In this document: positions 1 to 64,000 of the stretch, in pieces
How positions within the stretch are numbered: the first letter of the stretch is position 1
Layout of the letters: every line of letters begins with the position of its first letter
Origin: Gongronella butleri
Lineage: Eukaryota > Mucoromycota > Mucoromycetes > Mucorales > Cunninghamellaceae
Direction: 5' to 3'
Length of the DNA: 64,000 bases
Assembly: GCA_025201375.1 (NCBI GenBank)
Contig: JAIWZP010000040.1
Span: 62,001 to 126,000, forward strand
Notes under the pieces: model-generated
Databases searched by the model: none
Told to the model about the DNA's origin: nothing
Seen by the model: only the letters and a program-made list of their open reading frames with translations
Position numbers and translations under genes: made by a program

Positions 1-290
1 GACCCCTGAATTTTTATAACGTGGTCGTAACGCTTTGGGAGTATAAGCTTTTTTGTTGCAAATTTTGCGCTGAATGCGATGCAGCCATTTTTGAACGGGT
101 TCGGCAAAGTAGATGGCAAGCAAATGGTAAAACAGGACAAATTTGGCGCGTTTGGAATTTGTGAGGTCAAAAAAATCGGGAGGACCCATCCCGTGCACAG
201 GCCATTTTTCATCCCGAGGCGCGTTTTTTGTTGGCGGGCAGGTAGGCTGTAAAAAAATTTCTGGAGGCACAGTGTCAAGATTTGCCGGAA
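1..290. repeat. dispersed repeat family B, copy 1
   Basis: This segment resembles 45173-45468 in the same orientation. Both begin with GACCCCTGAATTTTT, share TAAGCTTTTTTGTTGCAAAT about 50 bases in, and end around GGGCAGGTAGGCTGT followed by TTTCTGGAGGCACA. Scattered substitutions and small indels separate them. I found no open reading frame conserved between the copies. The left edge may lie outside the window. Nature of the repeat unknown. Positions 291-446 show nothing except the 3' end of the neighbouring gene. Confidence 0.75.
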
Positions 291-446
291 CAGCTCCAGA
301 GGGAGGGCCATGATACCGGACGCGTTTGCACGAGAAACTGACATGATATACTGTACAAGCGCAAAGTATGAAAAACAAAAAGCACGGTAGCCCAAAAAAA
401 GGGGCATCCAGGTAAAATGGCGGCCATTGAAATACTGAAACTTTAT

Positions 447-1757
447 TCACGCGATGGCACCGTAGACAGGTGATGAGCGGTGTGAAATGAGCGTCGTTTC
501 CTCAGGGGCAATGGGTCTATACAAGATGCAATGCTGTCCGAGAAATATCAAATCGTAGAAAATGGCTGTGACGCCCAGACCTCTGTGGCAAAAAAAAAAA
601 AAAACAACATATTAGACGACGTCACATGGACAAAAATTGAGCGCTGCACTTACAGTTTGACAATGTCGCCCTCGACGCCGGTCCAATCGCGCTCGATGTA
701 TGCGTCGAGCACGAGCTGTACCACGGAGAACACGCCACCAAGCATGTCCTATTAAGAAAAATGGCATGAAAAATGTGAGCAGACGCGTCAAAACAAGCGT
801 GTCATCGCGTGGCGTTGGTCCTTACGAGCAAGATCAGATGCACACTCCAGCCCAGTGTGGATTTGCGCCTGTAATTGAGCCAGACCTATGCAAAAATAAA
901 GTTCAAAGATCATTTAAAAGGGGATAAATTGGCGATGAGCGCGTGTCAGCTCGTTTCCATTGATTCTGTGACCTGCGACGGACCTGAGGCATGTATTTGA
1001 TGATGTCGGCTGCCAATTTGACGCCACTCAGATAGTAGATGAAGTGGATCCACTCGCTGTTGCCATAATGAACAGACATGGCGACCAGGATGGCGCCGAT
1101 GATGGCCAGCCATGTCACAAAGGCGGCGGATGTGGACAGATGCTTGGCACATCCCTTGTATAAATAGGTCTGCGCAACGAGCACAAGTGACATCACGAGA
1201 CCATGAAAGGCAAACATGACATCATTGAAACGCACCAAATTCCCGGATCCGTGGCGCTCCATGTATTCGTGTCGAATCTCCTCGTTCATGTAAAACGTCA
1301 ATGTGAAGATCTTGACACCAAGATGAAACAGGTAAAAAGTAAAGCAATTGAGCTCTTTGTGTGCTGTTTCCAATTTTTTTCTCATTTTACCGAATAGCAC
1401 ATGAAACCTAATACGTGAAAGGACAGGTAATCTATGGACAAGCCTCGCACACTCCAAAAAAGAACAAAAATGAGCTGCTTTGCCCACTTTGTTGATTTTT
1501 TTTGCCTCTGTTTTGCGTCTCGATGACACAGCAAGAGTGCCTTTTTTTATTTTTATTTTTATTTTTTTTTTACCTCTGTCTCCTCCAATTGAGCAGAATT
1601 TGGGGGTATAAGCTGCAAGACCAAGCAATAACATAGGTCTTTTATGAAAAGCGATGTCAATTAGGGGGGCCTTGTTATGGGGGGGTGCCCGTGCGCGTCA
1701 TGATGTGCCGTGTCTTACCCATCCCAGTGTATCTGAAAGCACATTCCACGACATCAT
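447..1757 (-). CDS. ERS1: cystinosin / ERS1 family lysosomal cystine transporter
   Basis: Seven-exon PQ-loop protein that should export cystine from the vacuole with protons. Exons (minus): 1719-1757, 1574-1638, 1391-1451, 984-1310, 826-885, 654-748, 447-582. They sum to 783 nt, giving 260 aa, which is the length of yeast Ers1. The start MMSWNVLSDTLGW matches the Ers1 N-terminus, so the long luminal domain of animal cystinosin is absent. Visible family motifs are SLYPQILLNWRRQSVRGLS (first PQ loop), the FNDV segment before helix 3, IKYMPQVWLNYRRKSTLGWS (second PQ loop), LDMLGGVFSVVQ and the C-terminal GLGVTAIFYDLIFLGQH. The intron after exon 4 uses the unusual donor GTCCGT. An AATAAA lies at the stop on the coding strand (442-447). 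Splice sites were chosen by eye, but the alignment across every join is continuous. Confidence 0.93.
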
Positions 1758-2145
1758 CCTTTTCTAGGGCAAAAAGTCCAACGAAAAATGTGGAGACAGC
1801 CAAAGAAAAAAAAAAAAAATGAAAAGAGGAAAAAAAAAAGAAATGGCATGGATTGCAGCCTTGTTTCATGCCTTTTTTCGCATTCAATTGGAGCCCCGCT
1901 TGTCTTTTGCAGATACACACAACCTTGTTTGCAGGGGCGATGGGCCATTTCTCAGGTAAATTCACATCGCCTTTTGAACAATTGGCAAACGTGACACCAA
2001 AAGAAAAATAAAGACGCGTCCTGGCGCGTACAATGCATGTTGGCTGCATTGAAAGCAAATAGAAAACAAGCATAGAGAGGCATCAATAAAGGAACAGGGG
2101 GTAAAAAGATCTCATTTATTGTGATTTATGGCAAAAAGTGGCGCC
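1758..2145. other. intergenic, 5' of cystinosin and 3' of PRP4
   Basis: A 388-base spacer with poly-A/T runs (1806-1850) and one GACGCGTC palindrome (2013-2020). No coding sequence is supported. Confidence 0.6.
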
Positions 2146-4529
2146 TTACACCTTGCCTGTAATGAATGGGTGCTGGAGCGCCTCCTTGGGCGTGATGCGG
2201 CGGTCAGGCGTGAGGTGCAGACAGCGGTCTAAGAGGTCCACAAAGGACAAAAGAAGCGGCATGTCGGCATCGGAGACGGGCTCAATGGCCGCGGCGGCAT
2301 TGAGGACGCGCGTCTTGAGGTCGTGGCCGAGTTTGACGACGGGGATAGGCTTGACGACTGTTTGACCCGACAGCTTGTCCTTTTCTTGCGATAGGAACGC
2401 ATTGGACGACGGATCAAAGTGCTGGTCACCGAATTGCGCCTTGCGGATCATCTTGTTGGGAAATTTGCCCTTGAGCTCCATCATGTACTTTAGCATCTGG
2501 TTGTTGTTGCGCCCTGGGAACAGGATCTTGGCCGTGAAGAGCTCGTATAATGTACATGCAGCCGACCAAACATCCAGCGCAAAATCGTAATGTAGACCGA
2601 GAACTAGCACAAAAAAAAATAAGGTGAGCCCATGTGTCTTTTTTTTTTTCTCTTTTCTGTGGCACTTACTAATTTCTGGCGCGCGATAAAAACGTGAGAC
2701 CAAATACGGCGTGATTTCGTTTTCGCTTGCGTCCGAAGCGGATCCAAGATCGCAGAGCTTGAGCACGTTCTTGGACTCGTTGACGAGGATATTGTCCGGC
2801 TTGATGTCGGCGTGCAGCAGGTTGCATTTGCGCAAGAGACTCAGGCTCAGGAACAATTGTTGCGCATACACGCGAACGGCCTTAATGCTAATGCCCATGT
2901 CTTTGCCATATTTCTTCACCACGGTGCGCAGGTTCATGCTAAAAGGAAAAAAAATGAGTCCCACTGTCACGTTCCAATTGGGGGGTTTTTTTTCGCATAC
3001 CTGAGGCTCTCAAAGACGAGGCACAGATGGCCACGGTGCTCAAAATGGCCGAGGAAGCGGATGACGTGCTTTTTGTTGTCAGGATCGGCTTCCATGAGTT
3101 TGTTCAGAAGGGCCAATTCCTTTTGTCCGGCTTTGTACATGGTCTCATTGCTGCGGATTAGCTTGATGGCGACTTGCTCGCCGGATTGGACGTCGGTGGC
3201 TCGGACGACGGAACTAAACACGCCCTTGCCCAGGTGCGCAGTCGTCTGGTAGCGGCCATTGTCCAGCAACTCGCCAATGCGGACGTCTAAAATTAAAAAA
3301 AAAAACACATGAGCATCACAAAAGAGAGGGAAAAAATGGATGAACTTACTATAATAACCCTCGGGATCGTCCCAATTGTCTTGTAGAGTGGGATTTGAGT
3401 CCTCATGCAGGGGTATGACGGGCTTGACAGGCACATCGAGGTCGACGGCAGGGACGTCATCGACAATGTCGCCAAACATGTCGAAATCATCGCCAAACAT
3501 GTCCATGACCTTGGGTGGCTCCATGTTTTCGGTGTAATCGGTGGCCTTCATGCTGCCTGCACCATTCTTGACTTGTTCATTATGATCCTTCTCGCGAAGC
3601 AATTCCTGTCTCTGCCGCTGCTGACGCGCATCATCCATGATGCGATCCGAAGAAGGGTCATAATCTGCAGCAGAGACAAGGGGTGAGTCAGCGCCGTCCT
3701 TTCCATCCTGCTTCACCTGGTCTTGTACATTTGGACTTGAGCCCATCACTGACGATCCCGAGTCGCTGTCCCCGTGCCCTTTGGACAAGTGAATCGGCGT
3801 GTCGACTAAAAAAAAAAAACGAGCAATTGAGCATCAATTCCACACATTTTCCTCTTTTTTTCCATCTCGCTTTTTTTCTTCTTCTCTTCTCTTCTCTTTT
3901 TCTTCATTAATGGGCTTACCTTGAGTGGGGGTGGCGGGCGACGTGGCGGTTGTAGGAGAATTTTGGGCTTTAAACTTGTCGAGGATCTGCTGGCGGCGGC
4001 GTCGACGCTCTTCAATGAGGCGCTCTTCCTCCTTTTGCTTTTCCTCCTCGTCCATAATGTCTGCATCCATCGGCTCTTCTTGGATGGCAGCGGGTTTCTC
4101 TTGCGAAAGCTGCGGCAGGTCATTGGCGATGATTGGTGGCGCGACAGCACGTTGACTAGGGCTCTTTGACCGGTGCGATCGGCTAGGACTGCGACTGCGG
4201 CGATGAGTGCTGCCAGATCGGCTGCGATGGCGCTCTTGGCTGCTGCGATGGTGGTCGTAGCCGCCACGATCGCGATTTTGGCGCTGATACGAACCTCGAT
4301 TCGATCGATCGTCTCCGCGGCGACTGCCCTGGTGCCGGTCGTGATAATGGCGGTCGCTGGGGCGGTATCGGTCATTCTGGTGGTGGTGATGGTGATGTTG
4401 TGAGCGGCGGTCGTCGCTTTCATGGCGCGCACGCTTGGAACGCGGGCTGTCATGGTCTACAGGGCGTCGCGAGCGGCTGTCATCGAGCACCTCGCCATCT
4501 TCAACATCGGGGGATCTTCTACCTGACAT
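2146..4529 (-). CDS. PRP4: PRP4-type pre-mRNA processing serine/threonine kinase
   Basis: Five exons (minus): 3920-4529, 3350-3805, 3001-3286, 2670-2938, 2146-2603, giving 692 aa. The first ~200 residues are an RS/His-rich, basic, low-complexity region (SR and RD dipeptides, a run of six His) typical of PRPF4B N-termini, then a charged coiled stretch (EEEKQKEEERLIEERRRR). From about residue 356 comes a kinase domain: GKGVFSSVV glycine loop, VAIKLIRSNE lysine, LSMNLRTVVKKYGKDMG (a PRP4 hallmark), LLHADIKPDN catalytic loop, CDLGSASD in place of DFG, and FYRAPEI. DLG and HAD are normal for this family. The kinase should act in the nucleus on spliceosomal proteins at tri-snRNP activation. All four splice joins keep frame and align with the family. 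Confidence 0.95.
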
Positions 4530-5289
4530 TTTATGATATGCAAATGAAAAAAACAATCAGTCGTCGGGGTCCTTTTTGCAGAAATAAGGTGCAGAGCCAA
4601 TACACAAGTTGAAAGGGAAAGAGGAAATAGACAACTGGTGTGCTGGATGAGCAAAAAAAAAAAAAAAGTAAAGAACAAGAAAGAAAGGCAAAGAAAAAAG
4701 ATGCCGCAAAACACCGACCCTTTTATTTTGTTTTCGGGCCCCAATTTGGACATTCCGCTCCCTGCAGTCAAAATGGCCCTGGTCAAGATGGATTCGCCCA
4801 CACCATCATCGTCTTGGGATGATCAATGGCTCATTCGCAACCCAAGAAATTAGAGAATCGTGAAAATAAAACAAAAAAAAAAAGGATCAATTTTGCCTTT
4901 AAAAGCGTTTTTTTGCATCAAATTCGTCTGCACAGCCGTACATCGCGATAATCTTGGACAGACATTGTGTGCTTCATCCTTTTGCGGCTCTTGCAGGAGT
5001 CCTTGATCACCTCCACAACATGCCTGGATGACGAATTACCGCAAAAGACACAAATACAACGACATTTAGCGACCATCACGCTCAATCCACACTTTTCTTC
5101 CACCAAAACCGCATGCACAGGACGCGTGCTGAGAATCAAATCGAACGAGCGCCGCGTCGACACAATGTAATGGGGATTTCTGGGAAACAAATCACGACCA
5201 CACCATTTTTCGTCCTTTTTTCGCTTTATTTGCATTGGACTCAACGCGCAGCTGTTAAAGAACGTGCACACACAACAAACGCGTGTCTT
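4530..5289. other. intergenic between PRP4 and the F-box gene
   Basis: About 760 bases. Short open frames exist (for instance + 4701-4853, 50 codons; minus 4918-5271, Cys-rich), but neither has recognisable similarity or splice context. The minus one overlaps the 3' UTR of the F-box gene, where AATAAA (TTTATT at 5224-5229) follows its stop. I support no gene here. Confidence 0.5.
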
Positions 5290-6756
5290 TTAGAAAGACA
5301 CCACATAGCTCGTGACGGGGCTAAACACAAATGGCTTGACGTGTGACAAAGAATACACGTTTAGCTCTTCGCGGTCGGTGCGCTTGCTCGTGTAGGCAGA
5401 CAGCAGCATTTTGTAGGGCTTGCGTCGATTCTTGGTATTGGGGTACGGATGCTGGATGTCGAATTCCATGCGGAATTGCTCAATTGGCCGCGCAATCTCC
5501 TGCATGGTCACGCTCACCTTGGTCGCGCCATCCCACTGGAAATTGCCCCGGAACAGCTGCCATTTGCGCTTGCTGCTGATTCCGGGCGCCAATTGTCGCA
5601 CTACCTTGGCTGGCTCGTCGTTGGAAAGCACATGCAGCATCGTGCCATCAGGGAAGAAGCGTACATATCGATAGTGCGTCACAAGATGCACAGGGCGTGC
5701 CCATGCCGTCTCGGCTTCGCCCGGCCTAATTTTAAAAATGAATGAGGTGACAAAATAAATAAGAAAAAAGTAAAAAAATAGAAAAAAAAGGACGAGAGCC
5801 GGGGGTATTGCGCATTTTTTTTTTTTAATTTTTATTTACCTGACATATTGGCACACGGCAATGTACACGCCGTCATAGCGAATGCGTGGGCGATGCTTCA
5901 TCATGTCAAGCCATTGGCTTTGGTATAAGGCGACCTGGTCGAATTGAGGGGTCGGCAGCGCGTTGGGCTGCTTGAAGAGGTATTCACTTGCATGGCGCCA
6001 CAGGGTCGGTGATCGTGTGAACAAATAAAATGCCTTGCAAGCTCGCGCAAATTGAGCAATGGTGCCCAGCGACTGGAGAGACACCTCGCACAGGACCGCC
6101 ACCAGAATCTCGCCTGACAAAAACCAAGTAAAAAAAAAAACATGAGCGTGTTTTGACGCGATGTCTTGGGGCATTGACGCGTTTACTGGGTCCCTTGTCG
6201 CGTCTCATGCTTTTGTTTGCTTCTTTTTTTTTGTGTACCTGGCAGCTTGTTGATCAACACAGGCTTGTTTTTCTTGCGCGGTGTATAACTTAGTTGTTCC
6301 TGAGAAAATTGAAGCTCCAAGTTTGCCGGATTAGGGAGCGTGGTCAACTGACCTTGCTCCTCGTCGTCCTCCCAATCGACCGAGGAGGAGGAGGATGCCC
6401 GGCGTCCTCTATAAATCACGTCTATGTCAGGGTCGATCTTGAAAGCTGTCTGAAAACACAGCATGGCTGCTCATTCAAGAAAAATAATGTGGTCAGCTTC
6501 ACTTTTTGCCCTTTTTTTTTAACGCCCTGGCGCCGCTTGGAATATCATAGGCGCTTGATGTCGCGTGGGAACGCGCGCGCGTCGCACAGCAAGGTCCAGT
6601 TTCTTTTTTTATTTCGTTTTTTTTCTCCCACTTACCGTGCGTGAGGCTGCCCTCTTGCTCGTGTTGAATCCCAGCAGCATAATGTTTCATTGCAAGCGCC
6701 TGCTTGGATGAGACGGGCACGGGTTCGTTGGACGCGGGAGAGAGAGGCGTGGTCAT
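5290..6756 (-). CDS. F-box only protein 9 homologue (Hrt3/Pof7 type)
   Basis: Four exons (minus): 6636-6756, 6239-6466, 5840-6113, 5290-5725, giving 352 aa. The N-terminus has a TPR-like helical pair (ALAMKHYAAGIQHEQEGSL, then CFQTAFKIDPDID) as in Fbx9. An F-box follows (LPGEILVAVLCEV ... FARACKAFYLFTRSPTLWRH), then the family C-terminal domain (GVYIAVCQYVRPGEAETAW, YRYVRFFPDGTMLHVLSNDE). Fbx9 proteins are substrate receptors of SCF ubiquitin ligases; the substrate here is unknown. The ATG was chosen because it opens the exon that splices in frame into the TPR; upstream sequence is A/T-rich. Confidence 0.92.
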
Positions 6757-8760
6757 GATGAGGATGAGTAAAAGTCAAGCAGCAGCAACGATCTTTTTTT
6801 TTTTTTTTGTGCGTGGCACACAAGTGTAAATGGTCAAAAAATGTTAAAAACAAGTGAAAGAGAAAAGGGAAAGCATGGAATGGTTGCCGATGAGAAAATT
6901 AAAACAAATTGACTTGCCATTTGGCTTGAAAAGAAAATAAGAAGGGCACCCCTCTTTTTCTCTGGGAAATTCTAAAGTGACCAACGCATTGATGGGCGTG
7001 AGGTCACCATACTCACGCGCATGTTACACAGAGTGTTGCCTGGCCCGCGTAAAAAATAAAAGAAAATGCAAGACGACCCTGAAATGTGCGGCTCCCTGCT
7101 GCACCGTGCTTCCCCACTTGTCATTGGTTGCCCAGGCAAAGTGGCCAGCGTGTCAGTGATAAAAATAAACAAGAAAAAGATGTGATTCAAGGGACCAATG
7201 GTTGTACAGGTGTCAATTACGCGTTTTTTCTTCCTTTTTTTGTTCCACCTCGCGACTTTTTGTGAAAATCGACGACAATTTTTCCACCTAGACACTGCTC
7301 GCGCCTATCTCTTCCAAACGATCACCACTGCCTCACAACACATAACTCTCAAGTGCGCATCTACTCTTTTGATAGCTGCAATGCGCTCAATGGCTCCATG
7401 ACGCACCATGTCGCGTTCAATTCACAGGCATCCATTGTGCATGGATCAAATCACAACCGCAGACGTGTATTCAGCACTATCAAATATACGGCATTTGTTC
7501 CTGGCAGTTTTTTTATTTTTTTATTTTTTTTTTTTTTTTGCACTCGTCGCATTTGTCTGTCACAAACATGAAATTCTAACGAAAGGATCGCGTTTTCATC
7601 TGCCCTGAACCAGCTTCGCTGCCGTTTTTACCTAAGAAAAAAGCTCGCAAGGTATCAAAACATGAATTGATGGCAAATCATTACACTTGATTGATTGCTC
7701 AGGATGACAATTACCGGCAGCTTTTTCGTTTTCACAGATCGCATCAAAACCCAGCAGATTCAACATTCAAACATGGGGCGCTGTGCTGAAGGACGTACAA
7801 TATTGAGTAGCAAAGAAAAACAATTGAAAATGCTTATTTTGGGCATTCATGTCATTTTTTTGATGTGCGATCAGCCGTCGTACATTGATAAGATGCTGTC
7901 TAAAAAGCGTTGGCAGCATGGTGCGCACCGATTTTAGTGCGTCCAACCAATATGATCATGTGTTTGACCGTTTAAGATGCCCAAAATTGCTCAACGGCAC
8001 CATTTATGCATTTTTTTCTTGAGCCCTCTCCTTTTTTTAAAGCAATTTGAATTAAAGAGGCATGGAACGGGCCATTGTAGCGCGTCGGCAGCGTGTGGCC
8101 TGGGTGATCACACGCTCTTGTCTACATCGCGTCACCTGCGGCACGTTTTTGGCCTCATGAAGTGGGCTCTGAGGCAGAGTGGCATGCCGTGGCACCCAAA
8201 AGTGGCAAATCTCAGCACAATGTCCGCTGCTGCTACAATCATGCGTGCAACAAGCTGAAAACCAGGCACAAAAGCGAAAAAAAACAAGCGAAACACTGAT
8301 AATAAACCGCAAAGTCAAAATCATGGCCCTGCACATGCAATTGAGAGTGTCATGGACCATCTTAGACCGTCCTAGACCTCGTAAGAGTGGCAGAAACCGT
8401 GCAAGATGTCCAGACAAGACAAAAATACCCAAAATCGCCAACAAAAGTTAAAAAAAAGGGGAGAGGGCAGCATAAATTATGAAAAAGGGATGGGATCAGG
8501 CGGGCAACGAGGCCGATGGGACCAACAAATGGGTGGATGTTGGGTGTTGGGCTCTGGATAAACAAAAGGAAAAAGTCGAAAAACCGCTGCATGACCGGCA
8601 CAATGATGTCGACTTTGTGTGACGCGGAGTTTCCACGTAGGCTTTCACGTGTTGGACAAATTTGCTTTATAAAGGTATCCATATGCCTTCTCCACCTTTT
8701 TTTTTCATTCTTTTTCTCCACACCGACACTTTTTTTTCTTTTTTTTTTTTTTCATAAATT
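6757..8760. other. gene-poor 2-kb intergenic region
   Basis: Poly-T tracts are common (6790-6810, 7510-7540). On the minus strand two short frames at about 6860-7140 contain plausible peptides (FAWATNDKWGS; EYGDLTPINALVTLEFP), which could be exons of a small unrecognised or decayed gene, but I could not join them with good splice sites. The last ~150 bases are T-rich promoter-like sequence before the ABC transporter ATG. Confidence 0.4.
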
Positions 8761-11531
<2,771 letters not shown>

Positions 11532-11620
11532 ACGATCTCCCCTATGTATTTTAATTTTCTTTTATATGTTTTCATAAATATCTTTTTTACCATTGACAAC
11601 GTCTTTGGGCATTTGCGTTT

Positions 11621-11655
<35 letters not shown>

Positions 11656-11660
<5 letters not shown>

Positions 11661-13110
11661 CGAAGATCGGATGACCCAGTCCTATTACAATTTTGCATGA
11701 AATCAGGGCCAAACGGCCCATGAAGGCTAACTTGCCGACATCCCAACGCGATCTCTTCAAACCACAAGTGCTATTACCGCTGTTAATCACAAATTCATTT
11801 AAAGTGACTCGCGCGTCGATAGATTGCGCCCTTGTCGCGCGCGCTATTAAAATGGAGAAGATCTTACCCCCTTTTGCCGGGCGCGTCCTCCGCATCTTGC
11901 TCATCGGGTACTATATTTGAGCTAGAGGATGCGGAGCACAAAACACCAACGGTATCAGTTTTTTTCAGGGATCGGATCACGCAGTCTTGAAAAAATGCAA
12001 TTTTCATAAACCCAGGGCCAAAACAGAATCAAAACGATCCCTGAAGGCTAACTCGCCGAAAACTCGACGCGATGTTCCCAAATCACAAGCGCTTTTACCG
12101 CGCTTGGCTGCTGATTCATTTGAAGTGACTCATGTGTCGGGGCGCTTAGCCGTTGTCGCGGTACAAAGCCAAATGGTGCTGATCGTACCCGCTTTACGCC
12201 TATGAAACTAGCGCTTCATCAGAAACTTGTGCATCTGGTCCCCAATTTGTACCAGTTGACGGTAAACCCAATTCTTCAACGGTGTTAAGTTTTTTCGCGA
12301 ATCGGATCACTCAGTCGCAAAAAACCTCGAGGTTCGTGCTTGCTAGAGAAAATCCAGCGCCAAATAATATTTTACGCGTTTCTCCCGATGAGCTTGACCT
12401 TATAGCTCCAAATTCAGACCAGTAGATATTCGACTCAAAACTTCGATGATTCCAAGCTTTTCTAGAAATCGGGTCGCTCAGTCCTGAGAAAATGCATTTT
12501 CCATAAAATCAGGGCCAAAACAAAATTAAAACGGTTCCTGAGGGCTGACCCGCCTAGAACTGGATGCGATATTCTCAAACAACAAGCGCTTTTACCGCGT
12601 TTGCCCGCTGATTCAATTGAGGTGACTTTCGCATCGGGGCGCTCATCTGCTGCCGCGGTACAAGACCAAATGCTGGTGATTTTACCCCCTTTATGCCTAT
12701 AATACTGGCACTTCATCAGGAACTTGCTCTTTTGGTCCCAAATTTAGACCAGTTGATGGTAGACCCATTCGTCAACGGTGTTAACTTTTTCGCGAAGCCG
12801 ATTGCTCAGTCTCGAGAAATGTCGAAATTCGCGTTTGCTAGTGAAAACCCACCGCCAAACAATAATTTACGCGTTTCTCCCGATAAGCCTGAACCATATG
12901 GCGTCAAATTCAGACCAATGGATACTCGACCCAAAACGTCGATGATTCCAAGTTTTCCCAAAAATCGGATCACTCGGTCTTGAGAATGCATTTTTCGTAG
13001 GTTCAGGGCCAAAACGGGATGAAAACGATCCCTGAAGGCTAACTCGCTGAGAACTGAATGCGATGTTCTCGAACTACAAGCGCTATGCATCTTGTGACGA
13101 CATCCTTCCA
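11656..13110. repeat. tandem repeat array, period about 0.5 kb
   Basis: A diverged unit containing ATCGGATCACTCAGTC-like sequence, then CAGGGCCAAAAC, GATCCCTGAAGGCTAACTCG and ACAAGCGCTTTTACCGCG, recurs with starts near 11656 (partial), 11970, 12468 and 12963 (truncated). The spacing of the full copies is about 495-498 bases. Within a unit the ATCGGATCACTCAGTC-like block appears twice (for instance 11970 and 12301), so the unit may itself derive from a duplication. No open frame is preserved. A 40-base T tract (11622-11661) lies at the left edge. It resembles a small satellite or decayed element directly downstream of the ABC transporter. Confidence 0.7.
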
Positions 13111-15460
13111 TCTCGCATGCCGCACGGGGCGCTTGGATTGCAAGCATGAGCACACTACATTTTTTAGGTGAAGCATGTGATAGCCGGCCTATTGGGCGTG
13201 CTCGTTATTTTACGCAATAAAGAATGAAATCATCATCTCGAGCCCTACCTACTCGGGTTTGGCCAGTCATGATGAGGCTCTAACTTGTGTTTTAGTAGTT
13301 AAGAGGGCGTAGTAACCCGTGGTTATGTTTGAATTGCAAATCCAATTACTGGATTTAGAGTACTTGAGAGATTTGGCTCAAATTTTGCGGTTTGCTCCTA
13401 TAGAAGCGCCGCAAAACATCTTGAATAATCTTTTTGTTCGTATTGCTGACGCAAAATTTAAGTTAGAATCGAATAAAGTTATTACAGGTATCCATTGACT
13501 TGATAAATTTTCGAGAAAAGCGCACTGTAAGACATTTTGGCCGATTTTGAATTTTGGCGGTAAGTGTGCGATTTTACTAAGAGAGTATGGCACAAAAGTA
13601 ACACCAGTCGATTCTAAATTGCATCGAGGAGATACTGAACGAGTTGCCAACCGGCAAAACGGCCTCGGTGGCCACGTGGACTGCGCATTTTGCATCCAGG
13701 AACGACGCGTTACGCTCTCTAAGAGCACTTTGTGGGAGCCTAGCAAGAGATTAAAATGTCTTGCCAGCCAAGGCTTTGTTGCGCAAAATTATGGATAAGC
13801 GCCTGGGCGGCCCAGGTACCTGGAGTGTGCGATTGTGCTCGTTGCATCTGATATGTCTCAAGAAAAAAAGCGCGCATCCATGGCCACGTTCAGCCGTCTG
13901 CACGTGTACTCTATTCATGTCATCACAGCCAAAATGACCCTAGCGGAAACATCTGTTCACGTCAGCCATTCGTATCGCCACATCGATCTACGCACAGCCA
14001 CAATGCCAGACACATGGGGCAAGCGCAAGAACCTGCTGGAGGTCGTCTAGGTGCTGGCCATGCTACTTGCAAAATATTTGAAAAGAGAAAGTATTGGTTT
14101 GAATCGCTTTTTTTATGCCATAGGCGCGCCTGAAGGAGACGCACGCCGTCACCGAGCCGCTCAAACGAGAGTGCGTTGGAATTGCTGCAGTCCATGGCCC
14201 CACGGTCGGTGACATTCAAGATCAAAATCTTGTAATTAATTAATAATTAATATTTTGTTTTGTTCTCATTTCTTTTTATTTTTGTGTAGATCCTGACAAA
14301 TGATTATCATATGCTCTCTTCATACACATCTACCTCTTCCCCCAATTGTATTTACATTTCATAGTTGCCTGCGAATAAAGATCATTGTATCGTTGTCACT
14401 CCAAATCATCATGATTTATGCAGGGTCTTTGTATTATTCAAAAAAAATATATTGACATCACACGTCATATCATAGCTTCTTGGGTCTTGCGTGTGGCACA
14501 GCTGCCTCAGGTTTCCTTAAAAACTAACCCAAGAAGAAAGAGAGCGCGCGAGTGAGCTCGAATTTCGCGATAACAGATCATCTCAACGAAACGTACATGA
14601 ATCTCCGTGAATCACACACCAACAGGAAGAGCTTGGCTTGCTATGTACGTGGATACCAGTGACCAATAAAAAAGTGACTTTTGGCATTTTTTAATGCGGT
14701 TTCAAAATCATAGATATTCTTCGACGCGTGATAAACCGCGTTCAATGGCGAGTTGCACGCGCCTGTTTCTAATCTAATCCATGCATCTCGCGTCTCTCTT
14801 GCTAGTGGAAACGTCGATGTGGCTCTATGTTCGCGTTTTTCCCATCCTATTCGCATGCACAGTAAAAAAAATAAAAAATTCTGGATTGTTCATTCACGAA
14901 CAAACACACCTCGCTCTTTTTTTGTCATTTTTTCGTGGTTACCTGGATGCGAGGACTCTCGTGAGCAAATCGGGAGCGATTCTGGAGAATTGAATGGTCA
15001 ATTTTTGGTCTGGGGAGTCGGCATGGCTAATTTTTCATTTGTGCGCGGCCCATATCTAATATCTCTTTAGCCGTGAGAGACAAAAGTTATTGCCCCAGAG
15101 GACGTCTTTCTAATACGCGCGCGGCCCCCTGAAATGAGCCATTGGGAAGAGCGTGCAAACAAAAAAAATACAATTTTAATCATTGTCCTAGCTTAGATGT
15201 TTGAGCGGCATTGCAGTGCTTTGTAGCAAGCAGTAAAACAAAAGCGCTTGAGAACACAGGGTTAAATGCGCAAGTTTCAATGCAATTCGAATCACAGGAT
15301 CTCGCAAAAGTTGGATTTTTTGCCTCGTTTTCCCAACTATGCCGAAATGTGCAGCGCGCGGCGATTGAATTTGGGATTTGCAAGGTGGTGGCAACCTCGC
15401 CAGAGTGCGACGCACTTCCCTTCCGTCTTTTTTTTCTTTTGTTTTTATGCAAGCGACAGC
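13111..15460. other. gene-poor region with decayed coding-like fragments
   Basis: A + frame at 13883-14050 reads FSRLHVYSIHVITAKMTLA and ends near TWGKRKNLLEVV. It looks protein-derived but has no upstream partner exon I can join, so it may be the 3' remnant of a lost gene. A minus frame at 13378-13746 (122 codons) is unrecognised. One copy of dispersed repeat A lies at 14641-14860. The remainder is AT-rich with no supported gene. Confidence 0.4.
14641..14860 (-). repeat. dispersed repeat family A, copy in inverted orientation
   Basis: On the minus strand this reads AWIRLETGACNSPLNAVYHA and continues SKNIYDFET ... IGHWYPRT. The same reading frame and residues recur on the + strand at about 21030-21200, 43510-43690 and 57640-57800. 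The segment is therefore a fragment of a dispersed, once protein-coding element and not an isolated gene. Confidence 0.7.
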
Positions 15461-17839
15461 ATGAGTAACAACGGACCCAGCACAAACGGCACGCACAGCA
15501 ATGAGTCACGACAGTGGCTGCGCTCCGGCATCTCTGAGAGTGCGGCCGCACGGCGACGACGCAGGTACAAGGAGAAAAAACATCAACATAAAGCCACGAA
15601 CCACGTATGAATCAGCCTTTTTGACGCTTTTTCGTTTTTTTTTCTTCTTTTCTCTTTTACTTGATTTTTATTGTCAGTCTTGCCGCGCAGAATCGGCATG
15701 TAGGGCTCCATCCGTCGTACATTCGGCCCACGGAGGACATTTTCAATGCCGACGACCAGCGGATAAAAGACGACATTCTCGCGATTGTTATGCAATATCT
15801 TGCAGACGAGGGCTACCACGCCTCGCACACGGTGCTCTACGACGAGGCCAACGTCAAATGGAAGGAAAAGGAGGAGCGGCTTGCAGAAGCCAAGCGATTG
15901 AAGAAGGCGATCCTGGGTAATTCGTCCTTTTAATGCGTCGTCACGCTCGCTGATGCCCGAGCGCGCTTCATTTTTTAGATGGCGATTGGCAAGAAGCCGA
16001 GAAGCTGTGCACCAAGGGCTTGCTCAAGAACCACCGCACCTTTTTGTACTCGGTGTATAAGCAACAATACCTGGAATACATTGATCGACGCGAAATTCAA
16101 AAGGTTTGTGGGCAAAAATACGCGCGCAGCAAGGCGCCATCGGACGTCACGTGCTTACGCTTTTCTGTGTGTGTCACTTTTTAGGCCTTTGCGTTCCTCA
16201 ACAAGCGCCTAAAGCCATTGGAGCAGCTACAGACCAAACCCAATGAGTTCAAGGACTTGTGCTACTTGCTCACGACCAAATCCATCGCAGAGGTGCCTAG
16301 CTTTAGGAATTGGGAAAGCCCAATGACCGCAAGGTAGCAACAACAAAAAAAAAAAAAGAAAAAAAAAAGAGCGCCGCGTCTCATCCAAATCTATCAACAG
16401 AGAGAATCTGGTGGAACAGCTGCAAAACATGATTGAATTCGAGACGGCGGACCGCAATGGCAATCGCTACATACCCCAGAACCGGCTGCTGACGCTGCTG
16501 CGGCAGGCGGTTGCTTATCAGATCGAATTCTCGCGCTACCACCCCAAGATTGCGCCCACCATCAACTCGCTGTTGGAGGATTACACCACGTTTGTCATTC
16601 CAAATGCCGTCGGAGAGACCCTGATCGGCCATCATGGCAACGTAAAGTGCGTCGAGTACCTAGGCGTGGAGGGCCGCACCCTGGTGTCGGGTTCAAGGTA
16701 AGAAAAAAAAAACCCCAGGGGATTCGCTTCTCTTTTGGGCTACTTATGACGCGCGTCCCTTTTTTCCTTTTTTTTTTTTTTCCCCAGTGACAACACGCTG
16801 CGGCTCTGGGATGTCGAGTCGGGTGACTGCCTGGACATTCTGCGTGGGCACCAATCGCGCATTTGGGACGTGTCGTGTACGCCGCAAGGCGATTACTTGG
16901 CGAGCGCTAGCGGCGACGCGTCCATCAAGATCTGGAACGTGCGCGAGGGCAAAGCAAGCTGCGTCAACACGCTGAATGGGCACACAGGCGATGTGTATTC
17001 GGTCCATTACCATCCGAATGAGGTAACACAGCTTTTTTTTTTTTTTTTTTACCCCTCACCCCGGCCCATTCGAATCGGATCAAGATTAACCGACACCTTG
17101 TTTTAATTTTTTTTTTTCGCGTGCTAGACGCACCTCGTGTCCGGTGGGTACGACAAGACGGTCAAAATGTTTGATGTCAACACGGGCGCGACCGTGAAAA
17201 CGTTTGTGGGCCATCAATTGGCCGTGACAAAGACCATTGTCAACCCATTGGGCAACCTGATCATCAGTGGTAAAAAGTCTGTTCGCGCGAATTCCCAGCC
17301 CCGCTCACGTTTTATTTTTCATCTAGGGTCCAAGGACAATACCATTAAATTCTGGGACATTGTTTCCGGGCTTTGCATCAAGACGATTTCTTCCCATTTG
17401 GGCGAGGTCACGTCTGTGGAGATGAACAGCAGCGGCACCTTGCTGCTCAGCTCGTCAAAGGACAATTCCAATCGTCTGTGGGACGTGCGAACGGTAAGTC
17501 GAGCCAAAAAGAATCACAGAAAATGAAAGAAAAAACGACTGACCCCTTTTCTTTGTGAACCAGGGTAAACCGATTCGGCGCCTCAAGGGTCATCAGAACA
17601 CGTCCAAGAACTTTGTGCGCGCCGGCTTTGCGGACAATAATCTGATTGTGGGCGGGTCTGAGGATGGCATTGTATACATTTGGGACCTTGGCACGGGCGA
17701 AATTTTGCAAAAGCTGCGTGGTCACTCGGGCCTGGTGTATGAAACGGCATGGAACGCCACGCAGGGCCTGCTGGCCAGCTGCAGCGACGACCAGACTGTC
17801 AAGATTTGGCGCTACGACGAAAATGTGCCAATAGAATGA
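15461..17839 (+). CDS. LisH-CTLH-WD40 protein (WDR26/Gid7-like architecture)
   Basis: Nine exons: 15461-15564, 15678-15916, 15979-16103, 16185-16333, 16401-16697, 16788-17022, 17128-17269, 17327-17493, 17564-17839, giving 577 aa. A LisH motif (IKDDILAIVMQYLADEGYHA), a CTLH segment (AILDGDWQEAEKLCTKGLL, then FLYSVYKQQYLEYIDR) and a CRA-like helical region (KRLKPLEQL ... CYLLTTKSIAEV; RLLTLLRQAVAYQ) are followed by seven WD40 repeats from GHHGNVKCVEYLG to the terminal SDDQTVKIW. The order matches WDR26/Gid7 of the GID/CTLH ubiquitin ligase, and WDR47 is another relative. The WD repeats are more canonical than in Gid7, so the subfamily is uncertain. Start taken at the first ATG after the pyrimidine-rich leader. 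All joins keep frame. Confidence 0.85.
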
Positions 17840-18047
17840 AATATCCACCATTTTTTTTTGAAAATGAAACCGTTTCTTGTGTCACGCGGTGCCGATCAGT
17901 GCATCCAAAAAGTGCGCTTTCTCGGCTAATAAATTGTATGCCCGCCAATGGAAGTTGAGCTCCATACGAATAAAATGGTGCATTTCTGTTTGTTTCGCCC
18001 TTTCTTTCTTTTGTTCTTTCCCTCTCCCCCCCTTTTTTTTTATTACT

Positions 18048-19196
18048 ATGAATCCTGCTGGGAATCCTACTGGGTTTGATCCTTCTCACTCGACACAGTG
18101 TACATGCAACATTGAGCTGCTAAAGCAAGGCGCCAATTCGGACCTATGGAAGGATATCACCAAGGACATAAAGCGGCGGATATTTGCGTCGACGTCTGTG
18201 CAGATGCCGTCGCCGGGCGAGTACTTTAAGCAGCAAGGTCGGTGCGAGTATTGTTTGAGAACAGGCAAGGGCAAGTTTGTGGGCAATGGTGCCCTGGATT
18301 TGGATGCCTATTCCTTCCGTCGCGCACGAAGCGAGCATCTCGTCTTCCGCTTCACTGTTGCCAGCCGTGCAATGGGTGCAGAGATCCCGAGTGTCATTCG
18401 TCTGACCGACGGCGTCTTCATCGCACAACAAGCTCGGTCGCCATCGTCTCCAAACACGCGCCAGGCTCTTGCAAATGATTTCCTTTCATCCATCTTTGAT
18501 GACACCTCGTCTTTTACCGATCGTAAGATCCAATTGGGATTGGAATGGATGGATTTGAGACTGAATTGAGGCGCAGGGGGGGGCATGGAGCTTGATCTCA
18601 TCCTGGTTTATTTGTTTTATTCATTTTTTCCCCTTTCTATGATATTAGCATCTTCGATTTCCACGTTTGATATGACGAGCATGGACGCTTTGTTTCTCCC
18701 GTCGCCTGCTTCGCCGGCATCATCTGCCACGGGCAGCATTAACAACACGTTCACGCCTTTTTCTTATACCATTGGTGCGCATTACACGTCGATGCACACG
18801 CGCAAGGACATGATGTTGCGTGGGCAACTTCCATTCTGGTGCCAGGCCCTGATCCTGTCCGAATGCTTCAATGCGGATCCACCCATCCAGGCGAATGAGC
18901 CACGCCATGGTCTGATCCCGTTCGCGCCCGACATCCCTCTCACGTTCCGCGCCATGCACCCCGACATTGACCAGTACAATGAGCCCACTTTTTTGCTCTG
19001 GCACGAGCGCCTGGCCATGGATAGTGTCCCCCATGAGCTGTATCACATCGCCAACGAGGCAAGCCCTGAGTGGCTCGAGGTCCGTGACTCGCTGCTGAGT
19101 CAAATCCTCATTTGCAATCTTGATCCTGATACCGCAGAGAGGATATCCGCCCTTGGGTCGCAATGGGCACTTAATCAAGGCATCGCATTGCTGTAG
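18048..19196 (+). CDS. unrecognised 340-aa protein
   Basis: I do not recognise this gene. Two exons, 18048-18522 and 18649-19196, join through a GTAAGA donor and a TATTAG acceptor in matching phase. Without that intron the first exon ends 16 codons later at a stop and the second has no good start, so one gene is preferred over two. The first half has paired cysteines (CTCNIELL; CEYCLRTGKGKF) that could bind metal. A Ser/Pro-rich linker (SPASPASSATGS) lies in the middle, then a cysteine-poor region with WCQALILSECFN and WHERLAMDSVPHEL. No signal peptide or membrane segment is evident. It starts about 210 bases downstream of the WD40 gene on the same strand. Confidence 0.7.
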
Positions 19197-20300
19197 TTTC
19201 CAATCCCCCCTCCCCATTCGATTAAAAAAAATAGCATCTTTCTTTTTCTCGCAATTGCTTTTTACGGACAGTGACGCAGATGACACGAGGAGAATTGGCA
19301 ACAAAATGCAAGGAGTGTTGGCCAATTGCTGCCCTGAATGTTCAAATTCGGTCAATTGGGCGTAGGGGGTGATACAGTGATCCAGGGCAAAAGTGACAAA
19401 AGGTAAAAAAAAAGTGGCTCGGGGACGTGGGAAGGCAAATGCGCGCGTACAACGAGACGATAAACATCAACTCCCAGAGCTTGCAGAACGAGCCCAATGA
19501 CTGCAGGATGACGCGGACAGTATCATCTGGTGTCACCCCCTTTGTTTTTTGATCCAGGAAAAAAAAAAAAAAGGGTTGCCAAACACCCTGATCCAGAGTT
19601 TCAAGACACGATCGCCGCAGTTTTGCGCGGGCTGCCGCAGCTTCCATTCTTTTTTTTTTTTTTCCGCTCCTTGTCGACTTGGAGACCAGCAAATTGAGCC
19701 CGTGTTGGGCGCGTTTCAAGCACTTGGTGGGAAATCAAGGTGCTTGCGACAGGATCATGCGCGCGTTCGGCGACAAGGCCGTCGCACAGATCTCTGGGAT
19801 CACAACGTGGCTTTGTTTTTTTTTTTTTTTTTTTTGTAAATATCCCTTTTTTTTTTGCCCCGACACTGGTGTGCAACCCCATGAATGCATTTGGCGTCAT
19901 TGCTCTCAATGTTTGTGATTGGCGCGACAAACGCTTGCTCCTTTTTGTTTTCCTCTTTACAACCAAAGATGGTAAAAAGGTCAATCTTGTCAACATGAAC
20001 ACGACCGAGAGTCATGCACAAACGACCAAAACACCTAAAAAAAGCTACAATTGCCAAATCTCTCGTCGTTTATCTAATCGAGCTTCATTTTTCTTGTCCA
20101 CCAGGCAACCCCATGGAAGATAAAAAAAAAAACCGTCCAAGCAGACCTGATCCGCGTACGAACAAACAGGGTGATGCAATGCGCGAAAACACCAACATAA
20201 ATGGCAATTTTGGATGGCTAGCGATTCAGTGTTCCAATCTCTTTAAGATGTGAACTTGTTGTTGTTTCTCATGATCATATGGAAGACATTGAGGTTGATT
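19197..20300. other. possible unmodelled gene, strand unresolved
   Basis: Protein-like stretches occur on both strands. Plus: VAKHPDPEFQDTIAAVLRG near 19576, and LVGNQGACDRIMRAFGDKAV near 19717. Minus: TPDDTVRVILQSLGSFCKLW near 19520, and DLCDGLVAERAHDPVASTL near 19780. They are split by poly-T/A tracts like those seen in real introns here. I could not join any set with consistent splice phases, so no CDS is called. Confidence 0.3.
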
Positions 20301-20489
20301 GGAACCCATTGGACTCGATCGTTCAGAAAAAAAACTCATTAAAAAAACTAAAGTTAGCTCTATGCCGCTCATCGCTTGCCAACTAGGCGCTTTAAGTCCT
20401 GAAACGCGTCCTAGGGTAAAAGTTCAACCATGGATGGTCGGGTGGACTAACTTTGGAGCCATGAAAATCAGTAGGGTAGATCTGTTCAT

Positions 20490-21500
20490 TGAAAAGCAAT
20501 GATTTCGCTGTCATTAACAGGTGATTTAACAGATCTGCATTATTTCAATTGCTACGAAAATCTACCATCGTTGTGCTGACGCGTCACTTGTCATCTGTTT
20601 CAATTTCGGGGCCATTTAGACGCGCTTGTCCAGAGGTGATCTTAAAATTGTGCTAAAATGGCTGCAGCAGGCCAACAAGGCACTGCCGCGCCGCGAAACA
20701 CATAGAAGCGCGAAATGGCGAGCTAAAAACAATGAGTATAATTGAACTTGCGGCGGTCAATGGACCATCGGAGCGCGCTGCAAGCAAATCGAGAAATGAG
20801 CTATTTTGAGCACCCGAGAAGAAATTGAAAAACTAGGTCCGCGGAAGGACTCCAAACTTGTACACAAAAGATATCCCATGGTGAAACGACGAAAAACGGA
20901 AAAAAAGAGCGGGATTGATCTTTTCGTTGTCGAGCAATTCGCAATTTTAGTTTAAATTTCAAGCGCGATTTGCGCGGGAAGAACGCGCTTATAGAGCCGC
21001 GCCGACGCGTAATCGAGCAAGAGACACTCCAGGTTCATGGATTGGATTAGAAACAGACGCGTATCTCTCGACGACTGACGCGGTTTATCACGCGTCGAAA
21101 AATTATAATGATTTTGAAACCGTGTCCATTCCGCCAAAACTCAATTTTTTAAGAGATCACCAATACCCCCGTACGCTTCGAGTCGCGCTCTTTCTGGTGA
21201 TATGACTTTTAAGGCGCTGCACCAAGTCCTCGTCGACTTTGCCTTGCAAGGAAAAATCCCAGCTTTTCGCGTTTTACGTGGAAACCGGTCAATGGACCCA
21301 CACGTTTTATTGCATTTCTGTTGGTTACGAAGGCGAATTCATCATGTGTGTGAGCGGCGTATCGATCTGTGGATCTAAATTTCACGATTTTTCCTGAGTC
21401 GGCTGTACACCTTGGAAAATCCATGGTTTTGAAATCCACCATTTGCTCTACATCCAACGATCGCAGAGCTGCAAGGGTGGGCTCATTCGAACGAGAAAGC
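20490..21500 (+). repeat. dispersed repeat family A, long copy 1
   Basis: About 1 kb aligns in direct orientation with 57100-58110. Shared landmarks are GAAATGAGCT..TTTTGAGCACCCGAGAAGAA, AACTTGTACA, GGATTGAT..TTT, TTTATC.CGCGTCGAA, GATCACCAAT.CCC.CGTACGC and TCCTCGTCGACTTTG. The + strand keeps a frame (residue string SWIGLETDAYLSTTDAVYHA, then SKNYNDFE) shared with the copies at 14641-14860, 43398-43690 and 57640-57800. On the minus strand both long copies also align without indels over about 70 codons (AIKRVGPLTGFHVKR versus AIKPGGPLTGFRVKR). A decayed mobile element is likely; class unknown. Confidence 0.75.
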
Positions 21501-22446
21501 GTGGAGTTTCTGATTTAGAAGCGCAAGTGTTCTTTAAAGTTGTACATGGATGGAGAAACAACCCCAAAACTGTAAAAAGACACCAATTGGCGTTTTTGCG
21601 ACATCCACGCGATCAATGGCCCAATTTGTCTGTGCACCGGGTAGCCAGCAGAGTCCAAAAGTATCTGGCTGGCTGTTGGATGCGCGTTGCTTCGAGCAAA
21701 AATGGAGCAGCGTATAAAATTATCTAAAAAAAAATGCTAATTCGCGTTTGCTGGCACCACAGTTTTCTGAGACGCATGTTCATCTTGAATCCTATGATTT
21801 ACTCGAGCCAAGTGCTCAAAATTTTACTTAATTTTGGACCATCTAAAATGCATTTTGGCACGCTGGAAATAAAAAGTACGTCGGCGTATGCCCTTGTGCC
21901 CACGTTTCATGAGTTATACAGCTTAATTGATCTTGTCCTTTAGACTCATGGCGCATGAATAGCTTGCTTTTTAACCTCCACGTGCAATGCAGCGGGCGAA
22001 GATCGCATCATTCATAGGTGAAAACGCGTAAATTTGAAGGAAATAACATTTTTATTTATCTAGACGAGATTTTTACAAGAGATTCCAGACCATAGAGGAG
22101 ACCATACATTGGTGGGGAATGCAGGAAAGGAACAAGACAAAAGGTGGGTGAAAAAAAGGAGGGGGGATGATACAGCGAGGAAAATAGAAGCAAATCTGTC
22201 AAAAATAAGAACAAAGGATCAGTCACTCTGGTCGACATGCTTTTTCTTTTTTTTTTTCCGCGTGCACGAGGTGCAGCCTCAAAGGCCATGAATCAGAAAC
22301 TTCAAAAAACCGAATCTTCACAATGTTTCAGATAATGTAGGTAAGGTATTGTGTTTTTTGATCTCATCATCTTCCAATGGCCCAAAGACGAGTGCCGACA
22401 TGCGCGCATTGTTGCATAAATTGACCATTTGCTTTTACCTTGTTGC
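21501..22446. other. intergenic, repeat-flanking
   Basis: Two short + frames (21443-21727 and 21734-21943) have no recognisable similarity and may be further remnants of the neighbouring element. The 3' UTR of RPS18 occupies the last ~100 bases or so. Confidence 0.4.
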
Positions 22447-23107
22447 TTATTTCTTCTTGGAGACACCGACGGTGCGGCCACGGCGACCGGTGGTCTTGGT
22501 GTGCTGGCCACGGACGCGGAGACCCCAGAAGTGACGGAGACCACGGTGGAGGCGGATCTTCTTCATGCGCTCCAAATCCTCGCGCATCTTGGTGTCCAAG
22601 ACGTTGGAGATGACCTGCGAGTACTTGCCATCGACAATGTCCTTTTGACGGTTAAGGAACCAGTTGGGGATCTTGTACTGGGCAGGGTTCTGCAAAATGT
22701 TGACAATGCGCTCCAATTCTTCGTTGGACAGCTCGCCGGCGCGCTTGTTCAAGTCAATGTCGGCCTTTTTGCAAGCAATGTTGGCAAAACGGCGACCAAC
22801 ACCCTTGACCGACGTCAGGGCAATCGTGATCTTGTCCTTGCCGTCAACGTTGGTGTTGAGCAGACGAATGATGTGCTGGAATTGGTTGCGTTCAGGGACA
22901 ACGAGAGACTAAAGGAAAAAAAACGCGGTCAGGGTCCATCCATTCCAAAATATCAAGGCGATTGTTTCATCCATCCATCCATCTAGCGCGCATCCATCCA
23001 TCCATCCATCCATCCGGCCGTCACTCTATCCATCTCTTTGGCTCTTTACACAGATGCGCCATCCACACTGCGCAAACTCTTGAATAATGGCCGTGACGAC
23101 TTACCAT
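22447..23107 (-). CDS. RPS18: 40S ribosomal protein S18 (uS13)
   Basis: Two exons (minus): 23105-23107, which holds only the ATG, and 22447-22908, giving 154 aa. The second exon opens [20 protein letters not shown] and contains [60 protein letters not shown] and the basic tail [12 protein letters not shown], diagnostic of uS13 at the head of the small subunit. An intron directly after the initiator ATG (GTAAGTC ... CCTTTAG, about 196 nt) is common in fungal ribosomal-protein genes and gives the correct Met-Ser start. That intron carries the CATC microsatellite. Confidence 0.96.
22968..23015. repeat. (CATC)n microsatellite in the RPS18 intron
   Basis: Two runs of CATC tetranucleotides (22968-22984 and 22991-23015), split by TAGCGCG, lie inside the single RPS18 intron. 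Confidence 0.9.
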
Positions 23108-23655
23108 GATAAAAAGGGACGAGAAAAGAAAGAAAAAGAAATAAAGGGCAGACACGCGCGAGTCGCACTTTTTGAGCGCACCCCATGCCATTGCCTAATT
23201 TGGCACACGCCGTTTCGTGCATGAATCGGCCTGCCATGCGCCTAAAATTGGCTGCTGTCAATTTGTGTCTGGGACCCATCGACTTTTTTTTTTTTTTTTT
23301 TTTTTTTTGTTTGCACCCAATTGACGCGCACTGAATACCATGAGCCTTTTACAAATGAAGAAGAGCATGGCCAATGGCGCCAATTTGTTGCGTTATGCGA
23401 ATCTTTTTTATTTACGACATGAGCACGTGTATTTTGAATGGATTTTGCGCAATGATGACACCCAATTGGGGCCAGAGCGTGTGTCCAAGGGCAAATCCAG
23501 ACCCACCAAGTGTGTGATTGGCCATGGGTGAGTTCCTTCTGGGTCCCTTGCCATCGAGAACAAGGCAAGTTATTTGTGACTGATCAGCGTGAGACTTGGA
23601 AAAGCTTTCTTTCTTTTTTTTTTTTCTTTTTTTTTAAATTTCTTACATTACTATC
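23108..23655. other. divergent promoter region between RPS18 and the P450 gene
   Basis: About 550 bases with a 25-base T tract (23285-23309) and a T-rich leader just upstream of the P450 ATG. A 63-codon + frame (23340-23531) is open but unrecognised and is not called. The region likely serves both divergent genes. Confidence 0.5.
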
Positions 23656-26600
23656 ATGTCCACAAAGACAATTGTTGCGGCATTGAAGGGCTCGTCGACC
23701 GATTCAGGCAAGCCGCTGCGCATTGCGCCCGACGCGACGCTCGAGGTTGTGCGCCAAATGGCGGCCGACGCGCTCGGCATCTGCGTGAATACGACCGATG
23801 ATTTGCTCTTGTACGACAGCTCCGAGCGGTTGCTCGGGGGCATGGATGATCTGGTCAAGCAGCAGCTCATCTTTGTGGATCTTCCTTGCCATTTAAAAGA
23901 CATCTCTGGCCCCTCGCCCAAGCCCGTCGTAGGCAATTTGTACGACCTGCTCCCCAACATGTAAGTCATCAAAAGAGAGAGAAAACAGAGAGAGAAATTG
24001 AACTGATTTTCCGTGTGGATTTGCAGCGATGTCGGCTGGAAAAAGCTGTTTGAGAAATATGGCCCTGTGGTGTCGGTCAATATTCTTGGCAACCACGTCA
24101 TTGGCACCAACAGCCCGCTCGTTGCCGAGCAATTCCTCAAGGAAAACGAGTATTTTACGAAAAAGGTAAATTCCGCGCCGACGGCATCGTGTTGCAAAGC
24201 TGATTTTCCTCTTTTTCACACGACAGATCGGCCCCAGCACCCTTGGTGAGGCGCAAAAGATCGCAGGCAATGGCCTGTTTACCTCGGACACCGACGCGCA
24301 CCACTGGAAGCTCGCACACAAGCTCCTCATGCCGGCATTTTCGCCGCGTGCAATCAAAGTATGTGCAAAAAAAAAAATGTCATTTGAATGAAACTGACGC
24401 ACTGACACGCGGTTTTTAAAAAGGCGTATCAAGAGGAAATGGGCCACATCACCATGCAAACCATTGGCATCTTTGATCAGTTCAAGCCTGGCGAGACAAT
24501 TGAGCTTCTCGACTGGACGACCAAGGTACAATTTTTTTTCAAAAGAAAACGAGCATTAATGAGATGCCCAATCCTTCCGGCTCCGAGCTACATAGCTGAC
24601 GGCTTGCCGCGTTTTTTTCGTGTCCAATTTGTATAGGTGACATTTGAGACCATTGGCCGCATTGGCTTTGGTTACGAGTTTGGCTTGCTGGACGCCAAGG
24701 ATGCGCCACCACACCCGCTGATCACGGCCATGAAGACGCTGCTTGAGCTTTCCGTGACGCGTGCGCAGCAATTGTCGTTCATGAAAAAGCTACCAACAGC
24801 GAGCAACCGCAAATTCGACGAATGCGTCAAATTGATGCACAACACCGTGCTGGAGGTCGTGCGTGAGCGCAAGGCCGGCCCAGATGCAAAGGATGCGCAC
24901 AAGGACCTGCTTGGCTTCATGCTCAATGCCATTGACGAGCACGACGAGGGCCTCACGGATGAAAACATTCGAGATCAAATCGTCACTTTTTTGATTGCAG
25001 GTAAAATCATATCTCAATGGCCCTTCTTTTTCCTCAATTCATCTTTTGCGCGTTTTGCTCAGGTCACGACACGACGTAAGTGGATCAATTCCTTTGGATG
25101 ACGCGCAATGCGGACATTTTAGTTTATTTCTCTTTGCTTTTCTAGGGCCAACACGCTTGCGTGGTTCTTTTACGAGCTTGCGCGCCACCCCGACGTCCAG
25201 CGCAAGGTGCTGCAGGAAATTGCAAATGTGGGTATCACGTCTGACAAGCTGCCAACCGTCGAACAGATCAGCAGCCTAAAGTACATGATGCAAGTGATTA
25301 AGGAGGTAAGTACTGTATTTTGGGTATAAAAATGATTGCTGGAGGGTGTAGACACTTGAAAAGGACGCTTTGGTATGGGCAGGCGAAGGGGCGGTGCAGA
25401 GCGCGACGAGAAATTATTAAAACGGATATTGATTTTTTTTTTTTTTCGCTTAAAAATAGTGTACGCGATTGTATCCGCCTGTACGCAAGCTGGCCAAATA
25501 TTGTCGCCAGGATTGCGTTGTGCCGTACGGCTACAAAATTCCTGGCAACACGGCGCTGCAAATCAATGTGTACGCTTTACACCATAACGAGGAGGTTTAT
25601 CCAGATCCCTTTACGTTTGATCCCGATCGCTTCACACCCGAAGAAGAGCAAAAGCGTTCAGCCTCTGCATGGTACACAAAATAGGAAAAAAAAAACACGT
25701 CGCCAGCAATTTTTTTTTTTTTTTTTTTACAATCTTTTGCTTTTTTCCAGGTTGCCTTTTAGCACGGGTCCGCGCGCATGCATTGGCCGCCCCTTTGCTC
25801 TTCAAGAAGCCAAGACAGTGGCCGCAATGCTGCTGCACAAGTACGAGTTCAAATACGGTAAGAAATATCCATGGACGACCGCGTTTTTATCCAAAATTGA
25901 CGCACTTTTTTTTTTCCTGGTGTAAACCAGATGGTCCACCCATTGAATTTGATCCCCATTCGGCAACAACCAAGCCATCGCATCTTGAGATGACGATTCA
26001 CCCGTGCACGGACTTTCCCGAGGCAACAGCGGACGCATCGCTGCCAAAAGTACAAAAAGCGACCTCTGTGCCGGCGCCGCAAGCCATGCCGCGCATGGCG
26101 ACTGGCCAGATGGACGCGTCTAAGCAGGCGCAGCTGCCCACAGTGACGTTTCTCTATGGCACGCAGACCGGCACGGCGCAGGATTATGCAAACCAGCTGT
26201 ACAACCAGGCCAAGGAATTCGGGTTCCAAGACGTCACGCTGCAAGACCTGGACAAGTGGACCGGGTTCCAGGGCGCCAAGTACGAGGCCCCGGCGCAAAA
26301 GGAGCTTGCGATCTTCTGCACCGCCACGTACAATGGCTGTCCCCCCGAGGACGCCGAGAAATTCGACAAATTCCTCGATAAAAAGCTGCGCGAGACCGAC
26401 CATGACAAGCACTTTGCTGGGCTCCGCTATGCCGTCTTTGGCGTCGGCAACAAGAATTGGCGCACGTACCAAAAGTTCCCCATAAAAATCGACGATTCGC
26501 TCGAGCAATTGGGCGCAACGCGCTTTTTCGCACGCGGCGAGGGCAATGCTGACGAGGACATGGATTCCGACTTTAACATGTGGTATGTACTTGCAAGAAA

Positions 26601-28357
26601 AAAAAAGGGGATGCGCTTCAATCCTTTTTTTTTTCGCGTCTTTTGCTATAATTCGCATTTTTGGTGACATTGACGCGACTTTTTTTTGCCACGCATTCTG
26701 TTTTTTACGCGCTTTTCAATGACATTTACGCGTCTTTTTATTTTGGTCTACGATTATTATAGGTCCGCGCATTTCTGGATGTCGACCTTGGATGCGTATG
26801 GCCTTGCAGCGTCGGTGGATAAGCCGGTTGTGCCCGTGGAGTCGACAAGCAAGGTGTCGAGCGCCAACATCAAGATCACGTATCTGAGTCCGAGCGATGC
26901 CGGGTTCCAGCAAGGCGTGGCAAACAAAAACACGACGAAATACGGCGAAAAGGCGTACATCAAGGTGAATCGCGAGTTGCAGCAATCCGGGTCGGGCAGA
27001 AGCACGCGTCACATTGAATTGGACGTGCACGAGCTGGCACCCGTGGCGAGTGCCAAGAACGGCGCGCTGTACGTAACGGGTGACCATCTGGAGATCCTGC
27101 CCGAAAATAATAGCAAGCTCGTCGAGACCATTGGCCTCAATTTCGGCTGGATCCTCGATTCCGTGTTCCAAGTGGATGCCGATGCCAAAAAGAGCGTGTC
27201 GTCGCGCTCGCTCGCCGCCAACATCGACGGCCCATGCACCATTCGCAATGCCTTAACTTATTTTTCTGATCTAACGTCGCCTCCAAGTCGTCTCCTCCTG
27301 CACTGCTTTGCCCAGCAGCTGCGCAGCGTCACTGACGATGCCACCGCAGACGCATTTGAGCAATTGATCATCCCGGACGCAAATGGCGTTGGTAAGTCTC
27401 GCCTAAAAACAAAGGGGAAATGCATTTTTATCTCTTTTGATGCATGGTTCTCATCTCTTCCCGAAAATAGATCCTTATCCAAAGTTCATCCAGGCCAATC
27501 GCACGCTGCTGGACTTGCAGTGCGCGTACCCAAAGGTCAAGGACTTTGATTTTAGCCAATTTCTTGCTGCGGCGGGCGTGATGCAGCCGCGTCGCTATTC
27601 GATTGCAAGCTCGCCGCTGGCGAACACGTCGCTGGCCGCGCTGGCAGTCGGCGTCGTCGACGACGTGGTGCAGAATCGCCATTATCCGGGTCTGGCGTCG
27701 TCGTACATGGCCAGACTCGATCCTACGCAAGGCGGCGCGCCATTGCCCGTGCGCGCCGCACTCAAACCGGCCAAGAGCACGTTTGCACTGCCCGAAGATA
27801 CGGAGGTGCCCATTCTCATGATCAGCGCGGGCACTGGCATCGCGCCGTTCATGGTGAGAATGCAAAAAATAGCGAAAACCCCGCCTTTTTTTCTCACTCT
27901 TTTTATTATTTCTGTCGTTGTGTAGGGATTCCTGCAAGAACGCAGTGTGCAAAAGCAGCAGGGTCAGTCTGTGGGCAACACGATTGTGTTTTTCGGTTGC
28001 CGTCGCGAGGACCACGATTATATTTTCAAAGAGGAGTTGGCGATTTACCAAGATCAAGGCCTGCTGACCGGACTGCACGTCGCGTTTTCGCGCCAGGAAC
28101 CGCCGAGCGCCAACAAGTACGTGCAGCACCAGATCCTGCTGCACGCGTCGGACGTGTGGGCTCTCATGCATCCTACCAATGGCGCCAAACCAGGCATCAT
28201 CTACGTGTGCGGTAGTGGCGCCATGAGCAGGGACGTGCGAAAAGTGTTCATCAATATGGCTAAGAGCTTTGGTGCAGCGTCAAATGACGACGAAGCCGAC
28301 CAGGTGCTCCAGGACTGGATCGATGGCGGGCGCTATAATGAAGACGTCTGGGGCTAA
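23656..28357 (+). CDS. self-sufficient cytochrome P450 / P450-reductase fusion (CYP505-like)
   Basis: Thirteen exons: 23656-23960, 24027-24165, 24227-24358, 24424-24525, 24637-25000, 25063-25075, 25146-25305, 25460-25671, 25751-25857, 25931-26582, 26763-27391, 27471-27853, 27926-28357, giving 1,209 aa. Domains: an unusual ~75-aa N-terminal module, a P450 (I-helix AGHDTTANT, ExxR ECTR at 405-408, heme loop FSTGPRACIGRPF with Cys486), an FMN domain (FLYGTQTGTAQDYA from ~584), then FAD/NADPH reductase (QPRRYSIASSP, ISAGTGIAPFM, VCGSG, C-terminal DVWG). Relatives hydroxylate fatty acids near the omega end using NADPH without a separate reductase. Exon 6 is only 13 nt but is needed for HDTT. Its last 1.08 kb is repeated at 34095-35170 (see the element entry). 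Confidence 0.93.
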
Positions 28358-28875
28358 AAAAAAAAAAAAAAAAGCCAAAAAAAAAGCAACATTTTCAAAT
28401 TCATTCTGTAAATAAATAAAATCTGTCCAATTTCATTCTTTCATCTGCCATGTAGGCATCTTACCGCGACGCGTCGCGACGTAACTATTTTGTTTGCATA
28501 AAGTTGAGATATAAAGTGAAGAATGATGGGGATTCAGGAACGCGTGTCCTGCAAGGATTGAAATTTTGCATCCCTCACCGATTGAAAGACTTGGCCACCC
28601 ATTCAATGGCAATAGTTGCCCTGTAAGTGATGTTGTGCCAAAGCTGGCCTTGTGTTCATGCCCATTAGGCCAAGGAGCCCGGCACCCAGGACCCTGAATC
28701 AGGGAATCTTTATTTAAAAAGCATTAAAAAGTGAAAATGCGGCCCAGCAAGCCAATGATTTAAATGGCGGCACCCTTTTGTCAAAATCGCAAGGTGCTTT
28801 ACCGCCAAAAAGGCGAATGCGCGCGCGTTTATTTTGGAGTCACCGCGCTGACAAACCGGGGGGATGAGTTGTTTT

Positions 28876-28908
<33 letters not shown>

Positions 28909-29233
28909 TGTATTCGTGTCACGACCGGATCCATGCAACACCCAAAAGGGGAAATTGAGCAACTCATGTTTATTCGGCAGCGCCCCGTCAGCTGGCGGAA
29001 TGTGAATTGTCCCTGTAGAAAAAAAAAAAAAAAAAAAAAGGAGGTTGAAACGAGCGCGTCGACGTCTTCCTCGTCGTTTCTTTTTTCTTTTACTGTTGCC
29101 ATGACGACGACACTCTTGCTACTATTGGCCGCTACAGCACAGTATGCGGCGGTCAGTAAAAAACGGCGGTCACGCTGGCGGGCGCTGTCCTTCTTTCTTT
29201 GTTATTTCTTCCTATAACACACTTTGGTTGACG

Positions 29234-32200
29234 ATGGCGAAAAAAGAGCCTATTAATCCTCGTAAGTGCAAATAACAGAATGAACCCCCTGTGCCTGACG
29301 CTTGTTTTTCGTAGCCTCGAATACCAAGTACGCGTCCATTGAGTCTTTTTTCAGTCCAAACGTAAGAAAACTTGTTTGTTGTGCGCGATTTTGAGTTCCA
29401 ACGCGCGTAACGCGTCTTTTTTGCTTCTTTTCTAGCGCTTCGCGGTTCTTGCTGACCAAGACCAAGCCGTAAGTCACTGGTCAACTCGGGATTGACGCGT
29501 TTTTCAAGCTTGTTTTGCTCCAAGTGAACGGATGGATGTATTTAAAATGGCATTTTGTCTCATTTAGGAACATCGAAGCGACATTGACCCTCCCGCGACG
29601 CCAACAAGCCAGGATGAAGTTGAAAACGACCAAGACGAAGCCTGGACACTCGTGGAACACAAGGTAATAGAATAGAGCATGGCCCCTTTTTTGCTTTTTT
29701 TTTTTAATCTTTTTCTATTTTTCAAAGCGTCGCCGTTCACAAGCGTCCACGGTGGACGTCCCGCCCGCACACCGCCCCGCTCAACGCCCGCGCACCCAAT
29801 CGCCTGGTTATACCATGAAAAATATGGTAATCGAAAAAGAAAAGGAGGACGTGCGTATAAAAGTGCTCACTTTTTTTTTTTTGAATGATCAGACCGAGGA
29901 TGAAGAAGTGCAAGAAGCTTTGCGCGTCAGCGCGCTGCTTGCGGCCAAAAAGGAGGTAAGAGAATCATTGTCAAGCGTGTTTTTTTTAGAGCGCGTTTCT
30001 TGGCAAAATGCAAAAACCGGCAAAAACGAAGAAAAAGAGCTCAAATTCATCTTGTGTTTTCCATCTGGTAGGTCGACCGTGATGCAGAGTGGCCACCATT
30101 GGAACGACACGTCGCCATGGATGACAAGGGCAAGAGCAAGCCCAAGTTGGCGACAAGCGCCGAGGAAACGATCCATGCGCCCACGACCAGTCCCGCTACC
30201 CCACGTAAGTCCAAGTAAAAGAGTGAACTCCTATGCCTGACGCTTTCTTTTCATAGCGCCCCATGCCAAACGTGGGACCATCGACTCATTTTTCCATCCA
30301 AACGTAAGAAAACTTGATCGTTGTGTGCGGTTTTGAGCTCCAACACGCGCAACGCGTCGTTTTTTCTTCTTTCTAGCGCTTCGCGGTTCTTGCTGACCAA
30401 GACCAAGCCGTAAGTCACTGGTCAATTCGGGATTGACGCGTTTTTCAAGTTTGCTTTGCATCAATTGAACGGATGGATGTATTTAAACTGCCTTTTGTCT
30501 CATATAGGAATCTGACAGCGTCACGGACCGTGCCGCGACGCCGACAAGCCAGGAGGAGGATGACAAGGACCAAGGTGAAGCCTGGACACTCGTGGAAAAC
30601 AAGGTAATAGAATAGAGCATGGCCCCGTTTTTGCGTTTTTTTTTTAATCTTTGTCTATTTTCAAAGCGTCGCCGCTCACAGTCATCAACGATTGACGTCG
30701 CGCCGGCAGACCGTCCGCCTCAACGTCCCCGCACCCAATCCCCCGGCTACACAATGGAAAACATGGTAATCGCCAAAGAAAAAGGAGGATGTGCTTATAA
30801 AATTGAGCATTAGCGCGCTCACTCTGCTTTTTTTTTTTTGAACGATCAGACTGAGGAGGAGGAACTTGAAGAAGCTTTGCGCGCCAGCGCGCTGCTTGCA
30901 GCCAAAAAGGAGGTAAAATCATCATTGCCGAGTGTGTTTTTTTGGGGCGTGTTTCTTGGCAAAACGCAAAAACGGCAAAAAAGAAGAAAAAGAGCTCAAA
31001 CATCTTGTGTTTACCGTCTGGTAGGCTGAGCGTGATGCGGAGTGGCCACCATTGGAACGACGCGTCGTCATGCATGACAAGTCCGACATCAAGGGCAAGG
31101 GCAAGGCAATAGCAACATTTGCCGAATCTAGCACGAACGCCGCCGCCGCAATTCATCCTTTGGACAGCAAGCCAAGCACAAGTGCCGTCGCTGCAATTCA
31201 TCCTTTGGACTGCGAAGCAAGCACGAGCGCCGCCGCCGCAATTCACCCTTTGGACAACGAAGCAAGCACGAGTGCAGCCGCCGCAATTCATCCTCTTGCC
31301 ATTGAAGATGAGATGACCGAGGATACCAATGAAGCGGACGAGGTACGAATTGGGGCGACCTGTGAAGGGATTTGTTGAGAATGATGGCTGACAAGCCTTG
31401 TTTTTGTTTAAAAAAAAAAGGCTGTTTATATGACAGCGAGCGACGACGAATTCGATGAAGCGGCGTTTGAGCTGGACGATGCCGAAGATGAGAGCGATTT
31501 GCAACCAGTCCCCAACTCCGTAGGCATCCCCACCATAAAAAGCCTGAAAATCGTGAGCATCATGGTGCACAAGGTGACGCCGCAAGGCTCGGGCCGGGCC
31601 AACCATGTGGCTGTCTGGTTTTTTGAAAGCAAAAGCAAGCCAGCGTCTTTTGTTTCCGGTCATGTCGCTGGTGACGGCCTCCATTTGAAGAGCTCCGCCT
31701 ACTTTGGTATTTGTGCCACGGCATCATCGGTTCTGGAGATGGTGACATTGTTGCGCATCATGCGCGTCCCCGACGCACAGCTTTCGTAAGCTCTTTTTCT
31801 TTCCGTCTCCCCCTTTTTTTCCTGACACAGCTCATATCGTCGTCTTTTTGTTGTAGGTTTTCAAGTAGAAACACTGTTTCGCGTCTTGGCGGCGGCCGAC
31901 TCGGCGCTGTGCTTTGGAAAATTCACGACGTCGAGGTTGATGCCGTGTGGCGATCGTTTGGCTTGGCATCGTCGTCAATTTACGACGTCATTTGGTCAAA
32001 GGCCGTCATATTCATCGGTGATGTTCATCAAAACGAGGACCGTGCCCGCTTCCTTGTGTTTGTTTTTGGATTGATCTTGGCCGATGGCAGTGTGGCTCCG
32101 CACCGGTGCAGTGACCAAGCCAATTGCTACTTTGAACGCCTCGAATTGGCCGCTCGAGACAAAAAAATGTTGGAGCTTGTGTTGGTCAATTGGGTCGCGG

Positions 32201-33519
32201 TCGGTGGCATCCCTTCCGACATCGCCAAATCCAGCACCGTGTTCCGCATACGTATCTCTGCTAGCCATCCGGAGAACATCAAGCTTTTCAAAGAAGGCTT
32301 GGCTCATATCAAGGAATTTTGCGATGATCTTCCGCCCAGGCTTGCAAAACTCGACCATTTCTTGGAGCAAAAGAAGCAGCCGCTTACGGTTCTCTCACCC
32401 GAGTACAATCAAGTTGATTTCACGACCTTTGTCACCGACCACGACGACGGCGAGCTTCGAGTGCTAGCGCAAGACGTGTATCGCATGGATACGTTCGCAA
32501 TCAACCCAATCCTCAAGGCTTTAGATATGGCACCAATCTCCTCCATTCATGAATTGAGTCTCCAAAAGCTCTTGGAGGGCCTGAAACGAGTCGATCAGCT
32601 TTGCACGGACAACCCAAACAGCGTCAATGGCATGCAACGAGCCCTGAGTGGTTACTACAAGCTCTTGGCCCTGCGCACAGTCAAGTTACCCCTAAAGAAC
32701 CGGCGAAAAATCGGCTTCCCGTGCCCAAAACCTGATTGCGACCGAAAATTCCTTAGCAACTATGACCTCGAGATTCACCAGCGCATGGAGCATGGCGCCG
32801 AGAAGCTGAAATGTGACTACGAATTTTGCAACCTGGAAGCAAACACCCGCGGACAAATCACAAAGCACGTGCAAGCATGCCACAAGAAGAACAAAAAGAG
32901 CCCGTACAAATGCTTCCACGCTCAATGCGAGTGCTATTTCAAGCATCCTCATCCTACCAACCACCCCGCCGCCTACCAAGAGCACGTGCTAAAATTCCAT
33001 GACGTCGAGATCGCGTTTCCTTGCGACCACCAAGATTGTGAAATGGTGTTTTCCACTGAACAAGACCTTGCGACGCACGCCCGCACCCATGAAGGCGACG
33101 CCAAAGTCATGTGCCTCTATTGCGATCGGCTATTCAAGGACGGCGAAGCTCGTGCCCAACACATGCGATCAAGCCACAAGGAAAAATTTGTCAAAGCCAA
33201 GTGGCAATGCCCCGACGGCGATTGTAACGTCAATTACGCTAGCAAAAAAATCAAAATTGTCGAAGACCATTACGACGCAGTGCACCGAGGCAAGGTGTAT
33301 CGTTGCCGCCATGACGGCTGCTGCAAAAGATATGCCAATCGCTCTGACCTCAAGACTCATAGGGTGGTACACACCAAGGGCAAATCGACATGTATTCTAT
33401 GCGCGAGACAAGTATTTTACATCAGACAGCACTATACAGATGTACACAAATTGTCGTTGGAGACCGCAAAGAAGCTGATGGAGCTATTGCACCCACCTCT
33501 TCCACAAGATGACCAATAA
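29234..33519 (+). CDS. LAGLIDADG-like homing endonuclease with C2H2 zinc fingers and duplicated PIP/UIM-like modules
   Basis: Fifteen exons: 29234-29261, 29315-29361, 29436-29468, 29568-29663, 29728-29826, 29893-29955, 30072-30204, 30257-30303, 30377-30409, 30508-30603, 30667-30765, 30850-30912, 31025-31342, 31421-31785, 31857-33519, giving about 1,060 aa. Residues 1-290 hold two copies of a cassette: SIESFF or TIDSFF followed by PN-RFAVLADQDQA, an EAWTLVE segment, RRRSQ.ST.DV and a UIM-like EEEELEEALRAS. A 15-residue repeat (AAAAIHPLD..) follows. Two LAGLIDADG-like motifs, VSGHVAGDG (463-471) and VFGLILADG (576-584), keep the catalytic-position Asp at 470 and 583; each precedes the expected helix/strand pattern (LELVLVNWVAVGGI, STVFRIRIS). 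Eight C2H2-type fingers end the protein. Yeast HO is the nearest known design, but no intein splicing domain is seen here. The exon 14 acceptor (A9-G) is weak. The nuclease assignment rests on motif and pattern, not on a search. Confidence 0.75.
29263..31075 (+). repeat. tandem duplication of a five-exon cassette (period about 940-957 bp)
   Basis: Block 1 (29263 to about 30118) and block 2 (30205 to about 31075) align exon by exon. Exons of 47, 33, 96, 99 and 63 nt recur with identical sizes, and the 33-nt exon is identical. Introns also match, for example GTAAGTCACTGGTCAA followed by GGGATTGACGCGTTTTTCAA in both. Start-to-start offsets run from 942 down to 939 and then rise to 957 and 953, so small indels have accumulated. 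The duplication includes introns and therefore arose at the DNA level. Confidence 0.92.
31139..31299 (+). repeat. 45-nt in-frame tandem repeat, about four copies
   Basis: Copies start at 31139, 31184, 31229 and 31274 and encode AAAAIHPLD or AVAAIHPLD followed by .(K/E)(P/A)STS. The last copy is truncated. All lie inside exon 13 of the endonuclease-like gene and keep the frame. Confidence 0.9.
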
Positions 33520-33544
33520 AAAAAAAAGGATATTGATTAGCCGG

Positions 33545-33563
33545 CTCGCGATTTTTTCGCGAG
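33545..33563. other. perfect 7-bp hairpin with T5 loop
   Basis: CTCGCGA, TTTTT, TCGCGAG begins 26 bases after the stop of the endonuclease-like gene. It could form a stem-loop in the 3' UTR. Function unknown; RNA polymerase II genes do not require such a terminator. Confidence 0.5.
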
Positions 33564-34084
33564 TTGGGGCTTTTGCGCTCGTTTCGGCGCGTGACGACTC
33601 GCTTTATGTCTTCGTTTGGGCCTCTAGGGTGCCTATTGTGCAATAGACGCGTAAAATTACCACCATAGCCCCGTGTTTAGTGTTGTTGAGTGCGATTTAT
33701 ACGCATGTTTCTTGATTCGCGTGTCAAAAAGCGCGTGTCGCCTCTCAGTGACCGGGGTCGGCATGGCCATTGTGCTTGAAAAGACAAAAATTTGTGAAAA
33801 AAGGCCCTATTTTGACGCTAGGAGCAAGTCCATGAAGAGCGAGAGCACGACCGGGCGCATGTTCTGTTCATTGAGATCGTAAGGGGTGATCTGCAGGTTG
33901 TCAGATTTTGGCGATATTCGATCGGCGATGGCACGTGCCACATCCACGTTACACGATCTCCAAGCGGCTGTATTTTTTGCCCCGTGACCATGTCGGGTGC
34001 CCATTGCCACCACCACGCGCACGAGCGCTCAGAGCGAAACATCAAAGAGTCTGTGTGTCCCCCACCTAAACATCACGCTGATCC

Positions 34085-35170
34085 AACAGCCTCACCAAGT
34101 CGTCTTCTCTTGCATTGCTTTGCCCAGCAGCTGCGCAGCGTCACTGACGATGCCACCGCAGACGCATTTGAGCAATTGATCATCCCAGACGCAAATGGCG
34201 TTGGTAAGTCTCGCCTAAAAACAAAGGGGAAATGCATTTTTATCTCTTTTGATGCATGGTTCTCATCTCTCCCCGAAAATAGATCCTTACCCAAAGTTCA
34301 TCCAGGCCAATCGCACGCTGCTGGACTTGCAGCGCGCATACCCGCAAGTCAAGGACTTTGATTTTGGCCAATTTCTTGCTGCGGCGGGCGTGATGCAGCC
34401 GCGCCGCTATTCGATTGCAAGCTCGCCGCTGGCGAACACGTCGCTGGCCGCGCTGGCAGTCGGCGTCGTCGACGACGTGGTGCAGAATCGCCATTATCCG
34501 GGTCTGGCGTCGTCGTACATGGCCAGAATCGATCCTGCGCAAGGCGGCGCGCCATTGCCCGTGCGCGCCGCACTCAAACCGGCCAAGAGCACGTTTGCAC
34601 TGCCCGAAGATACGGAGGTGCCCATTCTCATGATCAGCGCGGGCACTGGCATTGCGCCATTCATGGTGAGAATGCAAAAAAATAGCGAAATAACCGCCTT
34701 TTTTTCTCACTCTTTTTATTATTTCTGTCGTTGTGTAGGGATTCCTGCAAGAACGCAGTGTGCAAAAGCAGCAGGGTCAGTCTGTGGGCAACACGATTGT
34801 GTTTTTCGGTTGCCGTCGCGAGGACCACGACTATATTTTCAAAGAGGAATTGGCGATTTACCAAGATCAAGGCCTGCTGACCGGACTGCACGTCGCGTTT
34901 TCGCGTCAAGAACCGCCGAGCGCCAACAAGTACGTGCAGCACCAGATCCTGTTGCACGCGTCGGACGTGTGGGCGCTCATGCATCCTACCAATGGCGCCA
35001 AACCAGGCATCATCTACGTGTGCGGCAGTGGCGCCATGAGCAGGGACGTGCGCAAGGTGTTCATCAACATGGCCAAGAGCTTTGGTGCAGCGTCAAACGA
35101 CGACGAAGCCGACCAGGTGCTCCAGGACTGGATCGATGGCGGGCGCTACAATGAGGACGTCTGGGGCTGA
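34085..35170 (+). pseudogene. displaced 3' fragment of the P450-reductase gene
   Basis: This matches residues ~903-1209 of the P450-reductase fusion. Exon equivalents are about 34085-34203, 34283-34665 and 34739-35170, with both intervening introns retained. Splice sites and reading frame are intact, ending WG then TGA where the full gene has TAA. The P450, FMN and most of the FAD-binding region are missing, so it cannot work as a monooxygenase. Similarity stops at the stop codon: the 3' flanks differ completely. At the left edge divergence jumps: CGTCTCCTCCTGCACTGC in the full gene is CGTCTTCTCTTGCATTGC here (three synonymous changes), with more changes just upstream, against none in the next ~100 bases. 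That pattern suits a recoded cleavage site. Confidence 0.85.
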
Positions 35171-35519
35171 TCTTTAACAACGAAAAAAAAAAGAATAAAC
35201 GACGCGTTAATCTTAAATGAGTGACATCGAAGTTGAAATATGCGCCTTTTTGTGACAACAAAAAGAAAGAGCCAGTGACCTTGAAGATGCAATACGATTG
35301 ATACTGCGTAAAAGGTCGTTTGATGCATCGTTGCACCACAAAAGGCTGATGATCAATGAGCCAATGGCACACCCCAGGAGCCAATGGTGCTTTGAAGCCC
35401 ATCATTGGCCCATTGCCAATTTGGGATGCATGATTTTTCGGGGGGTGAGTTCCCACCTTTTTTTTTTTTTTCTGCGCCTTCTTTTCTCTTTATCTTTAAG
35501 CTTTTTGTATTTATATTTC
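35171..35519. other. intergenic spacer after the P450 fragment
   Basis: About 350 bases, ending in a T-rich leader before the phospholipase gene. In the homing model the first part would be the original 3' UTR of the P450-reductase gene. A poly-A signal-like AATAAA occurs at 35196-35201. Confidence 0.45.
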
Positions 35520-38500
35520 ATGGTGCACTGGCCGGCTCACTCTTTTTTCTTGCTAATCAGTGCTGCCTTGGGACATGGCTGTGGTGTGTAAGTACCAATG
35601 ACCAGACGATAAATGGATAATGGCCGGAATTCGTCCTTTTTGGTTGCTGACGAGGACGTTTTCTGCTTCTTTTTGACATTTTTATTTTCTGTCAATTAGC
35701 CTCGTTCACAACGAAGTGACACATCGAGCCATTGAATTGTTTCAGCCAACGAGCGCAATTGAACAGACATTCAGAGGTTATGTGACGGACCATCCAGGCT
35801 ACTTGCAAGCAGGCTCGTTCTTCCCCGATTGGGGCTACCAATGCTTGGGCAATGACCAGCAGGCTGAGGATGGTAAAGGAGCGCGCGCGGGCGCACGACA
35901 TCAAGGGGCTCGGTCCCGTTTCATCTGCCATCATTGGCTCACCTTTTTTTTTTTTTTTGCCCCCTTTTTGCCTAATAGCTCATTGGGCACCCTTTATCAA
36001 AGCAGCCATTGATCATATCCGCGACACGTACCCGGGCCCGTGGGGTGACGACAGCGACCACGTCAAGGTACGACCCAAAAAAAAAAAAAAATAAGAGAAG
36101 AAGAAAAAAAAGACCAAAAAAGGGACCACGCGCGCGCTCATGCGTCCCTGCTCGTGGCTCGTTGCTCCTTTTTTTTCTTGTTTCCAGGGTCTTGTGGCGT
36201 TTGTGTTGGGTGTGTTGTCACATGACGTTGCGGATGTCAAGTGGCACTCGCTCAATGGGCTAAAGGACTACTTTATCCAAGCAATGGCGCACATGGACTT
36301 TGACGGTGATGAGCAGGCGGCGCATCAGGTGGCCGACACGGGGGGCGAGGCCGTGCTAAGGCACAGCGCGCACCTTGATTATTTGGCGGATCAATGGGAG
36401 CTGCCGCTGGACGACATTCTGCGCATTTACGAGCGATTGTACAATGCTCACCCAGGCACCGCGGTGCCCAATGCCGAGCACGTGCGCTATTGCATGATGC
36501 GCGCCTTTGCAGGCATCAAACTCGATGTGGGGCTCGCCAAATATCTCTTTAATTTCTACGGCGCCAAATCGCCCTTTCTCGTCACACAATTGGACGACTA
36601 CCACAGCGGCGGTCCGTACAAAAATCAATCAATCCATCAAAAAAAAAAAAAACAAGAAAAAGAAAAAAAAGAGGATTCTCATACTCATTTTTTGTTTGTT
36701 CTTTTCAATAGGCCTGCAGGACATGGCTGCCAGTGTGACCAATTGCTACAGCCAAGCCATTGGCATGATGCTGCAGGGGGAAAAAGTGCACGAGCCACTC
36801 TGTGGCCTTTATTTTGACAACAACAAGCATGTGCGCTTTGCACGCAATGCAACGACGCGCGGACCACGATGTCACCACCACACCAAGGGGCACGAAATAG
36901 ACGTGTCCAAACGCGTCAGAGCCATTGTCGATGAAGACACGGGTGTGTGGACGTTTTCGGCCATTGAACGCGACGACGCGCCTGCCGCAGCTCTTTTGAA
37001 TTTTCAGCATCCATTTACACTCCACCAGAACGGCGCAGCCGATGAACTCGCCAAGAAAATCGAGAATGACGCGCAATTAGCGTCAATTGACGGCAAAAGT
37101 GCAAAAGACGAGTTTACGACGTGCCACGTGGCGGATGGTGACCACGACGACGAGACAGTGGTGTCGATGGGGTCGTCGCTCGGCGGATTTGGCCACGCCA
37201 TGGTGTCTGGTGATTTTGACGGCGACGGGCGCCAAGAATTGGTGGTGTCGTCGCCGTACGACAGCCCTGATCTGGCATTGATCATGGCCGGAGCGGTGTT
37301 TGTGATGGATGGAAACCAAGAAAGCGAGGATGACGCTCAGGCACGGCCGCATGACGAAAAAGGCAAAAACGACAAAGCGAACGCGCGGCACAAACTCCGC
37401 GGGCGACGGCGGCATGTTTCACTTGGTGGAACCGTCCCTGGTGGCCGGTTTGGCTGGGCCATGGCCGTCGTCGACATGAACAACGATGGCATTGACGATT
37501 TGGCCGTTGCAAGTCCCTTTGGCCCGGACGGAGGCCACGTTGACGTCTTTTACGGCAAAAAGGGCCAAGGCCTGTCGCCAAAACGGCGCATTCGCATAGA
37601 AAGACCCTCGTTTTCTCTCCTTGGCAATGGAAAATCGGGTTATGGGGCGGTCCTCAAGGGTCTGGAGCAACAACACGCACTAGCCATTGGCTGCCCGCAT
37701 TGTCCCAATGCGCACGGTGACCGCCAAGTATTATTAAAATGCCAATTTTGCCACTTTTTGTCGGCTCGCGCCGCCAGGATACTCACATTCTTATTCTACC
37801 TTTTTTTTTTTTTTTTTGGCAGGGAGGCATTGTCGACGTGCTGACGTCGGTGGATGACGTGCCAATGACGCTCGAGAGCCCCACACCCATGGCATACGCG
37901 CATTTTGGCGCGTCCATCGCCCCTTTGGACGGCACGCTATTGATCGGTGCGCCAGGCACCCGTGTTAATGACCAACCCCAAGCTGGCCAAGTGTTTGCCT
38001 TTCTAAACGGAAAGGTCGTCAGGTCCATGAGCGGAAAAACAGCCTTTGGTCGCTTCGGAAGGTAAAAATAGGGCTGCGGAACAGAAAAAAAATGAAAAAG
38101 AAAAAAAAATTCAGGGGGGGGGGTTGTCGTCATACGTTGTTCGTGGTGTGAGAAAAAAAGACAGGTGTGTGTGTGCAACACGCATCACCATCATGCTTGC
38201 ATGTTTTGCATTTTTGATTGACACGCTTGCTCACGCGCCCGCACCCCCTTTTTTTTTTGTGTGTGTTTCTCGAAGCTTCCTAGCCCAATGGCAAAATCAA
38301 TGGCTCGCCATTGCAAGCCCCATCGAGGTAGGATAAAAAAAAATGGCCCTTTATCCGAGTGCTGGGAAAAAAAGAACAAGGAAGAACGGCTAGAAAAAGT
38401 GGTGGTATGACATTTGGGCCATTTTTTTTTCTCACCACCGAATTGTTGTTTTTGGCATTTCTGTTCCTGTTGCTTTGCATTTTGTGTCACTCGGTTTAGG

Positions 38501-39552
38501 ATGTCAAGCGGCCGCTGCAAAAAGCGTGGCAAGCCGGCGTCGTGCGTGTGTTTGCTTGGCCCTTGAAATCATCGGCTGATGAACCCGTGATCGTCCTTGA
38601 AGGCAAGGAAAAATCGGGTCACTTTGGCTCATCGTTGGCCTTTTACAATGATGCAGCCACTGGTAAAGCCGGTCTGTGGATTGGCGAGCCCTTTGGGGCG
38701 CAAGGTGAGCAAAAAAAAAAAAAAAAAAAAGGGGGGGGGAAGTAGGAGGACCAACAACAAGCAAGCGAAAAAGACGAAAAGGCGAGGTCCGCAAGGGTGG
38801 GTGAGAACAATGAAACGCCTTTTTTTTGGGGGTGTGCCCAAAAATGGCCTTGCCGTTGGGGGGAGTGACAGGGGGAGCGCAACAAAAACCGATTAGATCT
38901 TCTTTGCTCTCCGCTAGCCCCTCTTTTTTTGTTGCACCTTTCACGTCATAGCGCAACTTGTTGGACGCGCTATGACGCTCATGGCGCCCATGGCTCAATT
39001 TTTTTTTGGTTCTTTTTTTTCTCTTTTTTTTTTGGTCATCAGAGGACGGCAAGGTGTATCAATGGGTACCTGGCCAAGAACTTCGTTGCTTTGGGCAAGG
39101 CGCAAATTTGGTAAGTGTCAAGTGGGGTGATTCTCGATGATCCATTTTTCGATGGCCGGCCGCACACGTACGCGCCGTGATTGGACGGGATCAAAGTAAA
39201 ACCCAGCAAGCCAGCCGGCTTATTCACGCCTTTTGGGCACTTTTTTCAGGCACGATTCGGATCACCGTTGATCCATTTGGATGCTCATGGCGCTGCTTCT
39301 CATGTGCGGCTGGCCATTGCCTCGCTCCATTTTCGTAACCAGGACCAAAAGTAAGACAATCCCCACGCTATCCCACCCCTGACGACAACCACACCTTGCC
39401 CATTGGGGGGATGCCTGTTGTTCTTCTCTTCTGGTCTCCCTTGCCTTGACCATGACCCCCGCCCCCCTTATTTTAGGCAGTTGTTGACTTGTTTTTGATT
39501 TCTTTTTAGACAAACGGGCGCAATTCATCTTTATTCCCTGGAAAAGCAATAA
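35520..39552 (+). CDS. secreted GPI-specific phospholipase D-like protein
   Basis: Eleven exons: 35520-35587, 35700-35872, 35979-36067, 36188-36611, 36712-37727, 37823-38061, 38276-38327, 38500-38704, 39043-39110, 39250-39350, 39510-39552, giving 825 aa. A signal peptide (HSFFLLISAALGHGCG) precedes a zinc-dependent phospholipase domain resembling GPLD1: GVLVHNEVTHRAIELF, YLQAGSFFPDWGY, HWAPFIKAAIDHIRDTYP, GVLSHDVADVKWHSL, GGLQDMA. His and Asp residues in these motifs are the likely zinc ligands. The C-terminal half carries FG-GAP/beta-propeller repeats (SGDFDGDGRQELVVSSPY, VDMNNDGIDDLAVASPF). It likely cleaves GPI anchors or inositol lipids outside the cell. The intron after exon 4 has the unusual donor GTCCGT. 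Exons 7-11 are short but all phases fit. Confidence 0.88.
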
Positions 39553-40019
39553 AAAAATATACACCATCGTTCCACGTAGCCTCGTTTCCCCCAGGGCAAC
39601 ACAGCCTTGTTGTTCTTTTTTTCCATGCTTCCATAAAAGGCCTTGGCAGTAAAACCGCAGTGCGCACGTTGTTGTGCACAGATTCATGCTGTCCACGACA
39701 AGGATAATTCAAGACCCGGGCCAGTGGCGTGCTTTGATCAGAGAGGTTTTAAAAAAGGGGGGAGAAAAAAAAAAAAAAAGGGCCTGCGTGGGCATGGGGG
39801 TCGGGCCCATTTCATCCCTTTTTTTTTTATTCCTTTTTTCTATCTCTCCAAAAACACATAAAAGGGGACCGTGGATGATGGCTCCCCCCCTCGCCTCTCC
39901 TCCCCCTTTTTTTTCGTTTCTCTTTTTCACTTTTTGTTGTTGTTGTGTTTTTTTTTCTTTTCCCCTGTTGACTTTTCTTTTCCCTCCACCCCTGATTTTC
40001 CAACTTCGCGTTTCCCCCA
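39553..40019. other. intergenic, pyrimidine-rich promoter
   Basis: C/T-rich runs (39900-40010) directly precede the zinc-finger gene ATG. No coding sequence supported. Confidence 0.55.
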
Positions 40020-41153
40020 ATGTCAGATCATCGCCCATCCACCACCAAGAAGCGCAGCCATCGCTCGTCTGAACCCAAGGTCTTCCGATGCACTGGCTTT
40101 GGCAATTGCGACATGGTGTTTACGCGCAGCGAGCACCTGGCGCGACACGCACGCAAGCACACTGGCGAGGTAAGAAAAAAAAATTTTTTGAAAGAGAGAG
40201 AGAGAGAGAGAAAATCACACGATGTTTTTAAATGGTCTCCTTATTTTCAATTCTTTATTGGGCTTGATCAGAAACCTTTCAAGTGTGTGGTGCCCGGATG
40301 CAACAGGATGTTCAGCCGCTTTGACAATATGGTCCAGCATACAGCCACACACACCAAGCAGCAGAATCGCAAGCGTGGCGCCGCGCAATCCGACGATGCG
40401 CTGGACAATGCGCCCAAACGTGTTAAAAAGCCATCCATCATGACGTCCCATGCTCCAATGGCCCCGTCGCCGCCGCCGCAGCAGCAGCAACAAGTCTGCC
40501 AAGCGGCACACCATCCTTATTCCTTCCAAGAGGAGCGCATCATGCCAATTTCCACAAAACTATCGTCATCCATGGGCATGGACCATCAAAAGCTGCCTCC
40601 TTTGCAATTCCCCGTGTCGCCCGCGCACCATCCTACGACGGCCGAGGAATTGGATTATTTCCACCATCCAACATCGACGTTCTTGCCGTCGCCCAAGGAT
40701 CTGGGGCTGGCTATGCCTGTCGACCGCCTTGCGTCCCCACCTTTTGACAATGCCAGCATCTCCAGCCGCGATTCGTACCCGTCCACGTCCAATTCCGCTT
40801 CGGCATCGCCATCCTCTTGGTCCGCGTCACCTCCAACCACACATGCCATGGCATTTCTACCCGTCCCACCCCTTGCCGTGCCCCATCATCATCATCATCA
40901 TCACAACTCCTCTTCTCGCCGCTTGTCGCAAGCCGACCTGTCCATGCCCATCCACGCACTGGCGTCCAATGACATCATGGAGCACGTTGCCCAGCTCGAT
41001 GACGTCCAATTGACAAATGACGAGTACATGGCCCTGCAGGCCATGTCTCAATTGCGTTCCCCAACCACGGCAACATGGCATCGACATACAAACGACGATC
41101 GACACACCCCAAAACATCTCATGGCCCACGAGTCATCATCCCGCTTTGCGTAG
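40020..41153 (+). CDS. two-finger C2H2 transcription factor
   Basis: Two exons (40020-40169, 40272-41153), 343 aa. Two adjacent C2H2 fingers lie at the N-terminus: [22 protein letters not shown] and [23 protein letters not shown], joined by the canonical TGEKPF linker, which is split by the intron. The RSEHLARH and RFDN helices resemble those of fungal stress/carbon regulators such as Rsv-, Rgm1- and Msn2-like factors that bind C-rich sites. The rest is low complexity: Pro/Gln runs, a Ser-rich segment and six His. A basic stretch (NRKRGAAQ ... KRVKKPS) may be a nuclear localisation signal. Exact orthology cannot be told from here. Confidence 0.9.
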
Positions 41154-41747
41154 ACACACCCCCTTTTTTTTTCCTCCCCCCGCGCCCACTTCATCTCCGC
41201 CCCTGCCCCTTATTTTTTTTCTCTTACTTGTACATTTTCTCCTCCCACCGCCCTCGCTCCCCACTCTCTTCACATCCCACCACACCCTGGCTTGTTTGAT
41301 CTCATCATAAGCGCGTGTGTATGTTCACCGTGACGCGTCGTAAATGCTCATGAATCTCCATCCACTTGCCACTTTGTATATATTGTTGTTTGTCCCTCCT
41401 CCCTGATTTGATTGTTTTTTTTTTCTCTTGTCGGTCCATGCTCCGCCCAACGATCGCGCCATGAAAATCTGGTCTCCCCTTTTTTTTTTATTTGGGACAC
41501 GTCTCAAATCATCTCGCTCATCATGTTTGGCTTAGCCTTGCCCCTCTTTTTTTTTTTATTTCCTCCCTTTTTCCCCCCCTGAACGCAGTTACACAGACAC
41601 TGTTCGTACCTGTTTTTTTTCTTTCTTTCCATATCCATTCGCATCCCCTTTTCATTCCCCCCCTTTTTTTCTTTGAAATCATAATAAATGTTGTCTAATC
41701 GCCCATCGGCCATTGAAAATGTGAATATTTTTTTTATAAACTTGGTA
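41154..41747. other. intergenic, convergent gene ends
   Basis: About 590 bases of C/T-rich then AT-rich sequence between two convergent genes, containing both 3' UTRs. No coding sequence supported. Confidence 0.55.
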
Positions 41748-42956
41748 TCATGATGGGGGCCATGCTTCGAGCAGCACCGACTTCATGTCGGCCGAGATCT
41801 TGGGGAGGTAATCGTGGATGGAAAAGGGCAACTGCGCGCCAGGCACGCACGCGACGCGCTTTAAAATGGCGATGTGGCCATGGACAATGGCGTCATGCAT
41901 ACCGCGTTGCGCACTGTCCAGGTTCGGATCGGCACCGTGGGCCAGCAGATAGTCGACGATCAATAGGTGATCCATTCGCATGGCCTCGGCCAGAAGCGCG
42001 CCTTTGTGCGCATTAATGATGGCTTCCGGGGTGTTTGTTCGAGAGAGCATGATTTGCACGCCATCCAGCCACCCAGCACGCACCGCAGTGAGCAGAGGCG
42101 CGCTTTGCTGGGCCGTCGGGTCCGCACCATTGTCCACGAGCAATTGCAACAAGTCTCTATTTTGCTTTTCCGTGGCCATGAGGCCGCAACCGCCGCGATT
42201 GGCATTGGGATTTGCACCGGCATCGAGAAGCAAGTGTGCAATGTCGACGTGTTGCCGATGCACGGCGTTCTGCAGCGCGGCATCATTAAAAGCGTGGACG
42301 TCGGCGCCGGGCAAAAGCAAACGCACGAGTTCTGTGTATCCATGTAGACACGCGCTGCGTAAATATCGATCGCGGAACGCGTGCGCGTCGCACTGGTACC
42401 GCGTCATCAAATGCCGCACCAGATCCACGCGGTTCTCGGCGCACGCCAGCGCCATCACCGCATCATCCGCATGGTGCACCGACGCGCCATACCGCTTCAC
42501 CAACAAATCCACCATGGCAATCGCCCCAAACGTCGCCGCCCCATTCAACCATTGGTGCAGTGTGCGCGTGTCCGGCTGGATCTTGTCAATCAGCAGAATC
42601 GTCATATTCACATCTTGCTGCCGGAGCGCCATCCATAGCAAATGATCCCCGTCCGCACGCGGATTCGCTCGCAATTTCAGCAAATAGTCGACCACAGGCA
42701 GCTGCCGCGCCACACCAAGACTCGCAAGGCTGCGCTGCCCAAGCACATCGTGCGCACCATATCGGTACAACAGGAATTGCGCACGGATCAACGCAGACCG
42801 CGAAATCGTGTACATGCTCTTGCACGTGCCCACCAACGCCGGATTCTGACTGAGCAAAAAGATCCGCGTCTGAAGCTCAAACGGAAGCTGCTGAAGACGG
42901 CTCTTTTCAGGCTCACACGAGCCACAGGGAGACAGAGACCGAGTTATATTAGACAT
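41748..42956 (-). CDS. ankyrin-repeat protein with F-box-like N-terminus
   Basis: Single exon, 402 aa from the ATG at 42956. An in-frame ATG upstream at 43064 would add 36 hydrophobic or low-complexity residues and is less likely. Residues ~20-50 (RLQQLPFELQTRIFLLSQNP) resemble a degenerate F-box or nuclear-F-box helix. From ~80 onward come ankyrin-type repeats: VVDYLLKLRANPRADGDHLL, AMVDLLVKRYGASVH, HVDIAHLLLDAGANPNA, LLQLLVDNGADPTAQ, LLIVDYLLAHGADPNLD, HGHIAILKRV. No membrane segment. F-box/ankyrin proteins are usually adaptors; the partner is unknown. Confidence 0.85.
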   Translation of the reverse strand: MSNITRSLSPCGSCEPEKSRLQQLPFELQTRIFLLSQNPALVGTCKSMYTISRSALIRAQFLLYRYGAHDVLGQRSLASLGVARQLPVVDYLLKLRANPRADGDHLLWMALRQQDVNMTILLIDKIQPDTRTLHQWLNGAATFGAIAMVDLLVKRYGASVHHADDAVMALACAENRVDLVRHLMTRYQCDAHAFRDRYLRSACLHGYTELVRLLLPGADVHAFNDAALQNAVHRQHVDIAHLLLDAGANPNANRGGCGLMATEKQNRDLLQLLVDNGADPTAQQSAPLLTAVRAGWLDGVQIMLSRTNTPEAIINAHKGALLAEAMRMDHLLIVDYLLAHGADPNLDSAQRGMHDAIVHGHIAILKRVACVPGAQLPFSIHDYLPKISADMKSVLLEAWPPS

Positions 42957-43224
42957 GAAAGCAGCATGGCCAAACGTCAAGAGATTAAAAAAGCAAAAAA
43001 AAAAAAGTGAGAAACAAAACATTCGGCGGGTGGCCCTTTTTGACGTGCTCCGCGGGCAAAACACCGCACGATATAAAAAAAAAAGTCCGCTTCACCACTC
43101 CTCCTTAACTTTGGAACACGCGTAAAAAATTGCCTCCTCGCTTGAAACTAGTCAGATATGATATACACTTTTGATCGTTTCTTTCTCAAGAAAAAAAATG
43201 AATTAAAAATAGAAGTACAGCGGC

Positions 43225-43720
43225 CGAGGACATGTCACATTTTGTAATTTTTCATCATTTCTGGCCATATCTCGCGAAATTGTTGGGTAAACGGATCAAA
43301 CAGGCTCGCACGAAGCTAAGCATGAGCCTATTTTGGTCAGCATTTTCGAATCGCTTGGAGGGCATCACGCTGGCAAATTCATCAGCTCAAAGCTCAATTG
43401 CGAGCAATGGTAAATTTAAGATTTGAAGTCAATGGGGGCAAACTGCACGGGAAGAACGCGCTCATTGAGCCGCGCCGATGCGTCTACTATGATACAGGAG
43501 CAAGACGAACGCCAAAAACATGGATTAGATTACAAACAGGCACGTGTAACTCGAAAATGGATACGCTTTATCACGCGTCGAACAGGTTGATGATTTTAAA
43601 CGTGTCAAAGATGCCCAAAAAAAAAAAAAAAACTCTTTTTTTCATCGATCACCAATGCACACATACGCAGCGAGCCATAATCTTTCTGATAAAATGATTT
43701 TCCAGAAGCTGCAACCAAAT
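43225..43720 (+). repeat. dispersed repeat family A, copy 3
   Basis: Shares GGGAAGAACGCGCT..TTGAGC, ATGGATTAGATTA.AAACAGG and GATCACCAATGC with the other copies. It keeps the frame TWIRLQTGTCNS ... TLYHAS. A 15-17 base A tract interrupts the middle. Orientation matches 20490-21500 and 57100-58110. Confidence 0.65.
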
Positions 43721-45172
43721 CTTGTTGAGTTTGCTTTGCCCTGCTGGGGTGAAAAATCACTATATTTTTTATCGCGATTCCATCTGTGACTGAGGGGCGT
43801 TATGATAACCATGTATCATTTCCTTTTGTTATTTTGGCCCCATGGTTCGTACTTTGTAGAATAGACCTGGAAGTCGCGTGTCATATAGACCGTTGACGGG
43901 AAAATCTGTATTTCCCCATAAATTCACACTTTCGACTGTGGCGCGTCAAGTTGCCATTCGATCATTCGCTCCAAACAATTGCATTAGGCTACTACTGTAT
44001 TTTGGCGCGTCTTTTTCCAACTAGGCGCTGAAAACCAAAAGTCAACTGGATCTCGAATGCCTCCCGGCCTTTTCCCTCTGACTATTTCGCTGCGTCTTGT
44101 TGAACAAGGCATTGAAGAAATCGGAGGTGGGCTGGATAGTTGAGAGGATAAATTCGAAATCTCGACGTTTCTACAAATGCGCAGCAGAATTAAACGCCAC
44201 AAATCATCATGGTTGGGTCACCCAAACGCTACATATTATGTTACATCGATGCGGCGTTTCTTTTGAAAAGACATTCAAACCAAGAGTCAATCGAGTTGTT
44301 GTGCAGGTGAATCCAAAATCTTGATACTTTCACAAATCCAGTATGGATTCCCAAAATATTTGGTGGATCGTCGTGAAAATGGTAGCGATCGAAAGAGACG
44401 TACTGTACTCAGTTGTCATTTCCTGATCGTTTGCTTGGCTGATGGATGAACTTTGCACGCTTGCAAAAGTCGATCAAACATTGGATTAATTTTCAACCCC
44501 ATTTTTCTCGGCAACCGGAAAAACAACCAGAGGCGCTTTTGACAAATGTCAAAGACATCTGTTGAATCTCTATCAAGTGAAACCAGTTTCGACGATGGAT
44601 GACCAAAACTGGCAGAGAAAATCCACTTTGTCATCAAAATCTTTGTTCGCGATTTGCTCGACAACGGTCTAGTCGACCCCCGGTTTTTATACCACCAGTT
44701 TTACTAACGAACAGGGACCAAAGCATCTATGATAATGGAATGACTCGCAGCGCGCTAGCTTGGGTTTGAACATTTTGCATCGGTCATTGTTTCTGCGGGT
44801 TGCAACCCACGCACTCAGCACTCAGCACACAAAAATGTGCAAAATAAAAAAATAAAAAAATGAAAAAATAAAAATTCCATGCAATCCACGCACCTTAATT
44901 TGGAAGTGTCAAACCTTAAATTTTTGCAAAAAAAATCTTGCCCAAAGTAGGCACTTTTCGAAGTCGATCGCCGTTCATGCGTCACTCTTTAGGCTGCCGG
45001 TACTGTAGAACTGTATTTTCTTAATTAAGGTGAAATAATGCGACCTGTCATTTTGTGTGCCAATAGCAAATTGCCGGAGTATCATATGTAACCTGTTTGG
45101 GATGCATTGATCACTCGGAGTTCGAAATTTCCCAAATTTGGCATTTTCTGAGATTGAAATGTGTGACCCCTG

Positions 45173-45468
45173 AGTGACCCCTGAATTTTTCAAATGTGGT
45201 CGTAGCGCAATGGGGTTTTAAGCTTTTTTGTTGCAAATTTTGCCCTGAACGCGATGCAGATATTTTTGAGTGGGGTCGACCATGCAGATGGACAGATGAA
45301 TGCAAAATAGTACAAATAGGAGGTTTTTGGCATTTTCGAATGCCAAAAAAAATCGGGCGGGTCGACCGTCTTCTTGAGCACTGGGCCAAAGTTTATGTCG
45401 TGACGCATTTTTCATCAACGGGCAGGTAGGCTGTGAAAAATTTTCTGGAGGCACAACAGACCGGCAAA
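45173..45468. repeat. dispersed repeat family B, copy 2
   Basis: Direct-orientation partner of 1-290. GACCCCTGAATTTTT is at its left edge, TAAGCTTTTTTGTTGCAAAT follows, and GGGCAGGTAGGCTGT with TTTCTGGAGGCACA is near the right edge. A 72-codon minus frame (45190-45408) is open in this copy only. Confidence 0.75.
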
Positions 45469-45886
45469 GATCGAAAAATCACGCTCTTTCGATTTTCAAA
45501 GGCAAATGTGCATGTGCTTTGTGTATTGAATCCAGATGCATGCATGCAGCAAGTATGTTGTTTTATTATGATAGGTGATGATGGTGTGCCTCAGATGTTT
45601 TTACGTATGCTATGATAGGAGAGACGCGTCACGAGGATGAGATGGAATGAGGGAAACAGGGAATACACTATGTCAACAACAACGAAACTGTTATCTTGCA
45701 TTCTTCTCGTCTCCTGCATGTTTTCAATGCGCGTCGTCGACGTGAAAATGCAGCATTGGAAATTAGCCTGCGCATGCGGCGCACACTTGTTTTGGTCCTT
45801 GCGTCAAGTTTGAGTATGGTCAAACGACGACAAGTATTGCAGAGACCCGAAAAAAGTGGCATTTTAGATGAAGCTTTTATTTAAAT

Positions 45887-47037
45887 CTATTTGGCCGGAG
45901 AGGACGTGATGGGGATGGTGACAGCGGCCTTGTTATGGCGCATTTCGTGTTGTGTGTCGCGCAGGACAAAGCGGAACCAGAGGATGTTGAGCGGGATGGT
46001 GGAGCAGTGCCAGAGACTGTGTGCGTCGAGGACGCGCGCGATGGGCGGGAAATCGAGCAACTCGAGGGACATGGCGATGCTGACGCCGACAACGGACAAG
46101 AAGGCCATGTAGGCAAAGCCGCGGCGCGCGGATGGCAGGACGTATTGCCGGATGGACCAGACAACCCAGAGCGTGAGCTGCACGACGCCGACCGCGACCG
46201 AGGCCATCATGTTGTACCCATAGTCGAAGCGCCATAGGCTCAGGTATCCAACGTGCATGGCGTAGCAGGCAACAAAGGGCACGACCAGCCACCAGGGCGC
46301 GTGTTTGACGTAAAACAAGCGCAGCAGCGCAAAATAACACGAGAAAAGAATCAGCAACCCCGCGCTAAAGTAGTCCATCTTCTCTGTCCATGGCATGTCG
46401 CGTGCGTGGAACACGGTGCTCCACACCCACGCATTCATGCCCAGAATCGTGTAGAGATTCAGCCATTTGCGCATAAAATAATTGGCCGGAATCTGTTGCT
46501 GCAGCACGCGATAATAGTACAGGTACACGAGCCCATTGCCAATGGAAAACAGGACGGAGGCAGGCTCTTGCATCCCCATCCAGCGATAAAATGGCCTAAA
46601 TGGACAAGAATTAAGCAATGACACGTGCAAAAGAAAAGAAAAGAAAAGAAAAAAAATGTAGGACGCGCTTTACCATTTGCCATGATATTGATACACGGGC
46701 GTGCCGTCTTGCAGTGCCTTATCCGTGATAGCCTGCATACAATGGTATTTGCAATTGTCCTCACTTGAAACAAAATAAAACGAAAAAAAAAGAAAAAAAA
46801 TGCAATATGAGCGCGTCGAATAGTGCATGGCAACCACCATGGGGGACGTGTCTTTTTTTTTTTTTTTTTTTACCATGACCAAAACGTGAGCCTCAGGGCG
46901 AGGGGCAGGACGGTGGGACAGTGTGTCTCCTTGCACTGAGCGACACACGTCAGGTAAATAGGCTGTTCGTTGCCATAGGACGCCGTGGTATAGGGCAAAA
47001 GCGCGGCGAGCGTGACGAGCAAATAGCCGAGGCGCAT
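45887..47037 (-). CDS. PER1: PER1 / PGAP3 GPI-anchor lipid-remodelling protein
   Basis: Three exons (minus): 46874-47037, 46674-46763, 45887-46595, giving 320 aa. A signal peptide (MRLGYLLVTLAALLPYTTAS) is followed by a Cys-rich luminal segment (CVAQC, HCP, WSCEDNCKYHCM) and seven hydrophobic segments. Diagnostic motifs are YQYHGKWPFYRWMGMQEPAS, NAWVWSTVFHARD (conserved His), DYFSAGLLILFSCY and the LDAHSLWHCSTIP histidines near the end. Per1/PGAP3 removes the sn-2 acyl chain of GPI anchors in the ER or Golgi and belongs to the CREST hydrolases. It may be linked functionally, though not by operon, to the GPI-phospholipase-like gene at 35.5 kb. Confidence 0.95.
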
Positions 47038-47562
47038 AGTCGACAAAAAAAAAAAAAAAAAGTAAGAGGAGTAAAAGGGCAAAAAAGAAGCGAGTGTGTG
47101 TTCCCCGAGCGAGAGGAGAACGAATTTAATCTTGCTTTTTGTTTTCCGTCATAGGTAGAAATTTTTTTTTTAAAAAAAAGGGTGATGCTTCAGCATTGAA
47201 CCATGCCCGTCCCATAGGCAACAGCTTCGTTCAAAGTGCAAGGCATACGGATCACAGTCGTTGAAAAAAAAAAGAAAAAAACTCTTAATGAGGGAGACGC
47301 GGCGAATTGGAAGAATTGGTTCTTGGAATTGGCTATGTTGTAGGTGACAAGCAAAGCAGGAGGCGAGGCATTCAGCGGGGAATGAATCCAGTTGCCATTT
47401 AATTCTGATCAACCCGCTTTTTTTTTTTTTTTTTTGTTGTTGTTATTCTTTTTTCTGTGTTCTTTTCCAGCCCCCCCTTTTTTTTTCTCTCTCTCTTTTC
47501 TTTTTTTTTTTTTTTTTCTTTTTTTTTTCCTTTCTCTTTTGTTGCATGCGCTGTTGCCGACT
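47038..47562. other. intergenic, divergent promoter region
   Basis: About 525 bases between divergent genes, with long T and C/T tracts (47417-47550) just before the regulator ATG. No coding sequence supported. Confidence 0.55.
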
Positions 47563-49890
47563 ATGCTAGTGCAAGACCTTCCCATGTCACAGCAGCAGCC
47601 GCTTCACGCCATGAACACACCTCGCCAACTGCCTTTGCGGCGCTTCCTCAAGGCAGCTATGGACGTGCTGTTCCAGCACCGCCCGCCGCCATCTTCACCA
47701 ACCCCTTCCGCGGCGCACGCCACCACGACGGCGACGACGCCAATGCGCGTGGTAGCCAAGCCGCATGATGACGATGATGACAGCGACGGCGATGTGCCCA
47801 TTGTCACTTGGAAACTCAATTTATCGGCCACATTGATGACGCTGGACACCAACATCCAGACGCTTGCGGGTCTGGAGCAAGTGTTGGATCAGCTGGGCAA
47901 TGATCTGCAGCACAATGATCATCCTGACGCGTCCATACGCACCAAAAACGACACCCACCACGTCCAGCTCAGCCATACGTCGACACATCGACCCACGTAT
48001 CGCGCACCCAGCTTGACAAACGCCATTGCTCAAGTCTTGTCCTTGTCACGCGTCACCATGGTCCCTGCCGCCGCCGATATGTCTCCCGTCGTCACCGTGT
48101 GCAATAGCGTGCAGTTGATCAAACAATGCGTGCAATTGTTCGTCATGTGCGAGGGTGCCTTGTTTGTCGACATTCCACATTTGCTCACGGTCACGGAGCA
48201 ATTGTTGGCGTCCACACAACAACAACAAATGCAGCAAAAACAGCAACAGCAACAACAACAACCACAACAACAGCAGCAACAGCATCAGCCCGCACCACAA
48301 GATGCACTGCTCGTGTATAGTATTTGCGCATTGATGGTGCCACACGTGTTTGTCCATCGACACAATGATCGGCATCTGGGTCAGGCGCTTTCCCATTGTT
48401 ACGCGACGCGTGCAAAACATCTTTTGCGCGAATTGTTTGACGTACCACACTTGTCTGTGCTCCAGGCCATGTTTCTTCTTTCGGTCCATCCGCAGAGCCA
48501 CGTCCACTTGTGGTCCACCTCAAGGATTGACACACCGATGCTGTTGGACGCCCTGCGCCTCGCGACATCCATGCGCATGCATTGTCTTGACATGCCTAGC
48601 CACGACGAGGATGAAAACGATGAAACTGATAATGACAGCCACGACTTGGACGAGATGAACAGCGACAAATCACGTTTAAAGCACGAATCGGCGGTTTCCA
48701 CGGCACCCAGGCCGTACCACGCGCAATTGACACCCGACGAGATAGAGCGACGCCGACGGTTGATGTGGATGCTATTTTGTGCCGACCATTTTGCGCATGA
48801 CAATGCGTCGGGCAAGACGGGCGTGCTGCAGGTGGCGCATTGGCATGTGGATTTCCCGCAAGTGTTACCGGGCGACAAGCAGCCGCGTCAAGTCGCGTAT
48901 TTTTCGCAGTATTGTCGCGTTGTCATGATTCGCAAGATGCAATTGTTCCAATCGGCGTATGCCATTGTGTTGCGGTCGGCCCAGGCACTTGCCGGTGCCG
49001 TGGATGAGTCTATTTTCAACAAATATCTTGCGACGCCCGCCGAATTACGCGTCAATCACAACGTGCCTTTGGACAAGGGCCAATTGGAACCCTTATTGTT
49101 GGACACGCTACATTGCCATACCCTGATGGAGGCCCTCGTGCCATTTTTGCCGGCGCGTTACCTGCACACCCTCGACCAGGCAAAATCCATGCGCTTAGCC
49201 ACCATCCACGATATCTACAACCACGCCGACGTCCAATTCTCGCGACTCAAGCACCAGCCACCCGCGCCGCATCCAGAATCTCAGCAGCAATTGCAACAAT
49301 TGCAGCAACAGCAGCAACTCGCGTCACTCCTCGCCCTTTTCAAATACGCGCCATTACCCCTGAAACGCGATGACGACACTATCGTCAACAATGGCGACGA
49401 CGGCCACGACCGAGGCGATGAAAATCGCGAAATGCACACCGTCATCTCTTGTTTGGTGTGGGCCGATAGGTACACATCGCATTTGGAGAAATTGGCACAG
49501 ATCGACGCGTTTTACTGCCGCCATCAGCCAGGCCACGCATTGCTGCTGACGGCCATGGTCTACGACACCGTCCAGATCAATGGTCAACATTATGATGTCA
49601 CCATGGTCTGCCGCGCCAACCTCGTGCGGTCGCTGCGCATCGTCCAACGCGCACGACAAGTCAACAACCATGATATGCTGCTCATGTACCTCGAACGCAT
49701 GCTGCACAATTGCGTCGCGTCCACGGCCGTCATGGATGAAAGTGTCGAATCTCTCGCCACAAAGACAGCCGCCTTGCTCACTGCCCTCCGCCAATCGACT
49801 CTCTACCACCCGGTCGCCACCCCCACCTCCACGTCTGCATCCGCCTCCGTCTCTGCATCGGTCGAAGATTCACCCATGCATCCGCACTAA
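47563..49890 (+). CDS. fungal_trans (MHR) domain transcription regulator without visible zinc cluster
   Basis: Single exon, 775 aa from the ATG at 47563, which follows the T-rich leader. Upstream in-frame codons are poly-Phe from the pyrimidine tract and are unlikely to be translated. A Gln-rich insert lies near residues 215-240. The middle homology region is shown by DEIERRRRLMWMLFCADHFA, with flanking helices (LRELFDVPHLSVLQAMFLLS, ALRLATSMRMHCLDM) typical of Zn2Cys6 factors. No CX2CX6C cluster occurs in this frame. Either the DNA-binding exon lies upstream and was not found, or this is a cluster-less member. Acidic and Gln-rich stretches could activate transcription. Confidence 0.8.
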   Translation: MLVQDLPMSQQQPLHAMNTPRQLPLRRFLKAAMDVLFQHRPPPSSPTPSAAHATTTATTPMRVVAKPHDDDDDSDGDVPIVTWKLNLSATLMTLDTNIQTLAGLEQVLDQLGNDLQHNDHPDASIRTKNDTHHVQLSHTSTHRPTYRAPSLTNAIAQVLSLSRVTMVPAAADMSPVVTVCNSVQLIKQCVQLFVMCEGALFVDIPHLLTVTEQLLASTQQQQMQQKQQQQQQQPQQQQQQHQPAPQDALLVYSICALMVPHVFVHRHNDRHLGQALSHCYATRAKHLLRELFDVPHLSVLQAMFLLSVHPQSHVHLWSTSRIDTPMLLDALRLATSMRMHCLDMPSHDEDENDETDNDSHDLDEMNSDKSRLKHESAVSTAPRPYHAQLTPDEIERRRRLMWMLFCADHFAHDNASGKTGVLQVAHWHVDFPQVLPGDKQPRQVAYFSQYCRVVMIRKMQLFQSAYAIVLRSAQALAGAVDESIFNKYLATPAELRVNHNVPLDKGQLEPLLLDTLHCHTLMEALVPFLPARYLHTLDQAKSMRLATIHDIYNHADVQFSRLKHQPPAPHPESQQQLQQLQQQQQLASLLALFKYAPLPLKRDDDTIVNNGDDGHDRGDENREMHTVISCLVWADRYTSHLEKLAQIDAFYCRHQPGHALLLTAMVYDTVQINGQHYDVTMVCRANLVRSLRIVQRARQVNNHDMLLMYLERMLHNCVASTAVMDESVESLATKTAALLTALRQSTLYHPVATPTSTSASASVSASVEDSPMHPH

Positions 49891-50144
49891 AAAAAACATC
49901 AAAAAAAAAAAAACGCGTCGCGTTTCTGCCCTTTCCCCTCTTTCCCTGTCGCCTGTTTATTTTGTCAATTGGATACCCCACACGCCCCTCTTTTTTTTTT
50001 TTTTATACGCGTCATGCGCCCTTGTACTTCCTTATCTGCACATTTTTAAATAAAAAAAAAGAATTGGTTAAAAAAGATGAAATCATGAAGAGGGGGGATA
50101 ATGTATTTATTTTTGATGCCAATCTAAAATGAGGAGGAAGATGC

Positions 50145-52271
50145 TTATTTCTTCTTTTTGCTGTTCTTGATCTTGCGCTTCTTTTCATGCTTGGGCAGCT
50201 TGTGCTTCCGCCTCTCGCGCGCCTCCTCCTTGGCCTTTTTCTTGCGCTCCTTTTTGGCATCCTTGTCTTCGTTCTTCTTGCCACGCAGAGGCTTCTTTTT
50301 GCCATCCTCATCGCTCTCTTCGTCACTGTCGTACTCGTCGTCGTCGTCGTCGTCATCATCATCATCGTCGTCGTCTTCGTCGTCGTTTTCTTCGTCATTT
50401 TCTTCTTCCTCTTCCTCCTCCTCTTCCTTGACAACCTTATTCTTGCCCTTGGAAGATTTGGTGACCTTTGGCACGTCGTCAACCGACAATTGCTGTGCCG
50501 TGGCATCCGCCAATGCCTTGTCGCCAAGGAGATTGGCATAGATCAACTAATAAAAAAAACGTGTCAGAAAGCAGGATCAAATGGCTCAATTGGGGCTATA
50601 CTTACGTCACTGCCCTCGCCCTCGGCGATGATTTGCGTGTCGCGCTCAACGTCCACCACTTCATTCAAGGTCTGAGGTATATACGATTGCTTAAACACCT
50701 GCTCTTCTAGCGTATTGCGCGCGCCCGCCGCGCCTTGCTCCTCCATGCGCTTTTGGATCTTGTCCAGTGCCTCGTCCACCTCCTTTTCGTCATTGCCAAA
50801 CGACATGTCCGTCACAAAGCTGAACAAATCCATCAGACCCATCACTTGCACGCCCTTTTTCGCAAAATAATCCGTCACATTGAGCAAATCCTTGCGCAAA
50901 AACTCGGACGCGTGAGGGTGATCGTGCTCCACAGATTGCGACACATCAATAATGTACAGCGTCTTGGAGTGATACCTAAAAGTATACAAAATGAGCAACA
51001 TGGAAATGGGGGGAAAAAAAGTCGCATCTTACAGCAAATTGTACTCGGACAAATCAGCGTGCACCAGCTTGCACACTTGGTACATGGTGCGCACATTCTT
51101 GATCAATTGGCGATATAGCTTGGGATAGCGCGACGCCTCGATTTGCGCGTCTTTGAGTCGCGGATACGCCCTATAGGTTAAAAAATGAGATCGTGGGCTT
51201 CAATTGCTTCATATTTTTTTTTTTTTACCATCCGTTCTTGTCACCCAAGAATTCCATGACAAGCACGTGCATGCGCAGCACGAGAGCCTCGGGCGAAGGG
51301 ATGCCGGCCTGTTGCAGGCGGCGCAGATTGCGCATTTCCTTTTCGGCCCACACCTTGACCATTTTGCGAGGATTCGACTTTGAATAGCCATGGCGGAAGC
51401 GGTATTCGCCCGACACATAGCGGTCGCGGTCCTTGAACGTCAGAATCGACGTCTTATACACCTTGATTGCGCGGTGTTGGCCGTCTTCAGTCGACGCGTG
51501 GTACACATTCGCCTCCTTGCCCGTGCTCACACACCCATTGATCTCGTAAAAGATGCCGCGATTCAACATTTTGAACAGAATGATGCGTGTGCGAGGGTCA
51601 AGCACCTGCTCCACTGTCGCCCGATCAGACTTGTCCTTTTGCATCGTCCTAAACCGCAAAAAAAAAAGAAATCAATTTCATGCCCCCATGGATCCCCCCT
51701 AAAACTTACTTGTCGCCACTCGCTTTCTTGCTGCTGAGCTTAATATCGCTCGCGACAGACGTCGTGATGCGCGGCGTATATTGATCCACGTGAATGCGGC
51801 TCGCAAAGCGACCCAGCGACTCGATTTGGCTCTCGAGACGGTTTTTCTTGGATTCAATCGTGTCGTCGGCACCATTGGAAGGTGCCGCTGTCGACGTCGC
51901 GGCACCGGAAGCCCCATTGGCATTGGCATTGGCGGCCGCAACCACAGAGGCAGGCGCAGGGACAGCCTGTGTGACGACCTTGCTGCGTGTATTGGCTGCA
52001 GGCGCCGGGCGCGCGTCCTGAGACACAGCAGAAGGCGCAACCTGCTGCTTCAGCTTGTTATACTGCTTGGTGAAATCTGCAAAAAGAGAAGAAAGAGCAA
52101 AAAGCGACAGGTGTCAGAAAAAAAACGGCGAAAACGAGCGAGTAAGTTTTTACCACCGGTCGCATTGTCCCAGTCTGCGTCGTTTAGCTCGTCGTCAAGA
52201 TAGTCGTCATAATCGTCAAAGTCTTCATAGTCATAGTCCGCATAGTCAACGTCGTCGTCGTAGGTCGCCAT
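50145..52271 (-). CDS. RIO1: RIO1 atypical protein kinase
   Basis: Six exons (minus): 52154-52271, 51710-52076, 51229-51648, 51033-51170, 50606-50975, 50145-50546, giving 604 aa. An acidic Asp/Tyr-rich N-terminus and an Ala-rich linker precede the RIO domain: [16 protein letters not shown] (ATP loop), [54 protein letters not shown] (catalytic Asp and Asn) and [15 protein letters not shown] (metal-binding Asp). The tail has a run of Glu and Asp followed by a Lys-rich end, as in Rio1. The kinase matures the 40S subunit in the cytoplasm. Every splice phase is consistent. Confidence 0.96.
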
Positions 52272-52733
52272 AGTTTTTTTTTTGTAAAAAAAAAAAGTGG
52301 AGAGCAAGAAGTAAAAGAAGAAAAAAAAAAAGGGATGATGAGCCTGCGCCGCCCTTTTTTTGCATTCAAATTCCGCAGACAGATGCCGCTCAGCCACCCT
52401 TGATGTCCGGCCCGCATCATTTCATGCCACTTTGACCCACACAATGGGAATTTAGGGGGATTTTTTTCCCGCCTCTTGCCGTCGATCGTGATTTGCCAAC
52501 ATGGATGCATGACAGGGACCCTTTTTTTTTTTTTTTGCAATTGGCTTTTTTTTTTATTAAGTGTGTAAGATGTTGAATGTAGTGGGGTGGCATAGAAAGC
52601 AGGTATCTTGGATGGTTGAACATACACAAAGACGGGAAAAAAGAAAGAAGGAGAGAAAAAGTGAGAAAGAGCTATGGACAAATCGATGCAAAATCAAAAA
52701 CAAAAAAACAAGGAAAATGACAAGAGAAGAAAA
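52272..52733. other. intergenic between RIO1 and MTHFR
   Basis: About 460 bases with A/T tracts, holding the RIO1 promoter and MTHFR 3' UTR. No C-terminal MTHFR domain could be read in any frame. Confidence 0.5.
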
Positions 52734-53842
52734 CTAATCAGAAGACGAGGCAATGGCGGTCTTGTTGACGGCGGCTTGCTCGGCCGAGGGGATCCACCCC
52801 AGGCGCTCGAGGATCAGACGCGTCGAGCGCTCGAGATTGAAGGTATAAAAATGCACGCCCTTGATGCCGGCCGCCTGCATCTTGTTGATAAAGTCGATGG
52901 TCAATTGGATGCCATATTCCTTGACAGCAGCATCGTCTTCCTTGATCGGCTCCAAATCGTTCCAAATCTTCTCGGGCACGAAGTTGTCATTGAACGAGAT
53001 CACGCGCTTGAGACCTTGGTAGTTTTGGATGGGGAACACGCCCGGCAAGATGGGCACCGTGATGCCAATCGCACGACATTTCGTCACAAACTCCAGGAAC
53101 ATGTCCACGTCATAGAACAATTGCGTGACAATCACGTCTGCGCCAGCATCCACCTTGGCCTTGAGGTGCAGCAGGTCCTCCTCCTTGCTAGGATTGTCAA
53201 TGTGGCCCTCGGGATGGCCTGAGAAAATTTAAAAAAAAAAAGGTAAAAGTGAGCAAAAATGACACATTTTGGTTGCTATTTCGAGGTCTTTTTTTTTTTT
53301 TTTTGTGTGTGTATTTTTACCCGCAACAGCGATGCCAAAATAATCGCCGTATTGCTTGCGGATGTATTTGACAAGATCAATGGCATTGCTGAAGCCGCCC
53401 TCGCAGGATTCCCAGCGATCCTGGCCCTGAGGAGGATCACCGCGCAGCGCGAGGATGTTTTGGCAGCCACACGCCTTGGCAGCAGCCAATGCCTTGTCCA
53501 CCTCCTCGGCAGGCATGTTGGTACATGTCAAATGCATCATGGTCTCGACACCGTACTTTTGCTGCGCGGTCTGCACAATCTCCGTCGTCAATTTCGACGT
53601 TGTGCCGCCAGCACCCCACGTCACGTCGACAAACTCGGGATTAAACTCCTTCATGCGACCAATACGATCATACAGGTTTTGGATGCCCTGAAAACCCAAA
53701 AAAAAAATAGAAATCAGCGCCATTGAACCCTTTTTTTTTTGTCATTTTGACTCACCTGAGGCGTCTTGGGAGGGAAATATTCAAACGACCAGTACACACG
53801 GCCTTCCTCTTCGGCTTGGCGGATCTTATCAACGACCTTCAT
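52734..53842 (-). CDS. methylenetetrahydrofolate reductase, catalytic domain only
   Basis: Three exons (minus): 53756-53842, 53321-53687, 52734-53218, giving 312 aa. The TIM-barrel catalytic domain is complete: WSFEYFPPKTPQG, DVTWGAGGTTS, MMHLTCTNM, ILALRGDPPQG, GIAVAGHPEGH, ADVIVTQLFYD, LPGVFPIQNY, GVHFYTFNLERST. It reduces 5,10-methylene-THF to 5-methyl-THF for methionine synthesis. Eukaryotic MTHFRs (yeast Met12/Met13, human) are about 600-660 aa with a C-terminal SAM-responsive domain. Here the frame ends 20-odd residues after the barrel (AAVNKTAIASSSD), close to the size of bacterial MetF. Flanks show no missing exons. It may be a truncated or specialised paralogue. Confidence 0.92.
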
Positions 53843-54388
53843 GATGAATCAATGAGAAAAAATAATTTAAAAAAAGGGGTGGAAAAAAAAAGAAAAAAGA
53901 AAGAAAAAAAAGCAAAAAGAATTTTAATGCCCATTTTTTTACGTCCGTCCCAAGGCCAGCCCCAATACCAAGATGTAATGAGATGTGGACACAACTCCAT
54001 CATGCAATCTGGGCCAATCATTTCCTTTCGCCGTGCCTTTAGCCCATCAGGCCATCTATTTTTTTTTTCACGCTCCCCCTCCTCCCTGCTCTTCTCGCGC
54101 CCTTTTTTTTTATTGCGCTTCGTGACATCCCCTCAAAGGGCATGTGCAGCCACTCCTTGGTGGCGCCCATTGGCTCCCCAATTCTCCGGTATGGGGATGA
54201 GTTCCATCGCTGGTTTTTTTTATTCATTTTTTTCATGCTTTCAGGGAGAGAGAGTTGCGCGGGCGGGCGCGAAAGTATGAAGATGGGGTTGTGACAATGA
54301 AAGATGCGAATTGGCCAATCAAGAGCGCGTGAAAAGACATCACCCAAAAGATGAAGACAAAAACAAGGTTTGACGGCCAATTGCCCGC
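53843..54388. other. intergenic between MTHFR and ING
   Basis: About 545 bases, A/T tracts and no supported coding sequence. It contains the MTHFR promoter and the ING 3' UTR. Confidence 0.5.
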
Positions 54389-55983
54389 TCATGATCGTCG
54401 ATTCTTGCCCTTGGCCGCCGCCGCCTTGCCCTGGCAATTGTCACAATACCATTTGCCCTTGGGCACCGTCTTGAGATCCACGCACGCCAAATGGAACCAT
54501 TCAATCTCACACTAAATGGTAGAAAAAAAAAAAAAGACGCGTCAGCCTAAACATTTACCATCATCAGTCTTTTTTTTTTTTTTTTTTTTTTTTTTTACGT
54601 CGACATTGTCGCACGCCACCATTTCCCCATAGGACACCTGCTGGCAGTAGCAATACAGGGGCTCTTCAGGGTCAATGGCATCGTTGGAAGTGCTAAAAAG
54701 AAGAGACACGCGGTGAGCGAAGTACATTTGCAAAATTGGACCAATTGGGCTTTAAAACTTACGCTTTCTTGCTCTTCCCTAGTTTGTGTCACCCCAAAAG
54801 CAAATAAGAGACGCTCAGTTGGTCTGTGTTTGTGTCACCTTTGCCAACCCACAAAGGCGGCGCATCGCCCCTCATTTGTCCCGCTTCGCCCGCGCGCTGG
54901 CGCGTCTTTATTTTATTTTTTTCTCATCTCTGCCACTCTTACCAGGGCCATTGCTGCGTGCTTGCTGAACCTTGGGAATCTTGGGATCCTTTGGCGGGCG
55001 GCCAACTTGATCCTCTTTGAGTCGTCGTTCTAAAATCGCAAAAATGACGCGTCAGGGCCCATGGTCACACAATTCACGCGTTGCTGCCGGATCGACACCA
55101 TACTCTTGGCTACAATGAACAGAAAAAACAAATGGACGCGAATTGCGTATGAGTTGACGCGCTTTTAATACGCAATTGGTTGTAAAATTTACGTTTTTTG
55201 TCCATTTTCATCTCCTTGCGGTCCTTGTCGAGGCGGCGAATGTATTTTTCGCGGAATTCCATGCCTTCTCGCAAACTGCGCGACGTCGGCTCCAAGCCGG
55301 GGATCGTCGTGATCCGCACAGCGCCAATCGGATGCACTTCCTCGAGCTTGACAAGATCTGCATCCAACCGATTGCAATGGCGGTCGACCTGATCATAATA
55401 CAAAAAAAAAAAAAGGAGAAATGAGCTACATCGCGCCAATTGGAGGGAGCAAGCAAAACAAAGGAGAAAGAGGTGGAGCCCAACTTGCCGCGTCGTGTGT
55501 CGACTTTGCAAGAGCGACCTTTTCTTCGCCGCGCTTCAGCGACTCTGTCAGCAACGTGATAAGGTCCCTAAACTTGGCCGCGCGGTCCGCCGCGTTCATC
55601 TCCTTGATGTTGTCAATAAGCGAGATCGCCTGACTCGCAACACTGTCCATGAGCTCTGAAAAAAAAGGCGATCAGCACAGCAAAACAATCAAAACAACCA
55701 AAATACTTACCTTGCGCATACCCGTCCAATTCTCTCATCAGCGTAAAATTCCGCTGCAGCTCCAGTGGAAGCGCTTCAATGGCTATAAAAAGGACGCGTC
55801 AATGGGGGGAGGGGAACAAAATGATAAAAAAAAAGGGACACAGACGCGTCGCACGGGAGAAACGAGCGCGCAATCAGCGTCAATGCCAGGCTTTGAGCTG
55901 CTTTAGACGCGCGTGCACTTACTATCAATGTAATCATCCAGATAAGCAAGGTGCTCAAGGTATTTGCCGGCAACAGGGCGCAT
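54389..55983 (-). CDS. ING-family PHD-finger chromatin protein
   Basis: Eight exons (minus): 55923-55983, 55711-55782, 55489-55655, 55193-55388, 54943-55029, 54763-54778, 54599-54692, 54389-54511, giving 271 aa. The N-terminal ING domain reads [32 protein letters not shown] and [18 protein letters not shown] basic linker ([16 protein letters not shown]) follows, then a C-terminal PHD finger ([39 protein letters not shown]) expected to read H3K4me3 within a NuA4/HAT or Rpd3-type complex. Exon 6 is only 16 nt. The intron after exon 3 starts with GCAAGT (GC-AG class), the only choice that keeps phase. Which ING paralogue (Yng1, Yng2 or Pho23 type) is unclear. Confidence 0.92.
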
Positions 55984-56157
55984 TGTGAGGTAAAAATGGA
56001 GTGAAAATGTGAAAAAGGGAAAAAAGGAATAAAAATCGAGGCATGATCTGCCCTTTTTTAGGACCGACTGCCCAACCCTGCGCCGCCTTGAAAAAGAGCG
56101 AGCGGCAAGACTCCGATTTGCTTTTTTTCCCTTGTTTCTTGCTTGCTATTTCACACT

Positions 56158-56773
56158 ATGAACGCCCAGCGCTCCGTAAGCACGCAAACCAACACCAAAA
56201 ATCCTTTTGACTGACTCTTTTTGCATTTTCTATAGGCTCGTCTACCTCCTGATGTCAACCGTGTGCTCTTTGTCAGGTAGATTCACGCTTAAATGACTGT
56301 TTTCTTCTTTATTCACCTGTTTTTTTACACATAGAAATCTGCCTTTTAAGATCACCACCGAGGAGATGTACGAGGTGTTTGGCAAGTATGGTGCCATCCG
56401 CCAGATCAGAGTGTAAGCGCGTCGTTGCCACCGCGGCGAAAGAGACTTTGCCTTGTTGCATGCCTAATTGACTCATATTTTAATCTTTTTTTGCACAGTG
56501 GCAATGCAGCCGACACTCGTGGCACGGCTTTTGTGGTGTACGAGGACATCTTTGACGCCAAAAACGCATGTGATCACTTGCAGGGCTTCAACATTCTAGG
56601 CCGCTACTTGATCGTCCTGTATTATCAGCAAAACAAGGTCACGAAAAAGATGAATCTCAAGCAAAAGGAAGAAGAAATCGCCCAGATGAAAGAGTAAGAT
56701 TCACCCCCACCGCAACAACAGAGCACGAACTCATTTCATTTTGTTTTTAAATAGACGCTACGGTGTCGATTAG
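56158..56773 (+). CDS. SF3B6 (p14/SF3b14a) branch-site-binding splicing factor
   Basis: Five exons: 56158-56175, 56236-56276, 56335-56412, 56499-56693, 56755-56773, giving 116 aa, close to the human protein (125 aa). A single RRM is almost collinear with p14: [73 protein letters not shown], and ends MKERYGVD. RNP1 (GTAFVVYE) and RNP2 (LFVRNL) are present. The protein contacts the branch adenosine in SF3b. The first exon is 18 nt and the last 19 nt. Confidence 0.95.
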
Positions 56774-57059
56774 CTTGTCGTCCGCGTTTTTTGATGCCAA
56801 TCTCTTTCCTACCACCATTGTCACCTTTTTTTTTCGACCCTTTTTCGATCCCGTGTCGCCTGCCGCACGCTCATTGTACAAAAATCTCTCAGCCCTTCCC
56901 CGTCCCTTTCTGATTACCCCACTTTTTTATTCATATCGTTCGCATTTTCTTTTAAAAAAGTAAAAACAAAAGCTCAATTGCTCATCCATCTATCAATTTC
57001 TAATCATCAGCCGAGTCCGCGTTGCTCAGCACCTCGCGCTCACTGCTCGCATACTTGCG
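56774..57059. other. 3' flank of SF3B6
   Basis: AT-rich 3' UTR and spacer before the repeat. No further feature seen. Confidence 0.5.
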
Positions 57060-58130
57060 TTAAGTGGTTCTTTAGCGAGCTTTGGTGCGCAAAGGCGAGT
57101 GGACTGATTTCGCTGTAATTTATGGGCGATTTCACAGGAATGTATTAATTCAATGGCCAAGAAAATCTGCCATCGTTTCGATGACGCCTCATTTCGCATC
57201 TGATTCAATTTTGGGATCATTTGGACAGCTATGACCAGAGATGATCTTAAAATAGTTAATTTTCGCAAACATTGACTACAACTGATCAACTAAGCACGGC
57301 AGCATCGCGAAATCCATCGTAATCTGAAATGGCAAGCTAGAAACCATGAGTATGATTGAATGCGCAGGTGTCAAAAGTCACTGGAGGTGCGCTATATGCA
57401 TATCAAGAAATGAGCTGTTTTGAGCACCCGAGAAGAAGTCGAAAAAGTAGGTCCGCCAAATCGCACCAAACTTGTACATAATATACTTCGAATGACGAAT
57501 CGACGAGAAATGGCAAAAACGAACCGGATTGATATATTTGTTGGCGAGCAATAAGCAATTTTCGATGAAACTTCAACGGCGAATTGCACTGGAAAAACGC
57601 ATTGCAGATCTATTTTTGACGCGTCCATCAGAAAGAGAAGCTCCAGGTACATGGATTAGATAAGAAACAGACGCGTGTAACTCGACACCTGACGCAGTTT
57701 ATCTCGCGTCGAATAGCATATATGGTTTTGAAAGCCCCGTCAAAAGTGCCAAAATCAGTTTTTCTATCGATCACCAATGCCCACGTACGCGCCAAGCCGT
57801 GCTCTTTCCGTTGATATGACTTTCGAGACGCTGCGACAAATCCTCGTCGACTTTGTCCTGGAGTGAAATTTCCTAGATTTTTGCGTTTTACGCGAAACCC
57901 AGTCAATGGACCCCCAGGTTTTATTGCATTTCTGTCGGTCTTGGAGGCGACTTCGCCATGTGCGTGAACGGCGCGGCGATCTGAAGTCCAAAATTTGACG
58001 ATTTTCCGTCGGTCGACTGTACCTCTTGGGAAATTCACGATTTTCGAAAATGGTCATTGCCCGGTGACGAACGCTCGCATCACAGCAAGAGTGAGCTCAT
58101 TCGAACGAGAAAGATTGCCACTATTGGTTC
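57060..58130 (+). repeat. dispersed repeat family A, long copy 2
   Basis: Direct-orientation partner of 20490-21500, about 36.6 kb away. It has GAAATGAGCTGTTTTGAGCA, CAAACTTGTACATAA, GTTTATCTCGCGTCGAATAG and CCTCGTCGACTTTGTCCTGG at matching positions. The shared + frame (CNSTPDAVYLASNSIYGFE) is broken here by a TAA after TWIR. The minus frame 57628-58038 aligns with minus 21209-21426 of the other copy. Positions 58131-58841 show nothing further except a T/C-rich leader. Confidence 0.75.
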
Positions 58131-58841
58131 TAAGAGCAAATTGGCCTGCATCATTGCCTATTTATTGACAAATGCCCAAAAGTCACCGCAAACGCTAAAA
58201 TCGACATGTTCTTGATCCCCCTGGCCGATCATCATGTTACTAGCGCTACCTGATAACGAAAAGAAGCGTAAAATAACTTTACGCATCGGTTTGGACACAC
58301 ATCAGCTTGAACGGCATTAGCCAAAGACCACAAAAAAGGATCAAACGCGCACCAATTCAAGACTGCTGGCGCAAAAAGGCTTTCATATGAGTGTCAAATT
58401 GGGATCAACTGTTCCTCGTCGATCGGCCGTTACCAAGGCATTAAGAACAGGAGGTCAACCAACGAGAAACAGGTCGACAAGCTTCGATGACTTGATTTTT
58501 TTGCATTAAAAGGTCTATTTCTGTACGAAGAGAGGACACAGCTTCACATAATGTAGATCAAATGACAGTCAGGACTGAACCGCATCGAAGCGAGGCTGGT
58601 TGCAGCAGCGATTCAGGGGATCAAGGAGGTACTGTATTGTAGGGACAAAAAAAGGCGAATTCAGCTAGAATTGGCCATTTGAGCGCCTGGACTTTTGTCG
58701 GTCGAGTCCGCTTGGCATTGCTCTTCTCGTTTTCCCCCTCGTCTTGGTTTGGCTAGCTCCGTTGCATCACATACCCTTGCTCCCTCTTGCAGCTTTCTCA
58801 CATTTTACACCATTTTTGCTTCTTTGAGCAACCAAACAAGC

Positions 58842-59486
58842 ATGACGACGCTGTCACGCCTATGCTTTTTGCTCCTTGCGCTGGTGTCGGCCGTCTACGC
58901 CTACCTGCACGAGCCCTTTGCTCCCTTCACATTCACAGCGCCCGCACAGGCGATCCAAGTCAAGCGAGGCGACACGTTGAAAATCACCTGGTAAAAAAAA
59001 GGGGTCCCCCGGCCTGGCCCAATTGCCACGCGGTCTTTTCCTTGTACAAGACACAGGGTCAGATGCTGACCTTTTTTTTTTTTTTTATTTAAAATAAAGG
59101 GAGATGCATCCGGGCGCCAAGTTTCCCATCTATGGCTATGCAGCGGCCAGCAACTCAAAGACCATTGGTAAGGATCACGCCCACTTGGATGGCTGCCAGG
59201 CATGCGCACCGGTCTATGGCTCACGTGGCGCGCCCATAAAGCAAGAGAGGCTGAGAATTGAAGCGATTTCGAGCGACTCACCACTTTTTTTTTATCCTCG
59301 CTTTTAGTGGGTTTGCTTGCTGTGGATGCGACGCGGGACGCTCGGTACCTGCTCCGTCTAGGGGACTTGAAATTGGTCGATCAGGCGTACGAATGGATTA
59401 TTGACGATGAGATTGAGCCTGGTGATTATCGCATTGGCATTGGACTCTACTATCATGAGATGACGCCCATCATCCACGTCGAGTAA
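58842..59486 (+). CDS. small secreted Kre9/Knh1-like N-terminal domain protein
   Basis: Three exons (58842-58990, 59100-59167, 59308-59486), 131 aa. A signal peptide (LCFLLLALVSAVYAYL) is followed by an immunoglobulin-like fold typical of the Ser/Thr-rich GPI-anchored or Kre9 N-terminal family: FTFTAPAQAIQVKRGDTLKI then TWE, and the closing strand EIEPGDYRIGIGLYYHE. Unlike full-length Kre9 or GPI proteins it has no Ser/Thr-rich tail and no GPI signal, so it should be soluble. A role in beta-1,6-glucan or wall assembly is an inference from the family. Confidence 0.8.
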
Positions 59487-60278
59487 TAATAAATAAAACA
59501 AACGATCTTGATTACCCCCCTCCCCCTTGTTGCCCTTGGTGACCCCAACGTGTGCCCATTGTGCACCATTTGTGTGGAGGCAAGAATTGAGTTTGTTGCA
59601 ATGCCGACCAAATGGCCCATCCGAGTGATGATTAGCCCAGAGCCTTTGAGATCCCACGCGCGATAAACCTGTTACGCGTCGACTAAAAATTCTGCATGGG
59701 AAGGGAGCTGGGGACCAAGAAGCCAGAAAAATAGAATTGCACCAATTATGGCGCATCAGGATAAAAAGGAAGGCGACCGAGGGAGTGTGCGCGCGCCGGC
59801 GCCCAGGCTGCAGGCGATCACGTCGTCATGTGTTCCGTGTCACTTGCTGCAAATGGCGTAGACGCACCCCATTTCATGCAAACAATCCACTAAATTCAGG
59901 GCCGCTCCTCCATCAAAAATGCAAAAACAAGCAGTTACACATCCATGACCCGGTTCCGGTCTGTTGTTGTGGCGTGGCCGGTTCCAATTGCAATTGATGG
60001 ACGGGCAATTGAGGGGAAGAAGAGATGCAAAAGGGCAAATCAGGGCCCATTGGGTGTGTGTGTGAGGTGAAATGCAGGCGCTTGATGCGCATGGGGCGAA
60101 AAAAAAAAATGAATGATCGCATTATAGGCGGAGATGACCGGCTGGGCCCAGCAAGTCAGTGTGGTCCATTTTTGTGTTCGCCCCCCCCCAATCATCGGTC
60201 GTCAAAAATTTCCATTTTCATTCAAAAAGGTGCAACTTTGCACTTAGAATTTGCCCTTTTCTTCTCTTCTTCCACCAT

Positions 60279-60312
<34 letters not shown>

Positions 60313-60515
60313 CCCCTCACCATCATTGCATTGCACGCCGCCCCCCTACTCAATCAATCGTCCCATCGATTCTTTTTTCTCTCTCACTAGCCCCCTCCCC
60401 ACTCCACTCTCATACGCGCTGCGCGCCGTTCAACAGGTCCAATCTCTCTCTCTCTCTCCCCACTCTTCGCTTCCTCACTTTTTGGCAGAAAAAACGAAAT
60501 AGAAAATTAGCATTG
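59487..60515. other. intergenic, 1 kb
   Basis: Contains a 31-base T tract (60282-60312) and CT dinucleotide runs (60447-60458) in the presumed promoter or 5' UTR of the MFS gene. No coding sequence supported. Confidence 0.55.
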
Positions 60516-62402
60516 ATGACGCTCAAAAGGACACGCTTCAATTTAACCTTGTCCTTTGCCATGGCCCTCGTGGCCGCCACCGTGTCAGGGCCCCATTACG
60601 TGTTCCCCACCTATGGCACGTCGCTGGCAACCAAATTTCAATGGTCAGCACTGGAAAATAGCCTTGTCAGCACCGCTTGCTTCATGGGCATCTCCTTCTC
60701 TGGCCCTTTGTGCTCCTTTCTGATCGAGCGCTATGGACCCAAAGGGTAAGAAAAAAGGAAAAAAAAAAGGAGGTCCACTTTCACATAGAATGCGCGTGCA
60801 CGCACGCCAAGTCGTCCAATGACCCACTTGAAATGGGGCAAAAGGGTTGTCGTGCATGAATTTGCGTCGTTTTTGTGCCCCTAACCCACCATCCTTTTTT
60901 TCTTTTTTTGCCTCCTCCTTTTTGTATCGACAGGACGCTCCGCTTGTCTGCATTTTTGGGCTCGATCAGCCTGTTTTTGCTCGCCCAAACGTACAAAGGC
61001 GTGCTTCCCGGACCTTTTGAACTGTGTGCCTTTTATCTTGTTCTAGCGGGCACGGCGGGCGCCGCCGCTTATCTTTGTGCTCTTGATTCCCAGGTAAAAA
61101 AAACAAGGGGGGAAGTGAAAAATGGCATCAAATTCGCTTATCTTTTTTTTTTCACAATGGTAGTCGCACAATTTCCGTCACCACCGCGGCATGGCGATGG
61201 GTTTTACGAGCGCTACGCTTGGTTTGTGTGGCCTCGTGTTTTCGCAGATCAACGATTACTTTTTCAAGAATCCAGCGGATCCAGAGGAGGACGACACTTA
61301 TGGGTTCTTGCTGTTTTTGTCGGTGACGACATTATTTGGCATGTTTGTGCCATCGTTTGTGCTTGGGCCACTTTTGCATGAGAATGACGAGGCATTGGAC
61401 TCGTCACCGCCCATGTACAATCGCGTGCCGCCCACCACGGATCTCACTGTATACCCTTCCATGGACACGCTGGACGTCGGGCTGGATGACGATGGGTGCT
61501 CGAGCCATCCGACGCTTGTCGACGATAGCGACATTGACAGCGACGCCGACGCGCCTTTGCTCGGTGCCAAGAAACCTACAAATTACATGTTACCCCCGCA
61601 GGACGAGGAAGAGGCCGTGATCATCCAAGACGACGATGATGTCGAACCTGCGATTTCCGGCTGGGCATTGTTCATGCACCCGGTGGGCCAGACCATGTTT
61701 GTCGCACTGTTCGTGTCGCTGGGCATTGGCTACGTGTATTTGGCGAGCGTCGGCCAAATCCTGCTGTCTTTACCCGCCATTGCTGGCCAGCCGCCACAAC
61801 ACGTCCGTAATGTCCATGTTTCGATCTTTAGCTTTGCCAATTGCACCGCGCGCGCCTTCTTTGGCACCCTCAGCGACTTTTTGAAGAACCGGTTCGGCAT
61901 CCACCGCCTCTGGGTCTTTTGGGCTGGCATCATCGGCCTGGGCTTTGCTCAACTTTACCTTGTGACAAGCGTCACGACCGCACAAAGCCTCATCCCGTGC
62001 ACCATTGCCATTGCCCTGGTCTATGGCCTTTCCTTTGGCATTGCGCCCGCAGCTACGGCCGAATTCGGCACAAATGTACGTGAAAAAATAAATCGAGAAA
62101 AAAACAGAAAAAAAAAAACAGACGCGTTTCTAACTTTTCTTCTTGGTTTTGGCTAGGTCTTTGCGCGCAATTGGGGCATTCTGCTGTTTGCGCCGGCGTT
62201 GGGCAGCCAGCTGTTCAACGTACTCTTTGGTGCACTGTATGACATGGAAGCTGACAAGCAAGGTGTGCACATTTGCCAGGGCCCCGAGTGTTTCCGCCAC
62301 ACCTACTGGGTCGGCATCGCCACCGATGTCATTTGTGCCATCCTCATGACCTGGACCCTTTTCAAGCTCGGGTTCCATCGACGCTTGCCCACGACCGCCT
62401 GA
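60516..62402 (+). CDS. MFS transporter, nodulin-like / Mch1 type
   Basis: Four exons: 60516-60745, 60934-61093, 61164-62075, 62157-62402, giving 515 aa. About 12 hydrophobic segments in two blocks are separated by a long acidic cytoplasmic loop (Asp/Glu-rich, roughly residues 205-290). Features of the nodulin-like/Mch1 branch are YVFPTYGTSLATKFQWSALE in the first helices, RHHRGMAMGFTSATLGL after helix 4, and FARNWGILLFAPALGSQLFN near the end. Yeast Mch1 is a vacuolar monocarboxylate-transporter homologue of unknown substrate, and the same caution applies here. All joins keep phase. Confidence 0.9.
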
Positions 62403-64000
62403 CGGATTCAATTTTTTATTCTTTTTCTACGTGTTTGACGATCCCCCGCCCCCTTTCCCCGTCCTCCTCACACATTCCCAAGATTTACCCCCTTTTTTTG
62501 TCTTGCTTTCAATATTTAGACTACCCCCTTTTTTTTTTTATAATTATTTAGCCAGCCTTTTGTGTACGTATTCCCCCGTCCCCTTCCTTGTATAGAGCCA
62601 AGTTGCTCAAAATAAAGCGTCTCCGATGCTGTTGACGCGTGATTTTTTTTTTTTAAATCCTGTGTGCCTGGGACGCGCAGTGTCTCGCCTGATGCCCGGC
62701 ATGAGCTTTTACGCGACATTTGACACGTCACCACGGCAGAGAGGACAAAAAGTGTGATTTTCGCCACAATTGGCAAGGACACCACCTGCTGTTGACAGCG
62801 TGCATCCAGCAATGACTCCTTTGACAGGCGGACTTGTGCACCCAGCGCGCGTTTTGGGGTGCACGAGCGCTCAGGGGCAAAAATTGTCCTGGGTGGCACG
62901 GCGCGCGTCTTTGGACGAAATACCTCTACCACTTTGCATCCCCCTTCCGCCTTGTAAGACGACCATGACGTGGATGCCAATTAAAAGCTGCCCACCATAA
63001 AACCGTCGCGGCTCTACGGAAACGAGACTTGGGCCTAGAAAAAAAGAAAAAAAAACGGAGAATTGAACTTTTGACGCGCAACGTCTCCCCCCCCAAAAAA
63101 AAAGATGACGACATTTCTGGCCCTTTTTTGTTCGAGATCAGCTCCACCTTCATGATGCGTTTAAGAGAGAAAAAAAAGTGAAAGGAAGCCTGACATCTCT
63201 TCAGTTTTAGCATTTGAATCGAGCTCACACATTCGTTGTAAATGGCAAGCACGTATGCCCTCTCTTAGAGCCAGCCCCAATGACGATGCATGCGTAGCAA
63301 ATGGCAGCGCCACTGATCAAATTCATCGCCTAACTTGCCTTGGCAGTGGAGGAGCGGAGGGGGTTCAGGCGCCGACAAAGAGGTTTCCCTCTTTTCTTGT
63401 GATTTTTTAAGACCGGCCGGCCAGAAAAGAAGCCAATTAGCCCATGCGGGAGCGCCGCAATCTCTTGGCAGCTGGCCCTGGATGGCCATAGCCCACGGCC
63501 ATGGTTCTGTTACTGTTTTTACATTGTAACGCGTACCCCCCTTTTTGTTGTTGTTCGAAGTCATTGGCGAATGGCCCAATGGCCAGATTGGCCAAGAACA
63601 ATCAAAGTTGCCACCGAGTCTGGACCCCATCCGCCTGAAAATGATCAGCAAGGAAGATGACAACGTGGTCGATGACTTTTATTGGCGGTGTCGACCAATG
63701 AGAGCGCTGCGGCACCTCATTTCACGCTTTTTTCATGATGGGATCACGAACAATGAATTATGGAAAGAAAACAAACAAATAGAATTTATTTTCTAATGGG
63801 GATGCGTTGTGTACACGGGTCACAGACCCAAGGGGAGGTGAGGTGAGGGGAGGGGGAAGGAAGGAGGGACCGCATCCATGACGGATGCAGCAATGAACAA
63901 AACGAAAGAAGCAAAATGCAAATGGGTGGCGGATCAGCGCCCCATTGTCTGCCATTGATCCGGTCAAAAGCAGCCATTGGGCAATTGGGGGTCAAGTGCG
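62403..64000. other. intergenic to window end
   Basis: About 1.6 kb. AATAAA at 62612-62617 may end the MFS transcript. A minus frame (63265-63663) and a few short ones are open but unrecognised. No gene is supported. Confidence 0.5.

Follow-up and report, generated by a model that had tools for sequence, protein, structure and literature searches.

A putative LAGLIDADG/zinc-finger nuclease gene between two copies of a P450-reductase gene 3′ end in Gongronella butleri: a probable WHO-like homing element in Mucorales

Why should the 3′ end of a P450-reductase gene occur twice in a fungal genome, with a gene resembling an endonuclease between the two copies? A rare and selfish class of homing DNA with this layout has been described in yeasts, where it spreads without breaking the genes that it invades. 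The locus studied here (C46) lies in a 64,000-nucleotide stretch of DNA, hereafter the window, for which the original prediction proposed a probable non-yeast fungal host; the host is the soil mould Gongronella butleri of the Mucorales, in agreement with this proposal. Strains of the species named in PMC9117579 are NRRL A-9978 (SRX5287802), NRRL 5480 (SRX9171236) and GbKAU (PRJNA639031), and the window may come from one of these.

The duplicated gene end

Repeat alignment bore out the predicted coordinates, orientation, spacing, introns and approximate identity (97%) of the two copies. The direct repeat, 27283-28357 versus 34095-35168, lies on the same strand with a distance of 6812 bp and 97% identity (query 1-1073 of 1075), and weaker homology extends back to about 27266/34078 (95.5% across 1114 columns). 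The repeated 3′ end is approximately 1.07 kb long, terminates at the stop codon, and includes two introns, which are the same in both copies. The host gene (24634..28357, + strand, with its 5′ start further upstream) encodes a P450-reductase fusion with the Pfam domains p450, Flavodoxin_1 and FAD_binding_1, and is presumably of CYP505 type. In a genome search, further matches of the repeated fragment were restricted to C25 (75% and 71%, in a paralogous gene) and C19 (69%), and the fragment is thus not a dispersed repeat.

Copy 1 (27266..28357, + strand), with strong identity from 27283, is joined to the working gene and is presumed to be element-supplied. Copy 2 (34078..35170, + strand) retains an open frame but lacks the gene's 5′ portion, and is presumed to be the displaced old end. 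Identities calculated in blocks of 20 alignment columns revealed raised divergence between the copies at 27266..27305 (+ strand; codons DLTSPPSRLLLHC), and this break is a candidate recognition or cut site. Differences between the copies were mostly synonymous (pS 0.11–0.13, pN 0.007–0.011, pN/pS 0.06–0.09), as would be expected of functional alleles. Outgroup polarisation placed 15 changes in copy 1 and 18 in copy 2, with eight ambiguous; since no decay of copy 2 is visible, its designation as displaced rests on the layout.

The putative nuclease gene and its protein

Between the copies, one intact gene of 15 exons without stop codons was identified (29234..33519, + strand), encoding 1060 amino acids. 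The endonuclease-like gene of the original prediction is backed by the NCBI protein P0002 (G. butleri, “hypothetical”), which starts 30 codons upstream, at 29144, and after these 30 extra N-terminal residues is exactly the 1060-residue model. The gene starts 877 bp past the host stop codon (787 bp using the NCBI start) and carries introns of its own. A block upstream of the ATG (29077..29161, + strand) is also present in elements C67a (78%) and C34 (74%).

The N-terminal part of the protein is encoded by a tandem duplicated unit (29288..31099, + strand) with 83% DNA identity and a dN/dS of about 0.30 across 125 codons. We take the unit to contain PIP-box-like SFF and UIM-like motifs; Pfam returned no UIM in it. 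LAGLIDADG-type motif 1 (FVSGHVAGDG; 31649..31678, + strand) was recognised by eye, and its G-D is invariant in six of six aligned family members, as is the D-G of motif 2 (FLVFVFGLILADG; 32050..32088, + strand), where the PDB profile matches centre. Eight C2H2-type zinc-finger patterns were counted at 32717..33450 (+ strand). Pfam zf-C2H2 scored E 1.1e-4 and 22.9 bits on the fingers, below the 25.2-bit cut-off, and the finger region matches a CTCF chain (9e-10).

A six-member family profile searched against PDB gave LAGLIDADG endonucleases in 44 of 47 rows, including I-CreI, I-OnuI and I-DmoI chains, and the reversed-profile control in 0 of 3. The best row (9.8e-7) adds up two tandem copies within a single chain, and the next best is weak (0.0018); all LAGLIDADG rows fall around and after motif 2. 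PI-SceI (VDE) was absent from the 47 rows. With single sequences, Pfam LAGLIDADG_3 was obtained for one of six members (3.9e-5) and LAGLIDADG by NCBIfam for none of the six, and two structure predictions had mean pLDDT values of 36 and 30, both too low to use. Taken by motifs and profiles, the assignment of the window protein as a LAGLIDADG-type/C2H2 putative nuclease is supported, and the predicted combination of LAGLIDADG and zinc fingers has held.

The protein might instead be a regulator in which the LAGLIDADG fold, as in WhiA, has been retained solely to bind DNA, together with zinc fingers, the duplications being coincidental. The claim of nuclease activity rests on sequence, and family members lacking duplications keep open LAGLIDADG frames, both of which would suit a regulator; however, the invariance of both motif aspartates in six of six aligned members and the association with host-gene-end duplications make this explanation hardly credible.

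Recurrence of the layout across the genome

At least 16 family loci were found in the G. butleri genome, and at seven of 16 the nuclease is flanked by direct repeats that contain sequence belonging to one side of the gene next to it. The WHO-like layout that was predicted for the window thus recurs at other genes of the same genome. Repeats originate from the 3′ side of CYP505, FAD monooxygenase and eEF2 genes, and from the 5′ side of genes for ClpB, a secreted protein, and two permeases, with Pfam identifying FAD_binding_3 (C17), AAA/AAA_lid_9 (C1b), AA_permease (C67, C75) and EFG_IV/EFG_C (C22) in the host genes. Coding 3′ ends are repeated at C46 and C17, the repeat at C22 consists of the eEF2 3′UTR only, and that at C67a covers just the permease upstream region, with no coding sequence. 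The homology at C75 stops within intron 1; not every break therefore falls in a coding stretch.

Six family loci were fetched once the pattern was known, and four of them have it (C44, C17, C1b, C22) while two do not (C29, C1a). In the fetched stretches, flanking duplication was absent at nine of the 16 loci (C34, C67b, C21, C23a, C23b, C79, C16, C29, C1a), and in members without duplications the LAGLIDADG region retains open frames. For C29 the first LAGLIDADG motif was not found, and for C44 no in-frame join of the first-domain exons. C25, located near the paralogous P450-reductase gene, was rejected as a family member, as only its zinc fingers match; by eye it resembles TFIIIA. C16 and C79 resemble each other in their downstream sequence, which was considered as a shared target gene and rejected, Pfam giving only a weak, more distant acyl-CoA oxidase match on the C16 side; the similar sequence is taken for a dispersed repeat.

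Direct repeats (≥150 bp, 1.5–10 kb apart, E≤1e-10) were searched in 16 regions totalling 318 kb, including 20 kb around C25 although this locus was left out of the family count. All ten matches span a nuclease core, and the nuclease was spanned in seven of the seven regions holding such a match (P=0.003 for random placement within regions), a control that is partial because the regions were chosen around nucleases. Segmental duplication by ordinary rearrangement, with the nuclease as passenger and permease-nuclease pairs as units, would account for the divergent orientation common to three permease loci (C34, C67a, C67b) and for the resemblance of C67 to an inverted duplication. Yet the host genes belong to six unrelated families, with either end of the gene and either orientation of the nuclease represented, and no nuclease-free direct repeat was found in the 318 kb at the same thresholds, which renders a passenger role quite improbable.

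Flank identity and nuclease state agree, from C46 (97%, intact) through C17 (95%) and C1b (87%), both with open LAGLIDADG exons, to C75 (82%, stops), C22 (78%, looks broken) and C67a (76%, relic). C44 departs from this age trend, with flanks of 72–76% yet an open second LAGLIDADG domain exon. Identity falls at the break in C46 and C17; raised divergence was not seen there at C1b (two differences across the first 62 bases).

A tree built from 11 of the 16 members grouped C17, C1b and C44, whose three hosts are unrelated, in one supported clade, and C46 and C75, with two hosts, in another. Such variation of hosts among related members would fit break-induced ectopic mobility, in which the nuclease cuts at new genes, where repair takes up its DNA and locally duplicates the broken gene end, a process more transposon-like than allelic homing; WHO10 of Torulaspora globosa moves to new loci (PMC7282813). 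Against this, the window copies differ in the manner of long-separated alleles (pS about 0.12, pN/pS <0.1) and not of a fresh duplicate, and of the five closest loci, among them that of the window, four adjoin permease genes, indicating target preference. We regard ectopic mobility as unlikely.

Probable WHO-like homing and its relation to known systems

The anatomy of the window locus, its recurrence at seven loci, the LAGLIDADG motifs and the predominance of synonymous differences between the window copies are most probably explained (at roughly 0.77) by WHO-like homing elements that replace one end of a host gene. Each element would consist of the LAGLIDADG/zinc-finger nuclease gene and one host-gene end. 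The nuclease would cut host-gene alleles sensitive to it, at a point that in the clearest cases (C46, C17, C1b) falls inside conserved coding sequence or at its margin, and repair from the element-bearing chromosome would bring in the nuclease gene together with a cut-resistant version of the host end, so that the host gene stays whole. The old end of the recipient would remain beyond the nuclease as a fragment and provide the second homology arm for the next round of homing. In the window it would be the 3′ end that is replaced, and at other loci the 5′ side.

As described in PMC7282813, WHO elements of Torulaspora and Lachancea resemble the G. butleri family in combining LAGLIDADG with C-terminal zinc fingers, in being transcribed apart from the host gene in either orientation, and in having many divergent paralogues and pseudogenes; their fingers are, in the same paper, of an atypical, C-terminal Cys-X-X-Cys, Ash1/GATA-like type, whereas those of G. 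butleri are C2H2. The WHO layout, a nuclease with the full-length host gene on one side and a repeated 3′ fragment of it on the other, is present at C46 and C17, whereas C22 involves 3′UTR only and four loci use the 5′ side. In further contrast to WHO elements, the G. butleri nuclease gene has many introns of its own, the hosts are other than FBA1, capture occurs on the 5′ as well as the 3′ side, one member has a CUE domain, and the organism belongs to Mucorales instead of budding yeasts. WHO and HO proteins have a Hint/intein domain, but none was found in Pfam scans of the nuclease protein, and a genome search for Hom_end_hint returned one sub-cut-off match (C16:397165), about 176 kb from the C16 family member. 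With no detectable Hint, the family is WHO-like in its presumed way of working, and only possibly a member of the WHO family.

Intron- and intein-encoded LAGLIDADG endonucleases (I-CreI, I-OnuI, I-AniI, I-DmoI) have motifs and profile matches in common with the family. Unlike in these, the nuclease gene lies beside the host coding sequence, not inside it, needs no self-splicing, and encodes a zinc-finger tail; in the window, it lies past the end of the host reading frame and is not spliced out of it. With regard to the terminal inverted repeats of DNA transposons, the inverted pairs listed around the window gene are homopolymer-like (17 pairs of at least 30 bases in 26000-37000; the 25 longest of 79 pairs in 27900-34800).

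A protein search and a viral-contig search for relatives outside the G. butleri genome were both empty, and two further protein searches returned one protein each, both from G. butleri. These searches depend on 5-residue words in common and on comparable length, and one of them scored only part of the candidates, so that relatives elsewhere may have been missed. Among the papers listed in literature searches, none described WHO-like elements of the nucleus for Mucoromycota.

On a wider and more tentative reading, the family could be an independently evolved nuclear homing class of Mucorales, which holds either gene end (3′ or 5′) hostage, has spread to many gene families, and recruits N-terminal modules that bind ubiquitin or PCNA in order to direct the repair of double-strand breaks; open-frame members without flanking duplication may then be domesticated nucleases, as HO in yeast. 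A second system of WHO-like logic, free of the intein part and found in a fungal phylum remote from yeasts, would demonstrate that the design needs no intein ancestor to arise. To this logic the G. butleri family adds 5′-side capture, some sixteen loci of graded age within a single genome, and a new LAGLIDADG/C2H2 putative nuclease family, and it makes testable how such elements may steer repair.

The duplicated gene end and its putative nuclease gene in the window

The final 1.07 kb of the P450-reductase fusion gene (CYP505-type, with P450, flavodoxin and FAD-binding domains present) was found in two direct-orientation copies, 97% identical and 6812 bp apart. Copy 1 (27283-28357) is joined to the working gene and copy 2 (34095-35168) is presumably the displaced old 3′ end, with lower-identity homology extending back to ca. 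27266/34078. The sole gene between the copies (29234-33519), spliced by eye into 15 exons, has an open frame of 1060 residues, and this model is matched exactly by the C-terminal part of BC940DRAFT_108017, an NCBI “hypothetical protein” of Gongronella butleri (1090 aa). A second G. butleri NCBI protein contains the spliced domain of the paralogue on contig C79. The original prediction of a same-orientation 3′-end duplication (ca. 97% identity, 6.8 kb apart) enclosing a single gene in a probable non-yeast fungus was correct in these respects, G. butleri being a member of Mucorales.

Three dispersed repeat families also occur in the window. A tandem-structured repeat with units of ca. 500 bp (11654-13084) recurs in regions C75, C16, C25 and C44 (C numbers denote genome contigs). 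The second family (20500-21499 and 57105-58113, 74% between these copies) has relatives in C75, C16, C25, C34 and C23b, and the third (1-271 and 44294-45523) is common to C23a, C16, C34, C67 and C79. The segment just 3′ of the nuclease stop codon (33519-33741) has one relative (70%), at C75 6061-6285, downstream of the C75 permease and away from the C75 nuclease; this may be a vestige left by an earlier element.

Domains of the putative nuclease protein

As a single sequence, the window protein gave no LAGLIDADG match in Pfam. A family profile was built from six members, the window's among them, each spliced across a common intron position. It shows two motifs, in each of which the aspartate is invariant; in the window protein they read AGDG and LADG. 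Against solved structures (E up to 10), 44 of 47 rows were LAGLIDADG endonucleases, most of them I-CreI variants, with I-OnuI derivatives, I-AniI, I-DmoI and I-CvuI; the other three were unrelated (5cwo, 8fbi, 6f4c). The reversed-profile control returned three rows, none of them LAGLIDADG. The best match (9.8e-7), to a single-chain protein, is the sum of two weak matches (0.17 and 0.11), and the next best was 0.0018. Matches fell around and after motif 2, and motif 1 was recognised by eye. Singly, one of the six members reached Pfam LAGLIDADG_3 (3.9e-5), and the only match listed in the whole-genome search for this domain was the member at C23:451252-451494.

By pattern count, the C-terminus carries eight C2H2 patterns; Pfam zf-C2H2 scored E 1.1e-4 with bits below cut-off. 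On the basis of profile and patterns, the protein is thus probably a LAGLIDADG nuclease with zinc fingers, as was proposed. Its N-terminus contains a tandem unit, the copies of which diverged under purifying selection (dN/dS ca. 0.30) and presumably carry PIP-box-like and UIM-like motifs, which were not found by Pfam. At C17, the frame 5′ of the LAGLIDADG region encodes a CUE domain (PF02845, 9.5e-5, above the Pfam cut-off), a ubiquitin-binding fold.

Recurrence of the layout in the genome

Genome searches identified at least 16 loci of the nuclease family (C46, which is the window locus, C75, C67a, C67b, C34, C21, C23a, C23b, C79, C16, C29, C44, C17, C1b, C22 and C1a; a and b mark two loci on one contig), each of which was inspected over at least 10 kb. 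C25 was left out of the count, being an ordinary zinc-finger gene. At seven of the 16, the nuclease lies between direct repeats carrying one side of a neighbouring gene; no such flanking repeat was seen at the remaining nine. The 3′ side is repeated at C46 (CYP505, 97%), C17 (FAD monooxygenase, 95%, with 73/73 last-exon residues identical) and C22 (eEF2, 3′UTR only, 78%), and the 5′ side at C1b (ClpB/Hsp78-type AAA protein, identified by eye and Pfam, 87%), C75 (amino-acid permease, 82%), C44 (gene for a secreted protein, paralogous to one in C18, 72-76%) and C67a (sequence 5′ of a permease, 76%). Homology starts inside codons for GDAAHATSPNAGLGAN at C17, and stops just past those for DPVIGRDEEIRR at C1b and in intron 1, shortly past those for LKRNLKPRHL, at C75, all of which we take to be conserved family motifs; at C44 it stops at the end of exon 1. 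Its 3′ limit is the stop codon at C46 and ca. 110 bp further at C17.

The layout was first noticed at C46, C75 and C67a, and the next six loci were taken because they encode nucleases; four of these had it (C44, C17, C1b, C22) and two did not (C29, C1a). In a direct-repeat scan of 318 kb (16 regions including C25; matches of ≥150 bp with a spacing of 1.5-10 kb and E up to 1e-10), 10 of 10 matches spanned a nuclease core, and this held for each of the 7 regions that had a match (P 0.003 for random within-region placement), which is a partial control because the regions were picked around nucleases.

C46, C75, C67a, C67b and C34 are the five closest loci, and four of them adjoin amino-acid permease genes, which suggests a target preference. 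With 16 permease loci counted, a random locus would lie within 5 kb of one in ca. 0.6% of cases by our own arithmetic, though C67a and C67b may represent a single event. Alternatively, the divergent permease-nuclease pairs may have arisen by joint duplication of gene and nuclease.

Other arrangements were observed. At C67 771-776 kb, two convergent permease genes each have a nuclease remnant outside, as if inverted-duplicated. C1b has a second short direct repeat (C1 978676-978844 and 983860-984021; 71% over 174 columns), which lies immediately interior to the long one and is not collinear with it. Fragments at C1 1154189-1155701 resemble tandemly arranged pieces of two distinct family members, reminiscent of a WHO cluster. 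The very divergent members at C21, C23a, C23b, C79 and C16 have open LAGLIDADG regions despite no visible flanking duplication, and are candidate domesticated nucleases.

Copy divergence and relation to WHO elements

Across all 939 coding bases, the window copies are separated by 28 synonymous and 8 replacement differences (pS 0.128, pN 0.011), which fall to 22 and 5 when the divergent first 12 codons are excluded. When the differences were polarised against an outgroup, the paralogue on C25, 15 were assigned to copy 1 and 18 to copy 2, and 8 were ambiguous. Neither copy shows visible decay, a state consistent with two functional alleles that were separate for a long time and have only lately been united. 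At the break, the edge of repeat homology in the host gene, identity is reduced at C46 (14 and 17 of 20 columns) and C17 (15, 16 and 18 of 20) compared with 17-20 further in, as would be expected of an altered cut site in the element's version, though an alignment edge can look alike. No raised divergence was found at the C1b break (2 differences in the first 62 bases).

The state of the nuclease tracks flank identity at six loci: intact at C46 (97%), open LAGLIDADG exons at C17 (95%) and C1b (87%), stops at C75 (82%), apparently broken at C22 (78%), and a relic at C67a (76%). The exception is C44, with flanks of 72-76% yet an open second-domain exon.

Most likely, the window and related loci work as in the WHO model (PMC7282813). 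The nuclease would cut a sensitive allele of the host gene, the nuclease gene would be copied in together with a putatively resistant gene end from the other allele, and the old end would stay beyond the nuclease as a homology arm for the next round; the 5′-side loci would be the mirror image of the 3′-side ones. This 5′-side arrangement has no counterpart in the sections of the WHO description consulted (PMC7282813), and among the papers listed in literature searches there was no earlier report of such elements in Mucoromycota.

The proposed parallel with WHO elements, the HO-related homing elements at FBA1 of the yeasts Torulaspora and Lachancea, holds for the nuclease-between-duplicated-end layout but probably not for family membership. 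The presumed logic is shared (cut, gene end replaced, old end displaced; PMC7282813). WHO/HO proteins have an intein domain, whereas none was found by Pfam scans of the window protein; a Hom_end_hint genome search listed one match, scoring below the cut-off, at C16:397165, ca. 176 kb away from that contig's family member. The zinc fingers also differ in type, those of G. butleri being C2H2. On both counts, the G. butleri elements are best regarded as a variant of WHO-type logic and are probably not members of the WHO/HO family.
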